Assembly (NCBI GenBank): GCA_944391115.1
Contig: CALXSJ010000024.1
Coordinates: 1 to 47,975 of the forward strand
Length of the DNA: 47,975 bases
Direction of reading: 5' to 3'
DNA from: an uncultured Victivallales bacterium
GTDB taxonomy: Bacteria; Verrucomicrobiota; Lentisphaeria; Victivallales; UBA1829
A program made the position numbers and the translations under genes. The notes beneath the pieces are model-generated. The model did no database searches, was not told the DNA's origin, and saw nothing but the letters and a program-made list of their open reading frames with translations. Positions 1 through 47,975 of the stretch are shown here, in pieces; within the stretch, counting starts at the first letter, position 1; every line of letters starts with the position of its first letter.

Positions 1-436
1 ACTGAAAGTCCTGCACGATCACAAAATTGCTCCCGCAATTTTTATTAAAAATTACGGAAGAATGCAACGCATTCTTCACGGGGTCAAGGGCCCTCCGGCC
101 CTTGGCGTGATCCAGCGGCGAAACGCTGGGCGTGCAACGCACGAAATCCCCTTTTCGCCTCCGGCGACCAGCTTGCGCAGCTGGACCGCGGCAGGACTAA
201 AAGTCCTGCACGATCACAAAATTGCTCCCGCAATTTTTATTAAAAATTACGGAAGAATGCAGCGCATTCTTCACGGGGTCAAGGGCCTTCCGGCCCTTGG
301 CGTGATCCAGCGGCGAAACGCTGGGCGCGCAACGCGCGAAATCCCCTTTTCGCCTCCGGCGACCAGCTTGCGCAGCTGGACCGCGGCAGGACTAAAAGTC
401 CTGCACGATCACAAAATTGCTCCGCAATTTTTATTT
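1..436. repeat. Tandem 195-bp hairpin-rich repeat array
   Basis: Two full units and a partial third have an exact period of 195 bp (the same ten bases start at 6, 201 and 396). Each unit folds into about eight short hairpins in a row. In the second unit these are 191-209, 218-237, 252-272, 280-299, 307-324, 326-338, 351-361 and 363-379, with stems of 4-9 bp and loops of 3-6 nt. Differences between units 1 and 2 fall in loops, or change both sides of a stem: T133-A141 in unit 1 is C328-G336 in unit 2. The array runs off the left edge, so its size is unknown. Its right end reaches the lon stop codon, where a hairpin followed by T-rich sequence could act as a terminator. The period is a multiple of three, so a plus-strand frame stays open, but no gene is called. 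No transposase is visible. Confidence 0.9.
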
Positions 437-2935
437 TTTTTGTCTCTTCCCTTTTTTTATGACCTTCTTCTCTTCAAGAACAAGATCCAGCACCTCTTTC
501 ACAGTCGACACAAAGTGGAACGTCACCTTGTCCCGCACTTCCTCCGGAATATCGTCCACATCCTTCCGGTTTTCCTCCGGAAGAATGATGTTCCGGATAC
601 CTGAACGCATCGCACCGATCGTCTTTTCCTTGACGCCGCCGATCGCAGTCACCTTTCCGCGCAGCGTGATCTCGCCGGTCATCGCAATATCCGGCCGCAC
701 GGGCGTGTCCGTCAGAAGCGAGACCAGCGCGGTCGTCAGCGTAACGCCGGCAGACGGTCCGTCCTTCGGAGTCGCCCCGTCGGGAACATGAATATGGAAG
801 TCATGATTCGTAAAAAGCACGGGATCAATTCCAAGCACATCGCTCTTTCCCTTCACAAGCGAAAATGCGGTCAATGCGCTTTCCTTCATCACGTCGCCGA
901 GGGAACCGGTCAGTTTCAGGTCGCCCTTTCCGGGCATGGAGGCGGCCTCCACCTGAAGGATCGTTCCGCCGACACTGGTCCATGCCATGCCGGTGGCCAC
1001 GCCGACCTCGGGCTTGCGCATTGCCTCGTCCATCGTGAAACGGCGGACCCCCAGAAGCTCGCGGACCACCTTGTCCGTCACGACGACAGGCTCGCCTTCC
1101 GGACGTTTTCCTTCGACAATTTCCCTGGCGATTTTACGGCAGACTGCACCGATGGTCCGTTCGAGCGTCCGGACGCCGGCTTCACGCGTATAGTAGTTGA
1201 TGATTTCGTCGACCGCCTCCATCGTAAAGTCCGGATGCCTGTCCGCCAGTCCATTCTCCTCGATCTGGCGCGGAATCAGGAACTGTTTTGCGATCTGGCG
1301 CTTTTCCATGGCGGTGTAGCCGGGCAGGCGCACGATTTCCATACGGTCAAGCAGAGGTCCCGGGATCGTGTCCATGATATTCGCCGTGGCGATGAACATG
1401 ACCGAACTCAAATCATAGTCCACTTCAAGATAGTGGTCGTTGAACGAGTTGTTCTGCTGCGGGTCAAGCACTTCGAGAAGCGCAGCCGCGGGATCCCCCC
1501 GGAAATCGTTTCCGAGCTTGTCGAGCTCGTCCAGCATGAACACCGGGTTGGAACTGCCGGCCTTCTTCATTCCCTGGATGATGCGTCCGGGAAGCGCGCC
1601 GATATAGGTTCTGCGGTGTCCGCGGATTTCCGCTTCGTCCCGCACGCCGCCGAGAGACATCCGGACAAACTTGCGCCCCATCGCCTCGGCGATCGACTTG
1701 CCGAGCGAAGTCTTGCCGACACCCGGAGGACCGACGAAACAGATGATCGGCGCCTTCCGGTCTTTCTTGAGCTGAAGCACCGAAAGGAATTCCAGGATTC
1801 TCTCCTTCACATCCTTGAGCCCGTAGTGATCGCGGTCGAGAATTTTCCCCGCCTCCGCCACATCCAGCCGGTCTTCCGTGAAATCATTCCACGGCACGGA
1901 AAGAAGCCAGTCGATGTAAGTATAGGCGATATTGTATTCCGCGGCCGCCTGCGGGATCATTTCCAGACGCTCGGTCTCCTTTTTCACGATTTCAAGCACA
2001 TTCTCCGGCAGATTGAGTTTGGCAATCCGCTCCTGAATCGCAACGATGTCGGGATTCTTCGTGCCTTCGCCGAGCTCCTCCTTGATGGTCTTGAGCTGCT
2101 CGCGCAGGAAGAATTCGCGCTGGGATTTGCTCATGGCGTTGTGGACCTGCGACTGGATTTCAGAACCGAGGCGCAGCACCTCCACTTCACGGTTGAGCAG
2201 AATCGTCAGCAGATGCAGCCGCTCCTGAAGCGTCGGGAACGTCAGAATCGCGAGTTTCTCCGGATAACTGATGTTGATCGTATCGGCGATCAGGTCGGCG
2301 ATCCGCACGTTGTCGTTCAGATTGAGCACCGCGATCTTGAGCTCCTCCGGAAAGTTCGGGGAGAACGAAATGATCTCCTGAAACTGCTTGACCGCGTTCC
2401 TGACCATTGCGGCGGTCTCAACGCTGTTGTCGGGCTCGGTCGTAAAGCGGCGCACCTTTGCAAGGTGAATGCTGTTCAGAAACACGCGCTCCACAAGCTC
2501 CACGCGGTTGAGTCCGCGCAGGAGCATGCGCACCGTGCCGTCCGGAAACTTCAGGACTTTGACGATGCGGCAGAGAACACCGGTTGCCGACACCTTTTTC
2601 CCGTCCAGTTCAAGTTCGCGTACTTTCAGCCCCATGCCCCGGACGTCGGACGCCTGGGTCTCCGGATCCGGCATCTCCGGAAAGATCGCGATCAGACGGT
2701 CCTCTCCGGCCACTGCCTTCTCCACCAGGGAGATCATCTCGGGATTGTCCAGCACCAGCGGCGTCAGCGCATAAGGGAACACAATCACGCCCGGCGGCGA
2801 AATCGCCGGAACGATCGCCTCGCTGATCTCCTCGCCGACATTCTGCCCGGAGCTCTCCGGCGTTTCCGCATGAATCACTTCCGGAGTGTTGGACTCATTG
2901 GTATTTTCATCAAAAATTTTCTTTTCGTCACTCAT
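431..2935 (-). CDS. lon: ATP-dependent protease Lon (La)
   Basis: Lon is a cytoplasmic AAA+ serine protease that unfolds and degrades damaged and regulatory proteins. The 834-residue product has the usual length and domain order: an N-terminal substrate-binding LON domain (about 40-250), the AAA+ module with Walker A GPPGVGKTS near residue 405, and a C-terminal protease domain. The catalytic Ser lies in KDGPSAGVTL near residue 728 and the Lys in GGVKEK near residue 770. The ATG is preceded by the strong ribosome binding site GAGGAGGAA. The N terminus is acidic and Asn-rich before the LON domain starts. The stop codon lies inside the last partial copy of the 195-bp hairpin repeat, which may serve as transcript end. 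A weak promoter candidate (TCGCAA at 3018-3023 and ACTGTA at 2995-3000, read on the minus strand) lies upstream. Identification is secure. Confidence 0.97.
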   Translation of the reverse strand: MSDEKKIFDENTNESNTPEVIHAETPESSGQNVGEEISEAIVPAISPPGVIVFPYALTPLVLDNPEMISLVEKAVAGEDRLIAIFPEMPDPETQASDVRGMGLKVRELELDGKKVSATGVLCRIVKVLKFPDGTVRMLLRGLNRVELVERVFLNSIHLAKVRRFTTEPDNSVETAAMVRNAVKQFQEIISFSPNFPEELKIAVLNLNDNVRIADLIADTINISYPEKLAILTFPTLQERLHLLTILLNREVEVLRLGSEIQSQVHNAMSKSQREFFLREQLKTIKEELGEGTKNPDIVAIQERIAKLNLPENVLEIVKKETERLEMIPQAAAEYNIAYTYIDWLLSVPWNDFTEDRLDVAEAGKILDRDHYGLKDVKERILEFLSVLQLKKDRKAPIICFVGPPGVGKTSLGKSIAEAMGRKFVRMSLGGVRDEAEIRGHRRTYIGALPGRIIQGMKKAGSSNPVFMLDELDKLGNDFRGDPAAALLEVLDPQQNNSFNDHYLEVDYDLSSVMFIATANIMDTIPGPLLDRMEIVRLPGYTAMEKRQIAKQFLIPRQIEENGLADRHPDFTMEAVDEIINYYTREAGVRTLERTIGAVCRKIAREIVEGKRPEGEPVVVTDKVVRELLGVRRFTMDEAMRKPEVGVATGMAWTSVGGTILQVEAASMPGKGDLKLTGSLGDVMKESALTAFSLVKGKSDVLGIDPVLFTNHDFHIHVPDGATPKDGPSAGVTLTTALVSLLTDTPVRPDIAMTGEITLRGKVTAIGGVKEKTIGAMRSGIRNIILPEENRKDVDDIPEEVRDKVTFHFVSTVKEVLDLVLEEKKVIKKGKRQKK

Positions 2936-3288
2936 AAAAATTCCTCCTCGTCATTGATGTCCCCCGGGACGGAGTTCCTCCCGGAGAGTGGAAGACTGTA
3001 ATCTCTGTTTGCCCGTTTCGCAATCCGGATCCGGCCTTTTTTTCAATTTTTTCCTGATTTTTCCCTTCCTTCCTCTTTATTTATTTTGAAATGCTCTTTA
3101 CAAAATTCCACATCAGATGTATTTTACCTGGATAAACCGGAAATCCGCAGGGGAGATCCCGCATATTTCCGCGGCGGCAGGCAGTGAGACACGGATTCCG
3201 CCGGAAAAGTTCCCGGCCGCCTCGACGCGCTCTCTTTTTTACAGAAAAGCCGGAGCGGACAGGGAAAACATAAACAATCAGGTGCGCC
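2936..3288. promoter_or_regulatory. Intergenic region between lon and the sugar kinase; weak divergent promoter candidates
   Basis: This 353-bp divergent spacer holds no convincing gene. For lon (minus strand) TTGCGA and TACAGT are separated by 17 bp at 2995-3023. For the kinase (plus strand) TTTACA at 3097-3102 and TATTTT at 3120-3125 are 17 bp apart, which would give a leader of about 160 nt. Both are four- to five-of-six matches and are tentative. The pyrimidine-rich stretch 3040-3085 is otherwise featureless. Confidence 0.35.
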
Positions 3289-4500
3289 ATGAAAAAAACA
3301 ACTGTTTCCGTAACCGGATGTTCCCTCGCCGACATCCTCTATGCAGACATCGACTTCAACTCGCAGGCCTTCTCCGCCTGCGCCTCCCGGCGGGACGGCG
3401 ACGGAGGACTTGCGCCGGGACGGCTTGTATTCGCCGATGCCCTGGAAGCCTTCGCCGGAAGAGATTACACGAGCCTGAAGCAGGAACTGACGGGTGGACG
3501 CGCTCCTCATGCGGAAAATCTCGGCGGCCCCGCCGTCGTCGGCGCGATCAATGCCTCCCAGATTCTTTCCGACCTGCCGGTCTCATTCCGCTTTTACGGC
3601 GCAACCGGAAATGACGCAACCGCGGACTTTGTACGCTCGATCATCGCACGGACGCCGCTGAACGCAGACAATTACATCACGCTCCCCGGCTCCACGCCGA
3701 GCACGGATGTCCTTTCCGATCCCCGCGCCCACAGCGGAAAAGGCGAACGCACCTTTATCAACACCATCGGAGCCTGTTACGCCTATACGCCGGAACGCCT
3801 GCCCGACACCTTCTTCGACGCCGACATTGTCTGGTTCGGTGCGACGGCCCTTGTGCCCCCGCTTCACGAAAATCTCTCCAGACTTCTGAAGCGTTCACAC
3901 GACGCGGGAAAAATCAATATCGTCTCCACCGTCTTCGACTTCCTCAACGAGATGCGGAATCCCGGCAAACCGTGGCCGATGGGCGACGGACCGGAATCCT
4001 ATCGCTACATCGACCTCCTGATCGTCGACTGGGAGGAGGCTGTACGTCTTTCCGGAAAAGACGATCTCGAAGGATTCTGCGCGTTCTTCCGCGGCGCGGG
4101 GGTGTCCTCCTTTGTCGTCACGCACGGGGCCAGGGATTTCCACGCATGGTCCGACGGACGGCTCTTTGCGGAAACCCCTCTGACCGCCTATCCGGTTTCA
4201 GCGCTGGTCGATGAAGACCTTGCCGCAAATCCATCCCTGCGCGGAGACACCACGGGATGCGGGGACAATTTCGCCGGCGGATTCGTCGCGTCTCTCGTCA
4301 GACAGTATGCGCAGGGTGCGGAAAAGGGTTCCTTCGACATCGCCGATGCGGCGGCATGGGCGGCGGCTTCCGGCGGGTTCGCATGCTTCTGTCTCGGCGG
4401 CACCTATCTGGAAAAAACCGAAGGCGAAAAACGCGGAAAGCTCCGCAAATATCATGATGCGTATCTCCGCCAGATCGGAAAAGTGAAGAACTCGCAATAA
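3289..4500 (+). CDS. PfkB-family carbohydrate kinase
   Basis: Predicted cytoplasmic ATP-dependent kinase of the ribokinase/PfkB superfamily; the substrate (sugar or nucleoside) cannot be told from sequence alone. The C-terminal PfkB signature is clear: RGDTTGCGDNFAGG near residues 317-330, with the catalytic Asp in the GCGD step. An upstream GGPAVVGAINAS segment resembles the N-terminal GG motif that contacts the sugar. At 403 residues it is longer than ribokinase (about 310), with an extended N terminus before the GGP motif. The ATG follows AGGTG at a normal distance. The gene stands alone and converges on the minus-strand folB operon, with a short GC hairpin (CTCCGG/CCGGAG near 4515-4535) between them that lacks a T tract. 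Confidence 0.85.
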   Translation: MKKTTVSVTGCSLADILYADIDFNSQAFSACASRRDGDGGLAPGRLVFADALEAFAGRDYTSLKQELTGGRAPHAENLGGPAVVGAINASQILSDLPVSFRFYGATGNDATADFVRSIIARTPLNADNYITLPGSTPSTDVLSDPRAHSGKGERTFINTIGACYAYTPERLPDTFFDADIVWFGATALVPPLHENLSRLLKRSHDAGKINIVSTVFDFLNEMRNPGKPWPMGDGPESYRYIDLLIVDWEEAVRLSGKDDLEGFCAFFRGAGVSSFVVTHGARDFHAWSDGRLFAETPLTAYPVSALVDEDLAANPSLRGDTTGCGDNFAGGFVASLVRQYAQGAEKGSFDIADAAAWAAASGGFACFCLGGTYLEKTEGEKRGKLRKYHDAYLRQIGKVKNSQ

Positions 4501-4583
4501 TACGGCCGGACTCCGGACGCAGTCCCGGAGAACGGGCGGAATGCAATTATCCCGGAGACAGACCGCGAAACAGGAAGGCGTCC

Positions 4584-4937
4584 TTACTGCCGGGTCCGTT
4601 CGATTTCCAGGGCGATGGAATCGGCGCGCAGCGCGGCGCCCGGCTTGTCGATCGCGACTTTGACGGACACCACCTCCGGAAAGGAAAGGCAGAGCGCGGC
4701 AACCGCCTCCGCCAGCGCCTCCAGCAGCCGGAAGGATGAGCTTTCCACGAAAGCGATCACCTTCTCCTCGACTTCCCGGTAGTTGACCGAACCTTCCAGC
4801 GTATCGGTCCTCCCCGCATGCGAAAAATCCCCGCGGAGCTCAAGATTGAGAATCAGCGCCTGTTTCGCGGTGCGCTCCCGTTCATAAAGACCGATGACGG
4901 TCCGGAGTTCAAGATTGCGGATGAAAATTTTGTCCAT
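4584..4937 (-). CDS. folB: Dihydroneopterin aldolase
   Basis: FolB converts 7,8-dihydroneopterin to 6-hydroxymethyl-dihydropterin and glycolaldehyde in folate synthesis, in the cytoplasm. The 117-residue product has the family length and its features: the N-terminal IFIRNLELRTVIGLYERER segment with the conserved Glu, the NYREVEEKV helix start, LLEALAEAVA, and the C-terminal VSVKVAIDKPGAALRAD with the conserved Lys-Pro. The start has a GGGGGA ribosome binding site. It is the last gene of the rex-hydrogenase operon, 19 bp after the receiver-like gene. It may simply be carried along there; no other folate gene is in view. Confidence 0.93.
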   Translation of the reverse strand: MDKIFIRNLELRTVIGLYERERTAKQALILNLELRGDFSHAGRTDTLEGSVNYREVEEKVIAFVESSSFRLLEALAEAVAALCLSFPEVVSVKVAIDKPGAALRADSIALEIERTRQ

Positions 4938-4956
4938 GACGATATCCCCCTTGTCT

Positions 4957-5352
4957 TCAGGATGAAAAACGAGACAGCAGGCTGTCCAGCTGATCCATGC
5001 GGATCGTGTGGTTCAGGATCGCGTCCGCATGAATCCACTCCCGCGCGCCGGACGCGGAAAGATCAAACTGCATGCCGGATTTCGCCGCGACATCCGAAAG
5101 AATCATGGCATGAGCGTCCGGACAGGCCTGACGGAAACGGCGGCAGATGATGAAGCCGCTGTCGGCAAATTCCAGAATCAAAGCGGTAATCAGCAGATCG
5201 AACGGACGCGCCGCAATCCATTTTTCCGCTTCCGACTGGGAAGCGGCACAGACCGTTTCATAACCGGCGGCATTCAGATGACGCCGGATCTCCTCCCGCC
5301 GGACGGCATCGCCGTCAACCAGCAGGATTGAATGCAGCTTCAAAGCTCCCAT
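4957..5352 (-). CDS. Degenerate response-regulator receiver-domain protein of the hydrogenase operon
   Basis: The product is a lone CheY-like receiver domain of 131 residues with no output domain. The acidic pair is present (LLVDGDAVRR, D13 and D15). The phospho-acceptor position in FDLLITALILEF is Ala57 rather than Asp, and the usual late Lys (KP turn) is replaced in ILNHTIRMDQL. It therefore probably cannot be phosphorylated in the normal way and may act as a protein-interaction partner. It follows hydA directly, and its role there is inferred from position only. I chose the ATG at 5352 because GGGAGGAG lies just upstream; a TTG at 5373 would extend it by seven residues but has no such site. 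It lies 17 bp after the hydA stop. Confidence 0.75.
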   Translation of the reverse strand: MGALKLHSILLVDGDAVRREEIRRHLNAAGYETVCAASQSEAEKWIAARPFDLLITALILEFADSGFIICRRFRQACPDAHAMILSDVAAKSGMQFDLSASGAREWIHADAILNHTIRMDQLDSLLSRFSS

Positions 5353-5369
5353 CAGACTCCTCCCAATGT

Positions 5370-7094
5370 TCAAAGCGGCACGTCGCGTTTTTCATACCCG
5401 GTATGCAGAAGGCGCATGGCAATGGCGCTGTTGGGCTTCTGCAGGAAATCGCGGTACAGGCGCTGAACGGCGCAGTTGTCATGGGCGGTGCGGAGCGATT
5501 CGCCCTGATCCGAGGCGTAAAGCGAATTGACGCGAGCACGGAGCCGGTCGTTTTCCATGACATTAATCGGTTGTCCGCCGCCGGCGGCACAGCCGCCGGG
5601 ACAGGCCATAACTTCAACAAAATGAAGGTCCCGCCGGCCGGCCTTCAGCTGATCCAGCAGGGCGCGCGCGTTGCCGACGCCGTTGACGACCGCAACGCCA
5701 AGCTCTGTTCCGCCGATCCGGAATTTCATTTCCCTGAGTCCGTCGGAACCGCGGACCTGATCGACTTTCAGGGATTTCAGTTCCTTTCCGGTAAGAAATC
5801 TGTGCACGGTTCGCAGCACCGCCTCCATGACGCCTCCGGAAGCGCCGAAGAGTTTCCCCGCCGTGCTGCGCTCTCCGAACGGCGGATCGGCGGCTTCCGG
5901 ATCCAGATGCTCGAAATCGATGCCGCCCATCCGGATCAGGCGCACCAGCTCGCGCGTGGTAAGCACCGCATCGATATCCGCCATGCCGTCCCGTCCGATC
6001 TCGGGGCGTTCCGCTTCAAATTTCTTCGCTGTGCAGGGCATTGCCGAAACGCTGAAAATCCGGCGCGGATCCAGCTCCTCCAGCTCAGCAAAGCGGCTTT
6101 TGATCAAAGCTCCGAGCATCGACTGCGGGCTCTTGCAGCTGGAAAGATTCGGAAGGAATTCCGGATAAAACTCCTCGACAAACTTTACCCAGGCGGGGGA
6201 ACAGCTTGTGAACATCGGCAGAGCCGTCCCGTTTCCGAGTCTGGCAACCAGTTCCGCGGCCTCCTCCATCACCGTAAGATCCGCGGAAAAGGCGCTGTCG
6301 AACACACGCCGGAAGCCGAGACGCCGCAACGCCGCATTCAGAACGGAGGACAGGTCCGCGCCGGGCTTCATGCCGAACTCCTCGGCCAGAGAAACGGAGA
6401 CGGCGGGCGCATACTGAATCACGGGATAGACCGCCGGATCGGCAAGGGCCGCGGTCACTTCATTCAGAGAACTCTTCTCGCGCAGCGCTCCGGTCGGACA
6501 TACGGAAATGCACTGCCCGCAGCAGATGCAGCTGGAAACATTCAGGCTGTCATGAAACGCCGGCGACACACGCATATTGCTGCCGCGCCCGGTGAATTCA
6601 ATTGCAAACACCTTCTGGATCTCGCTGCAGGTTCTCACGCACTTTCCGCACAGGATGCATTTGGACTGGTCGAAAACGATCGCAGGGCTGGCGGTATCCA
6701 GCGTGTTCTCCCGCCGCCGGGGAGGGAAAATCCGTTCCCTCACACCGTAATCCTGCGCAAGCTTCTGCAATCTGCAGCTGCCGCTGCGCACACAGTAAAG
6801 ACAGTCATCCGGATGATCCGCAAGCAGCAGCTCGATAATGAGTTTCCGAGCCTCGATCACGCGAGGGGAATTGGTGAAAATCCGCATTCCCGCCTCCACC
6901 GGCGTCGAGCAGGACGGCACAAGCCCGGCCATTCCCTCCAACTCGACGACACAAATCCGGCAGGCGCCCGTCGGAGTCAGTTTTTTCATGTGGCAGAGGG
7001 TCGGCACCTCAATGCCCGCACGTGTCAGCGCCGAAAGGATCGTCTCGCCCGGCTCCGCCTCGACATTCCGGTTGTTGACGGAAATTTCAAACAT
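5370..7094 (-). CDS. hydA: [FeFe] hydrogenase catalytic subunit, HndD/HydA type
   Basis: Catalytic subunit of a multimeric NAD(P)-linked, possibly electron-bifurcating, [FeFe] hydrogenase. In order along 574 residues: plant-type [2Fe-2S] domain (C34, C45, C48, C62), a His-Cys3 [4Fe-4S] motif HPDDCLYCVRSGSC (94-107), two [4Fe-4S] motifs CILCGKCVRTC (146-156) and CICCGQCISVC (189-199), then the H-cluster domain. H-cluster signatures are TSCSPAW (296-302), MPCTAKKFE (352-360) and VMACPGGCAAGGGQP (495-509). The first signature has Ser299 where many enzymes have a second Cys. The ATG at 7094 has GGGAGGGG upstream and overlaps hndC by 8 bp; a longer frame to 7226 adds 44 unrelated residues and was rejected. 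It is co-transcribed with hndC, hndA and rex. Maturases HydE/F/G are not in the window. Confidence 0.95.
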   Translation of the reverse strand: MFEISVNNRNVEAEPGETILSALTRAGIEVPTLCHMKKLTPTGACRICVVELEGMAGLVPSCSTPVEAGMRIFTNSPRVIEARKLIIELLLADHPDDCLYCVRSGSCRLQKLAQDYGVRERIFPPRRRENTLDTASPAIVFDQSKCILCGKCVRTCSEIQKVFAIEFTGRGSNMRVSPAFHDSLNVSSCICCGQCISVCPTGALREKSSLNEVTAALADPAVYPVIQYAPAVSVSLAEEFGMKPGADLSSVLNAALRRLGFRRVFDSAFSADLTVMEEAAELVARLGNGTALPMFTSCSPAWVKFVEEFYPEFLPNLSSCKSPQSMLGALIKSRFAELEELDPRRIFSVSAMPCTAKKFEAERPEIGRDGMADIDAVLTTRELVRLIRMGGIDFEHLDPEAADPPFGERSTAGKLFGASGGVMEAVLRTVHRFLTGKELKSLKVDQVRGSDGLREMKFRIGGTELGVAVVNGVGNARALLDQLKAGRRDLHFVEVMACPGGCAAGGGQPINVMENDRLRARVNSLYASDQGESLRTAHDNCAVQRLYRDFLQKPNSAIAMRLLHTGYEKRDVPL

Positions 7095-9075
7095 GGCCGG
7101 CCCCTCCCGCACTTCCGTTCTCACGGGACACCGCGCCGAACTTGCAGGCAGCGGCACAGTTCCCGCATCCATTGCAGAGCTGCGGATCGATGCGGTGCGC
7201 ACCGCGCCGCACGCCGCGAATTGCATTGACGGGACATTTATTCACGCAGACGCCGCAGCCTCTGCAAAGATCCGCGTCAATCCGGTATTTCACAAGTCCT
7301 CTGCAGACCCCTGCCGGACACCGCCGTTCATAAACATGCGCGTCAAACTCCTCCCGGAACCAGCGCAGAATCGACAGCACCGGATTCGGAGCGGACTTGC
7401 CGAGCCCGCACAGACTGGTATCCTGAATCACACGGGCAAGCTGCGGCAGCATCATGACCCCCTTGAAACGCCGCAGGGCGTCATATCCGTTTTCCTCTTC
7501 GCGGGGACGGGTGACCTGCATCAGGATTTCCAGCATCCGGCGCGTCCCCTCCCGGCAGGGAATGCACTTCCCGCAGCTCTCGCGCTGAATGAAATCCATG
7601 AAAAATTTAGCGGCATCCACCATGCAGTTGTCCTCGTCCATCAGGATCACGCCGCCGGAACCGAGCATTGCGCCGGCCTCCCGGAGGGATTCATAGTCAA
7701 GCCGCAGCCCCAGATACTGTTCCGGCAGACAGGCTCCGGACGGGCCGCCGATCTGAAGCGCCTTGAATCTTTTCCCGTTCGGAATGCCGCCGCCCGCGGT
7801 GAAAACCAGCTCCCGGAGTTCCGTGCCGAACGCCACTTCCAGCAGGCCGGAACGCACAATCTTTCCGGAGAGGGAAAACACCTTGGTGCCTTTCGCCCGT
7901 TCCGTCCCGACCGCGCCGAAAGCATCCTTCCCGAAACGGATGATGTCCGGAACATTCGCAAGCGTCTCCACATTGTTGACCACCGAAGGCTTCCCGAAAA
8001 GACCGCTCTCCGCGGGATACGGCGGACGCGGACGCGGCATCCCACGCCGGCCCTCGATACTGTTCAGAAGCGCGGTCTCCTCTCCGCAGACGAACGCCCC
8101 CGCCCCCTGCGCAATAATGATTTTGAGATCGAATCCGCTGTCGAGAATATTCTCTCCCAGCAGCCCGCAGGCTGTTGCCTGTGCAATCGCCTTTTTCAGG
8201 CGCGCGATGGCAAGCGGATACTCCGCGCGGATGTAAATATAGGCCTTGCTCGCTCCGATCGCATAGGAGGCGATGGCGAGCCCTTCCAGAATCCGGTGCG
8301 GATCTCCTTCGATCATGGCACGCGCCATGAATGCACCCGGATCCCCTTCGTCCGCATTGCAGATCATATATTTCTGATTGCTCAGGGTATTCAGTGCGGC
8401 GGTCCATTTTCGCCCTGTGGAAAATCCCGCACCGCCGCGGCCGCGCAGGCCGCTGTCGCGGATCTCCGCACAGACCTCCGAAGGAATCATCGTATGAAGC
8501 GCCCGGGCAAAAGCCTGGTAGCCTCCGCGCGCAAGATATTCGTCGATGCTTCCCGGATCGATGACGCCGCAGTTCCGCAGGACGCGGCGCGTCTGTATGC
8601 GGAAAAAAGGATGTTCGTCCAGAAACGGGATCCCCTCCCAGTTTTCCGCATCCGCCTCCCGGGACTGTCCGAGCAGGGAATGGCGCGACGGATCGGGATC
8701 CGGGCCGAGCAGATTGGAAAGCAGCCCCGGAACCTCCCGTGCGGTCACGCGGGCAAAAGAGAGCTTCCGTCTCCCGGGAAGCCGGATGTCAAGAATCGGC
8801 TCCGCGGAACAGAGCCCGACGCAGCCGACTTCCAGAAGCTCCGCGCCGGAATTGTGTTCGCGCAGCCAGTTCCAAAGCGCCGCGCGCGTCTCCTCCGCAC
8901 CGGCGCTGACGGAGCAGCTCGCCACGCCAAGATACAGAACGGGATGACGCGGATGGTCATGCCGGAGCTCCGCCGCAAGCGCTTCATATTCGGGAGGCAT
9001 GGTCTGGCGCTTGACGCCGCTGTGCGTCAGCGGTGTCAGAAGAAGCGGGGAAAAATGTCTGCCTTCCGCACTCAT
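7087..9075 (-). CDS. hndC: NADH-binding hydrogenase subunit, HndC/NuoF type
   Basis: Flavoprotein subunit that passes electrons between NAD(P)H and the iron-sulfur chain of the hydrogenase. The 662 residues contain an N-terminal thioredoxin-like [2Fe-2S] domain (cysteines in VASCSV and VGCVGLC), the NuoF core with GLRGRGGAGFSTGRKW (nucleotide site), ICNADEGDPGAF (FMN site), and the [4Fe-4S] motif ESCGKCIPCREG, then a C-terminal 2x[4Fe-4S] ferredoxin (CRGCGVCVNKC and CNGCGNCAAAC). This is the architecture of trimeric NAD-linked hydrogenases. The ATG at 9075 overlaps the hndA stop by 4 bp (ATGA), which suggests coupled translation; AGGCGG lies upstream. NAD versus NADP use cannot be decided here. 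Confidence 0.94.
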   Translation of the reverse strand: MSAEGRHFSPLLLTPLTHSGVKRQTMPPEYEALAAELRHDHPRHPVLYLGVASCSVSAGAEETRAALWNWLREHNSGAELLEVGCVGLCSAEPILDIRLPGRRKLSFARVTAREVPGLLSNLLGPDPDPSRHSLLGQSREADAENWEGIPFLDEHPFFRIQTRRVLRNCGVIDPGSIDEYLARGGYQAFARALHTMIPSEVCAEIRDSGLRGRGGAGFSTGRKWTAALNTLSNQKYMICNADEGDPGAFMARAMIEGDPHRILEGLAIASYAIGASKAYIYIRAEYPLAIARLKKAIAQATACGLLGENILDSGFDLKIIIAQGAGAFVCGEETALLNSIEGRRGMPRPRPPYPAESGLFGKPSVVNNVETLANVPDIIRFGKDAFGAVGTERAKGTKVFSLSGKIVRSGLLEVAFGTELRELVFTAGGGIPNGKRFKALQIGGPSGACLPEQYLGLRLDYESLREAGAMLGSGGVILMDEDNCMVDAAKFFMDFIQRESCGKCIPCREGTRRMLEILMQVTRPREEENGYDALRRFKGVMMLPQLARVIQDTSLCGLGKSAPNPVLSILRWFREEFDAHVYERRCPAGVCRGLVKYRIDADLCRGCGVCVNKCPVNAIRGVRRGAHRIDPQLCNGCGNCAAACKFGAVSRENGSAGGAGHV

Positions 9076-9572
9076 TGCACAGTTCCGCCTTCAAGATCTT
9101 TGAGTTTTCTGCACTCCTCCAGGACTGCATCCAGTTTCTTTTCCGAGTCGATTCCCGCATAAAGTTTGCCGTTGACGCTCATTACCGGCCCCAGCCCGCA
9201 CGCCCCGATGCAGGGAACCGCCTCCAGGCTGAACAGCCCGTCCTCCGCGGGAACACCGTCCTCCCGGATGCCGAGCTTCCCGCGGAGAAGCAGCAGCAGA
9301 CTCGAAGCACCCTTGACATGGCAGGAAGTGCCGCGGCAGACAAGAATATGGTATTTTCCAGTCGGACGGAAACGGAATTGATTGTAGAAAGTCGCAACTC
9401 CGTAGATGCTGCTTGCCGGAAGCCGGAGATAGGCGCCGATCCGGATGACAGCCTCGCGGGAGAGACAGCCGCAGGCATTCTGCACATCCTGAAGAATCGG
9501 CACGAGCGCGTCGCGCGTCGCGTTCGGATATTTCCTCAGAATTTCTTCAATAATGTCGCATTGGTGTTCCAT
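9072..9572 (-). CDS. hndA: Hydrogenase [2Fe-2S] subunit, HndA/NuoE type
   Basis: Small thioredoxin-like [2Fe-2S] subunit that works with HndC. The 166 residues show the NuoE pattern: an N-terminal helical bundle (YPNATRDALVPILQDVQ), the segment IYGVATFYNQF, and four cluster cysteines arranged as CRGTSC and CIGAC about forty residues apart. The gene starts 26 bp after rex and overlaps hndC by 4 bp. I see no good ribosome binding site before its ATG, so it may rely on coupling to rex. Identification is firm. Confidence 0.94.
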   Translation of the reverse strand: MEHQCDIIEEILRKYPNATRDALVPILQDVQNACGCLSREAVIRIGAYLRLPASSIYGVATFYNQFRFRPTGKYHILVCRGTSCHVKGASSLLLLLRGKLGIREDGVPAEDGLFSLEAVPCIGACGLGPVMSVNGKLYAGIDSEKKLDAVLEECRKLKDLEGGTVQ

Positions 9573-9598
9573 GATATGTGTCCGGATGCAGGATTCCG

Positions 9599-10228
9599 TC
9601 AGGACAGTTCCGCAAAATAGGCGAGTTTTTCCAGCGAACTGGCAATGTCGATCCGATCCACGAACACTCCGCCCGGCACCTTGAGCGGAACCGGAGCGAA
9701 GTTCAGAATGCCCTTGATTCCGGCTGCAACCATGCGGTCGGCGACGAACTGGGCCTGCGCAGCGGGGACGGTAATGATTCCGAGATTGATGTGCATTTCC
9801 GCAATCTTCGACTCGAACTGCGACATATGAAAGCAGCGGCAGCCGGAAATCACGCGGTCCACCTTGTTCTCGTCCGTGTCAAACGCGGCGGCAATGGTAA
9901 GCCCGGGATGGCTGTATGTGAAATAGGAAAGAATGGCGCGCCCGAGATTGCCGACTCCGACCAGAGCGATGATCCGCTCCTTGGAACCGTCAAGGATGCC
10001 GGAAATATTGCTGATGAGTTCCGTCACGTCATACCCCTTGCGAGGACTGCCGCTGTGACCGATCTCCATGAGATCGCGCCGCACCTGAGTCGAGGTGTTA
10101 TGCGCAAGCGCCGCAAGCTGGTGGGAAAACAGGGTGTGAACGCCTTTGGATTTCAAATCGATGAGAAGACGTTTGTAGAGAACCATGCGCTCAATCGTCC
10201 GCGCCGGAATCGGAGTTGTCTTTTTCAT
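9599..10228 (-). CDS. rex: Redox-sensing transcriptional repressor Rex
   Basis: Rex senses the NADH/NAD ratio through a Rossmann domain and releases DNA when NADH is high, opening fermentative and hydrogen-producing genes. The 209-residue product has the N-terminal winged helix (about 1-80, including STQVRRDLMEIG) and the GVGNLGRAIL dinucleotide motif near residue 90, with family length. It is the first gene of the operon that encodes the NAD-linked hydrogenase, so it very likely controls its own expression and that of the enzyme. A Rex-operator-like palindrome (10290-10307) lies in its leader, and a second related element overlaps the promoter. Confidence 0.95.
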   Translation of the reverse strand: MKKTTPIPARTIERMVLYKRLLIDLKSKGVHTLFSHQLAALAHNTSTQVRRDLMEIGHSGSPRKGYDVTELISNISGILDGSKERIIALVGVGNLGRAILSYFTYSHPGLTIAAAFDTDENKVDRVISGCRCFHMSQFESKIAEMHINLGIITVPAAQAQFVADRMVAAGIKGILNFAPVPLKVPGGVFVDRIDIASSLEKLAYFAELS

Positions 10229-10289
10229 AATTCTGCCGCAACCTTATCCAAATCCAAATAAAAAACTGAATATCATTGTCATGGATTAT

Positions 10290-10307
10290 ATGTGATATAT
10301 TTCACAA
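10290..10307. promoter_or_regulatory. Predicted Rex operator in the rex-hydrogenase leader
   Basis: On the minus strand this reads TTGTGAAATATATCACAT, matching the Rex consensus TTGTGAA-N4-TTCACAA at 12 of 14 fixed positions. It lies about 62 bp before the rex start and about 70 bp downstream of the predicted transcription start, so it would act as a roadblock. The match to the consensus is seen; binding is inferred. Confidence 0.7.
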
Positions 10308-10383
10308 CAGGAACCGGGGATTTTTTTCTCCTGATGTTGCCGAGAAATCAAAAAGAACGGTAATTTTTCTGCTGCTGAACTCA

Positions 10384-10424
10384 AATATAACATTTTTTCT
10401 TATTTTGTCAAGTGAATTTCACAA
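10384..10424 (-). promoter_or_regulatory. Promoter of the rex-hydrogenase operon with an overlapping Rex-like half-site pair
   Basis: On the minus strand TTGACA (10406-10411) and TATATT (10384-10389) are 16 bp apart, giving a start near 10376. Immediately upstream and into the -35 box is TTGTGAA-ATTCAC-TTGACAA (10405-10424). This looks like a Rex site with a 6-bp rather than 4-bp spacer and one mismatch, and includes the perfect inverted repeat GTGAA-A-TTCAC. The promoter is convincing; the operator is tentative. Confidence 0.75.
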
Positions 10425-10538
10425 CTGAACAGCAAGAAAATCCGGAACTTTTCCGTCCCGCTTCTCAAAAGACGATGAAGAAACACCGCGGAAACGGGGC
10501 ATCCGCTTTGCAGGGCAACATCTTTTCCGCCATCCGGA

Positions 10539-10566
10539 TTGACAATCAGAAAAAAGCAAGTATATT
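10539..10566 (+). promoter_or_regulatory. Promoter of the LacI-family gene
   Basis: TTGACA at 10539-10544 and TATATT at 10561-10566 are 16 bp apart. Transcription would start near 10573, which lies downstream of an ATG at 10570 and rules it out as the start codon of the following gene. Confidence 0.75.
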
Positions 10567-10614
10567 TGCATGGCGGACGAATCGATGCAACCCCGTATCA
10601 TACCGGAGGAAACG

Positions 10615-11622
10615 ATGCTGAAAAAACGACTGACTCTGCGCGATATCGCGAAAAAGGCGAATGTCTCCCTGACCTCGGCCTCCATGTATCTGAACGGGAA
10701 AGCCCGCGCCAATCACATTTCCGAGAAAACCTGCGCGCGGATCGAGGAAGTGATCCGCCGGGAAAACTACCAGCCCAATGTCAATGCGCGCGCAATGGCA
10801 ATGAAACGCACCAACCTGGTCGGATGCGTCATGCGGGACAGTCTGGAAAGCTCCTTCTGGGCGGACATCCTCGCAGGAATCGACGAAATCCTCGCGCCGG
10901 AAAACATCCATCTTCTTCTTACCGTCTCCTCCGGCGGACTTGAGGCGGAAATGCAGGCGTTTGAATTTCTGCGCGCCAAAGGAGTCGATTCCTATATCTG
11001 GATTCCCACGGTAAAACGGGACGGAGCCAACAATTTCGAATCCATCCGCGAGTTTTCCGCGGAACGGCCCGTCGTGACGCTGACAAGCCTTGTGGAGGGG
11101 CTGCACGGCGTCGCGGTGGACGACGAGATGGGCGGTTGTCTCGCCGCCAGGCACCTTGTGGAAAACGGTCACCGGAAACTGGCAACGCTGGGCGGCAGCC
11201 GAATCTACCGGCGCTGCGAATATTTTGCCGCCGAAGCCAAAAAACTGGGCGCGGAAGTCACGGCATTCCGGCATATGGAGGATCTCGCTCCCGCTCTCCG
11301 GAATTTCAGCGCAGTCTTCTGCTTCGCGGACATGCAGGCGCTGGAACTTTACAAATTCTGCGCCGGCGCCGGAATCCGGATCCCGAAGGATCTCTCCGTA
11401 ATCGGCTATGACAATCTGCTGTTCACGGATCTCATGCTGCCTTCGCTGACGACCATTCATCAGCCGAAGCGGGATTTGGGACGCGAAACAGGAAAACTGG
11501 TTCTGAAAGCCCTTGCGGACAAGAAGCTCGCGCCGGAACAGATCAAGCTGCCGCCGGAACTGATTGTCCGCACCAGCACCGGAGTCCCCGGCGCCCCAAA
11601 AGCCAAAAGAAAAAAAACATGA
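10615..11622 (+). CDS. LacI-family transcriptional regulator
   Basis: Predicted DNA-binding regulator of 335 residues. The N-terminal LacI helix-turn-helix is LTLRDIAKKANVSLTSASMY followed by the hinge region, then a periplasmic-binding-protein-like sensor domain (from LVGCVMRDS onward) ending with VIGYDNLLFTDLMLPSLTT, a typical LacI-family stretch. The ATG at 10615 is preceded by CCGGAGGAAACG and sits downstream of the predicted transcription start; the frame also opens at 10570, but that codon would not be in the mRNA. The ligand is unknown. The nearest candidate target is the convergent CBM9-like lipoprotein, but no shared operator was recognised. The C terminus is Lys-rich (KAKRKK). Confidence 0.92.
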   Translation: MLKKRLTLRDIAKKANVSLTSASMYLNGKARANHISEKTCARIEEVIRRENYQPNVNARAMAMKRTNLVGCVMRDSLESSFWADILAGIDEILAPENIHLLLTVSSGGLEAEMQAFEFLRAKGVDSYIWIPTVKRDGANNFESIREFSAERPVVTLTSLVEGLHGVAVDDEMGGCLAARHLVENGHRKLATLGGSRIYRRCEYFAAEAKKLGAEVTAFRHMEDLAPALRNFSAVFCFADMQALELYKFCAGAGIRIPKDLSVIGYDNLLFTDLMLPSLTTIHQPKRDLGRETGKLVLKALADKKLAPEQIKLPPELIVRTSTGVPGAPKAKRKKT

Positions 11623-11967
11623 CGGAAGCGGCCCGCGGTTCATACCGCCTGCACGGACATTCACCGTCTGCGGATTCGTCTTCCGCTTTACAACCCGGCA
11701 TCATGTGTCTCTTCCATCCTGCAACGGCGCGAATGATGAAGTCTCCGGCTCCTGTTTGCTCTTTCCGGGAAAAAAACACCGTTCCCGGACAGGGGAACGC
11801 ATCCGAAGCCGACCTCCGCTTATCATGAGATATGGTGGCAATCCCCACCTCGAGGGGATGAAAATCCTCCCAACGCTTTCCGGCAGCGGATTGCGGGAAA
11901 CGGGATCCCGATTCCGGGCACGGAGAGAAAATGCCGGAATCCCCATCAGAAAAGACAAAACGGAATC
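11623..11967. other. Intergenic region, convergent, no gene recognised
   Basis: This 345-bp stretch separates the LacI gene from the convergent lipoprotein gene. The only structure noticed is a small inverted repeat, ATCCCC/GGGGAT at 11841-11859, without a T tract. Short frames here show no recognisable protein features and no good ribosome binding sites. Confidence 0.5.
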
Positions 11968-12768
11968 TTACTTGAGTTCCAGAGCGCCGTAATATTCATT
12001 CAGATGGTAATTGCCCTGCGGAAGCTGCGGGACGGTGCTCAGCTGAAGCGCCTTCTGCCCGTAAGTGTAGTTGTATCTGGCAAGAAGGATGGTCCATCTT
12101 CCCTTCCCGTCAAACTTCACGCCGGTCAGCCCTTCCAGCATCGTCAGGGGAACCGCGACTTCGACAGTCCAGGTCTTGTCCGTATCGTTGTAATTGTTCA
12201 GAGTGCCCTGAACCGTGGCGGATGTCAGGAAGGAAGGATTCAGCTTGCCCCAGTCGAAACGGGCATATCCGCGGGATTCGAAAATATAGGTGGTCTTCCT
12301 GCCGATCGGCGTGGCATAGAGTTCCCAGTATTTCGGGCATTTCTCAGATTTCAAAAAGATTTCAAACGTATCCCCCTGAAGGAAGAGGTGAGTCTGGTCC
12401 TCCTTTCCGTAATGCACCACGTCGGAATCCTGCAGAACGGCGCCGATGTACAGATATTTGTCGTCGTAGACGAGCTTGACCGTGCCGGATTCAAAAGGAT
12501 CCGGATTCTTCGCAACCTTCGGCATCACCGTGCCGTAATTGCGGGCGGGAGCCTGAAACGTGTAGGCGGGAGCCTTCGCCCAGGCGCCTTCGTTCAGTTT
12601 TCCGTCAAGCGTGACTTTTCCCGACGCCTTTACCGCAACAATCTTTTCGCGCGGGGCGTCGGCGCCGAAACGCTTTTCAAAATCATCATTTTCATGCGCG
12701 CAGGAGGCAAGCAGAACTGCCGCAAATGCCGGAACAAGTCCGCGGACCAGGAGCGAAAAAGCCTTCAT
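11968..12768 (-). CDS. Lipoprotein with CBM9-like carbohydrate-binding domain
   Basis: Predicted outer-surface or periplasmic lipoprotein of 266 residues. The signal peptide ends in the lipobox LLASC with the lipid-modified Cys at residue 23. From about residue 43 the sequence fits the CBM9/DOMON-like beta-sandwich: VTLDGKLNEGAWAKAP, then KLVYDDKYLYIGAVLQDSDV, GDTFEIFL, and a closing WTILLARYNYTYG. Such domains bind sugars or cytochrome cofactors, and here the carbohydrate role is inferred from the neighbourhood. The gene has its own consensus promoter. No enzyme domain is attached. Confidence 0.8.
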   Translation of the reverse strand: MKAFSLLVRGLVPAFAAVLLASCAHENDDFEKRFGADAPREKIVAVKASGKVTLDGKLNEGAWAKAPAYTFQAPARNYGTVMPKVAKNPDPFESGTVKLVYDDKYLYIGAVLQDSDVVHYGKEDQTHLFLQGDTFEIFLKSEKCPKYWELYATPIGRKTTYIFESRGYARFDWGKLNPSFLTSATVQGTLNNYNDTDKTWTVEVAVPLTMLEGLTGVKFDGKGRWTILLARYNYTYGQKALQLSTVPQLPQGNYHLNEYYGALELK

Positions 12769-12809
12769 AATTCCAAATTCTCCCTGTATTTAAGGTGTTG
12801 ACGAAGCAA

Positions 12810-12837
12810 AATATACTCAAGGATGGCACTTTGTCAA
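12810..12837 (-). promoter_or_regulatory. Promoter of the CBM9-like lipoprotein gene
   Basis: On the minus strand TTGACA (12832-12837) and TATATT (12810-12815) are 16 bp apart. The predicted start lies about 35 bp upstream of the ATG at 12768. Confidence 0.75.
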
Positions 12838-12941
12838 ATGAAAACCCTTCCTCACCGGCAAAAATGTCTTCCGCGCGTCACGGCGGCGGAGATTTTTCCT
12901 CTGTGCGGAAAGATCAGGAAAGAACGTCCGGGGAAACGTTG

Positions 12942-15014
12942 TCATTCCGCCGCGGAAAACTTCACGATGAAATAATAGACATCCGGGGGAACGGAAAATA
13001 TCACAGACCCATCCCGGACAGGAATCTCCGATTCAGATCCGGCAAGCGGGAAATACAGCCGGGCACGAAGTGACGATCCTTCTGTTTTCAGAACGATCTC
13101 AGAAGCGGAATTCTTCCTGCGGATGGCGGAAATCAGATTGTTGCCGCGCGGATTCTGCCGCTGTTTCTCAAGTTCCTCCATCAGCGAAACCGTGAATGAC
13201 GAAGCAAGCCCATGGACGATCCGTTCTCCATTCCGCCCGCGGAAACAGCGGAAGCGCCAGTTGCCCGCACGCTCGGCGTCAACGGGAAAGCGCTCCATGC
13301 TCCGGATTGCGCCGGCAAGATCCAGTTCCCGCGCATTGCACTGCATTCTGCCGGGAGTCCAGAGCAGAACGCCGTCATTCCGTTCGATACGAACCCACTC
13401 CGACGCTTTCCGTTCCCGCCCGTCAAAAACGCCGCGGCAGGGGATGACTTCCCCGCTTCCCCCCGGTCCCGGCGGAAACGAGCCGGGATGCACGGCATCC
13501 ATCATTTCGCATTCGATCCCGAATTGCGCCAGCCAGGGGGAATGACGCATTTCCGCGCGCCGCTCCCGTCTTCCTACCGGACCGGAGGCGATCACACATC
13601 CGCCGGAAGCGAGAAAACGGTTCAGCGCTCCGTATTCCTCATCGCTCAGGCATTGAGCGGAGCAGATGACAAGGGTATGGTATTTCCCGCACGGCTCCGG
13701 AATATCCGTCACCACATCGAATGTGACATTGTGATTCAGGAGCTCAATGCAGGCATGGTTGTAATCGGCCGTGTAATCCTCCGGCGTCATGCCGTAAAAA
13801 TCGCGGGTCCATCGGGAGAAGAAAAGTGCCGTATGCGTATCGGTTTCTCCGGCAAACAGACCGGGATGCTGTTTTTCCCAGTTGTAGGCGCGCACGACCA
13901 GTTCCGGGTCATCCCTGAGCGCCGTCATTTTCGAATCCGGCAGTCCGAGACGGCCTTTCAGCGTGCTGACCCACGTGGAACTGCCGAGGAACTTGTTGAA
14001 TGCCCAGATGAATTCGGCGGTGTCCTCCGCGTAGCCGTAGCCGAGTCCGAGACAGGGGAAATGACGCCGTGCGGCAATTCCGAGATGCAGCGCCTGCTCG
14101 GGGAAATGCGTGTTCCAGGTTCCATCCAGTCCGGGAGTATTGCCGGTCATCTCGAGCATGATGCAGTTGCACGGAAGACAGAACTCCTGATAGGTCAGAG
14201 CAAAGCGCGCCATCGCATGATCGGCGCTGCTCGAGCAGCAGGACATCAGCGGGAAATCCGGTCCGACAGCATCCCGCACGTTCTCCAGAAATTCACGGGT
14301 GGAGGCATAACGCATCTCCATCCAGTCCTTGAATGCGTCGCTCGCATAATTCCCCCAGAATGTCAGATCGGTGACGGGAGGCAGTTCACGCCCGTACTGT
14401 TCGCGGAATTTCTTCCGGCACCACCGGCAGCCGCAGGCGGACCAGCCCGCGTAGAAGAATCCGTCATCGCTCATCAGCCCGTCGATTCCGGTGGAATCCA
14501 GCAGCATCTTCACATATTTTGCGTATGCCGCGCGGAATCCGGGATTGTTGATGCAGAACTCCTCGGCGGTATAAGCCGGAAGAAAAACGGGTTTTCCGGT
14601 GGCGACATCGATCATGCGCCAGCTGTCCAGAAGCTCTCCGTTGAAACTCCAGGTCGAGGCGACGTCCCTGCTCGGGGCGAACGGGATATGATGGCGGTTG
14701 CAGCGCCGCATCGTCCGCGCTTCGGCGATCGAAGCGTAACGGTGTGTCAGAACCGAGGAGTGATGGTCGAAAAGCTTCACGCCGCGGCGGTGAAGCGCAT
14801 CGGCGATCGTCCCGATAAGATCATGCAGATTGAGCCAGAGCGGAAGATAGTCCCAGCGGAAGTGCGCGCCGAAAATAACCGCGCAGTCCGCCCCGGATTC
14901 CGCGAACGCGTCCGCGCGCCGTTCAATGGCTTCGGCGACATCGTCATCCGGCCACTGAAGATCCTTCCAGGTGAGCCACCAGCTTGCCGCCCTGATCTTT
15001 TCTTCTGGATGCAT
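12942..15014 (-). CDS. Putative glycoside hydrolase-like protein with C-x-C-x2-C motif
   Basis: I do not recognise an exact family. The 690-residue product looks like a (beta/alpha)8 glycosidase-type catalytic half followed by a beta-galactosidase-trimerisation-like domain (ILLNHNVTFDVVTDIPE, YHTLVICSAQCLSDEE, ASGGCVIASGP) and a C-terminal beta domain. An acidic SDDG motif (D183, D184) sits ten residues before C194-G-C-R-W-C199. The same layout appears in the upstream gene, which suggests related enzymes. There is no signal peptide, unlike its neighbour, so it is probably cytoplasmic. I place the start at 15014, seven bases after GGGGAG; the frame opens as far as 15059 but that would overlap the upstream gene and lacks a ribosome binding site. 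It is the last gene of the gntR operon. Confidence 0.7.
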   Translation of the reverse strand: MHPEEKIRAASWWLTWKDLQWPDDDVAEAIERRADAFAESGADCAVIFGAHFRWDYLPLWLNLHDLIGTIADALHRRGVKLFDHHSSVLTHRYASIAEARTMRRCNRHHIPFAPSRDVASTWSFNGELLDSWRMIDVATGKPVFLPAYTAEEFCINNPGFRAAYAKYVKMLLDSTGIDGLMSDDGFFYAGWSACGCRWCRKKFREQYGRELPPVTDLTFWGNYASDAFKDWMEMRYASTREFLENVRDAVGPDFPLMSCCSSSADHAMARFALTYQEFCLPCNCIMLEMTGNTPGLDGTWNTHFPEQALHLGIAARRHFPCLGLGYGYAEDTAEFIWAFNKFLGSSTWVSTLKGRLGLPDSKMTALRDDPELVVRAYNWEKQHPGLFAGETDTHTALFFSRWTRDFYGMTPEDYTADYNHACIELLNHNVTFDVVTDIPEPCGKYHTLVICSAQCLSDEEYGALNRFLASGGCVIASGPVGRRERRAEMRHSPWLAQFGIECEMMDAVHPGSFPPGPGGSGEVIPCRGVFDGRERKASEWVRIERNDGVLLWTPGRMQCNARELDLAGAIRSMERFPVDAERAGNWRFRCFRGRNGERIVHGLASSFTVSLMEELEKQRQNPRGNNLISAIRRKNSASEIVLKTEGSSLRARLYFPLAGSESEIPVRDGSVIFSVPPDVYYFIVKFSAAE

Positions 15015-15045
15015 TTCCATTCTCCCCGGTTCGGCTTGCGCGTTT

Positions 15046-16932
15046 TCAGCGCCCGACATAAAGCATTACGGCGCGGTCCTGTTTCAAGTTCATCGCAAAT
15101 ACGGGATTCGCGGGGGTGACCGAGCCGATCTGCTTCCCTGTCGAAAGGTCAACGACGCGGGACCGCTCCGCCACCGGGCATTCCACTTTGACCGCAAGCG
15201 GTCTGCGCGAATATTCGGAAACCAGAACCAGCGAGCCGCGGTCCGCACGGACGCGCTTGACGACGGCGTTGCCGGAGAGAGCCTTGACCTCGGCATCCGC
15301 CTTCCCGTTCAGAATAATATCCTCATACGGCCCGAGCATCCGGACGACCTGCGCCACGGACTTCAGATCCGCCGCGTCAATGGGGCACTCTCCCCAGAAT
15401 CCGAAACCTTTTCCGCCGCCCGCAATGACCTCAAGCATATTGTATTTGAGCATTTCCGCGTTCAGATCCGAACCGAACGCGAAAACATACGGATAGCCCG
15501 CGCAGAGGATCGGCGTAATCGGGACCTTCTCCTGTGTGATCTTCCGGAGCGTCATAGTGTCGCGCCAGGGAAGAAGCATGTCGTAGTCCTTGTAGTTCGC
15601 GTAGACGTCCATGTAGACCATCGGGCCGACAAAGTCGAACACCCCGATGAACGTCTGCGGATCCTCCAGCGTTTTGAGATAGGAGTGACTCGTCCGGTAA
15701 TCCCTGTATGCGGAAAATCCGGGGAAGGAACGGTGATACGAGGAATAGATCATGAAGAGGAAGGGTCTGGATATTCCCTTTTCCTTCATGTAGCTTTCCA
15801 TGGCGCGCCGGTATTCGCCGAAGAACTCCATGTAGCTCCGGCACTTGAACGCGTTCCAGAGCTTGTACAGTTCCGCATTCTGTCCCGGATTCTTTTCAAA
15901 TTCGCGCGGATCGACATAGGAAACGCCCGGAGCCTTTTCCGCCAGATACGCCTTGAAACGGTCCCGGCATTTTCCGCAGAAGCAGATGGTGTCGCCTGCG
16001 CTGTACATTTCCGGATCAGTGCTGTGGAAATAATATCCGCGGTCGATCAGATATTTCCCCTGCTCGATCAGGCGCCGATGCCATTTGCCGCGATAGGAGA
16101 GGCAGAGCATGTTGTCGACTTTCCTCCCGTCGATCAGTTCGGCCATGCCGTCGGGCTCCTTCTGCGCGTTGTGCCACCACCATTCACGGATCCAGACGAT
16201 CTCCCCGATCCCGGTCTTTTCCGTCTTTTCGCGCGTGGCGTCCAGCATCGGGGCCCCCCAGTCGATCTCGTCGTCGGAGAGATACGTCCAGATGTCGAGA
16301 TAGTTGAATCCGCCGCGGCGCAGCCCCGCCACATCCGGATACTCCGCATAGAAGTCGTTCGGCATGGAGAGATAAACCGGAAGGCTCCGGAACGGTTTCG
16401 CCTCCGGAATGGAGACGACCCTGATGTTCAGCGGCTGCGGGGGCTGTTTTCCTTTGGACCACTGACCCCAGTAACAGCCTTCGAGCTCCGTTCCTTCCGG
16501 AAGCGCCTCTGCGAGCTTCCAGAAGAATGTGTATTTGGATGCGCGCGGCCCCGGAGCGGCATGGTAAAGGTTCAGCTTCCTGTTGTTGTATGTGTATGTT
16601 CCGGTCTTCTCAACGGAGAAGTCGCGGAACCCGCCCTCAAGCCGGATCTCCGGAGGCAGGGCAAGATAGAGCTCCGGCTTGCGGGAGGGATTCACGGGCA
16701 TGAAATGAATCATGGAGAACTGTTCCGGCGAGATGTAGGCGGTCTTTTCGATATTGCTCGCAAATGCGAAACCGGACTGGCGGCGCGGCAGATAGGGGCG
16801 CTTTGTCGTGAGCGGCGGCATGGTCGTCACGATGGCGCCGGTCGTCTCCTGCGCCTCCAGCGCGGAAGCGGACGGCAGTACAGCGGATGCCGCCATAAGA
16901 AACACCGCTGCAAGCTGTTTCATTCGTCTCAT
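15046..16932 (-). CDS. Secreted glycosidase-like protein of unknown family with C-x-C-x2-C motif
   Basis: Predicted exported protein of 628 residues. The N-terminal signal peptide (MRRMKQLAAVFLMAASAVLP, then an Ala-rich cleavage region near 24) is clear. An N-terminal beta-rich region is followed by a TIM-barrel-like stretch with YLDIWTYLSDDEIDWG, WIREWWWHN, HSTDPEMY and C317-F-C-G-K-C322, then FGFWGECPID and a C-terminal beta domain. D306 lies eleven residues before C317, the same spacing as in the downstream gene. The fold and a sugar substrate are inferred; no catalytic pair can be assigned with certainty. The ATG follows GGAGG. It starts 17 bp after the tandem jelly-roll gene and is co-transcribed with it. 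Confidence 0.65.
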   Translation of the reverse strand: MRRMKQLAAVFLMAASAVLPSASALEAQETTGAIVTTMPPLTTKRPYLPRRQSGFAFASNIEKTAYISPEQFSMIHFMPVNPSRKPELYLALPPEIRLEGGFRDFSVEKTGTYTYNNRKLNLYHAAPGPRASKYTFFWKLAEALPEGTELEGCYWGQWSKGKQPPQPLNIRVVSIPEAKPFRSLPVYLSMPNDFYAEYPDVAGLRRGGFNYLDIWTYLSDDEIDWGAPMLDATREKTEKTGIGEIVWIREWWWHNAQKEPDGMAELIDGRKVDNMLCLSYRGKWHRRLIEQGKYLIDRGYYFHSTDPEMYSAGDTICFCGKCRDRFKAYLAEKAPGVSYVDPREFEKNPGQNAELYKLWNAFKCRSYMEFFGEYRRAMESYMKEKGISRPFLFMIYSSYHRSFPGFSAYRDYRTSHSYLKTLEDPQTFIGVFDFVGPMVYMDVYANYKDYDMLLPWRDTMTLRKITQEKVPITPILCAGYPYVFAFGSDLNAEMLKYNMLEVIAGGGKGFGFWGECPIDAADLKSVAQVVRMLGPYEDIILNGKADAEVKALSGNAVVKRVRADRGSLVLVSEYSRRPLAVKVECPVAERSRVVDLSTGKQIGSVTPANPVFAMNLKQDRAVMLYVGR

Positions 16933-16949
16933 GAGAAGTCCTCCGCGGC

Positions 16950-17996
16950 TCAGTTTTCAGAAGCAGTCCGGATGATCTGGAAATCCGCGATCCGGATCGG
17001 CACGTTGGTGCGGTAGAAGGCAAAAAGAATGCGCGCGTTGTTGACTCCCTGCGGAACCTTGACGGGAATCACCACGTGCTGCCAGCTGCCGTCGCAGACG
17101 CCGAACTCGGAAACCTTCCTCGTCACGGTGCCGAGTTCGCCGAGCTTCTTTCCGGGGCCTCCGAACTGGATCATAAGGGCGGCGCGGGCAATCGGTTCGG
17201 CGGGCGTCTGATAGTCGAATTCAATGACATAGTCTCCGGGGAAAAGCCGCTGGTAAAAGTAGGCGGTGTAGGCAAGACAGTCCCTGTCGTTGTTCGGAAT
17301 GAATTCAATGCAGGCGCGCCCGTCGTTATTCTCCGGCTTTCCGAGGGCGATCTTTCCTTTCGGATCGCTGTTCAGCCCGGATGTTGAAGCGAAATTCAGT
17401 TTCCTGAGGACCTTTCCTTTTGTGGCGGTCGTGCCCTTTGCGACCGATTTCGCGCTCATGTCATACAGACGGAAATCGTCGACGAACACCGTGGCGTTCG
17501 TGCGGAGAAGCGACAGCATGACCTGTCCGCGCACCGCGCCCTCGGGGGCCTTGAATGTCACCTTGCAGAAATGCCATTCATTATCGGCGGGCATGAGTTC
17601 GGCAAACGGGAAAATGACACTCCCCGCACTGCTGTTTCCGCCGCCCGGCTTTGCAAAATTCACGCCGATCCCGCAGCGTTTGATCGGCTCGGCGTCCATC
17701 TTCGCCCAGCAGGTGATTGCATATTCATGACCGGGGACGAGTTTCTGGAAGAAGTAGGCGACATAATTGTTGTCCGGAGTAAAGACGATCGAGGATTTTC
17801 CCTCCTTGAACTCCTCCGGATCCAGTTCGACCTGGGCGTCGCCCGGCCACTTCGAGAATCCCGCATTGCTCTCAAAATTCAGACTCTTGAGGAGGATTCC
17901 TCCCTGCGGCGCCTGCGCTGCGGCATCTGCAGGAACATTTTCCGCCGCTCCGAGTGCAAAGCAGAACGAGCACAGCAAAACCAGAATTTTTTTCAT
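16950..17996 (-). CDS. Secreted protein with two tandem jelly-roll carbohydrate-binding-like domains
   Basis: Predicted exported protein of 348 residues with a signal peptide (MKKILVLLCSFCFALGAAE). After it come two related domains of about 150 residues each. The first starts LLKSLNFESNAGFSKWPG, the second VLRKLNFASTSGLNSDPKG; both continue with an FTP/FIP-NN turn, AYFFQKLVPG / AYFYQRLFPG, and a final LLRTNATVFVDDFRLY / FYRTNVPIRIADFQII. This is the pattern of CBM4/9-type modules and of an internal duplication. No catalytic domain is present, so it may help bind polysaccharide at the surface. It lies 111 bp after the pseudopilin gene. Confidence 0.75.
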   Translation of the reverse strand: MKKILVLLCSFCFALGAAENVPADAAAQAPQGGILLKSLNFESNAGFSKWPGDAQVELDPEEFKEGKSSIVFTPDNNYVAYFFQKLVPGHEYAITCWAKMDAEPIKRCGIGVNFAKPGGGNSSAGSVIFPFAELMPADNEWHFCKVTFKAPEGAVRGQVMLSLLRTNATVFVDDFRLYDMSAKSVAKGTTATKGKVLRKLNFASTSGLNSDPKGKIALGKPENNDGRACIEFIPNNDRDCLAYTAYFYQRLFPGDYVIEFDYQTPAEPIARAALMIQFGGPGKKLGELGTVTRKVSEFGVCDGSWQHVVIPVKVPQGVNNARILFAFYRTNVPIRIADFQIIRTASEN

Positions 17997-18107
17997 CTTT
18001 CATTCCTTTCCCTTTTTTTGATTTATTCTTGATCTGATGAATCCTGCATTCCTGCGTTTTTTATCCGCGCCATGGGAAGGATGCGCACAGCATTCTTCCT
18101 GAAACCT

Positions 18108-18894
<787 letters not shown>

Positions 18895-18911
<17 letters not shown>

Positions 18912-19965
18912 GTCTCACTTCCTCCTTGCTATTGGTGAAATCATTGTAAATCACCGGGTATTCCACGGAACGGTGAATCTTTCTCGTCGTCGGAGCGATC
19001 ATGACCTCGCGCAGCGCCTCATAGGCGGCGGAGAGGATCTCATGGTAGCAGTCGCCCTCGCTGAAGGTCATGACCTGTTCCGGATAATGCACGCCGATTC
19101 TGGCGCAGGCAAGAATCCGTGTCGCAGGCGGCACGCGGAAGGGTCCCTGCGTCAGCAGTTCGAGCTTCTCCTCATCCAGACCGGGCCAGAAGATCAGAAG
19201 TTCCGGATACTCCTTCTGCCCGCGGAGAATTTCCAGATACCTGCGGAGATTGTCGATCGTGGACGCACTGTAATCCAGGCGGATGCGGTCGGCTGGAATG
19301 AGCGGGAGGCCGAGTTCCTCCTTGATGCACTTCCACTCCTTGCGGACGATCACGTTGTACCCCTCCAGACGCCCGTGGAAGAAAAGCGCCATCTTCCGGT
19401 ATCCTCGCGCAGTGAAATCGCGGACGATCTGACGGATGGTTCCCCCCCAGTTCGTCTCGACGTAATTGATCCGCGGGTAGACCGGAAGGCGGTTGCAGGA
19501 AACAAACGGAATTCCCGCGCCGTCGAGATATTCCGCGATTTCATAGGACAAAGTGCTGTTCGTGAAAATGATGCCGGAAAAATGGTCGCCGAGCAGTTTG
19601 CAGAGATTGCGGGAGCTGATCCAGTCGGTGACGCCGATCAGGATGGACTCAAAACCGTCGCGATTGATCTGCGCCTGCAGTTCCTTCAAGCGGCAGTCGG
19701 TTTCCAGAATGCTCATGTCGCCTTTTCCTACGATGGCAATGATCCCGGAGGAGGTTTCCCGCGAGGCAATCCGGATCCCCCTGCGCCCGTCGGGTTTCAG
19801 AAGACCGCTCTGAATCAGCGGACGCAAGGCAAGCGTCACAGTCTGTTTGGAAACCTGGAATTCAGCGGCAAGATTCCGTACTGTCGGGAGTTTCTCCCGA
19901 TAGATCCCGTTCGCGATCCGTTTTTCCAGAACCGCCGCAAGACTTGGATATCTCGAATTGCTCAT
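18895..19965 (-). CDS. GntR-type regulator with LacI-like sensor domain
   Basis: Predicted transcriptional regulator of 356 residues. The N terminus is a GntR winged helix ([20 protein letters not shown], then [14 protein letters not shown]). From about residue 70 it has a periplasmic-binding-protein-like domain of the LacI/AraR kind ([45 protein letters not shown]). Such chimeras bind a sugar ligand. It leads the operon that encodes the pseudopilin and the secreted carbohydrate proteins, and is divergent to two oxidoreductases, so these are the likely targets. Its promoter is nearly perfect and its -35 box lies inside a 7+7 inverted repeat that is a good candidate operator. GAGGA precedes the ATG. 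Confidence 0.9.
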
Positions 19966-20012
19966 AATGAATTCCTCAGAATCACATTCATGCGTTTTCT
20001 TTCTGTCATTAT

Positions 20013-20049
20013 ATTATAAGCAGTTCCGGGACAATGTCAATAGTCCCGG
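20013..20049 (-). promoter_or_regulatory. gntR operon promoter with inverted-repeat operator
   Basis: On the minus strand TTGACA (20035-20040) and TATAAT (20013-20018) are both perfect and 16 bp apart. The arms CCGGGAC (20026-20032) and GTCCCGG (20043-20049) form a perfect 7-bp inverted repeat with a 10-bp spacer that contains the -35 box. A regulator bound here would block RNA polymerase. Self-regulation by the GntR-type protein is inferred. Confidence 0.8.
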
Positions 20050-20413
20050 GGGGATGAAAGGGCCCGAATTACCGCAAGTACCTAGGACAATATTTTCCCA
20101 AAACACGAAAGACACACCTCTGAAACAACATTACAAGGAATTGATATTCAGATTGTTGCATTTTGAAATCCTGTCATCTCCGTCATTTATTTCAAAAACA
20201 TCAGATTTTTAAATCAGGGACAAAATACAACAAGCCTCTTTTGCAGATTCCGGCCGGAAAAGGAATCCGGCGGATTTCCCCTCTTCAAAAAATGATCAAA
20301 AAAAACATGGGTTCATCAAAAAAAACATTGGAAAAAGCCGCATTTGCTGTATCTTGTCAAAAGAAATACGGAATTTCCAGTTGTATCAAAACAAACAAAT
20401 AAGGATGATTGCA
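20050..20413 (+). promoter_or_regulatory. A+T-rich regulatory region and promoter of the oxidoreductase pair
   Basis: This stretch carries no gene. Two direct repeats, ATCAAAAAAAACATGG (20295-20310) and ATCAAAAAAAACATTGG (20315-20331), are 20 bp apart, two helical turns. The second runs into TTGGAA (20328-20333), which is followed after 16 bp by TATCTT (20350-20355). The layout suits an activator or repressor bound next to a weak promoter. The rest (20066-20280) is A+T-rich without evident structure. Confidence 0.5.
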
Positions 20414-21316
20414 ATGGAAAACAGAATCAAGGTCGCAATCGTGGGACTCGACACCAGCCACGCGGTGGAATTCCCGAAACTGATGCAGGATCCCTCCGTC
20501 CCCGAGAAAAATCAGGTTCACGATCTTGTCGCCACGCGGTGCCTCCGCTTTGAAACCCCGTTTCAGAACAAGGCGGGACTCGACAAACGCCAGGCGTATC
20601 TGGAAAGCATCGGCGTCATGGTGACCGAGGATTTCGACACCGCCGTCGCGGACTGCGATGCGGTCATGATCGAAATCAACGATCCGGCGAAGCATCTGGA
20701 ATATTTTGCAAAATGCGCAAAACTGGGCAAGCCGGTCTTTCTGGACAAGCCGTTTGCGGACACGCTCGACAATACGGCGGAAATCCTGCGGATCGCCGCG
20801 GAAAACAACGTGCGCTTCTTCACGGCGTCTTCGCTCCGCTTCGACGTCGACTTCACCGAAGCCGCCGCGCAGGATATCAAGCCGGAATCCGCAGTGATCT
20901 GGGGACCGGTCGGCCGTGCGCCGGCTGGCTCGTCGATCGTCTGGTACGGCGTGCACACCTTTGAAATGCTGCAGCGCGTCATGGGACGCGGCGCAGTCAG
21001 CGTGTGCGTCTCCTCCGACCGCAAAGGCTATGTCTGCCACGTCGTCTACAACGACGGGCGCAGAGGTGTCGTGGAACTCACTTACGGTTCCTACCGGTAC
21101 GGCGGAGTCATCCGCGACGACCGCGCAAAAGAGGTGATGTTCCAGGTTTCCTGCCGCATTCCGTTCTATCAGATGCTCATCCTTGAGATCGTCAAGTTCT
21201 TCAAAGGGGAAAGCCAGATCGTTCCGCTGGAGGATTCGTTCGAGGTCATGGCGATGCTCGCCGCGGCCGACCGGTCCGCGGCAACCGGCAGACCCGAACC
21301 CGTTTATGTGAAGTAA
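20414..21316 (+). CDS. Gfo/Idh/MocA-family oxidoreductase, divergent member
   Basis: Predicted NAD(P)-dependent sugar or sugar-acid dehydrogenase of 300 residues. The N-terminal Rossmann region is KVAIVGLDTSHAVEFPKLMQ, in which the usual GxGxxG is altered. The EKP motif of the family appears as LDKPFADT near residue 115. The C-terminal half is a shortened alpha/beta domain, ending VMAMLAAADRSAATGRP. The ATG at 20414 follows AAGGA at 8 bp; the frame continues upstream only with non-ATG starts close to the predicted transcription start. It is 38 bp before a second family member and divergent from the gntR operon. Confidence 0.85.
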   Translation: MENRIKVAIVGLDTSHAVEFPKLMQDPSVPEKNQVHDLVATRCLRFETPFQNKAGLDKRQAYLESIGVMVTEDFDTAVADCDAVMIEINDPAKHLEYFAKCAKLGKPVFLDKPFADTLDNTAEILRIAAENNVRFFTASSLRFDVDFTEAAAQDIKPESAVIWGPVGRAPAGSSIVWYGVHTFEMLQRVMGRGAVSVCVSSDRKGYVCHVVYNDGRRGVVELTYGSYRYGGVIRDDRAKEVMFQVSCRIPFYQMLILEIVKFFKGESQIVPLEDSFEVMAMLAAADRSAATGRPEPVYVK

Positions 21317-21354
21317 ATCACCTGCCGTCATCAAAAGACAGAAAGGATACAGGC

Positions 21355-22437
21355 ATGAAGCGAATCAGAGTCGGAATCATCGGACAGGGCCGGAGCGGAC
21401 GCGACATCCACCGTCATCTGTTTGAAACGCAGGAAGCGCTGAAGGCGCGTTTCGAAGTCGTCGCCGTGGCGGACTATATTCCCGAACGCTGCGAAATCGA
21501 AGGAGTGACTCCCTCCCCCGATTTCCGGAAGTACAGCGACTATAAAGAGATGCTGAAGGATTCCAGCATTGAGCTGATCGTCAATTCAACCCGGAGCATG
21601 GACCACATCCCCGTCAGCATCGAGGCAATGGAGGCGGGGCATGACGTGATCTGCGAAAAGCCGCTGGCGCGTCACACGGCGGATGTGGACAAGGTCGCGG
21701 AAGCCGCGCGGAGGACGGGAAGATTCTTCGCCGTGTTCCAGCAGTCCCGCTTCCGTCCGCTGTTCCGCAAGTCCCTGGAAGTCATGAACTCCGGAATTCT
21801 CGGACGCATCGTCATGGTGAAAATCGCATACAACGGGTTCGCCCGCCGCTGGGACTGGCAGACCATTCAGGACATGTGTGCGGGAGAACTCCTGAACACA
21901 GGCCCGCATCCGCTCGATCAGGCGCTCCAGTTCTACGGGGACGCTGATCCGGAAAAGATCGTCTGCACGATGGACCGCGCCAACAGCTTCGGCGACGCGG
22001 AGGACCACATCAAGCTCCTGCTGATGGGAAAAGGGCATCCGACCATCGATCTGGAAGTCTCGCGCTGCTGCATGTTCCCCGGGAACACCTACGAAATCTA
22101 CGGCACGAACGGCGGACTCAAGGCATCCGGCGCGGAAGCCGCATGGAAATATTTCCTCCCCTCCGAAGCGCCGGAACAGCATCTGATCCGCGAGCCGCTC
22201 GAAGGACCGGGCCGCCTGCCGCGCTACTGCGGAGAGAAACTCCATTTCTATGAGGAAAAATGGACCGCTCCGGATTATGCGCTCGGCTTCGACGCATGGG
22301 GCACGAAATACTATGAACAGGTCTACGACGCAATTGTCAACGGCAGGCCCATGGAGGTCACGCTCGACCAGGTGCGCCGCCAGATCATGGTGATTGAGGA
22401 GTGCCACAGGCAGAATCCCTTCCCGAAAATGAAGTGA
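21355..22437 (+). CDS. Gfo/Idh/MocA-family oxidoreductase
   Basis: Predicted NAD(P)-dependent oxidoreductase of 360 residues, full family length. The N terminus RVGIIGQGRSGRDIHRHLF is a good Rossmann motif, and ICEKPLARHTADV contains the catalytic-region EKP. The stretch ELLNTGPHPLDQALQFYG supplies the conserved His in the C-terminal domain that lies near the active site in this family. AAGGA precedes the ATG. It is probably co-transcribed with the preceding gene and ends at a strong terminator. The substrate is unknown; the surrounding locus suggests a sugar derivative. Confidence 0.9.
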   Translation: MKRIRVGIIGQGRSGRDIHRHLFETQEALKARFEVVAVADYIPERCEIEGVTPSPDFRKYSDYKEMLKDSSIELIVNSTRSMDHIPVSIEAMEAGHDVICEKPLARHTADVDKVAEAARRTGRFFAVFQQSRFRPLFRKSLEVMNSGILGRIVMVKIAYNGFARRWDWQTIQDMCAGELLNTGPHPLDQALQFYGDADPEKIVCTMDRANSFGDAEDHIKLLLMGKGHPTIDLEVSRCCMFPGNTYEIYGTNGGLKASGAEAAWKYFLPSEAPEQHLIREPLEGPGRLPRYCGEKLHFYEEKWTAPDYALGFDAWGTKYYEQVYDAIVNGRPMEVTLDQVRRQIMVIEECHRQNPFPKMK

Positions 22438-22456
22438 AACAACGGATCATGAAACG

Positions 22457-22541
22457 AGGCATCCCCGCTGATTCCGCAGGAAAGCGGACAGGGGGGGATG
22501 CCTTGATGCAGCATGCCGGGGCAGCCCGGCTCATTTTTTTT
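22457..22541 (+). terminator. Double hairpin and intrinsic terminator after the oxidoreductase pair
   Basis: A long stem AGGCATCCCC/GGGGATGCCT (22457-22503) is followed by GCCGGG-gcag-CCCGGC (22515-22530) and a run of eight T (22534-22541). The second hairpin and T tract are a textbook terminator. The T tract also encodes the C-terminal Lys codons of the convergent transporter gene. Confidence 0.88.
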
Positions 22542-23871
22542 CCGGAGCCTTCTTTCCGAAATCCGGGTGTATGAAAGGCCGGATCAGAAAAATCGTGAGG
22601 ATGCTCGGAATCGTGCAGACCATGATCCAGAGAAAAAAGAGCTCGTAATTGCCGCAGTTCTCCGGAAGGAGGAAAGCAAAGCGGGAAAGAAGAAACCGCA
22701 TGTGTTCGAGAAGAGCCCCCGAAACCATGCCCGGCAGCATCAGGCTCAATGCCATGATCCCGGTCATGAATGCGTAGTGCGTCGTGCGGAAGCGTCCGCT
22801 GTCTTCGGCGAAATGCAGCATGAAAACCGTATAGGAGGTGAAGCCGAATCCATATCCGAACTGCTCCAGCGCGACGCAGGCGCACACATTCCACAGAGAA
22901 ACCGGCTGTGCGAAGGCAAGATAGACGTAGACCGCATCCGGCAGATTAATCAGGAGCGCCATCGGCAGAAGCATTCTTCCGAGCCCGTGTTTCGCCACCA
23001 GAATCCCGCCGGCAATCCCCCCGGCAAGCAGCGACAGCATCCCTGCGCTTCCATAGACGTTCGCATACTGCGCGGGATCAAGGGCAAGCCCGCCGGAGAC
23101 GCGTTCCGCCACAAGAAACAGCGCGGCAACCCTGGCAAGCTGCGCCTCGGCGAAACGGTAGAACAGCAGAAAGAGAATTGCCGGAATGATGTGTTTCTTG
23201 CGGAAAAACGAGAGGACCGATTCCCCGAAGGAGCGCGCAAATTCCCGGAACGGGCCGCCTTTCTGCGGCAGGTCCGTCCGCGCCTGCGGCAGGGAAAAGA
23301 GATGATGGGAAAAAAGCGCGGCGAACAGTCCGCCGGAAACGGCGAGAAATGCCGCCCACTGCGCGGAAATTCCCCAGCGTTTCGTCAGGAAAAAAACAAA
23401 CGAAAGCAGAACACCCTGCGCAACGAGCTGGGAGATGCGGTAGAAAGTGTTGCGGATTCCCGAAAACAGCACCTGCTCATGTTCGGAAAGTCCGATGATG
23501 TAAAATCCGTCCGCCGCCGCGTCATGGGTCGCGGAGACAAACGCGGCAAGGAACAGAAGCCCGATCACAAACGGCATGCCGGAAGGAAAGGAAAGCGCCG
23601 GCGCCATCAGGAGCAGCAGCAGCGCCATCAGCGCCTGACAGGAGAGAATCCAGGCGCGCTTTTTCCCGAACAGATCGATGCATGGCGCCCAGAAGGGCTT
23701 CAGCACCCAGGGAAGTCCGAGCAGACTGCTCCAGAATGCAATCGCCGTATCGCTGAAGCCGGAGCCGAGCGTCTTGAACAGGACAACGGAAAGCGTTGTG
23801 ACAATCGCATAGGGAAACCCCTCGGCCACATACAGCGTCGGCACCCAGCGCCACGGACTCTTTCCGGACAT
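22531..23871 (-). CDS. MFS transporter, AmpG-like
   Basis: Predicted inner-membrane transporter of 446 residues with about twelve hydrophobic segments. The start GKSPWRWVPTLYVAEGFPYA and the segment LPWVLKPFWAPCIDLFGKKR are typical of the AmpG/PAT branch, which moves anhydro-muropeptides or acetyl-CoA-like substrates. The DAAADGFYI stretch is also found there. I use the ATG at 23871 with AGGAG upstream; a further ATG at 23940 precedes the predicted transcription start near 23906 and so is not used. The substrate is not certain. Confidence 0.85.
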   Translation of the reverse strand: MSGKSPWRWVPTLYVAEGFPYAIVTTLSVVLFKTLGSGFSDTAIAFWSSLLGLPWVLKPFWAPCIDLFGKKRAWILSCQALMALLLLLMAPALSFPSGMPFVIGLLFLAAFVSATHDAAADGFYIIGLSEHEQVLFSGIRNTFYRISQLVAQGVLLSFVFFLTKRWGISAQWAAFLAVSGGLFAALFSHHLFSLPQARTDLPQKGGPFREFARSFGESVLSFFRKKHIIPAILFLLFYRFAEAQLARVAALFLVAERVSGGLALDPAQYANVYGSAGMLSLLAGGIAGGILVAKHGLGRMLLPMALLINLPDAVYVYLAFAQPVSLWNVCACVALEQFGYGFGFTSYTVFMLHFAEDSGRFRTTHYAFMTGIMALSLMLPGMVSGALLEHMRFLLSRFAFLLPENCGNYELFFLWIMVCTIPSILTIFLIRPFIHPDFGKKAPEKK

Positions 23872-23912
23872 TCCGCACCCTGCTCCTTTCCGTAAAACAA
23901 TATTTTCCCCAT

Positions 23913-23940
23913 AGTATACATAATATCCGCATATTTTCAA
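23913..23940 (-). promoter_or_regulatory. Promoter of the AmpG-like transporter gene
   Basis: On the minus strand TTGAAA (23935-23940) and TATACT (23913-23918) are 16 bp apart, with a start expected near 23906. Confidence 0.65.
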
Positions 23941-24016
23941 TCCGCGGTTTGCATTTTACGCCGGGTGAAATTACATTTTCCTTCCGGTATCGGGAAAAAC
24001 AACAGTCCGGAGATTT

Positions 24017-24778
24017 ATGAAGAGACTTTTTTTTCTGCTTCTGGGAACAGCCGCGGCCTGCGGAGGCGTGCACGCATCGCCCGTCACAGCAACGGTGATC
24101 CCGGACATTCTGAACATCCGCTCGGCTCCGGACCGCGCAAGCAGGATCATCGGCACGCTGCGCGCAGGCGAATCCGTCCGGATACTCTCCTCCCCCGACG
24201 GGGAATGGTGCAGGATCGCCATGCCGGAGGACGCGTCGGTCTGGATCGCGGCTTCCATGGTGAACGCCGACGGCGTTCCCGCTGCCGGTGCAGTGTTCCG
24301 TTCAGGCCCGGGCGCGGCATATGAGGAAATCGGGCAGGCGGCGCCGGAAAAAATCATCATCCGCGGGAAGGCGAAAAACGGCAGATGGCTCCGGGTCCGG
24401 CCGCAGAAGGGACTTTCCGCCTGCGTAAGCACGGCTTATCTGAAAATCGAAAACGGAACGGGGAATCTCCCGCGTTCCCGGCAGAAAAAGACCACGGGAA
24501 AAGAATCCGCAGAGGAACGGATCCGGGAATCCGCCGCTCCCGCCGCGGCGGAAGGCATTGTGAAACCGTTGAACGTCCCTGCGGGTTCCGCAACCCATAT
24601 GCTCGCACTGCGGGTGAACAGCGAGGATTTCATCGCCGCCTATCTTGCCGCACCGGGACACAATCTGAAGCTCTGGGAAAACCGCAGGGTCCGGGTCAGC
24701 GGCACCGGACAATGGCTGCGCGGGCGCAACCGCCCGCTGATTACCGTGGAAAGGATCATTCCCGCATGGCAGAGATAG
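24017..24778 (+). CDS. Secreted protein with two SH3b-like domains
   Basis: Predicted exported protein of 253 residues with a signal peptide (MKRLFFLLLGTAAACGGVHA). The first bacterial SH3 domain is VIPDILNIRSAPDRASRIIG to WIAASMV; a second, weaker one follows (VFRSGPGAAYEEIGQ to VSTAYLKI). A basic linker leads to a C-terminal segment NLKLWENRRVRVSGTGQWLR that looks like a small OB-type barrel. SH3b domains often bind peptidoglycan or peptides, so a cell-wall role is plausible. GGAG precedes the ATG. Its end overlaps the methyltransferase gene by 13 bp. Confidence 0.8.
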   Translation: MKRLFFLLLGTAAACGGVHASPVTATVIPDILNIRSAPDRASRIIGTLRAGESVRILSSPDGEWCRIAMPEDASVWIAASMVNADGVPAAGAVFRSGPGAAYEEIGQAAPEKIIIRGKAKNGRWLRVRPQKGLSACVSTAYLKIENGTGNLPRSRQKKTTGKESAEERIRESAAPAAAEGIVKPLNVPAGSATHMLALRVNSEDFIAAYLAAPGHNLKLWENRRVRVSGTGQWLRGRNRPLITVERIIPAWQR

Positions 24779-25389
24779 ACACAGACACCTTCCCCGCTCC
24801 TCCGGAAACAGGCAAAGCGTATGACCGGATTGCCGCATGGTTCCGGAGCGAAACACGGAACAGTCCGTACGGAATGCCGTTTCTGGAAGAACTGCTTGCG
24901 CTGCTTCCGGAACATGCGCACGTGCTCGACGCGGGATGCGGATTCGGACGGATGGCGCGCGTTCTGCTCGACCGTGGATGCCGCGTGACAGGCGTGGACG
25001 TATCCGGAGAAATGCTCCGTCTCGCTTCGGAATATGTTCCGGAAGCGCATCTGGTGCAGGCGGACGTCTCGGAATTCCGCACAACCGAAACATTCGATGC
25101 GGTTCTGGCATGGGATTCCCTGTTTCATCTTCCCCCGGACCGCCACCGCCCGATGCTGAAACGCATGGCGCAGCTCCTGAAACCGGACGGAATCTTCCTG
25201 ATGACAAGCGGAAGCAGAAAAGGACGCGTCTCCGGAGCGATGAACGGCGTGGAGTTCCACTATTCAACGCTTTCCATGGAAGAGTACCGCACAGAACTGG
25301 TTCGCAGCGGATTCGTCATCCTGAAGATGATCCAGGACCAGCTCCCCGAAGAGCATCTTGTCACTTTTGCGCGGAAAAAACGCTTCTGA
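24766..25389 (+). CDS. SAM-dependent methyltransferase
   Basis: Predicted class I methyltransferase of 207 residues. Motif I is VLDAGCGFGRMARVLL, followed by VTGVDVSGEMLRLA (the acidic residue that binds the SAM ribose), LVQADVSEF and DAVLAWDSLFHLP. It ends with a basic tail (RKKRF). The frame is open far upstream but that part is antisense noise; the ATG at 24766 starts the recognisable domain and has AAGGA about 11 bp upstream. It overlaps the SH3b gene by 13 bp, suggesting coupled translation. The substrate is unknown. Confidence 0.85.
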   Translation: MAEIDTDTFPAPPETGKAYDRIAAWFRSETRNSPYGMPFLEELLALLPEHAHVLDAGCGFGRMARVLLDRGCRVTGVDVSGEMLRLASEYVPEAHLVQADVSEFRTTETFDAVLAWDSLFHLPPDRHRPMLKRMAQLLKPDGIFLMTSGSRKGRVSGAMNGVEFHYSTLSMEEYRTELVRSGFVILKMIQDQLPEEHLVTFARKKRF

Positions 25390-25415
25390 ATCCTCCGCGT
25401 GCGGAAAATTTCCGG

Positions 25416-26054
25416 TCAGAAAGAGTCCCTGTCACGGCTCCGGAAATTCCGCGGACGCCGCTCCCGGGGCCGGTCCTCCCGATGAAAATCCCGGCGCCCG
25501 TCCTTTTGAAAACGCTTCCCGTCATATCCGCGGCGTTTTCCCGTCAAAGCTCCGTCAGATTCATTTTCAGAGTCATGGCGGGGAAAAGAACGCATCCTTC
25601 CCGGGCCGTCATTCCGATTGTCCCTCCGGAAACGGCCTTCCCGGGAGAAATTTCCAGAAAATTCCCTCTTCGGACGGAAGGGGCGCCGCTCTCCGGAGTC
25701 TTCAGGGAATCTCCGCGCTGGACGGTCACTGTCTCCTGCAGCATCATCCCGGGAAAAAGGACGGCGGAATTCCCGTTTTTCCTTCCCGTCCTCCTGCATC
25801 CGGAGCGGCCTTCCGCGTTCCTTCGATTCATTGACCCGAAGACTGCGCCCGCCAAAACAGAAACCGTCGAGGGCTTCCATCACGCGCGGCGCCTCTTCGT
25901 CATCCAGCAGCACAAAACCGTATCCAAGCGGACGTCCCGTTTCACGGTCTTTCTTGATTTTCGCGTCGAACACCTTCCCATGCTGTTCAAACAGTTCCCG
26001 GAGTTCCGCTTCCGTGGCCGCATACGGCAGATTGCCGACAAACACACTTTTCAT
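25416..26054 (-). CDS. RRM RNA-binding protein with long Arg-rich tail
   Basis: Predicted RNA-binding protein of 212 residues. The N-terminal RRM begins at the start codon: RNP2 is VFVGNL and RNP1 is GYGFVLL, with the spacing of small bacterial and cyanobacterial RRM proteins. After about residue 85 comes a low-complexity tail rich in Arg, Phe, Asp and Gly (for example RRPFRPKREF, RRDNRNDGPGRM), roughly 125 residues and much longer than in typical bacterial RRM proteins. I use the ATG at 26054, preceded by AGGGA; a GTG at 26087 would overlap the upstream stop by 4 bp but has no ribosome binding site. Confidence 0.88.
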   Translation of the reverse strand: MKSVFVGNLPYAATEAELRELFEQHGKVFDAKIKKDRETGRPLGYGFVLLDDEEAPRVMEALDGFCFGGRSLRVNESKERGRPLRMQEDGKEKREFRRPFSRDDAAGDSDRPARRFPEDSGERRPFRPKREFSGNFSREGRFRRDNRNDGPGRMRSFPRHDSENESDGALTGKRRGYDGKRFQKDGRRDFHREDRPRERRPRNFRSRDRDSF

Positions 26055-26083
26055 CGTCTGAAATCCCTGGTTCCGGTTGTCCT

Positions 26084-26923
26084 TCACAGCTTGTCGACCA
26101 GTCTGCCGATGTATTTCAGGGACGCCATGATGTCCTTTGCCTGCTGTTCGCCGCTGATTTCCCGTTCAATGACGAGCTCGCCGCGGAAACCGAGTTCATG
26201 AAGTTTCGGTATGATCCGCTTGAAATCGACCTTTCCGCTTCCGATCGGAACCTCGCGTCCGAGCTTGTGCCCGTCAACAGGATATACGCCGTCCTTCACA
26301 TGCAGGTTGCGGACATATTTTCCAAACACATCAAGAGCGTCAAGCGGATTGCCCTTCCCGTAAAGAATGATGTTCGCCGTGTCAAGATTGATACCGAGAT
26401 TCGGCAGCGCAAGGTCCTCAATCGTCCGCAGCAGCGTGACAGGCGTCTCCTGCCCGGTCTCAAACCAGAACTCAAGTCCGAGTTTCCGGCAGTATTCCCC
26501 GATCTCCCCGAGCGCGTCGAGCACCTCCATGTAAAGATGGGACTTGGGAGTCTCCGGAATGAATCCGCAATGGGTGATGATCGCCGGCGCGCCGACCCGG
26601 GCGGCGAAATCCGCGCCGGCCTTGAGATCCGCAATCCGTTTTTTCCGCGTATACTCCGGAACAATTCCCATCGTGTCCGGCCCGTCGATCAAATCCCAGA
26701 TCACCGTTCCCGAGTAACCGGTCCAGAGAGCCGCAAGACGGACGCCGCTTGACTTCAAGTCGCGTTTGACTTTCCGTGCATTTTCCACGGTCCACTTTGT
26801 CATGTCCCAGTTGCAGAGCTGAGTCGTCGCCACGCCGTAGCGCGCGATGACGTCAAACGGGTTGGAATCGTCACTGGCGAACCTCGAAAGAACGCCGAGT
26901 TCCATGGAACGGTTCTTTTTCAT
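26084..26923 (-). CDS. Sugar phosphate isomerase/epimerase (xylose isomerase-like TIM barrel)
   Basis: Predicted cytoplasmic TIM-barrel enzyme of 279 residues, of the AP endonuclease 2/xylose isomerase-like superfamily. Seen along the chain: PAIITHCGFIPETPKSH (metal-region His), LEFWFETGQETP (Glu ligand), NLGINLDTANIILYG (Asp ligand), VRNLHVKDGVYP (His/Asp region) and GELVIEREISG (final Glu). These are the positions that hold a divalent metal in this family. AAGGAG precedes the ATG. It is upstream of the RRM gene by 29 bp. The sugar substrate is unknown. Confidence 0.88.
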   Translation of the reverse strand: MKKNRSMELGVLSRFASDDSNPFDVIARYGVATTQLCNWDMTKWTVENARKVKRDLKSSGVRLAALWTGYSGTVIWDLIDGPDTMGIVPEYTRKKRIADLKAGADFAARVGAPAIITHCGFIPETPKSHLYMEVLDALGEIGEYCRKLGLEFWFETGQETPVTLLRTIEDLALPNLGINLDTANIILYGKGNPLDALDVFGKYVRNLHVKDGVYPVDGHKLGREVPIGSGKVDFKRIIPKLHELGFRGELVIEREISGEQQAKDIMASLKYIGRLVDKL

Positions 26924-27012
26924 ACGGATCTCCTTACTCTCTCCAATATGTTTTTTGTATTACGGCTGCACTGCATGAAATCCATCTTCCCGCTTCCCGG
27001 GAGTGGAGAAAC

Positions 27013-28419
27013 TCAGTGTTTCTCATAAAAACTCTTCATGATTCTCCCGACATCGGAATTGGGGCGGACACCGGAAAACAGTCCGGCGTTCCTGCCGATC
27101 GCAAAAAGGCGGACGTTCTGCGCCGTATGCCCCTTTGTGGTCCATGTGACGCCAAGCCGCGCATCCGCGATGCGCAGTGCGTTCCGGTTCAGATGACGGC
27201 GTTTGTTCCCGGCGTTCGACTTCAGAATTTTCTCAAAACTCTCCGTCTCCTGCGCAGTCAGATCCGCAATTCCCTGCCCGGCGAGCTTTTCCCGGACGGA
27301 TGAAAGCGTCTCATCGTCCCGGAAGGAAAACGTTCTGCCGCTGAAGCGGACATGGTTCTCCCTGATTTTCCCAGCAATTCCGGCGGGAAGCGTCTCCGGC
27401 AGCATCAGGCCGCCGGTATCATGATCCGCAGTAACGACAATCAGCGTGTCCTCCGGATGCCGCCGGTAGAAATCAAGCGCGCGGCCGACCGCCCGGTCGA
27501 ACTCGAGAAGCTCGGTCATTGCCGCATAAGTGCTGTTTTCATGTGCGCCGACATCAATCTTGCCGCCCTCGACCATCAGGAAAAAACCCTTCGGATTGTT
27601 TTTGTAAAGCAGATCAATCGCTTTTGCGGCATACTCGTTCAGGGGACGGACAACGCCGCCGGAAGCATAGCGGGGCGCACGAACCGCCACGGCCGGCCGT
27701 TCCACGGAAAGAAGCTCCACCGCTTCGTTCAGCGCACGTCCGGAATCGCCCGTGTCCGGGCGGCGGTCCATCTCATATCCGAACCGCTTGAACACAAGCG
27801 TCGGCCTGAGAAGGGCGTTCAGGGCAAAAAACGCATCCTGATCCTGATGGAAGACTGCAAGCCCCGCCTTTTCCGCATCTTTCACCACAGTCTCCCCCTT
27901 GATGACGGACACGCCGTATCCCATAATGAGATCATAACCCGCGCCGCAGGCCTGCGCGGCAATTTCCGCATACTCGGAGCGTTTCGGAACATGCGCGTAG
28001 AATGCGCCCGGCGTGGCATGATTGAAAGTGACGGAGGTGAGAAGCCCGACTCTGCAGCCGGCTTTTTTCGCCAGTGCTGCGGAGGACTCCACCGGTTTTT
28101 TATTCCTGTCCAGACCAATGGCGCCGTTGTATGTCTTGACGCCGCAGGCGAGAGCGGTTGCAGCGGCAGCCGAATCGGTGGTCCTGTTGAAAACGTTGTT
28201 TGTCTGGAGTTCTCCACGGACCGGCATAACGTCCATGTTCAGCTTTCCGAACTCCCGCGCAAGGCGGATCTGGTTCGGCCCCATGCCGTCTCCGATCAGC
28301 AGGAAAACATATTTCGGCGGAGCCGCATCCGACGGCGCAGTCAGAGCGCACGCCTGAAGAAACAGCATCAGAAACACCGTCGCCGGCAGAAAAACGAACA
28401 CATGGCATTTTTTCATCAT
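27013..28419 (-). CDS. Alkaline phosphatase, lipoprotein
   Basis: Predicted exported phosphomonoesterase of the classic PhoA superfamily, 468 residues. A signal peptide with lipobox-like LQAC (Cys24) suggests a lipid anchor. Active-site features are FLLIGDGMGPNQ (metal Asp), the nucleophile Ser in TTDSAAAATALACG, MVEGGKIDVGAHEN, VTADHDTGG (Asp-His metal ligands) and WTTKGHTAQNV (last His). All key residues are present, so it should be active. GGAGGAG lies before a double ATG. It would release phosphate from organic sources outside the cytoplasm. Confidence 0.93.
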   Translation of the reverse strand: MMKKCHVFVFLPATVFLMLFLQACALTAPSDAAPPKYVFLLIGDGMGPNQIRLAREFGKLNMDVMPVRGELQTNNVFNRTTDSAAAATALACGVKTYNGAIGLDRNKKPVESSAALAKKAGCRVGLLTSVTFNHATPGAFYAHVPKRSEYAEIAAQACGAGYDLIMGYGVSVIKGETVVKDAEKAGLAVFHQDQDAFFALNALLRPTLVFKRFGYEMDRRPDTGDSGRALNEAVELLSVERPAVAVRAPRYASGGVVRPLNEYAAKAIDLLYKNNPKGFFLMVEGGKIDVGAHENSTYAAMTELLEFDRAVGRALDFYRRHPEDTLIVVTADHDTGGLMLPETLPAGIAGKIRENHVRFSGRTFSFRDDETLSSVREKLAGQGIADLTAQETESFEKILKSNAGNKRRHLNRNALRIADARLGVTWTTKGHTAQNVRLFAIGRNAGLFSGVRPNSDVGRIMKSFYEKH

Positions 28420-28452
28420 GACTCCTCCGTTTGCTGCTTGCCGGAAAAATTC

Positions 28453-28947
28453 TCAGAGAAACAGTCCGGCCGCCCGGATGCTCTCCTCCGCGTCCGGATA
28501 TCGTGCGATCAGATCCTCCGCATGACCTTCCTTGAAATCCTCGTATTCAAATCCCGGAACGACAACCGCGCCGAAAAGCCCCCAGGAATCCGCCGAGCGG
28601 TCGACGAGAACCGTCGCCTGCCATGTCCATGCGGGAATCAGGCTCTGCGGCATCTCTCCGCTCAGAATGTCCGGGCCGACGATGCGTTCCGTCCAGCTCC
28701 CGTCCGGAAAAAGCAGAATCTGAAGCGCCGGACTGCCCGCGTGATACATCCAGATCTCGTCCGAACGGACCTGATGCCATCTGGACACTTCCGCACCTTT
28801 CAGCAGATAGAGGATCGAGGTCCCGGCACGGCGCTGTTTCGTCGCCTCGGTTTTGACGATCGAGCGGAACGTTTCGCGAAAATGTCCCCCCTCTCCGGAG
28901 TGGGGGCTCATTGCAAGCGCCCGTATGATTTCATCCGCACTCGGCAT
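28453..28947 (-). CDS. Cupin, DUF985 type
   Basis: The 164-residue product matches the DUF985 cupins of the yeast YML079w kind. Seen features: an N-terminal SPHSGEGGHFRET, the motif RWHQVRSDEIWMYHAG (cupin box 1 with His and Glu), LFPDG, and PAWTWQATV toward the end with GLFGAVVVPGFEYEDF, the usual C-terminal signature. No biochemical role is established for the family that I can name. The ATG at 28947 follows AAGGAA; an upstream in-frame ATG at 28983 adds twelve unrelated residues. It lies 33 bp upstream of the alkaline phosphatase and may be in one transcript with it. Confidence 0.85.
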   Translation of the reverse strand: MPSADEIIRALAMSPHSGEGGHFRETFRSIVKTEATKQRRAGTSILYLLKGAEVSRWHQVRSDEIWMYHAGSPALQILLFPDGSWTERIVGPDILSGEMPQSLIPAWTWQATVLVDRSADSWGLFGAVVVPGFEYEDFKEGHAEDLIARYPDAEESIRAAGLFL

Positions 28948-29014
28948 TTTCCGCAATTCCTTTCCTTTTCCGTTACAATACATGAATTATTTCCGAATTC
29001 AATCCGGACTTTTT

Positions 29015-29042
29015 TTGAATTTTGTGAAAAACAGGCGATATT
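29015..29042 (+). promoter_or_regulatory. Possible promoter of murC-ispD
   Basis: TTGAAT (29015-29020) and GATATT (29037-29042) are 16 bp apart in the A+T-rich spacer between the cupin and murC-ispD. The match is moderate. Confidence 0.4.
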
Positions 29043-29127
29043 AGCAGCACTCCCTGCGGAAAGAGATAAGGAATATGGCTGTTTCTCCCGCGGGGCCCGG
29101 GAACATGATTCTGGAAATGGAGCTGAC

Positions 29128-31131
29128 ATGACGAAACTTTTTTCATACAGAACGGACGGTTTTGTGCATTTCATCGGTTGCGGAGGAGCGGGAACAAGAC
29201 CGCTGATGCGGATTTTTCATGAACTCGGATTCACCGTTTCCGGATCCGATCTGGCGGAATCGGAGTCGCTGGAGCGTCTGCGCGGAATCGGGCTGAAGGT
29301 GTTCGCGGGGCACGACAAAACGCATCTGCCGACCGCGGACGGAACGAAACTGCTTCTGGTCTACAGTTCCGCGGTCACGGAAAAGAATCCGGAGCTTGCC
29401 GAGGCACGCAGGATCGGGGCGCAGTGCATCCGGAGGGGCGAGGCGCTCGGCCTGCTCGCGGACCTTTTCCCCCATGTAATTGCCGTCAGCGGCTCGCACG
29501 GAAAGACCAGCGTATCGGCAATGATCGCGCATATTCTCAAGACCGCCGGACTCAATCCCGGTTATCTGATCGGGGCGGACGTGGTCTCCTGGGAGGATTC
29601 CGGCAGCGCGGGCGGCGGAAAAATCTTCGTCTGCGAGGCCGACGAAAGCGACGGGACCCATACCGCAATCCATTCCTCGGTCGCCGTCGTGACCAATATC
29701 GAGGACGACCACGCATGGAATTTCGCCTCTCCGGAAATCCTGCTGGAGAACTTCCGCAAGTTTGCGTTTCAGGGGAAAAAACTGGTCTATACGGACGCGC
29801 CGCCCGCGGAAACGCTTTTCCGGGAACATCCCGACGCCTGCGCCATTCCGCCGAGAACGGTACCGGACGATCCGCGTTTCGCCGCATTCGGACACTACCG
29901 GAGAATCAATGCCGCGCTTGCCCTGGAGGCGGTGGCGCGCAGCGGACTGATGGACCGTGAAACCGCGCGGGAGGCGCTTCTCTCCTTTCCCGGCGTCGGC
30001 AGAAGACTCCAACTCCACTGCGCCGGAGAAAAACAGCTGCTGATTGAAGATTACGCCCACCATCCGACGGAAATCGCCGCATCCATCCGGACACTCCGGG
30101 AACTCCATCCCGGAAAACGTCTCGTCGTAATCTTCCAGCCGCATCGCTACGCCAGGCTGAAACGGTATTTCCGCGAGTTCGCCCGGGAGCTTGCGGCGGC
30201 GGACGCCGTCTTCGTAACGCCTGTCTTCGCAGCCTGGACGGAAACCGACTCGCTGGATTCCAAGGATCTCGCACAGGCCATCGGCAGCCGGGCGCGCGCG
30301 CTGAACGGATCATGGAAGGCGATGGCGGATGAGATTTTCCCCCTGCTGCGGGAAAACGACCTCGTCGCAGTCATCGGAGCGGGAGACGTGAAGGAAATTC
30401 TTCCGTTTCTGAAGGAGAAAATCCGCCGGATTCCCGACCTAGCCCTGATATTCGCGGCGGGCGGCTCCTCGCGCCGTTTCGGGCATGGAGACAAGCTTTT
30501 CACCCCGCTGAACGGCGAGCCGGTCTTTCTCCACGCACTCCGCGCGCTTCTCCCCTGCGTCCGCGCCGGATACGCCGTGATGGCGGTGCCGGAAGCAAAA
30601 CGGGACAAGTTCATCGAAGCGCTGCGCAAACATTTTCCCGAGGCGCTGAAAGTCCTCCGCTTCGCACCCGGAGGCGAAACGCGGACGCAGTCCGTAAGGA
30701 ACGCCCTTGCCGCGCTCCCGGAGGACGCGGAGATTGTCGCGGTGCATGACGCCGCGCGGCCGCTCATTACCGCCGGGGCGCTGGCGGACTGTGTCCGGAC
30801 ATGCCGGACATGCGGCGGCGCGGTTTCAGCGCGCCGCGCTTCGGACACGATCAAGGAAACCGATGAAAACGGCATCGTCATCCGGACGCTTCCGCGCGAA
30901 AACCTCTGGACGGTCCAGACCCCGCAGGTGTTCCGCCTCTCCCTGCTCCGGGACGCCTGCCGCGCGGCGGAACAGCACGGAGGAACCTTCACCGACGACG
31001 CGTCGCTCGTTGAGACTTTCACCGGGACAAAGGTCAGACTGGTGGAGAACCGTGCGGAAAACATCAAGATCACCTATCCGGGCGATCTTCTTTTTGCGGA
31101 GGCCTGTCTGAAAGAACGCCGCGGACGCTGA
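29128..31131 (+). CDS. murC-ispD: MurC-IspD fusion: UDP-N-acetylmuramate-alanine ligase joined to MEP cytidylyltransferase
   Basis: One frame of 667 residues encodes two enzymes. Residues 1-435 are MurC-like: HFIGCGGAGTRPL (13-25), ATP loop SGSHGKTS (121-128), CEADESDGT (169-177), VVTNIEDDH (187-195), YAHHPTE (309-315), FQPHRYARL (336-344). MurC adds L-alanine to UDP-MurNAc in peptidoglycan synthesis. Residues 436-667 are IspD-like: FAAGGSSRRFGHGDK (442-456), VHDAARPL (539-546), DTIKETD (573-579), QTPQVFR (597-603), TDDASLVE (622-629), NIKITYPGDL (645-654). IspD makes CDP-methylerythritol in the isoprenoid pathway. No Met and almost no linker separates the halves. The MurC central domain is short between Leu219 and Ala263, compared with ordinary MurC. 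The ATG has GGAG upstream; the frame is open for 1.8 kb more but that stretch is antisense to real genes. Confidence 0.93.
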   Translation: MTKLFSYRTDGFVHFIGCGGAGTRPLMRIFHELGFTVSGSDLAESESLERLRGIGLKVFAGHDKTHLPTADGTKLLLVYSSAVTEKNPELAEARRIGAQCIRRGEALGLLADLFPHVIAVSGSHGKTSVSAMIAHILKTAGLNPGYLIGADVVSWEDSGSAGGGKIFVCEADESDGTHTAIHSSVAVVTNIEDDHAWNFASPEILLENFRKFAFQGKKLVYTDAPPAETLFREHPDACAIPPRTVPDDPRFAAFGHYRRINAALALEAVARSGLMDRETAREALLSFPGVGRRLQLHCAGEKQLLIEDYAHHPTEIAASIRTLRELHPGKRLVVIFQPHRYARLKRYFREFARELAAADAVFVTPVFAAWTETDSLDSKDLAQAIGSRARALNGSWKAMADEIFPLLRENDLVAVIGAGDVKEILPFLKEKIRRIPDLALIFAAGGSSRRFGHGDKLFTPLNGEPVFLHALRALLPCVRAGYAVMAVPEAKRDKFIEALRKHFPEALKVLRFAPGGETRTQSVRNALAALPEDAEIVAVHDAARPLITAGALADCVRTCRTCGGAVSARRASDTIKETDENGIVIRTLPRENLWTVQTPQVFRLSLLRDACRAAEQHGGTFTDDASLVETFTGTKVRLVENRAENIKITYPGDLLFAEACLKERRGR

Positions 31132-31172
31132 ACCGGAAGATCATCCTTCCTTCGCGCACGGGAATGCCGGGA

Positions 31173-32705
31173 TCATTTTTTCCAGAAGGACGGCAGGAAG
31201 ATAATCAGAATGGTATAGAGTTCCAGACGGCCGACCAGCATCTCCAGGGCCAGAAGCAGTTTCGCCGCCGGATTCATCCAGGAGAAGGTGTAGATAGGGG
31301 CAAGCTGCCCGAATCCCGGCCCGGCATTGCTGATGCAGGTTGCCGAAGCGGAAATCGCGGTAATCATATCCATTTCGCAGACCGCCGGAAGAACCGTGGC
31401 AAACAGGAATACGGTCAGAATATAAATCGCCAGAAATCCGAACGCCTTGTTGAGAACCGCCGTATCCATGCGTTTGCCGTCCAGGCGGATATCCTGCAGG
31501 GAGCGGGGGAAAATGCAGCGTCTCAGCTCGGAAAAACTGTACTTCAGAAAAAGAAGCAGCCGAACGCATTTCATGCCGCCGGCGGTCGAACCGCCGCACG
31601 CGCCCATGAAGATCAGGCCGAGCAGAAGCATTCCGCACGCGCCGGGCCACAGCGTGTAGTCGGCGGTGGTGAAACCCGTTGTCGTGGAAAGAGCGGCAAC
31701 CTGAAACGCCGCGGCGCGCAGGCAGAGCCACGGAGACATGTGATACTGGTCGCCGCTGATCGGATCTTTCACATGGGAAAAAAACAGCGTCGCGGCAATC
31801 ACGAGGGTCACGACGATCAGAATTCCGGTGAAAAAGCGGTATTCCTCGGAAAGATACTGCCTGAGAGGCAGTCCTTTCAGCGCGCGGTAATGGAGAATGA
31901 AGTTGCAGCCGGAAAGAAACATGAAGATCGTGATGACGACCTGAATGTAGGAGCTGTCGTAATAGGCGATGCTGTTGTTCTTGGTGGAGAATCCGCCGGT
32001 TGCAATCGTGCTGAAGGAGTGGCAGACCGCGTCGAAAAGATGCATGCCGCCGATCCAGAGGAGAATCGTTTCCAGCAGCGTCAGAACGAAATAAACCAGA
32101 AAAAGAATCTTCGCAGTGCTCGCAATCCGCGGCGTAAGCTGGTCGTCGTTGGTTTTTACGCCGGGGACCTCGGCGTTGAACAGGGCCTGCCCGCCCACGC
32201 CGAGCATCGGCAGAATCGCCAGAGAGAGCACCACAATGCCCATGCCGCCGATCCAGTGCGTCAGCGACCGCCAGAAAAGAATGCCGTAAGAGAGACTCTC
32301 GATCCCGTCGGGAAGCGTTGAACCGTCGCGAAGCTTCAGGGTGCTGTCGATCACGGACGCGCCCGTGGTGGTGAATCCGGAAACCGTCTCGAAAAAGGCG
32401 TCGTGCAACTGCATCCCGGTAATGGTGATGAACGGAAGCGAACCGAACAGCGAAACCGCAAGCCAGCCGCCCGCGACGATCGCGAACCCCTCGCGGATCC
32501 CCGTCTGGATGTTCCGTGATCCGGGCCGCAGAAGGATGATGCCGAGCACTCCGGAAAGCGAAATAATCACGGCGCAGCAGAGCATCAGGAGAATTTCATG
32601 AGGATCGTCTCCCATAATCAGGGCGACTCCGCCGCAGGAGGCGACGGCAAGTCCTTCCAGCAGGACCAGAATGGAAATCAGATAGACAACGATTTTCAGA
32701 TTCAT
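31173..32705 (-). CDS. trkH: Trk potassium uptake channel subunit TrkH
   Basis: Inner-membrane K+ channel-like subunit of 510 residues with about ten to twelve hydrophobic segments. The four pore-loop filters are visible in order: VSGFTTTGASV, SFSTIATGGFST, ALSTTTGFTTADY and ATCISNAGPGFG. It needs the cytoplasmic TrkA for gating. It starts 6 bp after trkA and is the last gene of the ptsH-like - trkA - trkH operon. Identification is secure. Confidence 0.95.
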   Translation of the reverse strand: MNLKIVVYLISILVLLEGLAVASCGGVALIMGDDPHEILLMLCCAVIISLSGVLGIILLRPGSRNIQTGIREGFAIVAGGWLAVSLFGSLPFITITGMQLHDAFFETVSGFTTTGASVIDSTLKLRDGSTLPDGIESLSYGILFWRSLTHWIGGMGIVVLSLAILPMLGVGGQALFNAEVPGVKTNDDQLTPRIASTAKILFLVYFVLTLLETILLWIGGMHLFDAVCHSFSTIATGGFSTKNNSIAYYDSSYIQVVITIFMFLSGCNFILHYRALKGLPLRQYLSEEYRFFTGILIVVTLVIAATLFFSHVKDPISGDQYHMSPWLCLRAAAFQVAALSTTTGFTTADYTLWPGACGMLLLGLIFMGACGGSTAGGMKCVRLLLFLKYSFSELRRCIFPRSLQDIRLDGKRMDTAVLNKAFGFLAIYILTVFLFATVLPAVCEMDMITAISASATCISNAGPGFGQLAPIYTFSWMNPAAKLLLALEMLVGRLELYTILIIFLPSFWKK

Positions 32706-32711
32706 AAGGTG

Positions 32712-34076
32712 TCACTTTTCCGGGAAAAGCGGTTCCAGTTCCCTTTCCGCGTCAGGAGTCACAACCGCCACGACCGTATCGCCCGGCTGAAAGACCGTGT
32801 TGCCGGACGGTGCGAAAATTTCGTTCTTCCGGAACGCCAGCGCCAGCAGCGTCGAGGACGGCAGATTGCATGCCGCCAGCTCCTTTCCGCAAAGCGGAGA
32901 CGAATTGGACACCCGGAATTCAGTGAGGCGCGCGTGGAACATCTGCAGAAACGCGTCGATGCGCATGGTTCCGCTTTCCAGCATGCGCAGAATCGAATTG
33001 ACCGCCGTCAGCGTGGTGCTGAACCCGCAGTCGATCATATCCATCGTCGGAACGATGCGGATGTATTCGGGTTTCGATGTGACCGCCACTGTCTTCCGCG
33101 CCCCCAGACGCTTGGCCATGATGCAGCTCAGAATATTGTCCTCGTCATCCTGCGCGGCGCTGACGAAGCCTTCGCAGTCGCGGATTCCGGCCTCTTCAAG
33201 CACCTCCTCGTCGGTGGGGTCGCCGTTGATGACCAGCACGCCGGGCGGAAGCGTGTCAAGCAGCTTTTCCCCTTTCTGCTGGTTCTTCTCCACAAAGCGG
33301 ATGTCGTAGCCGGCGGTGCAGAGGGCCGAGGCAAGCAGTTTTCCCGTGACGGTCGCACCGGCGATGACAATGCGCGATGCCTGCACGGAAATGGACTCCT
33401 CGGAAATCCATGCAATGAAGTTGTTGACGTCGCGGTTGGAACCCGCGATATAGACCTTGTCCCCCGGGACGAAAATCGTGTCTCCGTGGGGAATCAGAAA
33501 TTGTTTCTGGCGGACGATCGCGGCAAACCGGACGGAGTTCAGAAGTCCGGAATCGGTCGGAATATCCTTGACGCGCGTTCCGGCGAGCAGGGACGAAGGC
33601 GTGACACGGAACACCTCCATAACAGCGTCCGGATTCGAAAAACGGATCTTTTCCACAAGCAGACGGTTCCGCAGAACGCTCCGGATTTTTCCGACGCACT
33701 CCTCCGGGGGGGAGACACACTTCCAGATGCCGAGCGCATCCGGCGTGACACCGTCGCTTTCGGAAAAACAGTCGGGCGAATTCACGCGGCAGACCGTTTT
33801 CCGGACACCGAGTTTCGCGGCAAGCTGGCAGCTCAGGATGTTGGCGGCCTCGTCGCCGCTGACGGCAAGCAGCGCGTCCGCGTTTTTGACTCCGGCGTCC
33901 TTCAGCGTGCGGATGCTGACACAACTGCCTTCAACGACCTTGATGTCCATATTGTCGTTGATATGCTCAAGCATTCCGCCGTCGGCATCGATGATCGTCA
34001 CATCATGATCGGCGGTGCTGAGCGTGGAAGCCAGCAGTCTGCCGAGTTCTCCCGCACCGGCGATGATAATTCTCAT
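32712..34076 (-). CDS. trkA: Trk system regulatory subunit TrkA
   Basis: Cytoplasmic NAD/NADH-binding gating subunit of the Trk system, 454 residues, with two tandem RCK halves. The first Rossmann motif is MRIIIAGAGELGRLLA; the second is RIVIAGATVTGKLLA near residue 230, where one Gly of the motif is altered. Each is followed by a TrkA-C domain (PSSLLAGTRVKDIP and NSSPLCGKELAACN). AAGGAG precedes the ATG, and the gene lies 15 bp downstream of the HPr-like gene. Confidence 0.95.
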   Translation of the reverse strand: MRIIIAGAGELGRLLASTLSTADHDVTIIDADGGMLEHINDNMDIKVVEGSCVSIRTLKDAGVKNADALLAVSGDEAANILSCQLAAKLGVRKTVCRVNSPDCFSESDGVTPDALGIWKCVSPPEECVGKIRSVLRNRLLVEKIRFSNPDAVMEVFRVTPSSLLAGTRVKDIPTDSGLLNSVRFAAIVRQKQFLIPHGDTIFVPGDKVYIAGSNRDVNNFIAWISEESISVQASRIVIAGATVTGKLLASALCTAGYDIRFVEKNQQKGEKLLDTLPPGVLVINGDPTDEEVLEEAGIRDCEGFVSAAQDDEDNILSCIMAKRLGARKTVAVTSKPEYIRIVPTMDMIDCGFSTTLTAVNSILRMLESGTMRIDAFLQMFHARLTEFRVSNSSPLCGKELAACNLPSSTLLALAFRKNEIFAPSGNTVFQPGDTVVAVVTPDAERELEPLFPEK

Positions 34077-34091
34077 GGGGAACTCCTTGTC

Positions 34092-34364
34092 TCAGGAATG
34101 GAAATCGTAGACTCGCTCGAAAAGCTCGGCGACCTTCACGCCCGCCTCCTGCTCCTTCGGGCCGGTGACGCGCAAGGTGACAAAGTCATTGCACTGCAGC
34201 CCGAGCGCGAGAAGATCCAGGATGCTCTGGAGGTTCGATTTCCCGCGATCCGACTCGACACAGAATTCATGCCCGGGATACAGTTCCACCGCCCCCATGA
34301 TCATGCTCGACGGACGGCAGTGTATTCCGGCTTTGTTCCGTATCTGGATTTTCTTCTCAAACAT
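34092..34364 (-). CDS. ptsH: HPr-like phosphocarrier protein
   Basis: The 90-residue product fits HPr, the phosphocarrier of the sugar phosphotransferase system. The phospho-His motif NKAGIHCRPSS has His15 and Arg17 in the standard positions, and GKSNLQSILDLLALG carries a Ser (47) near the Ser46 phosphorylation site of Gram-positive and many PVC HPr proteins. GGAGAA precedes the ATG at 34364; the frame opens further upstream but those residues do not belong to HPr. It is first in an operon with trkA and trkH. No EI, EIIA or HPr kinase gene is in the window. Confidence 0.88.
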   Translation of the reverse strand: MFEKKIQIRNKAGIHCRPSSMIMGAVELYPGHEFCVESDRGKSNLQSILDLLALGLQCNDFVTLRVTGPKEQEAGVKVAELFERVYDFHS

Positions 34365-34637
34365 AGAATGTCTTCTCCGAATTGTTTTCTGCAAAAAGAG
34401 AACATGCTGTAAATTAAAAGTTTCAAGGCCCGGAAAAATAACGGCATATAATATAGCACAGATTTTTCTTTTTGGCAAGCCTAATTTTCAAATATTCCTC
34501 CGGAACCCCGTCTGCAGCGGAAAAACAACGGCATGTTTCCGCGCAGGGGAAACATTTCCGGGAACTCCTGTTTTCCTCCGCTCGCAAAATGCGCGGTCCG
34601 TGCTATATTGTCCCAAGCACAGCGGGGAGACAAGACA

Positions 34638-36602
34638 ATGAATCTGAAGGACATCACTTTGTTTTTCAGGAACCGGAGAAATTCCGTTTTCCTGGATCTG
34701 GCCTGCAAATATCTGGAGACCGTTCCGAAAGAGAAGGCGCAGGCGCTTCTGACCCTTTTGCTCTCCGTCTATGCGGCCATCAACCGGGCCATGCCGCCGG
34801 AAACAGACCTGGAAGAACTGGAACTGGTTCTTGCAAAAAATCTCCCGGAACAGGATCCCGCGGAGCTGCTGCGCAACGCAAAACGCGCAGCCGGAAATTC
34901 CGATGCGCTTTCCGCCGTGCGGACACTCTCGACGCTTCCTCTCGGCGAACGCCTTCCGCTGGCCTCCGCCCTGCTGGAACTGGATAAGACGGTAACGCCC
35001 CTTACGGAGAAAAAACGGAAAAGCTTCACGGAATTCGCCGAAGCCATGGGAATCGACTCCCCCCTCATTCAGGATCTGCTCGCAAAGGAAACGGCGCGGC
35101 GCGCAACAGCGGCGAAAGTGCTGAATTCCGGAGCCGGCCTCGCAGTCGCCCTCGTCGTCATTCTTGTTTTCATACTGGCCGCGACCTTCCTGAAATCCCT
35201 GATCTTCGGAATCATTCTCGCGTATTTCCTGCTGCCGCTGGAAAAGTATTTCGAAAAACACTTCTTCAATACGAAAATCGTGATCGCCGTTTCCAAGTTC
35301 CTTTCCTTGTTCTGCCGGCCGTTCCGGAAAATCAGCGCATTTTTCTCTCCTGAAAAGGAACAGTCCGAACAGGAACAGATTCTCGCCGCGCGCAGACTGC
35401 TGGTCATGAAATCCTCCGTCGCGGCGCTGGTCACGGTCGCGGCGGGAGCCCTGCTGGCGCTGCTGCTGATCGTCTCCATCCTCATTCCGGCGGCAATCAA
35501 CATGGGACGTTCCGTCAACCAGTGGGCGAATTCAAGTCCCGTGCTGGGACATCTGGAAAAAACAATTGCCGCATGGATCAGCCATGAGGAACAGACCCCA
35601 ATCCCCCGGCCTCCTGAAGGCAAGGAAACGCCCGCGCTCACGGAACAGGCCGAACAAAACGAAATGAAAAAAACAGAAACGGCCGGACCCGTGGAAAACG
35701 CGGAACAAAACGGAATGGAACAAGCGGAAACGGCCGGACCCGTGGAAAACGCGGAACAAAACAGACAGGAAAATGCGGAACCCGAAATCCGCTCCGTCAA
35801 GGAGTTCCTGGAATGGCTCCGTCCCGAGCTGCGCGCATACATCCAGGAAAACAGCAAAGACATCGCGGGCATTCTTTTCTCCCGCAGCCGCGGCATCCTT
35901 GCCACGCTCGCCGCCATCGTAACGTCGCTCGGCACTTTCGTGTTCGATGCGCTTCTCTGCATTTTCTTCTTCCTGTATTTCATCCAGAAGATGGCGCTTT
36001 TTTCGAATTCGTTCCGCGCGACGGCCAAAGCGGACGGCGAAAGTGTCGGCGACTGGTGCGTCAAAAGCGTCTTCGACTCCAAATGGCTTCCGAAAACTTC
36101 CAGGGAAAGCCGGCGGGAGGCCGCGGAAATCATCAACCGGATCTGTCATATGTTCGACGCGTGGATCCGCGGATACATTTCCATCATCCTGATTGAAACC
36201 GTGCTTTACATCACGGCGTTTTCAATCTTCTCGGTTCCCTATGCGCTGCCGCTCGGAATCATCGCCGGACTGACGATCCTTCTGCCGTTCATCGGGCCGG
36301 TCGCCAGCTTCGCGCTGACCGCGCTGATCTGCCTCGCCTTCGGAGACGCCCATCTGGCAACCACGCTGATCGGCGTCATCCTCACCTATTCGATCATCAA
36401 CGGCATCCTGGAGCAGCTGATCCTGTATCCCTCCCTGGTCGGCGGCGCCATCGGCCTCACCACCGTGGAAACGATCATCGTGGTGCTGCTGGGCGGCCTT
36501 TTCGCGGGAATCACGGGAATGATCTTCGCCGTCCCGGCGGCGGCGGTCATCAAGTATCTGATCCCGAAGATTTACAACGTCTGGACCCCGGAAAAACAAT
36601 AG
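34638..36602 (+). CDS. AI-2E/PerM-family membrane protein with extra N-terminal helical domain
   Basis: Predicted inner-membrane protein of 654 residues, far longer than the family's usual 350. Residues 1-165 are soluble and helical and loosely resemble TerB-type domains (EKAQALLTLLLSVYAAINRA); this is tentative. The membrane part then follows, with the family's closing features GLTILLPFIGPVASFA, LEQLILYPSLVGGAIGL and LLGGLFAGITGMIFAVPAAA. A soluble loop in the middle holds a tandem repeat of 17 residues ending in ETAGPVENA (35652-35753). The ATG at 34638 has GGGGAG upstream. Transport function is not established for this member. Confidence 0.8.
   Translation: MNLKDITLFFRNRRNSVFLDLACKYLETVPKEKAQALLTLLLSVYAAINRAMPPETDLEELELVLAKNLPEQDPAELLRNAKRAAGNSDALSAVRTLSTLPLGERLPLASALLELDKTVTPLTEKKRKSFTEFAEAMGIDSPLIQDLLAKETARRATAAKVLNSGAGLAVALVVILVFILAATFLKSLIFGIILAYFLLPLEKYFEKHFFNTKIVIAVSKFLSLFCRPFRKISAFFSPEKEQSEQEQILAARRLLVMKSSVAALVTVAAGALLALLLIVSILIPAAINMGRSVNQWANSSPVLGHLEKTIAAWISHEEQTPIPRPPEGKETPALTEQAEQNEMKKTETAGPVENAEQNGMEQAETAGPVENAEQNRQENAEPEIRSVKEFLEWLRPELRAYIQENSKDIAGILFSRSRGILATLAAIVTSLGTFVFDALLCIFFFLYFIQKMALFSNSFRATAKADGESVGDWCVKSVFDSKWLPKTSRESRREAAEIINRICHMFDAWIRGYISIILIETVLYITAFSIFSVPYALPLGIIAGLTILLPFIGPVASFALTALICLAFGDAHLATTLIGVILTYSIINGILEQLILYPSLVGGAIGLTTVETIIVVLLGGLFAGITGMIFAVPAAAVIKYLIPKIYNVWTPEKQ
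35652..35780 (+). repeat. 51-bp tandem repeat inside the AI-2E family gene
   Basis: Copies at 35652-35702 and 35703-35753 encode EQNEMKKTETAGPVENA and EQNGMEQAETAGPVENA, and a third begins at 35754. The frame is kept, so it only changes the loop length. Confidence 0.85.
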
Positions 36603-36652
36603 TCCGCGGAGTCCGCGCGCAAAAAAAACAGACGTCCTGGCGGTTATTTTTC

Positions 36653-36680
36653 TTGACTTTCGGAAAAAACAGATTATATT
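36653..36680 (+). promoter_or_regulatory. Promoter of the small basic protein gene
   Basis: TTGACT (36653-36658) and TATATT (36675-36680) are 16 bp apart, with a start expected near 36687. Confidence 0.75.
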
Positions 36681-36743
36681 TCACAGTTTCAACAGCGGGC
36701 AAATCAATTGAACATGAAACATACATAAACGGGAGAAGGCAAG

Positions 36744-36902
36744 ATGTCCAGACATCCGAGCTTGAAATCAACAGGGAAAATCCGCAAGAAAAGAAACGTT
36801 CTGAAGAAATTCGAACGCGTGAACCTCCTTACCGCCGACGGACGCTGGAAACCGGGCCAGAAGGTTCTCAGCGGTCTTCCGAAAACCAAGCCCCTCGACT
36901 GA
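36744..36902 (+). CDS. Small basic protein of the PVC group
   Basis: A 52-residue, Lys/Arg-rich protein that starts MSRHPSLKSTGKIRKKRNVL, then has KKFERVNLL, and ends GLPKTKPLD. This matches the 'small basic protein' known from Verrucomicrobia, Chlamydiae and relatives, in which HPSL, RSVLKRFERI-like and GLPK stretches are conserved. Its function is not known to me; a nucleic-acid or ribosome link is often guessed from its charge. GGGAGAAGG precedes the ATG. It has its own consensus promoter and its own terminator, so it is expressed as a single-gene unit, probably strongly. Confidence 0.85.
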   Translation: MSRHPSLKSTGKIRKKRNVLKKFERVNLLTADGRWKPGQKVLSGLPKTKPLD

Positions 36903-36923
36903 CCGTCGAAACGGCTTGATCCG

Positions 36924-36962
36924 AAACGGGGCGTCACTTCTGCGACAGCCCCGTTTTTTTTT
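36924..36962 (+). terminator. Intrinsic terminator of the small basic protein gene
   Basis: AAACGGGGC (36924-36932) pairs perfectly with GCCCCGTTT (36948-36956), followed by a run of T to 36962. It lies 22 bp after the stop codon. Confidence 0.93.
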
Positions 36963-36999
36963 CAGAAAATGCCAACCCCACCACCTGGAGAGAGAAACT

Positions 37000-38952
37000 A
37001 TGGCGAAAAACACCGTTGTCCAGAAAATCCTGAGCAATCATATCGTATCCGGAAAAGCCGTCCCCGGAGAACCCGTCGCAATCCGCATTGACCAGACCCT
37101 GACGCAGGATGCCACGGGCACAATGGCATATCTCGAACTGGAAGCGATGGGAATCGACAAAGTGAAAACGGAACTCTCCGTCTCCTACGTCGACCACAAC
37201 ATGATGCAGAACGGACCCGAAAACCGCAACGACCACCTCTATCTGCAAAGCGTTGCGGCGGCAAAGGGCGTGATCTTCTCCCGCCCCGGAAACGGCATCT
37301 GCCATCAGGTGCATCTGGAGCGGTTCGGCGTTCCCGGAAAAACGCTGCTCGGCTCCGATTCCCATACCCCGACCAACGGCGGTATCGGCATGATGGCGAT
37401 CGGCGCCGGGGGGCTTGACGTGGCGCTCGCGATGGCGGGACAGCCCTTCCGCATGGCCTATCCGAAAATCATCGGCGTGAAGCTGACGGGAAAACTCTCT
37501 CCGTGGGTCGCCGCCAAGGACATCATTCTCAAGATGCTGGAAATCCTCACGACGAAAGGCAACGTCGGGTGCATGGTCGAATACTTCGGTCCCGGCGTGA
37601 AGACCCTGACCGTTCCCCAGCGCGCCACCATCACCAACATGGGCGCGGAACTCGGCGTCACCTGTTCCGTCTTCCCGTCCGACGAAATGACAAAGGAGTT
37701 TCTGGAAAAACAGGGGCGCGGGGAATCCTGGATCGAACTCAAGGCCGATGACGACGCGGAATACGACAAGCTCGTCGAAATCGATCTTTCCGCGCTGAAA
37801 CCGCTGGCGGCATGTCCATCCAGCCCCGACAACATCCGCCCGATCACGGAACTTGCCGGCATTCCCGTCGGACAGGTCATCATCGGATCCTGCACGAACA
37901 GCTCCTACCGCGACCTTTCCATCGTGGCGGCAATGCTCCGCGGCCGCAAGATCAGTCCGGACGTGACGCTCGCGATCGCGCCCGGAAGCCGTCAGGTTCT
38001 CGAGATGCTCGCGCGCAACGGCTCCCTTGCCGACATCATTTCCGCCGGCGCGCGCATTCTGGAAAGCGGCTGCGGTCCGTGCATCGGACAGGGGCAGAGC
38101 CCGGCGAACGACACGGTCACGCTCCGCACCTTCAACCGCAACTTCCCCGGACGCACCGGAACCAAAGGCGATCAGGCGTATCTGGTCAGTCCGGAAGTCG
38201 CGGCCGCCGCGGCGCTGACCGGGAAAATCACCGATCCGGCAACGCTCGGCTTCCCCTATCCCGACGTCCGGGACGCGGAAAAATTCCTGATCGACGACTC
38301 CATGATGATTCCGCCCCCCTGCTGTGGCAGCGGAATTGAAATCATCCGCAAGAAAACCATCGGCAGCCCGCCCGTCAACGGGGCGCTTCCGGATACGATC
38401 AACGGAACGGTGGTCATCAAGGTCGGCGACAAGACCAGCACGGACGACATCATGCCTGCGGGAGTCCACCTGAAACACCGCAGCAACATTCCGGAATATG
38501 CAAAAGTCGTCTTCGAACGCTTCAACGAGGAAGGGAAACCGACCTTCGCCCAGCGTGCGGCGGCAGTCCGGGATGCAGGCGGCCACGGCATCATCGTCGG
38601 GCGCGACAGCTACGGGCAGGGTTCCTCCCGCGAGCATGCGGCGATCTGTCCGATGTACCTCGGCGTCAAAGCGCTGATCGCCATGGCGGTCGAGCGCATT
38701 CATGCCGCAAATCTCGTCAACTTCGGCATTGTGCCGTTCACGTTTGCGGACAAGGCGGACTATGACAAAATCGAACAGGGCGATTCGCTTGTGATCGAGG
38801 GCCTGCGGGAGAAGCTCGCAAAGAAGGAAATGCCGATCTGCGCGATCCTGAGGAAAAAGGACGGCTCGCAGGCGGAAATCAAGCTCAACTACCATCTTTC
38901 CGACGAGGATATCCGGATCATTCTCGCCGGAGGCAGACTGAATGTGAAGTAA
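37000..38952 (+). CDS. Aconitate hydratase (aconitase)
   Basis: Aconitase interconverts citrate and isocitrate by way of cis-aconitate with a [4Fe-4S] cluster. The 650-residue product has the N-terminal catalytic domains and the C-terminal swivel domain in one chain, as in short bacterial-type aconitases. The cluster cysteines are Cys298 (IIGSCTNSS), Cys358 and Cys361 (SGCGPCIG). Active-site stretches DSHTPTNGGIGM and GRDSYGQGSSREHAA are present. Homologous isomerases such as homoaconitase or isopropylmalate isomerase are normally split or lack this exact layout, so aconitase is the best call. GGAGAG precedes the ATG at 37000. It ends at a good terminator. No other TCA-cycle gene is adjacent. 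Confidence 0.92.
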   Translation: MAKNTVVQKILSNHIVSGKAVPGEPVAIRIDQTLTQDATGTMAYLELEAMGIDKVKTELSVSYVDHNMMQNGPENRNDHLYLQSVAAAKGVIFSRPGNGICHQVHLERFGVPGKTLLGSDSHTPTNGGIGMMAIGAGGLDVALAMAGQPFRMAYPKIIGVKLTGKLSPWVAAKDIILKMLEILTTKGNVGCMVEYFGPGVKTLTVPQRATITNMGAELGVTCSVFPSDEMTKEFLEKQGRGESWIELKADDDAEYDKLVEIDLSALKPLAACPSSPDNIRPITELAGIPVGQVIIGSCTNSSYRDLSIVAAMLRGRKISPDVTLAIAPGSRQVLEMLARNGSLADIISAGARILESGCGPCIGQGQSPANDTVTLRTFNRNFPGRTGTKGDQAYLVSPEVAAAAALTGKITDPATLGFPYPDVRDAEKFLIDDSMMIPPPCCGSGIEIIRKKTIGSPPVNGALPDTINGTVVIKVGDKTSTDDIMPAGVHLKHRSNIPEYAKVVFERFNEEGKPTFAQRAAAVRDAGGHGIIVGRDSYGQGSSREHAAICPMYLGVKALIAMAVERIHAANLVNFGIVPFTFADKADYDKIEQGDSLVIEGLREKLAKKEMPICAILRKKDGSQAEIKLNYHLSDEDIRIILAGGRLNVK

Positions 38953-38973
38953 CGCCCGGAAAAAACAGGCGGC

Positions 38974-39010
38974 GCGGGAAGCGGAAAAGTATTTCCCTTC
39001 CCGCATTTTT
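38974..39010 (+). terminator. Intrinsic terminator after aconitase
   Basis: GCGGGAAG (38974-38981) pairs with CTTCCCGC (38997-39004), then ATTTTT. It lies 22 bp after the aconitase stop. Confidence 0.85.
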
Positions 39011-39044
39011 CATTTTAAAAAACAGGTTGACAGTGCAATGTTCC

Positions 39045-39145
39045 GCATCGCGGAAATTGTTTCGTGCTTGTGAGTCCTGCCGCGGTCCGGCTGCGCAAGG
39101 CGGTCGCCGCAGGCGGAATCCCTGCTCGCTGTGCGCCGCATCCGC
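39045..39145 (-). repeat. Decayed inverted copy of the 195-bp hairpin element
   Basis: Read on the plus strand, 39074-39117 matches the reverse complement of the array unit at the start of the window. AGTCCTGCCGCGGTCC, GCTGCGCAAG and GGTCGCCG are all kept in order and spacing, with single changes between. Weaker similarity extends to both sides. Some stems are broken (the left arm facing AGTCCTGC is gone), while CGCC-GCA-GGCG still folds. It therefore looks like an old, solitary copy between aconitase and sdaA. Confidence 0.7.
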
Positions 39146-39182
39146 GGAAGGGCATATCGTCCCCTTTTCCGATTCCGGACGG

Positions 39183-40550
39183 TCAGCCGCAGAGGGTGCA
39201 GACCGCAAGTCCGCCGAGCGCGGTCTCCTTGAAGGCGGGGGACATGCAGCGGCCGGTCTGAAGCATCGCTTCGAGCACCTCGTCGAATCCGACCTTCTGC
39301 TTGTCCGGATTGCTCACGGACGCGATCATATAAGCGTTCCAGGCCGTCACGGCGCCGACCGCGTTGCGTTCGATGCAGGGAATCTGCACATAGCCGTCCA
39401 CGGGATCGCAGCTCAAGCCGAGATGATGTTCGAGGGCAATTTCGGCCGCGCATCCGATCACGTCAAGGGAATATCCGTGAACGGCGGCAAGAAATCCCGC
39501 ACTCATTGCGGCGGCAACGCCGATCTCGCCCTGACAGCCGACCTCCGCTCCGGAAATGCTTGCATTGCGCCGGGCGATCATCGCGATCAATCCCGCAATC
39601 AGCATGCCGTCAATCAGTTTTTCCATGCGGACGCCCCGGATCCCGCGCAGGAAATACACGATGCCAGGCAGAAGGCCCGCGGAACCGGAGGTCGGCGCGG
39701 TCACAACCAGATGCCCGGCGGCGTTCTCCTCCGCGGCGGCAAGCGCGAACGCGTCCAGAAGCAGAAGGAAACGCGTGTCATCCGTATCCGGCGACATCGC
39801 CCTGCGGTAAACTTCCGCCGCGCGGCGGGACAGCCGGATCGGGCCGGGCAGCACGCCAGAAGCATCAAGTCCCCGCCGCACGGAATCGCACATCGCCTCA
39901 ATGACAGTGGAGAGACGCGCGCGGATCTCCTCCGCCGAAAGTCCGGAAAGGGCCGCCTCGTTTTCCAGAATGATCTCCGCCGGAGTCATGCCGTATTTTT
40001 CCGTCAGGCGCCGGAACGACTCGAAATTCCGGTAGCGGTACGGCACCGGTTTTCCCTCCGGAACCGTATCGCCTTCCCGCAGCAGGAAACCGCCGCCGAC
40101 GGAATAATAAATTTCCCCGGCAAGCAGTTCGTCCGTTTCGGAGAAAAGGCGGAAGGCAAGCGTGTTGCTGTAGGGAAAATCATGCTTCCCCGCATGAAAG
40201 CGGATTGACTGCTTCGTAAATGTCGCAAGATAGGGACCGAAGGAGGCTGTGTAGATCTTCTCCGGATCGGCAAGAAGCGTTCCGAGCCGTTCCACGTCAC
40301 AGGTTTCCGGGCGTTCGCCGAGCAGCCCGGCGGCAACGGCGCGATCGGTGCCGTGCCCCTTTCCGGTCAGGGCGAGCGAGCCGAAAAGTTCGACCTCGAT
40401 ATGGTGCGCGGCAGACAGTTTCCCGGCGGGAAGCGCCGCAAGCCTTTCCAGAAAATCCGCGCCGGCTCGCATCGGACCGATTGTATGCGAACTTGACGGA
40501 CCCGGACCGATTTTGAAAATGTCAAACAGACTTGTGTCAATGCAGTTCAT
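39183..40550 (-). CDS. sdaA: L-serine dehydratase (iron-sulfur type)
   Basis: Converts L-serine to pyruvate and ammonia with an oxygen-sensitive [4Fe-4S] cluster. The 455-residue chain joins the beta and alpha parts, as in Escherichia coli SdaA. Seen: SLFDIFKIGPGPSSSHTIGP at the N terminus, TGKGHGTDRAV, PTSGSAGLLPG, GCQGEIGVAAAMSAG and CDPVDGYVQIPC, with the expected cluster cysteines and a Cys-containing C-terminal tail (VCTLCG). GGAG lies about 10 bp before the ATG at 40550, which overlaps the TetR stop by 4 bp. It is the last gene of its operon. Pyruvate supply to fermentation is a plausible role. Confidence 0.95.
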   Translation of the reverse strand: MNCIDTSLFDIFKIGPGPSSSHTIGPMRAGADFLERLAALPAGKLSAAHHIEVELFGSLALTGKGHGTDRAVAAGLLGERPETCDVERLGTLLADPEKIYTASFGPYLATFTKQSIRFHAGKHDFPYSNTLAFRLFSETDELLAGEIYYSVGGGFLLREGDTVPEGKPVPYRYRNFESFRRLTEKYGMTPAEIILENEAALSGLSAEEIRARLSTVIEAMCDSVRRGLDASGVLPGPIRLSRRAAEVYRRAMSPDTDDTRFLLLLDAFALAAAEENAAGHLVVTAPTSGSAGLLPGIVYFLRGIRGVRMEKLIDGMLIAGLIAMIARRNASISGAEVGCQGEIGVAAAMSAGFLAAVHGYSLDVIGCAAEIALEHHLGLSCDPVDGYVQIPCIERNAVGAVTAWNAYMIASVSNPDKQKVGFDEVLEAMLQTGRCMSPAFKETALGGLAVCTLCG

Positions 40551-41140
40551 GCACGGAACACTCCGTTTAAATCGTCGCAGAGACGGCTCTCCCACTCGGC
40601 TCCGGTGAGATTCACGTCGAGCGTATGGGAAAGCGTCATGCGGTTGGAATAGTAAAAATAGGAGACGGCAAGCAGCGTGAAGAGATAGGTTTCGAACCGG
40701 ACCTCCTTCAGGACGCCCTCCCGGATCGCCCGGTCGAAAATCACACGCAGCGCCTCGTTCTCGGTTTTACGCGCCTGATCCAGCGCCTTCACACATGACG
40801 CGCCCTCCAGGTTCGCCCAGGAGAGAAGGCGCCAGAATAAGGGATGCGCGGCATGTACGCCGAGGAATCCCCGGAGCAGAATTTCAGTCAGCAGTTCCGG
40901 ATGCGCCTCCGCCTGCCGGACCGTGGCGCGCGAAAAAAGTTCCACCTGGCGGAAGACATGCAGCAGCGCGGCCTCGAACAGTCCCGTTTTCGAACCGTAA
41001 TAGGCGTAAAGGCGCTGTTTGTTGACACCGCCTTCCGCCGCGATTTCATCGACCGTGGCGCCGTTCATTCCCTTCCGGGCGAAAACCGCGACGGCTGCTT
41101 TCAGAATCCGGCGTTTGGTTTCAATGGCTCTCCGCTGCAT
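40547..41140 (-). CDS. TetR-family transcriptional regulator
   Basis: Predicted repressor of 197 residues. The helix-turn-helix is KAAVAVFARKGMNGATVDEI followed by AAEGGVNKQRLYAYYGSK, typical for TetR; the rest is a helical ligand domain. I chose the ATG at 41140 because GGGAAGG lies six bases upstream; earlier starts at 41146 and 41179 have poor spacing or overlap the upstream gene. It sits inside the operon between the aldolase-like gene and sdaA. A palindrome at the operon promoter is the likely operator. The ligand is unknown. Confidence 0.9.
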   Translation of the reverse strand: MQRRAIETKRRILKAAVAVFARKGMNGATVDEIAAEGGVNKQRLYAYYGSKTGLFEAALLHVFRQVELFSRATVRQAEAHPELLTEILLRGFLGVHAAHPLFWRLLSWANLEGASCVKALDQARKTENEALRVIFDRAIREGVLKEVRFETYLFTLLAVSYFYYSNRMTLSHTLDVNLTGAEWESRLCDDLNGVFRA

Positions 41141-41171
41141 AAGCATCCTTCCCGCATGACGGGATAAGATA

Positions 41172-42233
41172 TCAGTCATTCAGCCATTTTTCAAGGTTTT
41201 CCCCGACAAACGCGTCGTCATGCAGATGCGGATACGCGTCATGCACGCGTGTGATTTCCGCAGCCTGCCCTTCCGAAAGCGTTTCGGCGGGGTCCAGGCA
41301 CCAGATGCCGGGAAGCAGTCCCTGACGGTGAAGCACTTCATGGATCCCCGGAATGCATCCGGCAAACCCGTGCTGCGGATCGAAAAACGCCGCATTGCAG
41401 TCGGTGATCTGGACATTGCGCGTCAGAAGTTCGGCGGGAACGTCCGAAGAGCGCTCCACGACGTTGTGAATTTCCTCCAGAAGTTCAACCGCCTTTTTCG
41501 TCCAGCAGCACCAGTGGCCGAGCAGACCGCCCCGGATGCGCATCTTCCGCCCGCCGAAGTCGTATCCGGTCAGGAGGTCGATCACGATGTTGTCGTCATT
41601 CCCGGTATAGAGCGTGATGTCGCGTCCCGATTCGGCGACCGCACGGACCACGTCCAGCGTGCAGTAGCGGTTGAACGGCGCCATCTTGATCGCCAGCACA
41701 TTGTCGATCTGCGCAAATTCCTTCCAGAACTCATAGGGAAGAATGCGTCCGCCGACGCTCGGCTGGAGATAGAAGCCGATCACGGGAATATGCCCGGCGA
41801 CCGCGCGGCAGTGCGCCAGCATCGCCTCGACCGAGTCTCCGGCAAAGGCGCTCAGGCTGAGAAGTCCCGCGTCATATCCGCTTCCGGCGGCGAAATCCGC
41901 TTCGTAAAGCGCCTGCTCCGTCCGGCCGCAGATGCCTGCGACCTTCAGGATGGAACGCCCGGTGCGCGCGCACCATTCATCGATGAAACGCGAGGTCTCG
42001 CGCAGAACAGGTTCAAAAAGTCCGATTTCCTTGTTCCGGATCGCAAACTGCGTCGAGTGCACGCCGACGGCGATTCCCCCCGCCCCCGCATCAATGTAAT
42101 AGCGGCAGAGCGCGCGCTGGTAACGGGGAGCGAAATGCCGGTCGGCATCCAGAGCCAGAGGCTGTGCCGGAATGACTGTGCCGCGACGCACCGCCGCCAG
42201 CACCGAACGGTCAATATCCGCAATGGTCTTCAT
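41172..42233 (-). CDS. Dihydrodipicolinate synthase-family aldolase/lyase
   Basis: Predicted class I aldolase-type TIM barrel of 353 residues. The Schiff-base Lys is in VLAIKMAPFNRY and the conserved Tyr in IGFYLQPSVGG. The usual substrate-loop motif near residue 50 is changed to GIAVGVHSTQFA, so true DapA activity is unlikely and a sugar-acid or other keto-acid lyase is more likely. The start at 42233 follows the previous stop by one base; the longer TTG frame at 42260 was rejected for overlap. It is co-transcribed with the epimerase-like gene. The substrate is unknown. Confidence 0.85.
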   Translation of the reverse strand: MKTIADIDRSVLAAVRRGTVIPAQPLALDADRHFAPRYQRALCRYYIDAGAGGIAVGVHSTQFAIRNKEIGLFEPVLRETSRFIDEWCARTGRSILKVAGICGRTEQALYEADFAAGSGYDAGLLSLSAFAGDSVEAMLAHCRAVAGHIPVIGFYLQPSVGGRILPYEFWKEFAQIDNVLAIKMAPFNRYCTLDVVRAVAESGRDITLYTGNDDNIVIDLLTGYDFGGRKMRIRGGLLGHWCCWTKKAVELLEEIHNVVERSSDVPAELLTRNVQITDCNAAFFDPQHGFAGCIPGIHEVLHRQGLLPGIWCLDPAETLSEGQAAEITRVHDAYPHLHDDAFVGENLEKWLND

Positions 42234-42234
42234 C

Positions 42235-43269
42235 TCAGAATTTCCCGTTGTTGACTTCAAAATGAGTGGGTTTTCCGATGGAGATGCCGCCGGAACGGAT
42301 CCAGTCCGCCTGCCAGCGGATCATTCTCTCAAGCGAAACGTTCGGATAGCCGAACGTCCGGCACATCCGCGCGGAATTGTTGAGATAGCAGGCGCTTCCC
42401 GGCGCACCCTTGAAGGCGACGCTCTTCCCGAACAGACGCCCGAACTGCAGCGCGGTCTGCTCGACCGAGGCGATCTCCGGTCCGGTCACGTTCAGGACAG
42501 CCGCCGGAGAATCGCAGAGCTCCAGCGCGCGCAGCGCATTGGAATTGGCATCGCCCTGCCAGATCACATTGAAATAACCGACCGTATTGTCCACGGGCCG
42601 CTCCTCCCAGACGCTCCGCGCGATGTCATGCAGCACGCCGTAGCGCAGATCAATCGCATAATTCAAACGGAACAGCAGAACCTTCGTCCCGTATTTCTGC
42701 GAACAGTACTGGAAAATGCGCTCCCGGCCGAGGCAGGACTGCGAATATTCGCCCACGGGCTCCGGAACGACCTCCTCCGTACAGCCGCATGTGGCGATCC
42801 CGACCAGCGGATACACGCATCCGGTGGAAAAGGCGACAATCCGGCTGTCCCGGAAATGCGCTCCGACATACGACGGGGCAAGAATGTTCATCGCCCAGGT
42901 CTGCGCTTCGCTCCCGCCGGTTCCGAACTTGCGTCCGGCGAGAAACACAATGTTCTTCACCTGCGGAAGCTTTTCAACGGATTCCCGGTCCAGAAGGTCG
43001 CAGGCTATCGTCTCGATTCCCCACGATTCGAGTTTTTCGCGCTCCTCCTGCTTCGAAAAACGGGAAACGCCGATCACTTTTTTCGATACGCCGGCGGCCC
43101 GGATCGCATTCAGCGCCTGACGCCCCATCGTAACGCCCATCTTTCCCGCAATCCCGAGAATCATGACATCCCCGTCGATCCGCTTCATCATTTCAATCAG
43201 GCCTTCCGTCGGTCTCGACAGAAGATTTTCCAGTTCCTCCACACTTCCGATCCGTTCCGGATTTTCCAT
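42235..43269 (-). CDS. NAD-dependent epimerase/dehydratase-family protein
   Basis: Predicted extended short-chain dehydrogenase-like protein of 344 residues. The Rossmann motif is MILGIAGKMGVTMGRQAL near residue 40, after an N-terminal extension of about 35 residues. The active-site Tyr is in GEYSQSCLGRERIF; the Lys expected four residues later (YxxxK) is Cys, so the usual dehydrogenase chemistry may be lost or changed. AAGGAGGAGAAGG precedes the ATG. It is the first gene of the operon and lies just downstream of a consensus promoter and a TetR-type palindrome. Confidence 0.85.
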   Translation of the reverse strand: MENPERIGSVEELENLLSRPTEGLIEMMKRIDGDVMILGIAGKMGVTMGRQALNAIRAAGVSKKVIGVSRFSKQEEREKLESWGIETIACDLLDRESVEKLPQVKNIVFLAGRKFGTGGSEAQTWAMNILAPSYVGAHFRDSRIVAFSTGCVYPLVGIATCGCTEEVVPEPVGEYSQSCLGRERIFQYCSQKYGTKVLLFRLNYAIDLRYGVLHDIARSVWEERPVDNTVGYFNVIWQGDANSNALRALELCDSPAAVLNVTGPEIASVEQTALQFGRLFGKSVAFKGAPGSACYLNNSARMCRTFGYPNVSLERMIRWQADWIRSGGISIGKPTHFEVNNGKF

Positions 43270-43367
43270 CCTTCTCCTCCTTCCGCCCCTTGAGACGGCA
43301 TGATTTACCAGTCAATGAATTGCCGCGATGCATGCAGAGCATCGCGGGATGAACCTGATTTTAATAA

Positions 43368-43416
43368 AAAACCAACTGTTTGGTTTTATTTTAACACGTT
43401 TTCCTCTGATTGTCAA
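43368..43416 (-). promoter_or_regulatory. Operon promoter with TetR-type palindromic operator
   Basis: On the minus strand TTGACA (43411-43416) and TAAAAT (43388-43393) are 17 bp apart. Directly after the -10 box, where transcription should start, AAAACCAA-N4-TTGGTTTT (43368-43387) is a perfect 20-bp palindrome. The AACCAA...TTGGTT core is typical of TetR-family operators. The tetR gene in the same operon would then regulate itself. The remaining part of the 325-bp spacer up to trxB holds no gene. Confidence 0.8.
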
Positions 43417-43514
43417 GAGAAAAACCGCATTTTCCAAGGAAAAAATTTCCTCCGGAAATGAAAATCGGAAGCGGAAGGCCGGGAAAAAATTCCGGAAGCC
43501 GGATTGCGGAACGG

Positions 43515-43558
43515 AAAAAAACGGGAACGGGGAAGACTTCATGCCTCCCGCATTCCCG
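43515..43558 (-). terminator. Likely terminator of trxB
   Basis: On the minus strand CGGGAA (43553-43558) can pair with TTCCCG (43522-43527), with partly paired inner arms, followed by seven T (43515-43521). Confidence 0.55.
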
Positions 43559-43594
43559 AAGCCGATGCAGACGGTCCTGCGCAGTCGGAGGAAT

Positions 43595-44515
43595 TTATCC
43601 GACCAGCCAGCGTTCCGCGTCAATTGCGGCGCGCGCGCCCATGCCGGCGGCGGTAATCGCCTGACGGTAGACGTGGTCGGCGCAGTCTCCCGCGCAGAAG
43701 ACGCCGTTCACACTGGTGCGGGAACTCGCGCCCTCGAGCTCGATGTAGCCCGCCTCGTTCATGGCAAGCTGCCCTTTGAACAGTCCCGTGTTCGGAATAT
43801 GACCGAGTGCGGCGAAATATCCTTTGCATGGAATCCGTGTCTGTTCGCCGGTGACGACATTCCGGATCTCCAGGCCGTCCATCTCCGATTCACCGAAAAT
43901 TTCAACGACGGTCGAATTCCAGTGGATATGAATCTTCGGATTGGACTTGACGCGTTCCGCCATGATTCTGGAGGCGCGGAATGCGTCGCGGCGGTGGATC
44001 AGATGCACCTCGCTGGCAAAACGGGTCAGGAAAGTCGCCTCCTCCATCGCGCTGTCGCCGCCGCCGACAACAGCCACGGGAACGTTGCGGTAGAATGCGC
44101 CGTCGCAGGTCGCGCACGCGGAAACGCCCTTGTTGAGGAATTTCTCCTCCGAGGGAATCCCGAGCCAGCGCGGCGCGGCGCCGGTTGCGATAATCAATGC
44201 CCGGCATTCGGCAATCTCTCCGCTTCCGAGCGTCAGTTCCTGCGGACCGCCGTCGGCGAGCTTCACGCTCTGCACGGTTTCATTCACGATTTTCGCCCCG
44301 AATTTCTCCGCCTGCTGCTGGAATTTGAACATCAGCTCATAACCGTTGACCGCGTCGGGAAAACCGGGAAAGTTTTCGACGTCGGTGGTCTGGGTCAGCA
44401 GCCCGCCGGGAAGCGGACCGGCCAGAACGACCGGATGCAGGCTTGCTCTTGATGCGTAAATTGCGGCGGTCAGCCCCGCGGCGCCGCCTCCGATAATAAT
44501 CAGATCTTGTTTCAT
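43595..44515 (-). CDS. trxB: Thioredoxin reductase
   Basis: NADPH-dependent flavoenzyme of 306 residues that reduces thioredoxin. The FAD motif is IIIGGGAAGLTAAIY at the N terminus, the redox-active disulfide is C134-A-T-C137, the NADPH motif is VVGGGDSAMEEA, and GVFCAGDCADHVYRQ completes the FAD site. Length and order match the low-molecular-weight TrxB. The ATG at 44515 has GAGGGG upstream; the frame runs on to 44707 but that part is unrelated and crosses the promoter. No thioredoxin gene is adjacent. Confidence 0.96.
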   Translation of the reverse strand: MKQDLIIIGGGAAGLTAAIYASRASLHPVVLAGPLPGGLLTQTTDVENFPGFPDAVNGYELMFKFQQQAEKFGAKIVNETVQSVKLADGGPQELTLGSGEIAECRALIIATGAAPRWLGIPSEEKFLNKGVSACATCDGAFYRNVPVAVVGGGDSAMEEATFLTRFASEVHLIHRRDAFRASRIMAERVKSNPKIHIHWNSTVVEIFGESEMDGLEIRNVVTGEQTRIPCKGYFAALGHIPNTGLFKGQLAMNEAGYIELEGASSRTSVNGVFCAGDCADHVYRQAITAAGMGARAAIDAERWLVG

Positions 44516-44559
44516 CGGGTTCCCCCTCGTTGCTGGTTGATTCTTCCTCCTGACACGGT

Positions 44560-44588
44560 AATATGCCACACCATTCCCGTTCCGGCAA
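44560..44588 (-). promoter_or_regulatory. Possible trxB promoter
   Basis: On the minus strand TTGCCG (44583-44588) and CATATT (44560-44565) are 17 bp apart, upstream of the chosen start codon. Confidence 0.45.
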
Positions 44589-44643
44589 GGAATTTCCCGA
44601 AAAAAGTTTTTCCCGGAAATCTCCGCAATGCGCCGTGCGGAAC

Positions 44644-44672
44644 TTGAAAACCCCGGTCCACACCCATACATT
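44644..44672 (+). promoter_or_regulatory. Possible promoter of the aldo/keto reductase gene
   Basis: TTGAAA (44644-44649) and TACATT (44667-44672) are 17 bp apart, about 25 bp upstream of the ribosome binding site. Confidence 0.45.
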
Positions 44673-44705
44673 ACGGGAAATCTGCAACACGAAAGGATTT
44701 CCGTC

Positions 44706-45695
44706 ATGTATCAGGCAAAAGAAAACCGTTACGGCGCAATGACATACCGCAGATGCGGCAGAAGCGGCATCGACCTCCCGCTCATTTCGCTCGGACTGTG
44801 GCACAACTTCGGCAGCATCGACGATTTCGGCAACGCGCAGAAAATGGCGTATACCGCATTTGATCTCGGAATCACCCATTTCGACCTGGCGAACAACTAC
44901 GGACCCGAACCGGGTTCCGCTGAAACCAATTTCGGGCGCATCCTGAAAAACGGACTTCACCGCTACCGCGACGAACTCATTCTCTCCACCAAGGCGGGAT
45001 ACCTCATGTGGCCCGGCCCCTACGGGGAGTGGGGATCGCGCAAGAATCTGATCGCAAGCTGCGACCAGAGCCTGAAACGTCTCGGCGTGGACTATGTGGA
45101 CATCTTCTATCACCACCGCCCCGATGAAAAAACGCCGCTGGAAGAGTCCATGACCGCGCTGGCGGACATCGTCCGTTCCGGCAAGGCGCTTTATGCGGGA
45201 ATTTCCAATTACCCGCTGGAACGGGCGCAGCGCGCCGCCGCGATGCTCCGTGAGATGAAGGTGCCATGCCTGATCCATCAGATCCGTTTCAACATGCTGA
45301 ACCGTCAGTATGAGGAAACGGGCATGTTCCCCTGGCTTGCGGGAGCCGGCGTCGGCTCGATCGTATTCTCGCCGCTTGCACAGGGACTTCTGACGGACAA
45401 GTATCTGCACGGCATTCCCGCGGGCTCGCGGGCGACGCGCAATCATTTTCTCAAGGAGTCAAGCATCACGCCGGAACTGGTGGCGAAGATTGCGGCGCTC
45501 AATGAGATCGCAAAAAAGCGCGGGCAGAGCCTCGCACAGATGGCGCTTGCCTGGATTCTCCGTTTGAACGGCGTCACTTCCGTCCTGATCGGCGCAAGCC
45601 GTCCGGAACAGATCGCCGAACTGGTGAAAACAGGAGAAAATCTCTCCTTCAGCGCGGAGGAACTTGCACGGATCGAAGAAACATTGAATCAGTAA
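44706..45695 (+). CDS. Aldo/keto reductase, YghZ-like
   Basis: Predicted NADPH-dependent reductase of 329 residues, TIM barrel. The catalytic tetrad is visible: Asp and Tyr in FDLANNYGP, Lys in LILSTKAGYL, His in VDIFYHHRPD. The NADP-binding end is GVTSVLIGASRPEQIAEL. The WPGPYGEWGSRKNL loop resembles the YghZ group, which reduces glyceraldehyde phosphate and methylglyoxal-type aldehydes. AAAGGA precedes the ATG. The real substrate is not known. Confidence 0.9.
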   Translation: MYQAKENRYGAMTYRRCGRSGIDLPLISLGLWHNFGSIDDFGNAQKMAYTAFDLGITHFDLANNYGPEPGSAETNFGRILKNGLHRYRDELILSTKAGYLMWPGPYGEWGSRKNLIASCDQSLKRLGVDYVDIFYHHRPDEKTPLEESMTALADIVRSGKALYAGISNYPLERAQRAAAMLREMKVPCLIHQIRFNMLNRQYEETGMFPWLAGAGVGSIVFSPLAQGLLTDKYLHGIPAGSRATRNHFLKESSITPELVAKIAALNEIAKKRGQSLAQMALAWILRLNGVTSVLIGASRPEQIAELVKTGENLSFSAEELARIEETLNQ

Positions 45696-45786
45696 ATCCG
45701 CCGGAATCGCTTTTTCTCCCATTGCGTTTCCGGAAAACAGAGATATTGTAACGGAGTCCATTCATTCAACAAGGAGCATTTGAAAA

Positions 45787-46455
45787 ATGGTGAAAGTGGC
45801 ACAATGCTGGGACGACGGCGTCCTGAATGACGTCCGCCTGACCGAACTCCTCCGCAAATACAATGCGAAAGCAACCTTCAATCTCAATCCGGGACTGCAT
45901 GAAAAATCCCGGCGCATTACCGACAGGGGGCACAAGTTCAAGGATATTTACTTTACCGGAAAGCTTTCCCTCGATGAACTGACCGACGTATACGAGGGGT
46001 TTCAGGTCGCTTCACACGGAATGCGTCACAAGAATGCCGGGCAGGTTCCCGACGATGAATTCATGGCGGATGCGCTCGACGCACGCAAATATCTGGAGGA
46101 CCGTTTCCAGCGCGAATGCCGCGGCTTCGCCTGGCCCTGCGGACGCCATACCCCGGAAACCAGACGCAGAATGCATGAGGCCGGTTTCGCCTACGGAAGA
46201 ACAACGGGCAATACCGACTGCGTCGTTCCCTGCAAGGACACGATGGCGCTCGACTCCTCCTGCCACTTCCTGAATCCCGATTTCCGGAAGATCTTCGAAA
46301 AGGCGAAAAACTCCAGCGGCGTCTTCTATTTCTGGGGCCACAGCTACGAGATGATGGACGACAGGCAGCTCTGGGCGCAGACCGAGGAAAATATCCGATT
46401 CCTCTCCGAAGACCCGGATGTCGTATGGGTGGACGTCATCGACCTTGTGAAATAA
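45787..46455 (+). CDS. Polysaccharide deacetylase-family protein (NodB fold)
   Basis: Predicted carbohydrate esterase-type hydrolase of 222 residues. The metal-binding Asp pair is in AQCWDDGV near the N terminus and the two His ligands are in ASHGMRH. A Pro/Gly/Arg motif FAWPCGRHTP follows, where the family has motif 3, and FYFWGHSYEM supplies the late His. There is no signal peptide, so it would act in the cytoplasm. AAGGAG precedes the ATG. It is 91 bp downstream of the aldo/keto reductase and may share its transcript. Confidence 0.87.
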   Translation: MVKVAQCWDDGVLNDVRLTELLRKYNAKATFNLNPGLHEKSRRITDRGHKFKDIYFTGKLSLDELTDVYEGFQVASHGMRHKNAGQVPDDEFMADALDARKYLEDRFQRECRGFAWPCGRHTPETRRRMHEAGFAYGRTTGNTDCVVPCKDTMALDSSCHFLNPDFRKIFEKAKNSSGVFYFWGHSYEMMDDRQLWAQTEENIRFLSEDPDVVWVDVIDLVK

Positions 46456-46474
46456 ACGTTTCCCCTTCACACAG

Positions 46475-46516
46475 AAAAACTCCGGAAAGAGTTCTTCCCT
46501 CTCTCCGGAGTTTTTT
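46475..46516. terminator. Bidirectional intrinsic terminator
   Basis: AAAAACTCCGGA (46475-46486) pairs with TCCGGAGTTTTTT (46504-46516). A tracts on the left and T tracts on the right let it stop both the deacetylase transcript and the minus-strand rnf transcript. Confidence 0.9.
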
Positions 46517-46540
46517 CTTCCCGCTGCCGAACCGCGGACG

Positions 46541-47218
46541 TCAGTCCCTGTTCTCTTCCCCGAGACGGCAGATGTTGCAGTGACGGCAGTCCAGTTCCTG
46601 CGGGAGATCGTAGGTTTTCCCGGCCTTCGCGGCGCGGCGCATGTTATAAAGATTCATTCCGGCAAGAATAAAGCCCATGACAATGAATCCGCCCGGCGCC
46701 TGCCCCATTACGGAAAAGCCCGGCCATGCGGAGATGATCTTCACATCAAAGAGCGTCCCCGCCGCCAGAAACTCCCGGATCAGGCCGATGAAGGTCAAGG
46801 CAAGCGTAAAGCCGATTCCCATGCCGAGACCGTCCATCGCGGAATAAAGCATCGAGTTCTTCGAGGCGAACGCTTCGGCGCGCCCGAGCACGATGCAGTT
46901 CACGACGATCAGCGGAATGAAGATGCCCAGCGCATTGTAAAGCGCCTGCGTGTAGGCCTGCATCAGAAGATCCACGACCGTCACGAAGGTCGCGATCACG
47001 ACGATATAGCAGGGAATGCGGATTTTGGTCGGCACCAGATTCCGGACGGCGGAGATCACCACGTTGCTGCAGAGCAGCACAAAGGTCGTCGCCAGTCCCA
47101 TGCCCATGCCGTTGGTTGCGTTCGAGGAGGTCGCGAGCGACGGGCACATGCCCAGAATCAGCACAAGAACCGGATTTTCACGCCAGATCCCCTTGAAAAA
47201 TTCCTCCGAAAGCTTCAT
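46541..47218 (-). CDS. rnfE: Rnf electron transport complex subunit RnfE
   Basis: Membrane subunit of the Rnf ferredoxin:NAD oxidoreductase, which couples electron flow to ion pumping. The 225 residues have about six hydrophobic segments and the RnfE signatures ENPVLVLILGMCPSLATS and IVVNCIVLGRAEAFASKNS. The C terminus carries an added LDCRHCNICRLG, a C-x2-C-x2-C tail. The ATG at 47218 has AAGGAG upstream and overlaps the rnfG stop by 4 bp. The usual next genes rnfA and rnfB do not follow; a terminator does. A NqrD role is less likely because of the rnfG and rnfD neighbours. Confidence 0.93.
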   Translation of the reverse strand: MKLSEEFFKGIWRENPVLVLILGMCPSLATSSNATNGMGMGLATTFVLLCSNVVISAVRNLVPTKIRIPCYIVVIATFVTVVDLLMQAYTQALYNALGIFIPLIVVNCIVLGRAEAFASKNSMLYSAMDGLGMGIGFTLALTFIGLIREFLAAGTLFDVKIISAWPGFSVMGQAPGGFIVMGFILAGMNLYNMRRAAKAGKTYDLPQELDCRHCNICRLGEENRD

Positions 47219-47901
47219 TTCCCACTCTCCTTTCCGGACGCGGGCGCGAGAAGCTCCGCGGCATGTTTCCTGAATGCGGATGCGGCGCGCCATGCCAGAT
47301 CGGTCACGGCGCGGGAACTCAGAGTCGCTCCGCTGATGTAATCGGCGTTGCCGCCGTCCTTTTTGATTTTCCACGGAGTCGTCCATGCGTCGCCCGCGCT
47401 GTGCGAGGCGAACTGATCCAGATACGGATTCGCGGGAAGCCCCTCCTGCGGCTTTTTCCCGGAAAAGAGATCGGAAAGACGCTTTTCATTCTTCCGGTCA
47501 GTCAGATTGGTGCCCAGTCCCGGCGTCTCGTTGTGACCTGTCACGATCACGGTGCGGATTTTTCCGTCCGGCGTGAAGGAGACAAGTCCGTCCATGCGCC
47601 CGCCGTAACCGATCGCGGTTGCGACCTTCGCAACCACGCCGACCAGTTTCCCGTCCTGGAACGCACGGTAGAATTCCGCTTCGGAACCGTCATCCTCCCG
47701 GTATGTCCGGACATCCTCCATCGGATTGTTGTTGAACGGCGGAAGAACGGCGCGGAGTCCGTCGGAGATCTTCTGCACCTTCGCTTTGGCGATCGGCTCC
47801 TTCGTCATGACGGCGACGCTTCCCATCACGCCCGCGGCAACCGCGCACACCAGACAGAGAAACACGCCCAGATAAACCATATTCACCGATTTCTGATTCA
47901 T
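47215..47901 (-). CDS. rnfG: Rnf electron transport complex subunit RnfG
   Basis: Membrane-anchored FMN-carrying subunit of Rnf, 228 residues. One N-terminal membrane helix (VYLGVFLCLVCAVAAGVMG) is followed by the FMN-binding domain. The motif SGATLSS near the C terminus contains the Thr to which FMN is covalently attached in the family, and GHNETPGLGTNL is the other conserved stretch. AGGAG lies seven bases before the ATG at 47901, and the start overlaps the rnfD stop by 4 bp. It is in the C-D-G-E order expected for rnf. Confidence 0.94.
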   Translation of the reverse strand: MNQKSVNMVYLGVFLCLVCAVAAGVMGSVAVMTKEPIAKAKVQKISDGLRAVLPPFNNNPMEDVRTYREDDGSEAEFYRAFQDGKLVGVVAKVATAIGYGGRMDGLVSFTPDGKIRTVIVTGHNETPGLGTNLTDRKNEKRLSDLFSGKKPQEGLPANPYLDQFASHSAGDAWTTPWKIKKDGGNADYISGATLSSRAVTDLAWRAASAFRKHAAELLAPASGKESGK

Positions 47902-47975
47902 TTGATCTCTCCTCTGCGCGGCTGAAGAATGTTGATCGAGGACGGATGCCAGCCGAACGGACGCTTGTAGCACAT
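47898..47975 (-). CDS. rnfD: Partial: C-terminal end of RnfD
   Basis: Only the last 25 codons and the stop lie in the window; the start is beyond the right edge. The visible end (YKRPFGWHPSSINILQPRRG) is compatible with the soluble tail of RnfD, which often has a basic K-R-P-x-F-G turn after its last membrane helix, but the assignment rests mainly on the rnfD-G-E gene order. It overlaps rnfG by 4 bp. Confidence 0.6.
   Translation of the reverse strand: MCYKRPFGWHPSSINILQPRRGEIK

Follow-up and report, generated by a model that had tools for sequence, protein, structure and literature searches.

A MurC-IspD fusion protein conserved in three genera of uncultured Victivallales

The window, as we call the whole stretch of 47,975 nucleotides analysed here, belongs to the genome of an uncultured Victivallales bacterium. 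Translation of positions 29128-31131 (+) yields one uninterrupted open reading frame of 667 codons plus a stop. The frame stays open upstream to 27352, and the conserved N-terminus of the related proteins starts at the ATG at 29128. The features of the locus are as follows.

29128..31131, +, coding sequence of the MurC-IspD fusion, 667 aa
29161..30411, +, MurC part, residues 12-428, predicted UDP-MurNAc:L-alanine ligase with a short middle domain
29491..29508, +, ATP P-loop GSHGKT, residues 122-127
29635..29652, +, EADESD metal-binding motif, residues 170-175
30058..30072, +, HHPTE motif, residues 311-315
30136..30156, +, QPHRYAR substrate motif, residues 337-343
30427..30438, +, junction of 4 residues (434-437) between the last MurC helix (420-433) and the first IspD strand (438-443)
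30439..31113, +, IspD part, residues 438-662, predicted MEP cytidylyltransferase
30454..30495, +, IspD nucleotide-binding loop, residues 443-456, with the equivalents of E. coli R20 and K27
30745..30762, +, IspD HDAARP motif, residues 540-545
31066..31068, +, IspD Lys647, equivalent of E. coli K213

Pfam recognises Mur_ligase (residues 13-114), Mur_ligase_M (120-212), Mur_ligase_C (292-419) and IspD (439-662; E 1e-54) in this protein. Ddl and MurB partner domains are absent by both Pfam and NCBIfam, the partner being IspD. The second half scores 207 bits against NCBIfam ispD (TIGR00453), over the cut-off of 181. The first half is matched best by murC (TIGR01082) with 308 bits, under the cut-off of 335, and relative to the model about 28 residues are missing from its middle domain. 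The TIGR01082 cut-off was reached by no MurC in the six other Lentisphaeria genomes scanned, so that the low score reflects divergence of the lineage. We call the N-terminal half MurC on the basis of its motifs, fold and phylogeny rather than its equivalog score. The original prediction of MurC and IspD fused in a single frame with almost no linker is thus borne out by a 667-residue protein with a junction of about four residues and by both domain libraries. In the window genome, the stretch from 22 codons before the IspD AAGG motif to 41 codons after it contains no ATG, GTG or TTG, which leaves no easy start for a separate full-length IspD.

An AlphaFold2 model built from nine fusion sequences (mean pLDDT 82) has the last MurC helix stopping at residue 433 and the first IspD strand running from 438. 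In Foldseek searches, the model matches Haemophilus influenzae MurC (1p3d, TM 0.80 by target length) and Bacillus subtilis IspD (5hs2, TM 0.87). In the MurC half, the positions corresponding to E. coli K130, E174, H199 and R327 are conserved, as are HHPTE and QPHRxxR, and the equivalents of E. coli R20, K27, D106, R109, T140, R157, T165 and K213 are kept in the IspD half of all aligned fusions. These MurC and IspD residues belong to the active sites of their families. Judged by alignment, the active-site residues that we checked are intact in both domains.

The original prediction had proposed a search of Lentisphaerota genomes for the pair. Our survey of 137 genomes of the order recovered the full-length fusion in 10, namely in every member of genera g1 (the window's genus), g4 and g8, all three of which lie within the window's own Victivallales family. 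The other nine fusions are 50-95% identical to the window protein by this survey (49-95% in the multiple alignment) and are located on unrelated contigs. Recorded sources and names of the fusion genomes include BRZ_N bin192, SI.B33, digester ADurb.Bin242, yak rectum, yak caecum, sheep colon, water buffalo rumen and SIG94. All of those with source records are MAGs or uncultured isolates from separate studies and hosts, and the carriers are a few uncultured Victivallales of guts and digesters. In the remaining 26 genomes of the family, IspD is unfused. When about 85,000 species genomes were scanned, eight records contained the fusion, all from g1, g4 or g8; the patterns used, taken from the MurC half, were biased to Lentisphaeria, and distant convergent fusions could be missed. 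Among the matches listed for a phylum sample of 388 genomes, no further one spanned the junction. One additional candidate, L149, with a match extending beyond the end of MurC, proved to be unfused at the locus. The dN/dS ratio of both halves is 0.10-0.13 in g1, 0.12-0.15 in g4 and about 0.27 in g8, where dS is near saturation. Both halves are under purifying selection. In all three g8 genomes (L014-L016), about 15 residues that would follow the GSD motif are missing from the N-terminal domain of MurC.

The original prediction had pointed to a sequencing error near 30430 as a possible source of the fusion. The window genome is indeed a draft of 44 contigs, and all carriers of the fusion are uncultured. 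However, the same junction recurs in the nine other genomes, which come from different studies at 49-95% identity, and this uninterrupted repetition excludes a frameshift or a hidden stop. We thus consider the chance that an assembly or sequencing error, such as a missed stop or a chimera, joined two genes to be practically nil.

At 3.66 Mb and 95% completeness, the window genome encodes a single IspD above cut-off, the fusion itself. Each of the 36 genomes of the family has one IspD gene, fused in 10 and with a frame of at most 335 codons in the rest; in one of the unfused genomes, IspD is broken across two contig ends. Full-length separate genes elsewhere were the other doubt raised in the original prediction, and this doubt is largely removed: there is no other ispD, and the second full-length MurC-like gene that does exist is a paralogue without the MurC substrate residues. 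This gene, G000:C12:22538-23920 (= L004:1462-2970 (-)), also has murC as its best model (232 bits), and most genomes of the family, whether or not they carry the fusion, have an orthologue of high identity. When placed in a tree alongside E. coli MurC and Mpl and other Verrucomicrobiota, the second gene belongs to a long-branched, class-wide clade of its own (100/100), characterised by a G[TS]CGKT P-loop, DYAHN and FQPHG, with both arginines of the substrate motif lost. The fusion half groups with stand-alone MurC of Lentisphaeria and has GSHGKT, HHPTE and QPHRYAR, as in E. coli MurC. In the sampled Lentisphaeria genomes, members of the second-gene clade occur side by side with a fusion-type MurC that stands alone. 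An assignment of the second gene to Mpl was rejected, since the second genes of Akkermansia-like genomes cluster with E. coli Mpl, whereas that of Lentisphaeria does not.

It could be argued that the fusion is real but that C12:22538-23920 is the housekeeping MurC, leaving the MurC half of the fusion with another ligase role. Such an assignment would fit the family-wide occurrence and best model of the second gene, as well as the sub-cut-off score of the fusion half. Nevertheless, the latter scores higher (308 bits) and retains all three motifs, whereas GTCGKT, DYAHN and FQPHG replace them in the second gene, which has lost both substrate arginines and falls into the separate long-branched clade, making this assignment very unlikely. 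The essential MurC function thus probably resides in the fusion, given that the second gene, a paralogue found across the class, has an altered P-loop and lacks the substrate arginines.

In a tree of 30 sequences, the MurC halves of all 10 fusions fall into a single clade (100/100), which makes a single fusion event likely. A single clade of the IspD halves is not rejected (p-AU 0.36), the IspD tree being too short to settle monophyly alone. Hardly any gene neighbours are common to the three fused genera, and in their unfused relatives murC and ispD lie apart; the differences between neighbourhoods thus give no clue as to where the two genes originally lay. In g4, the start of the fusion overlaps the preceding gene, which encodes a DUF2062 protein. 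An in-frame ATG, perhaps left over from the former ispD start, lies nine codons ahead of the IspD motif in two of the three genomes of this genus. TrkH and TrkA potassium-uptake genes (window 31176-34076 (-)) are convergent with the fusion and adjoin it only in g1. The window genome has a single separate IspF gene (C2:256760-257221 (-)) and a single separate UppS gene (C7:2723-3385). On C2, murF and murE (L040:8631-11570 (+)) adjoin ispF on the opposite strand, so that genes of the cell wall and of the MEP pathway are neighbours there too.

Taken together, the protein is very probably a genuine, constitutively bifunctional enzyme whose genes were joined once and which replaced the stand-alone versions, providing a fixed 1:1 ratio without channelling. 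The N-terminal half would add L-alanine to UDP-MurNAc (the MurC step), and the C-terminal half would transfer CMP from CTP to 2-C-methyl-D-erythritol 4-phosphate (the IspD step). We infer that murC and ispD were joined end to end in the common ancestor of the three genera and that the fusion took over from both stand-alone genes, one gene then supplying two essential enzymes at equal amounts. The product would probably be an IspD-type homodimer bearing two MurC units with independent active sites. This bifunctional reading is supported by a single frame containing both families as complete domains, conserved in 10/10 genomes of g1, g4 and g8 in differing neighbourhoods, by the single IspD locus per family genome, by the MurC clade, by the lack of a start codon near the IspD boundary in the window genome, by the presence of IspF and UppS as single genes elsewhere, and by purifying selection, retained active sites and structural matches. 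Points against it are the sub-cut-off MurC score, the short middle domain, the second MurC-like gene, the restriction to uncultured genomes and the loss of about 15 MurC residues in g8.

Why the fusion persists is a separate matter. It may have arisen by chance and, offering no regulatory or kinetic benefit, have been kept since both halves are essential, an account that differs from the bifunctional reading only in the reason for persistence, so that the two are not mutually exclusive. MurC uses UDP-MurNAc, L-alanine and ATP, and IspD uses MEP and CTP. The two reactions share no intermediate, which rules out substrate channelling between the halves on established biochemistry and fits a chance event, as does the fact that most relatives manage with stand-alone versions. 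MurC of this phylum has moreover been fused repeatedly to different partners (PMC4803751). On the other hand, the halves have not separated again in any of the three genera, even though the neighbourhood has turned over; essential fused genes would, however, rarely separate anyway. We regard fixation by chance as falling only slightly short of an even prospect, and neutral fixation is a serious rival to any selective advantage. That the bifunctional protein is a regulatory device, in which the halves sense or modulate each other according to UDP-MurNAc/ATP and CTP/MEP status, seems unlikely; if it were true, a single protein would balance the provision of peptidoglycan peptide precursor against that of isoprenoid lipid carrier. 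Undecaprenyl phosphate, which carries the peptidoglycan precursor, is a product of the MEP isoprenoid pathway. A functional link through this carrier, as the original prediction had it, is reasonable as pathway logic, though not via channelling.

The fusion is real and conserved but joins two ordinary enzymes, and it adds a new partner for MurC, already known to be fused to Ddl and MurB in the superphylum. Among the closest known systems, the MurC-Ddl protein of Chlamydia (McCoy and Maurelli 2005, as cited in PMC4803751; NCBIfam NF011171) is, as represented in these sources, similar in having an N-terminal MurC with a second essential enzyme at its C-terminus and in belonging to the same superphylum; its partner, however, acts in the same pathway, whereas here it is IspD of the MEP pathway. 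Verrucomicrobium spinosum has a MurB/MurC fusion that can stand in for both enzymes in the respective E. coli mutants, and it shares with the present protein the GTDB phylum, the N-terminal MurC, a lineage-restricted distribution and the replacement of separate genes (PMC4803751). By contrast, MurB catalyses the preceding step of the same pathway, and that MurC is from the longer canonical clade. IspD is likewise one half of the bifunctional IspD-IspF enzymes (PDB 1w55, NCBIfam NF006899), but there it is N-terminal with a same-pathway partner, whereas here IspF is a separate gene.

No MurC-IspD fusion was found among curated NCBIfam models or in our literature search, which was limited to open-licence papers; nor did the original prediction name a precedent for the pair. 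To the extent of our searches, no covalent link between the soluble pathway of peptidoglycan synthesis and the MEP isoprenoid pathway had been described before. The fusion extends the series of C-terminal fusions to MurC in the superphylum, makes coordination of both pathways testable within one protein and provides a clean lineage marker for the three Victivallales genera. A triple fusion, MurC-MurB-Ddl (1027-1029 aa), for which we found no description by title in the literature search, is encoded at L225:1219-4302 (-) (G275:C2) and L226:1484-4573 (-) (G372:C3). Its hosts belong to another family of the same class, and its Pfam domains are Mur_ligase, FAD_binding_4, MurB_C and Dala_Dala_lig.
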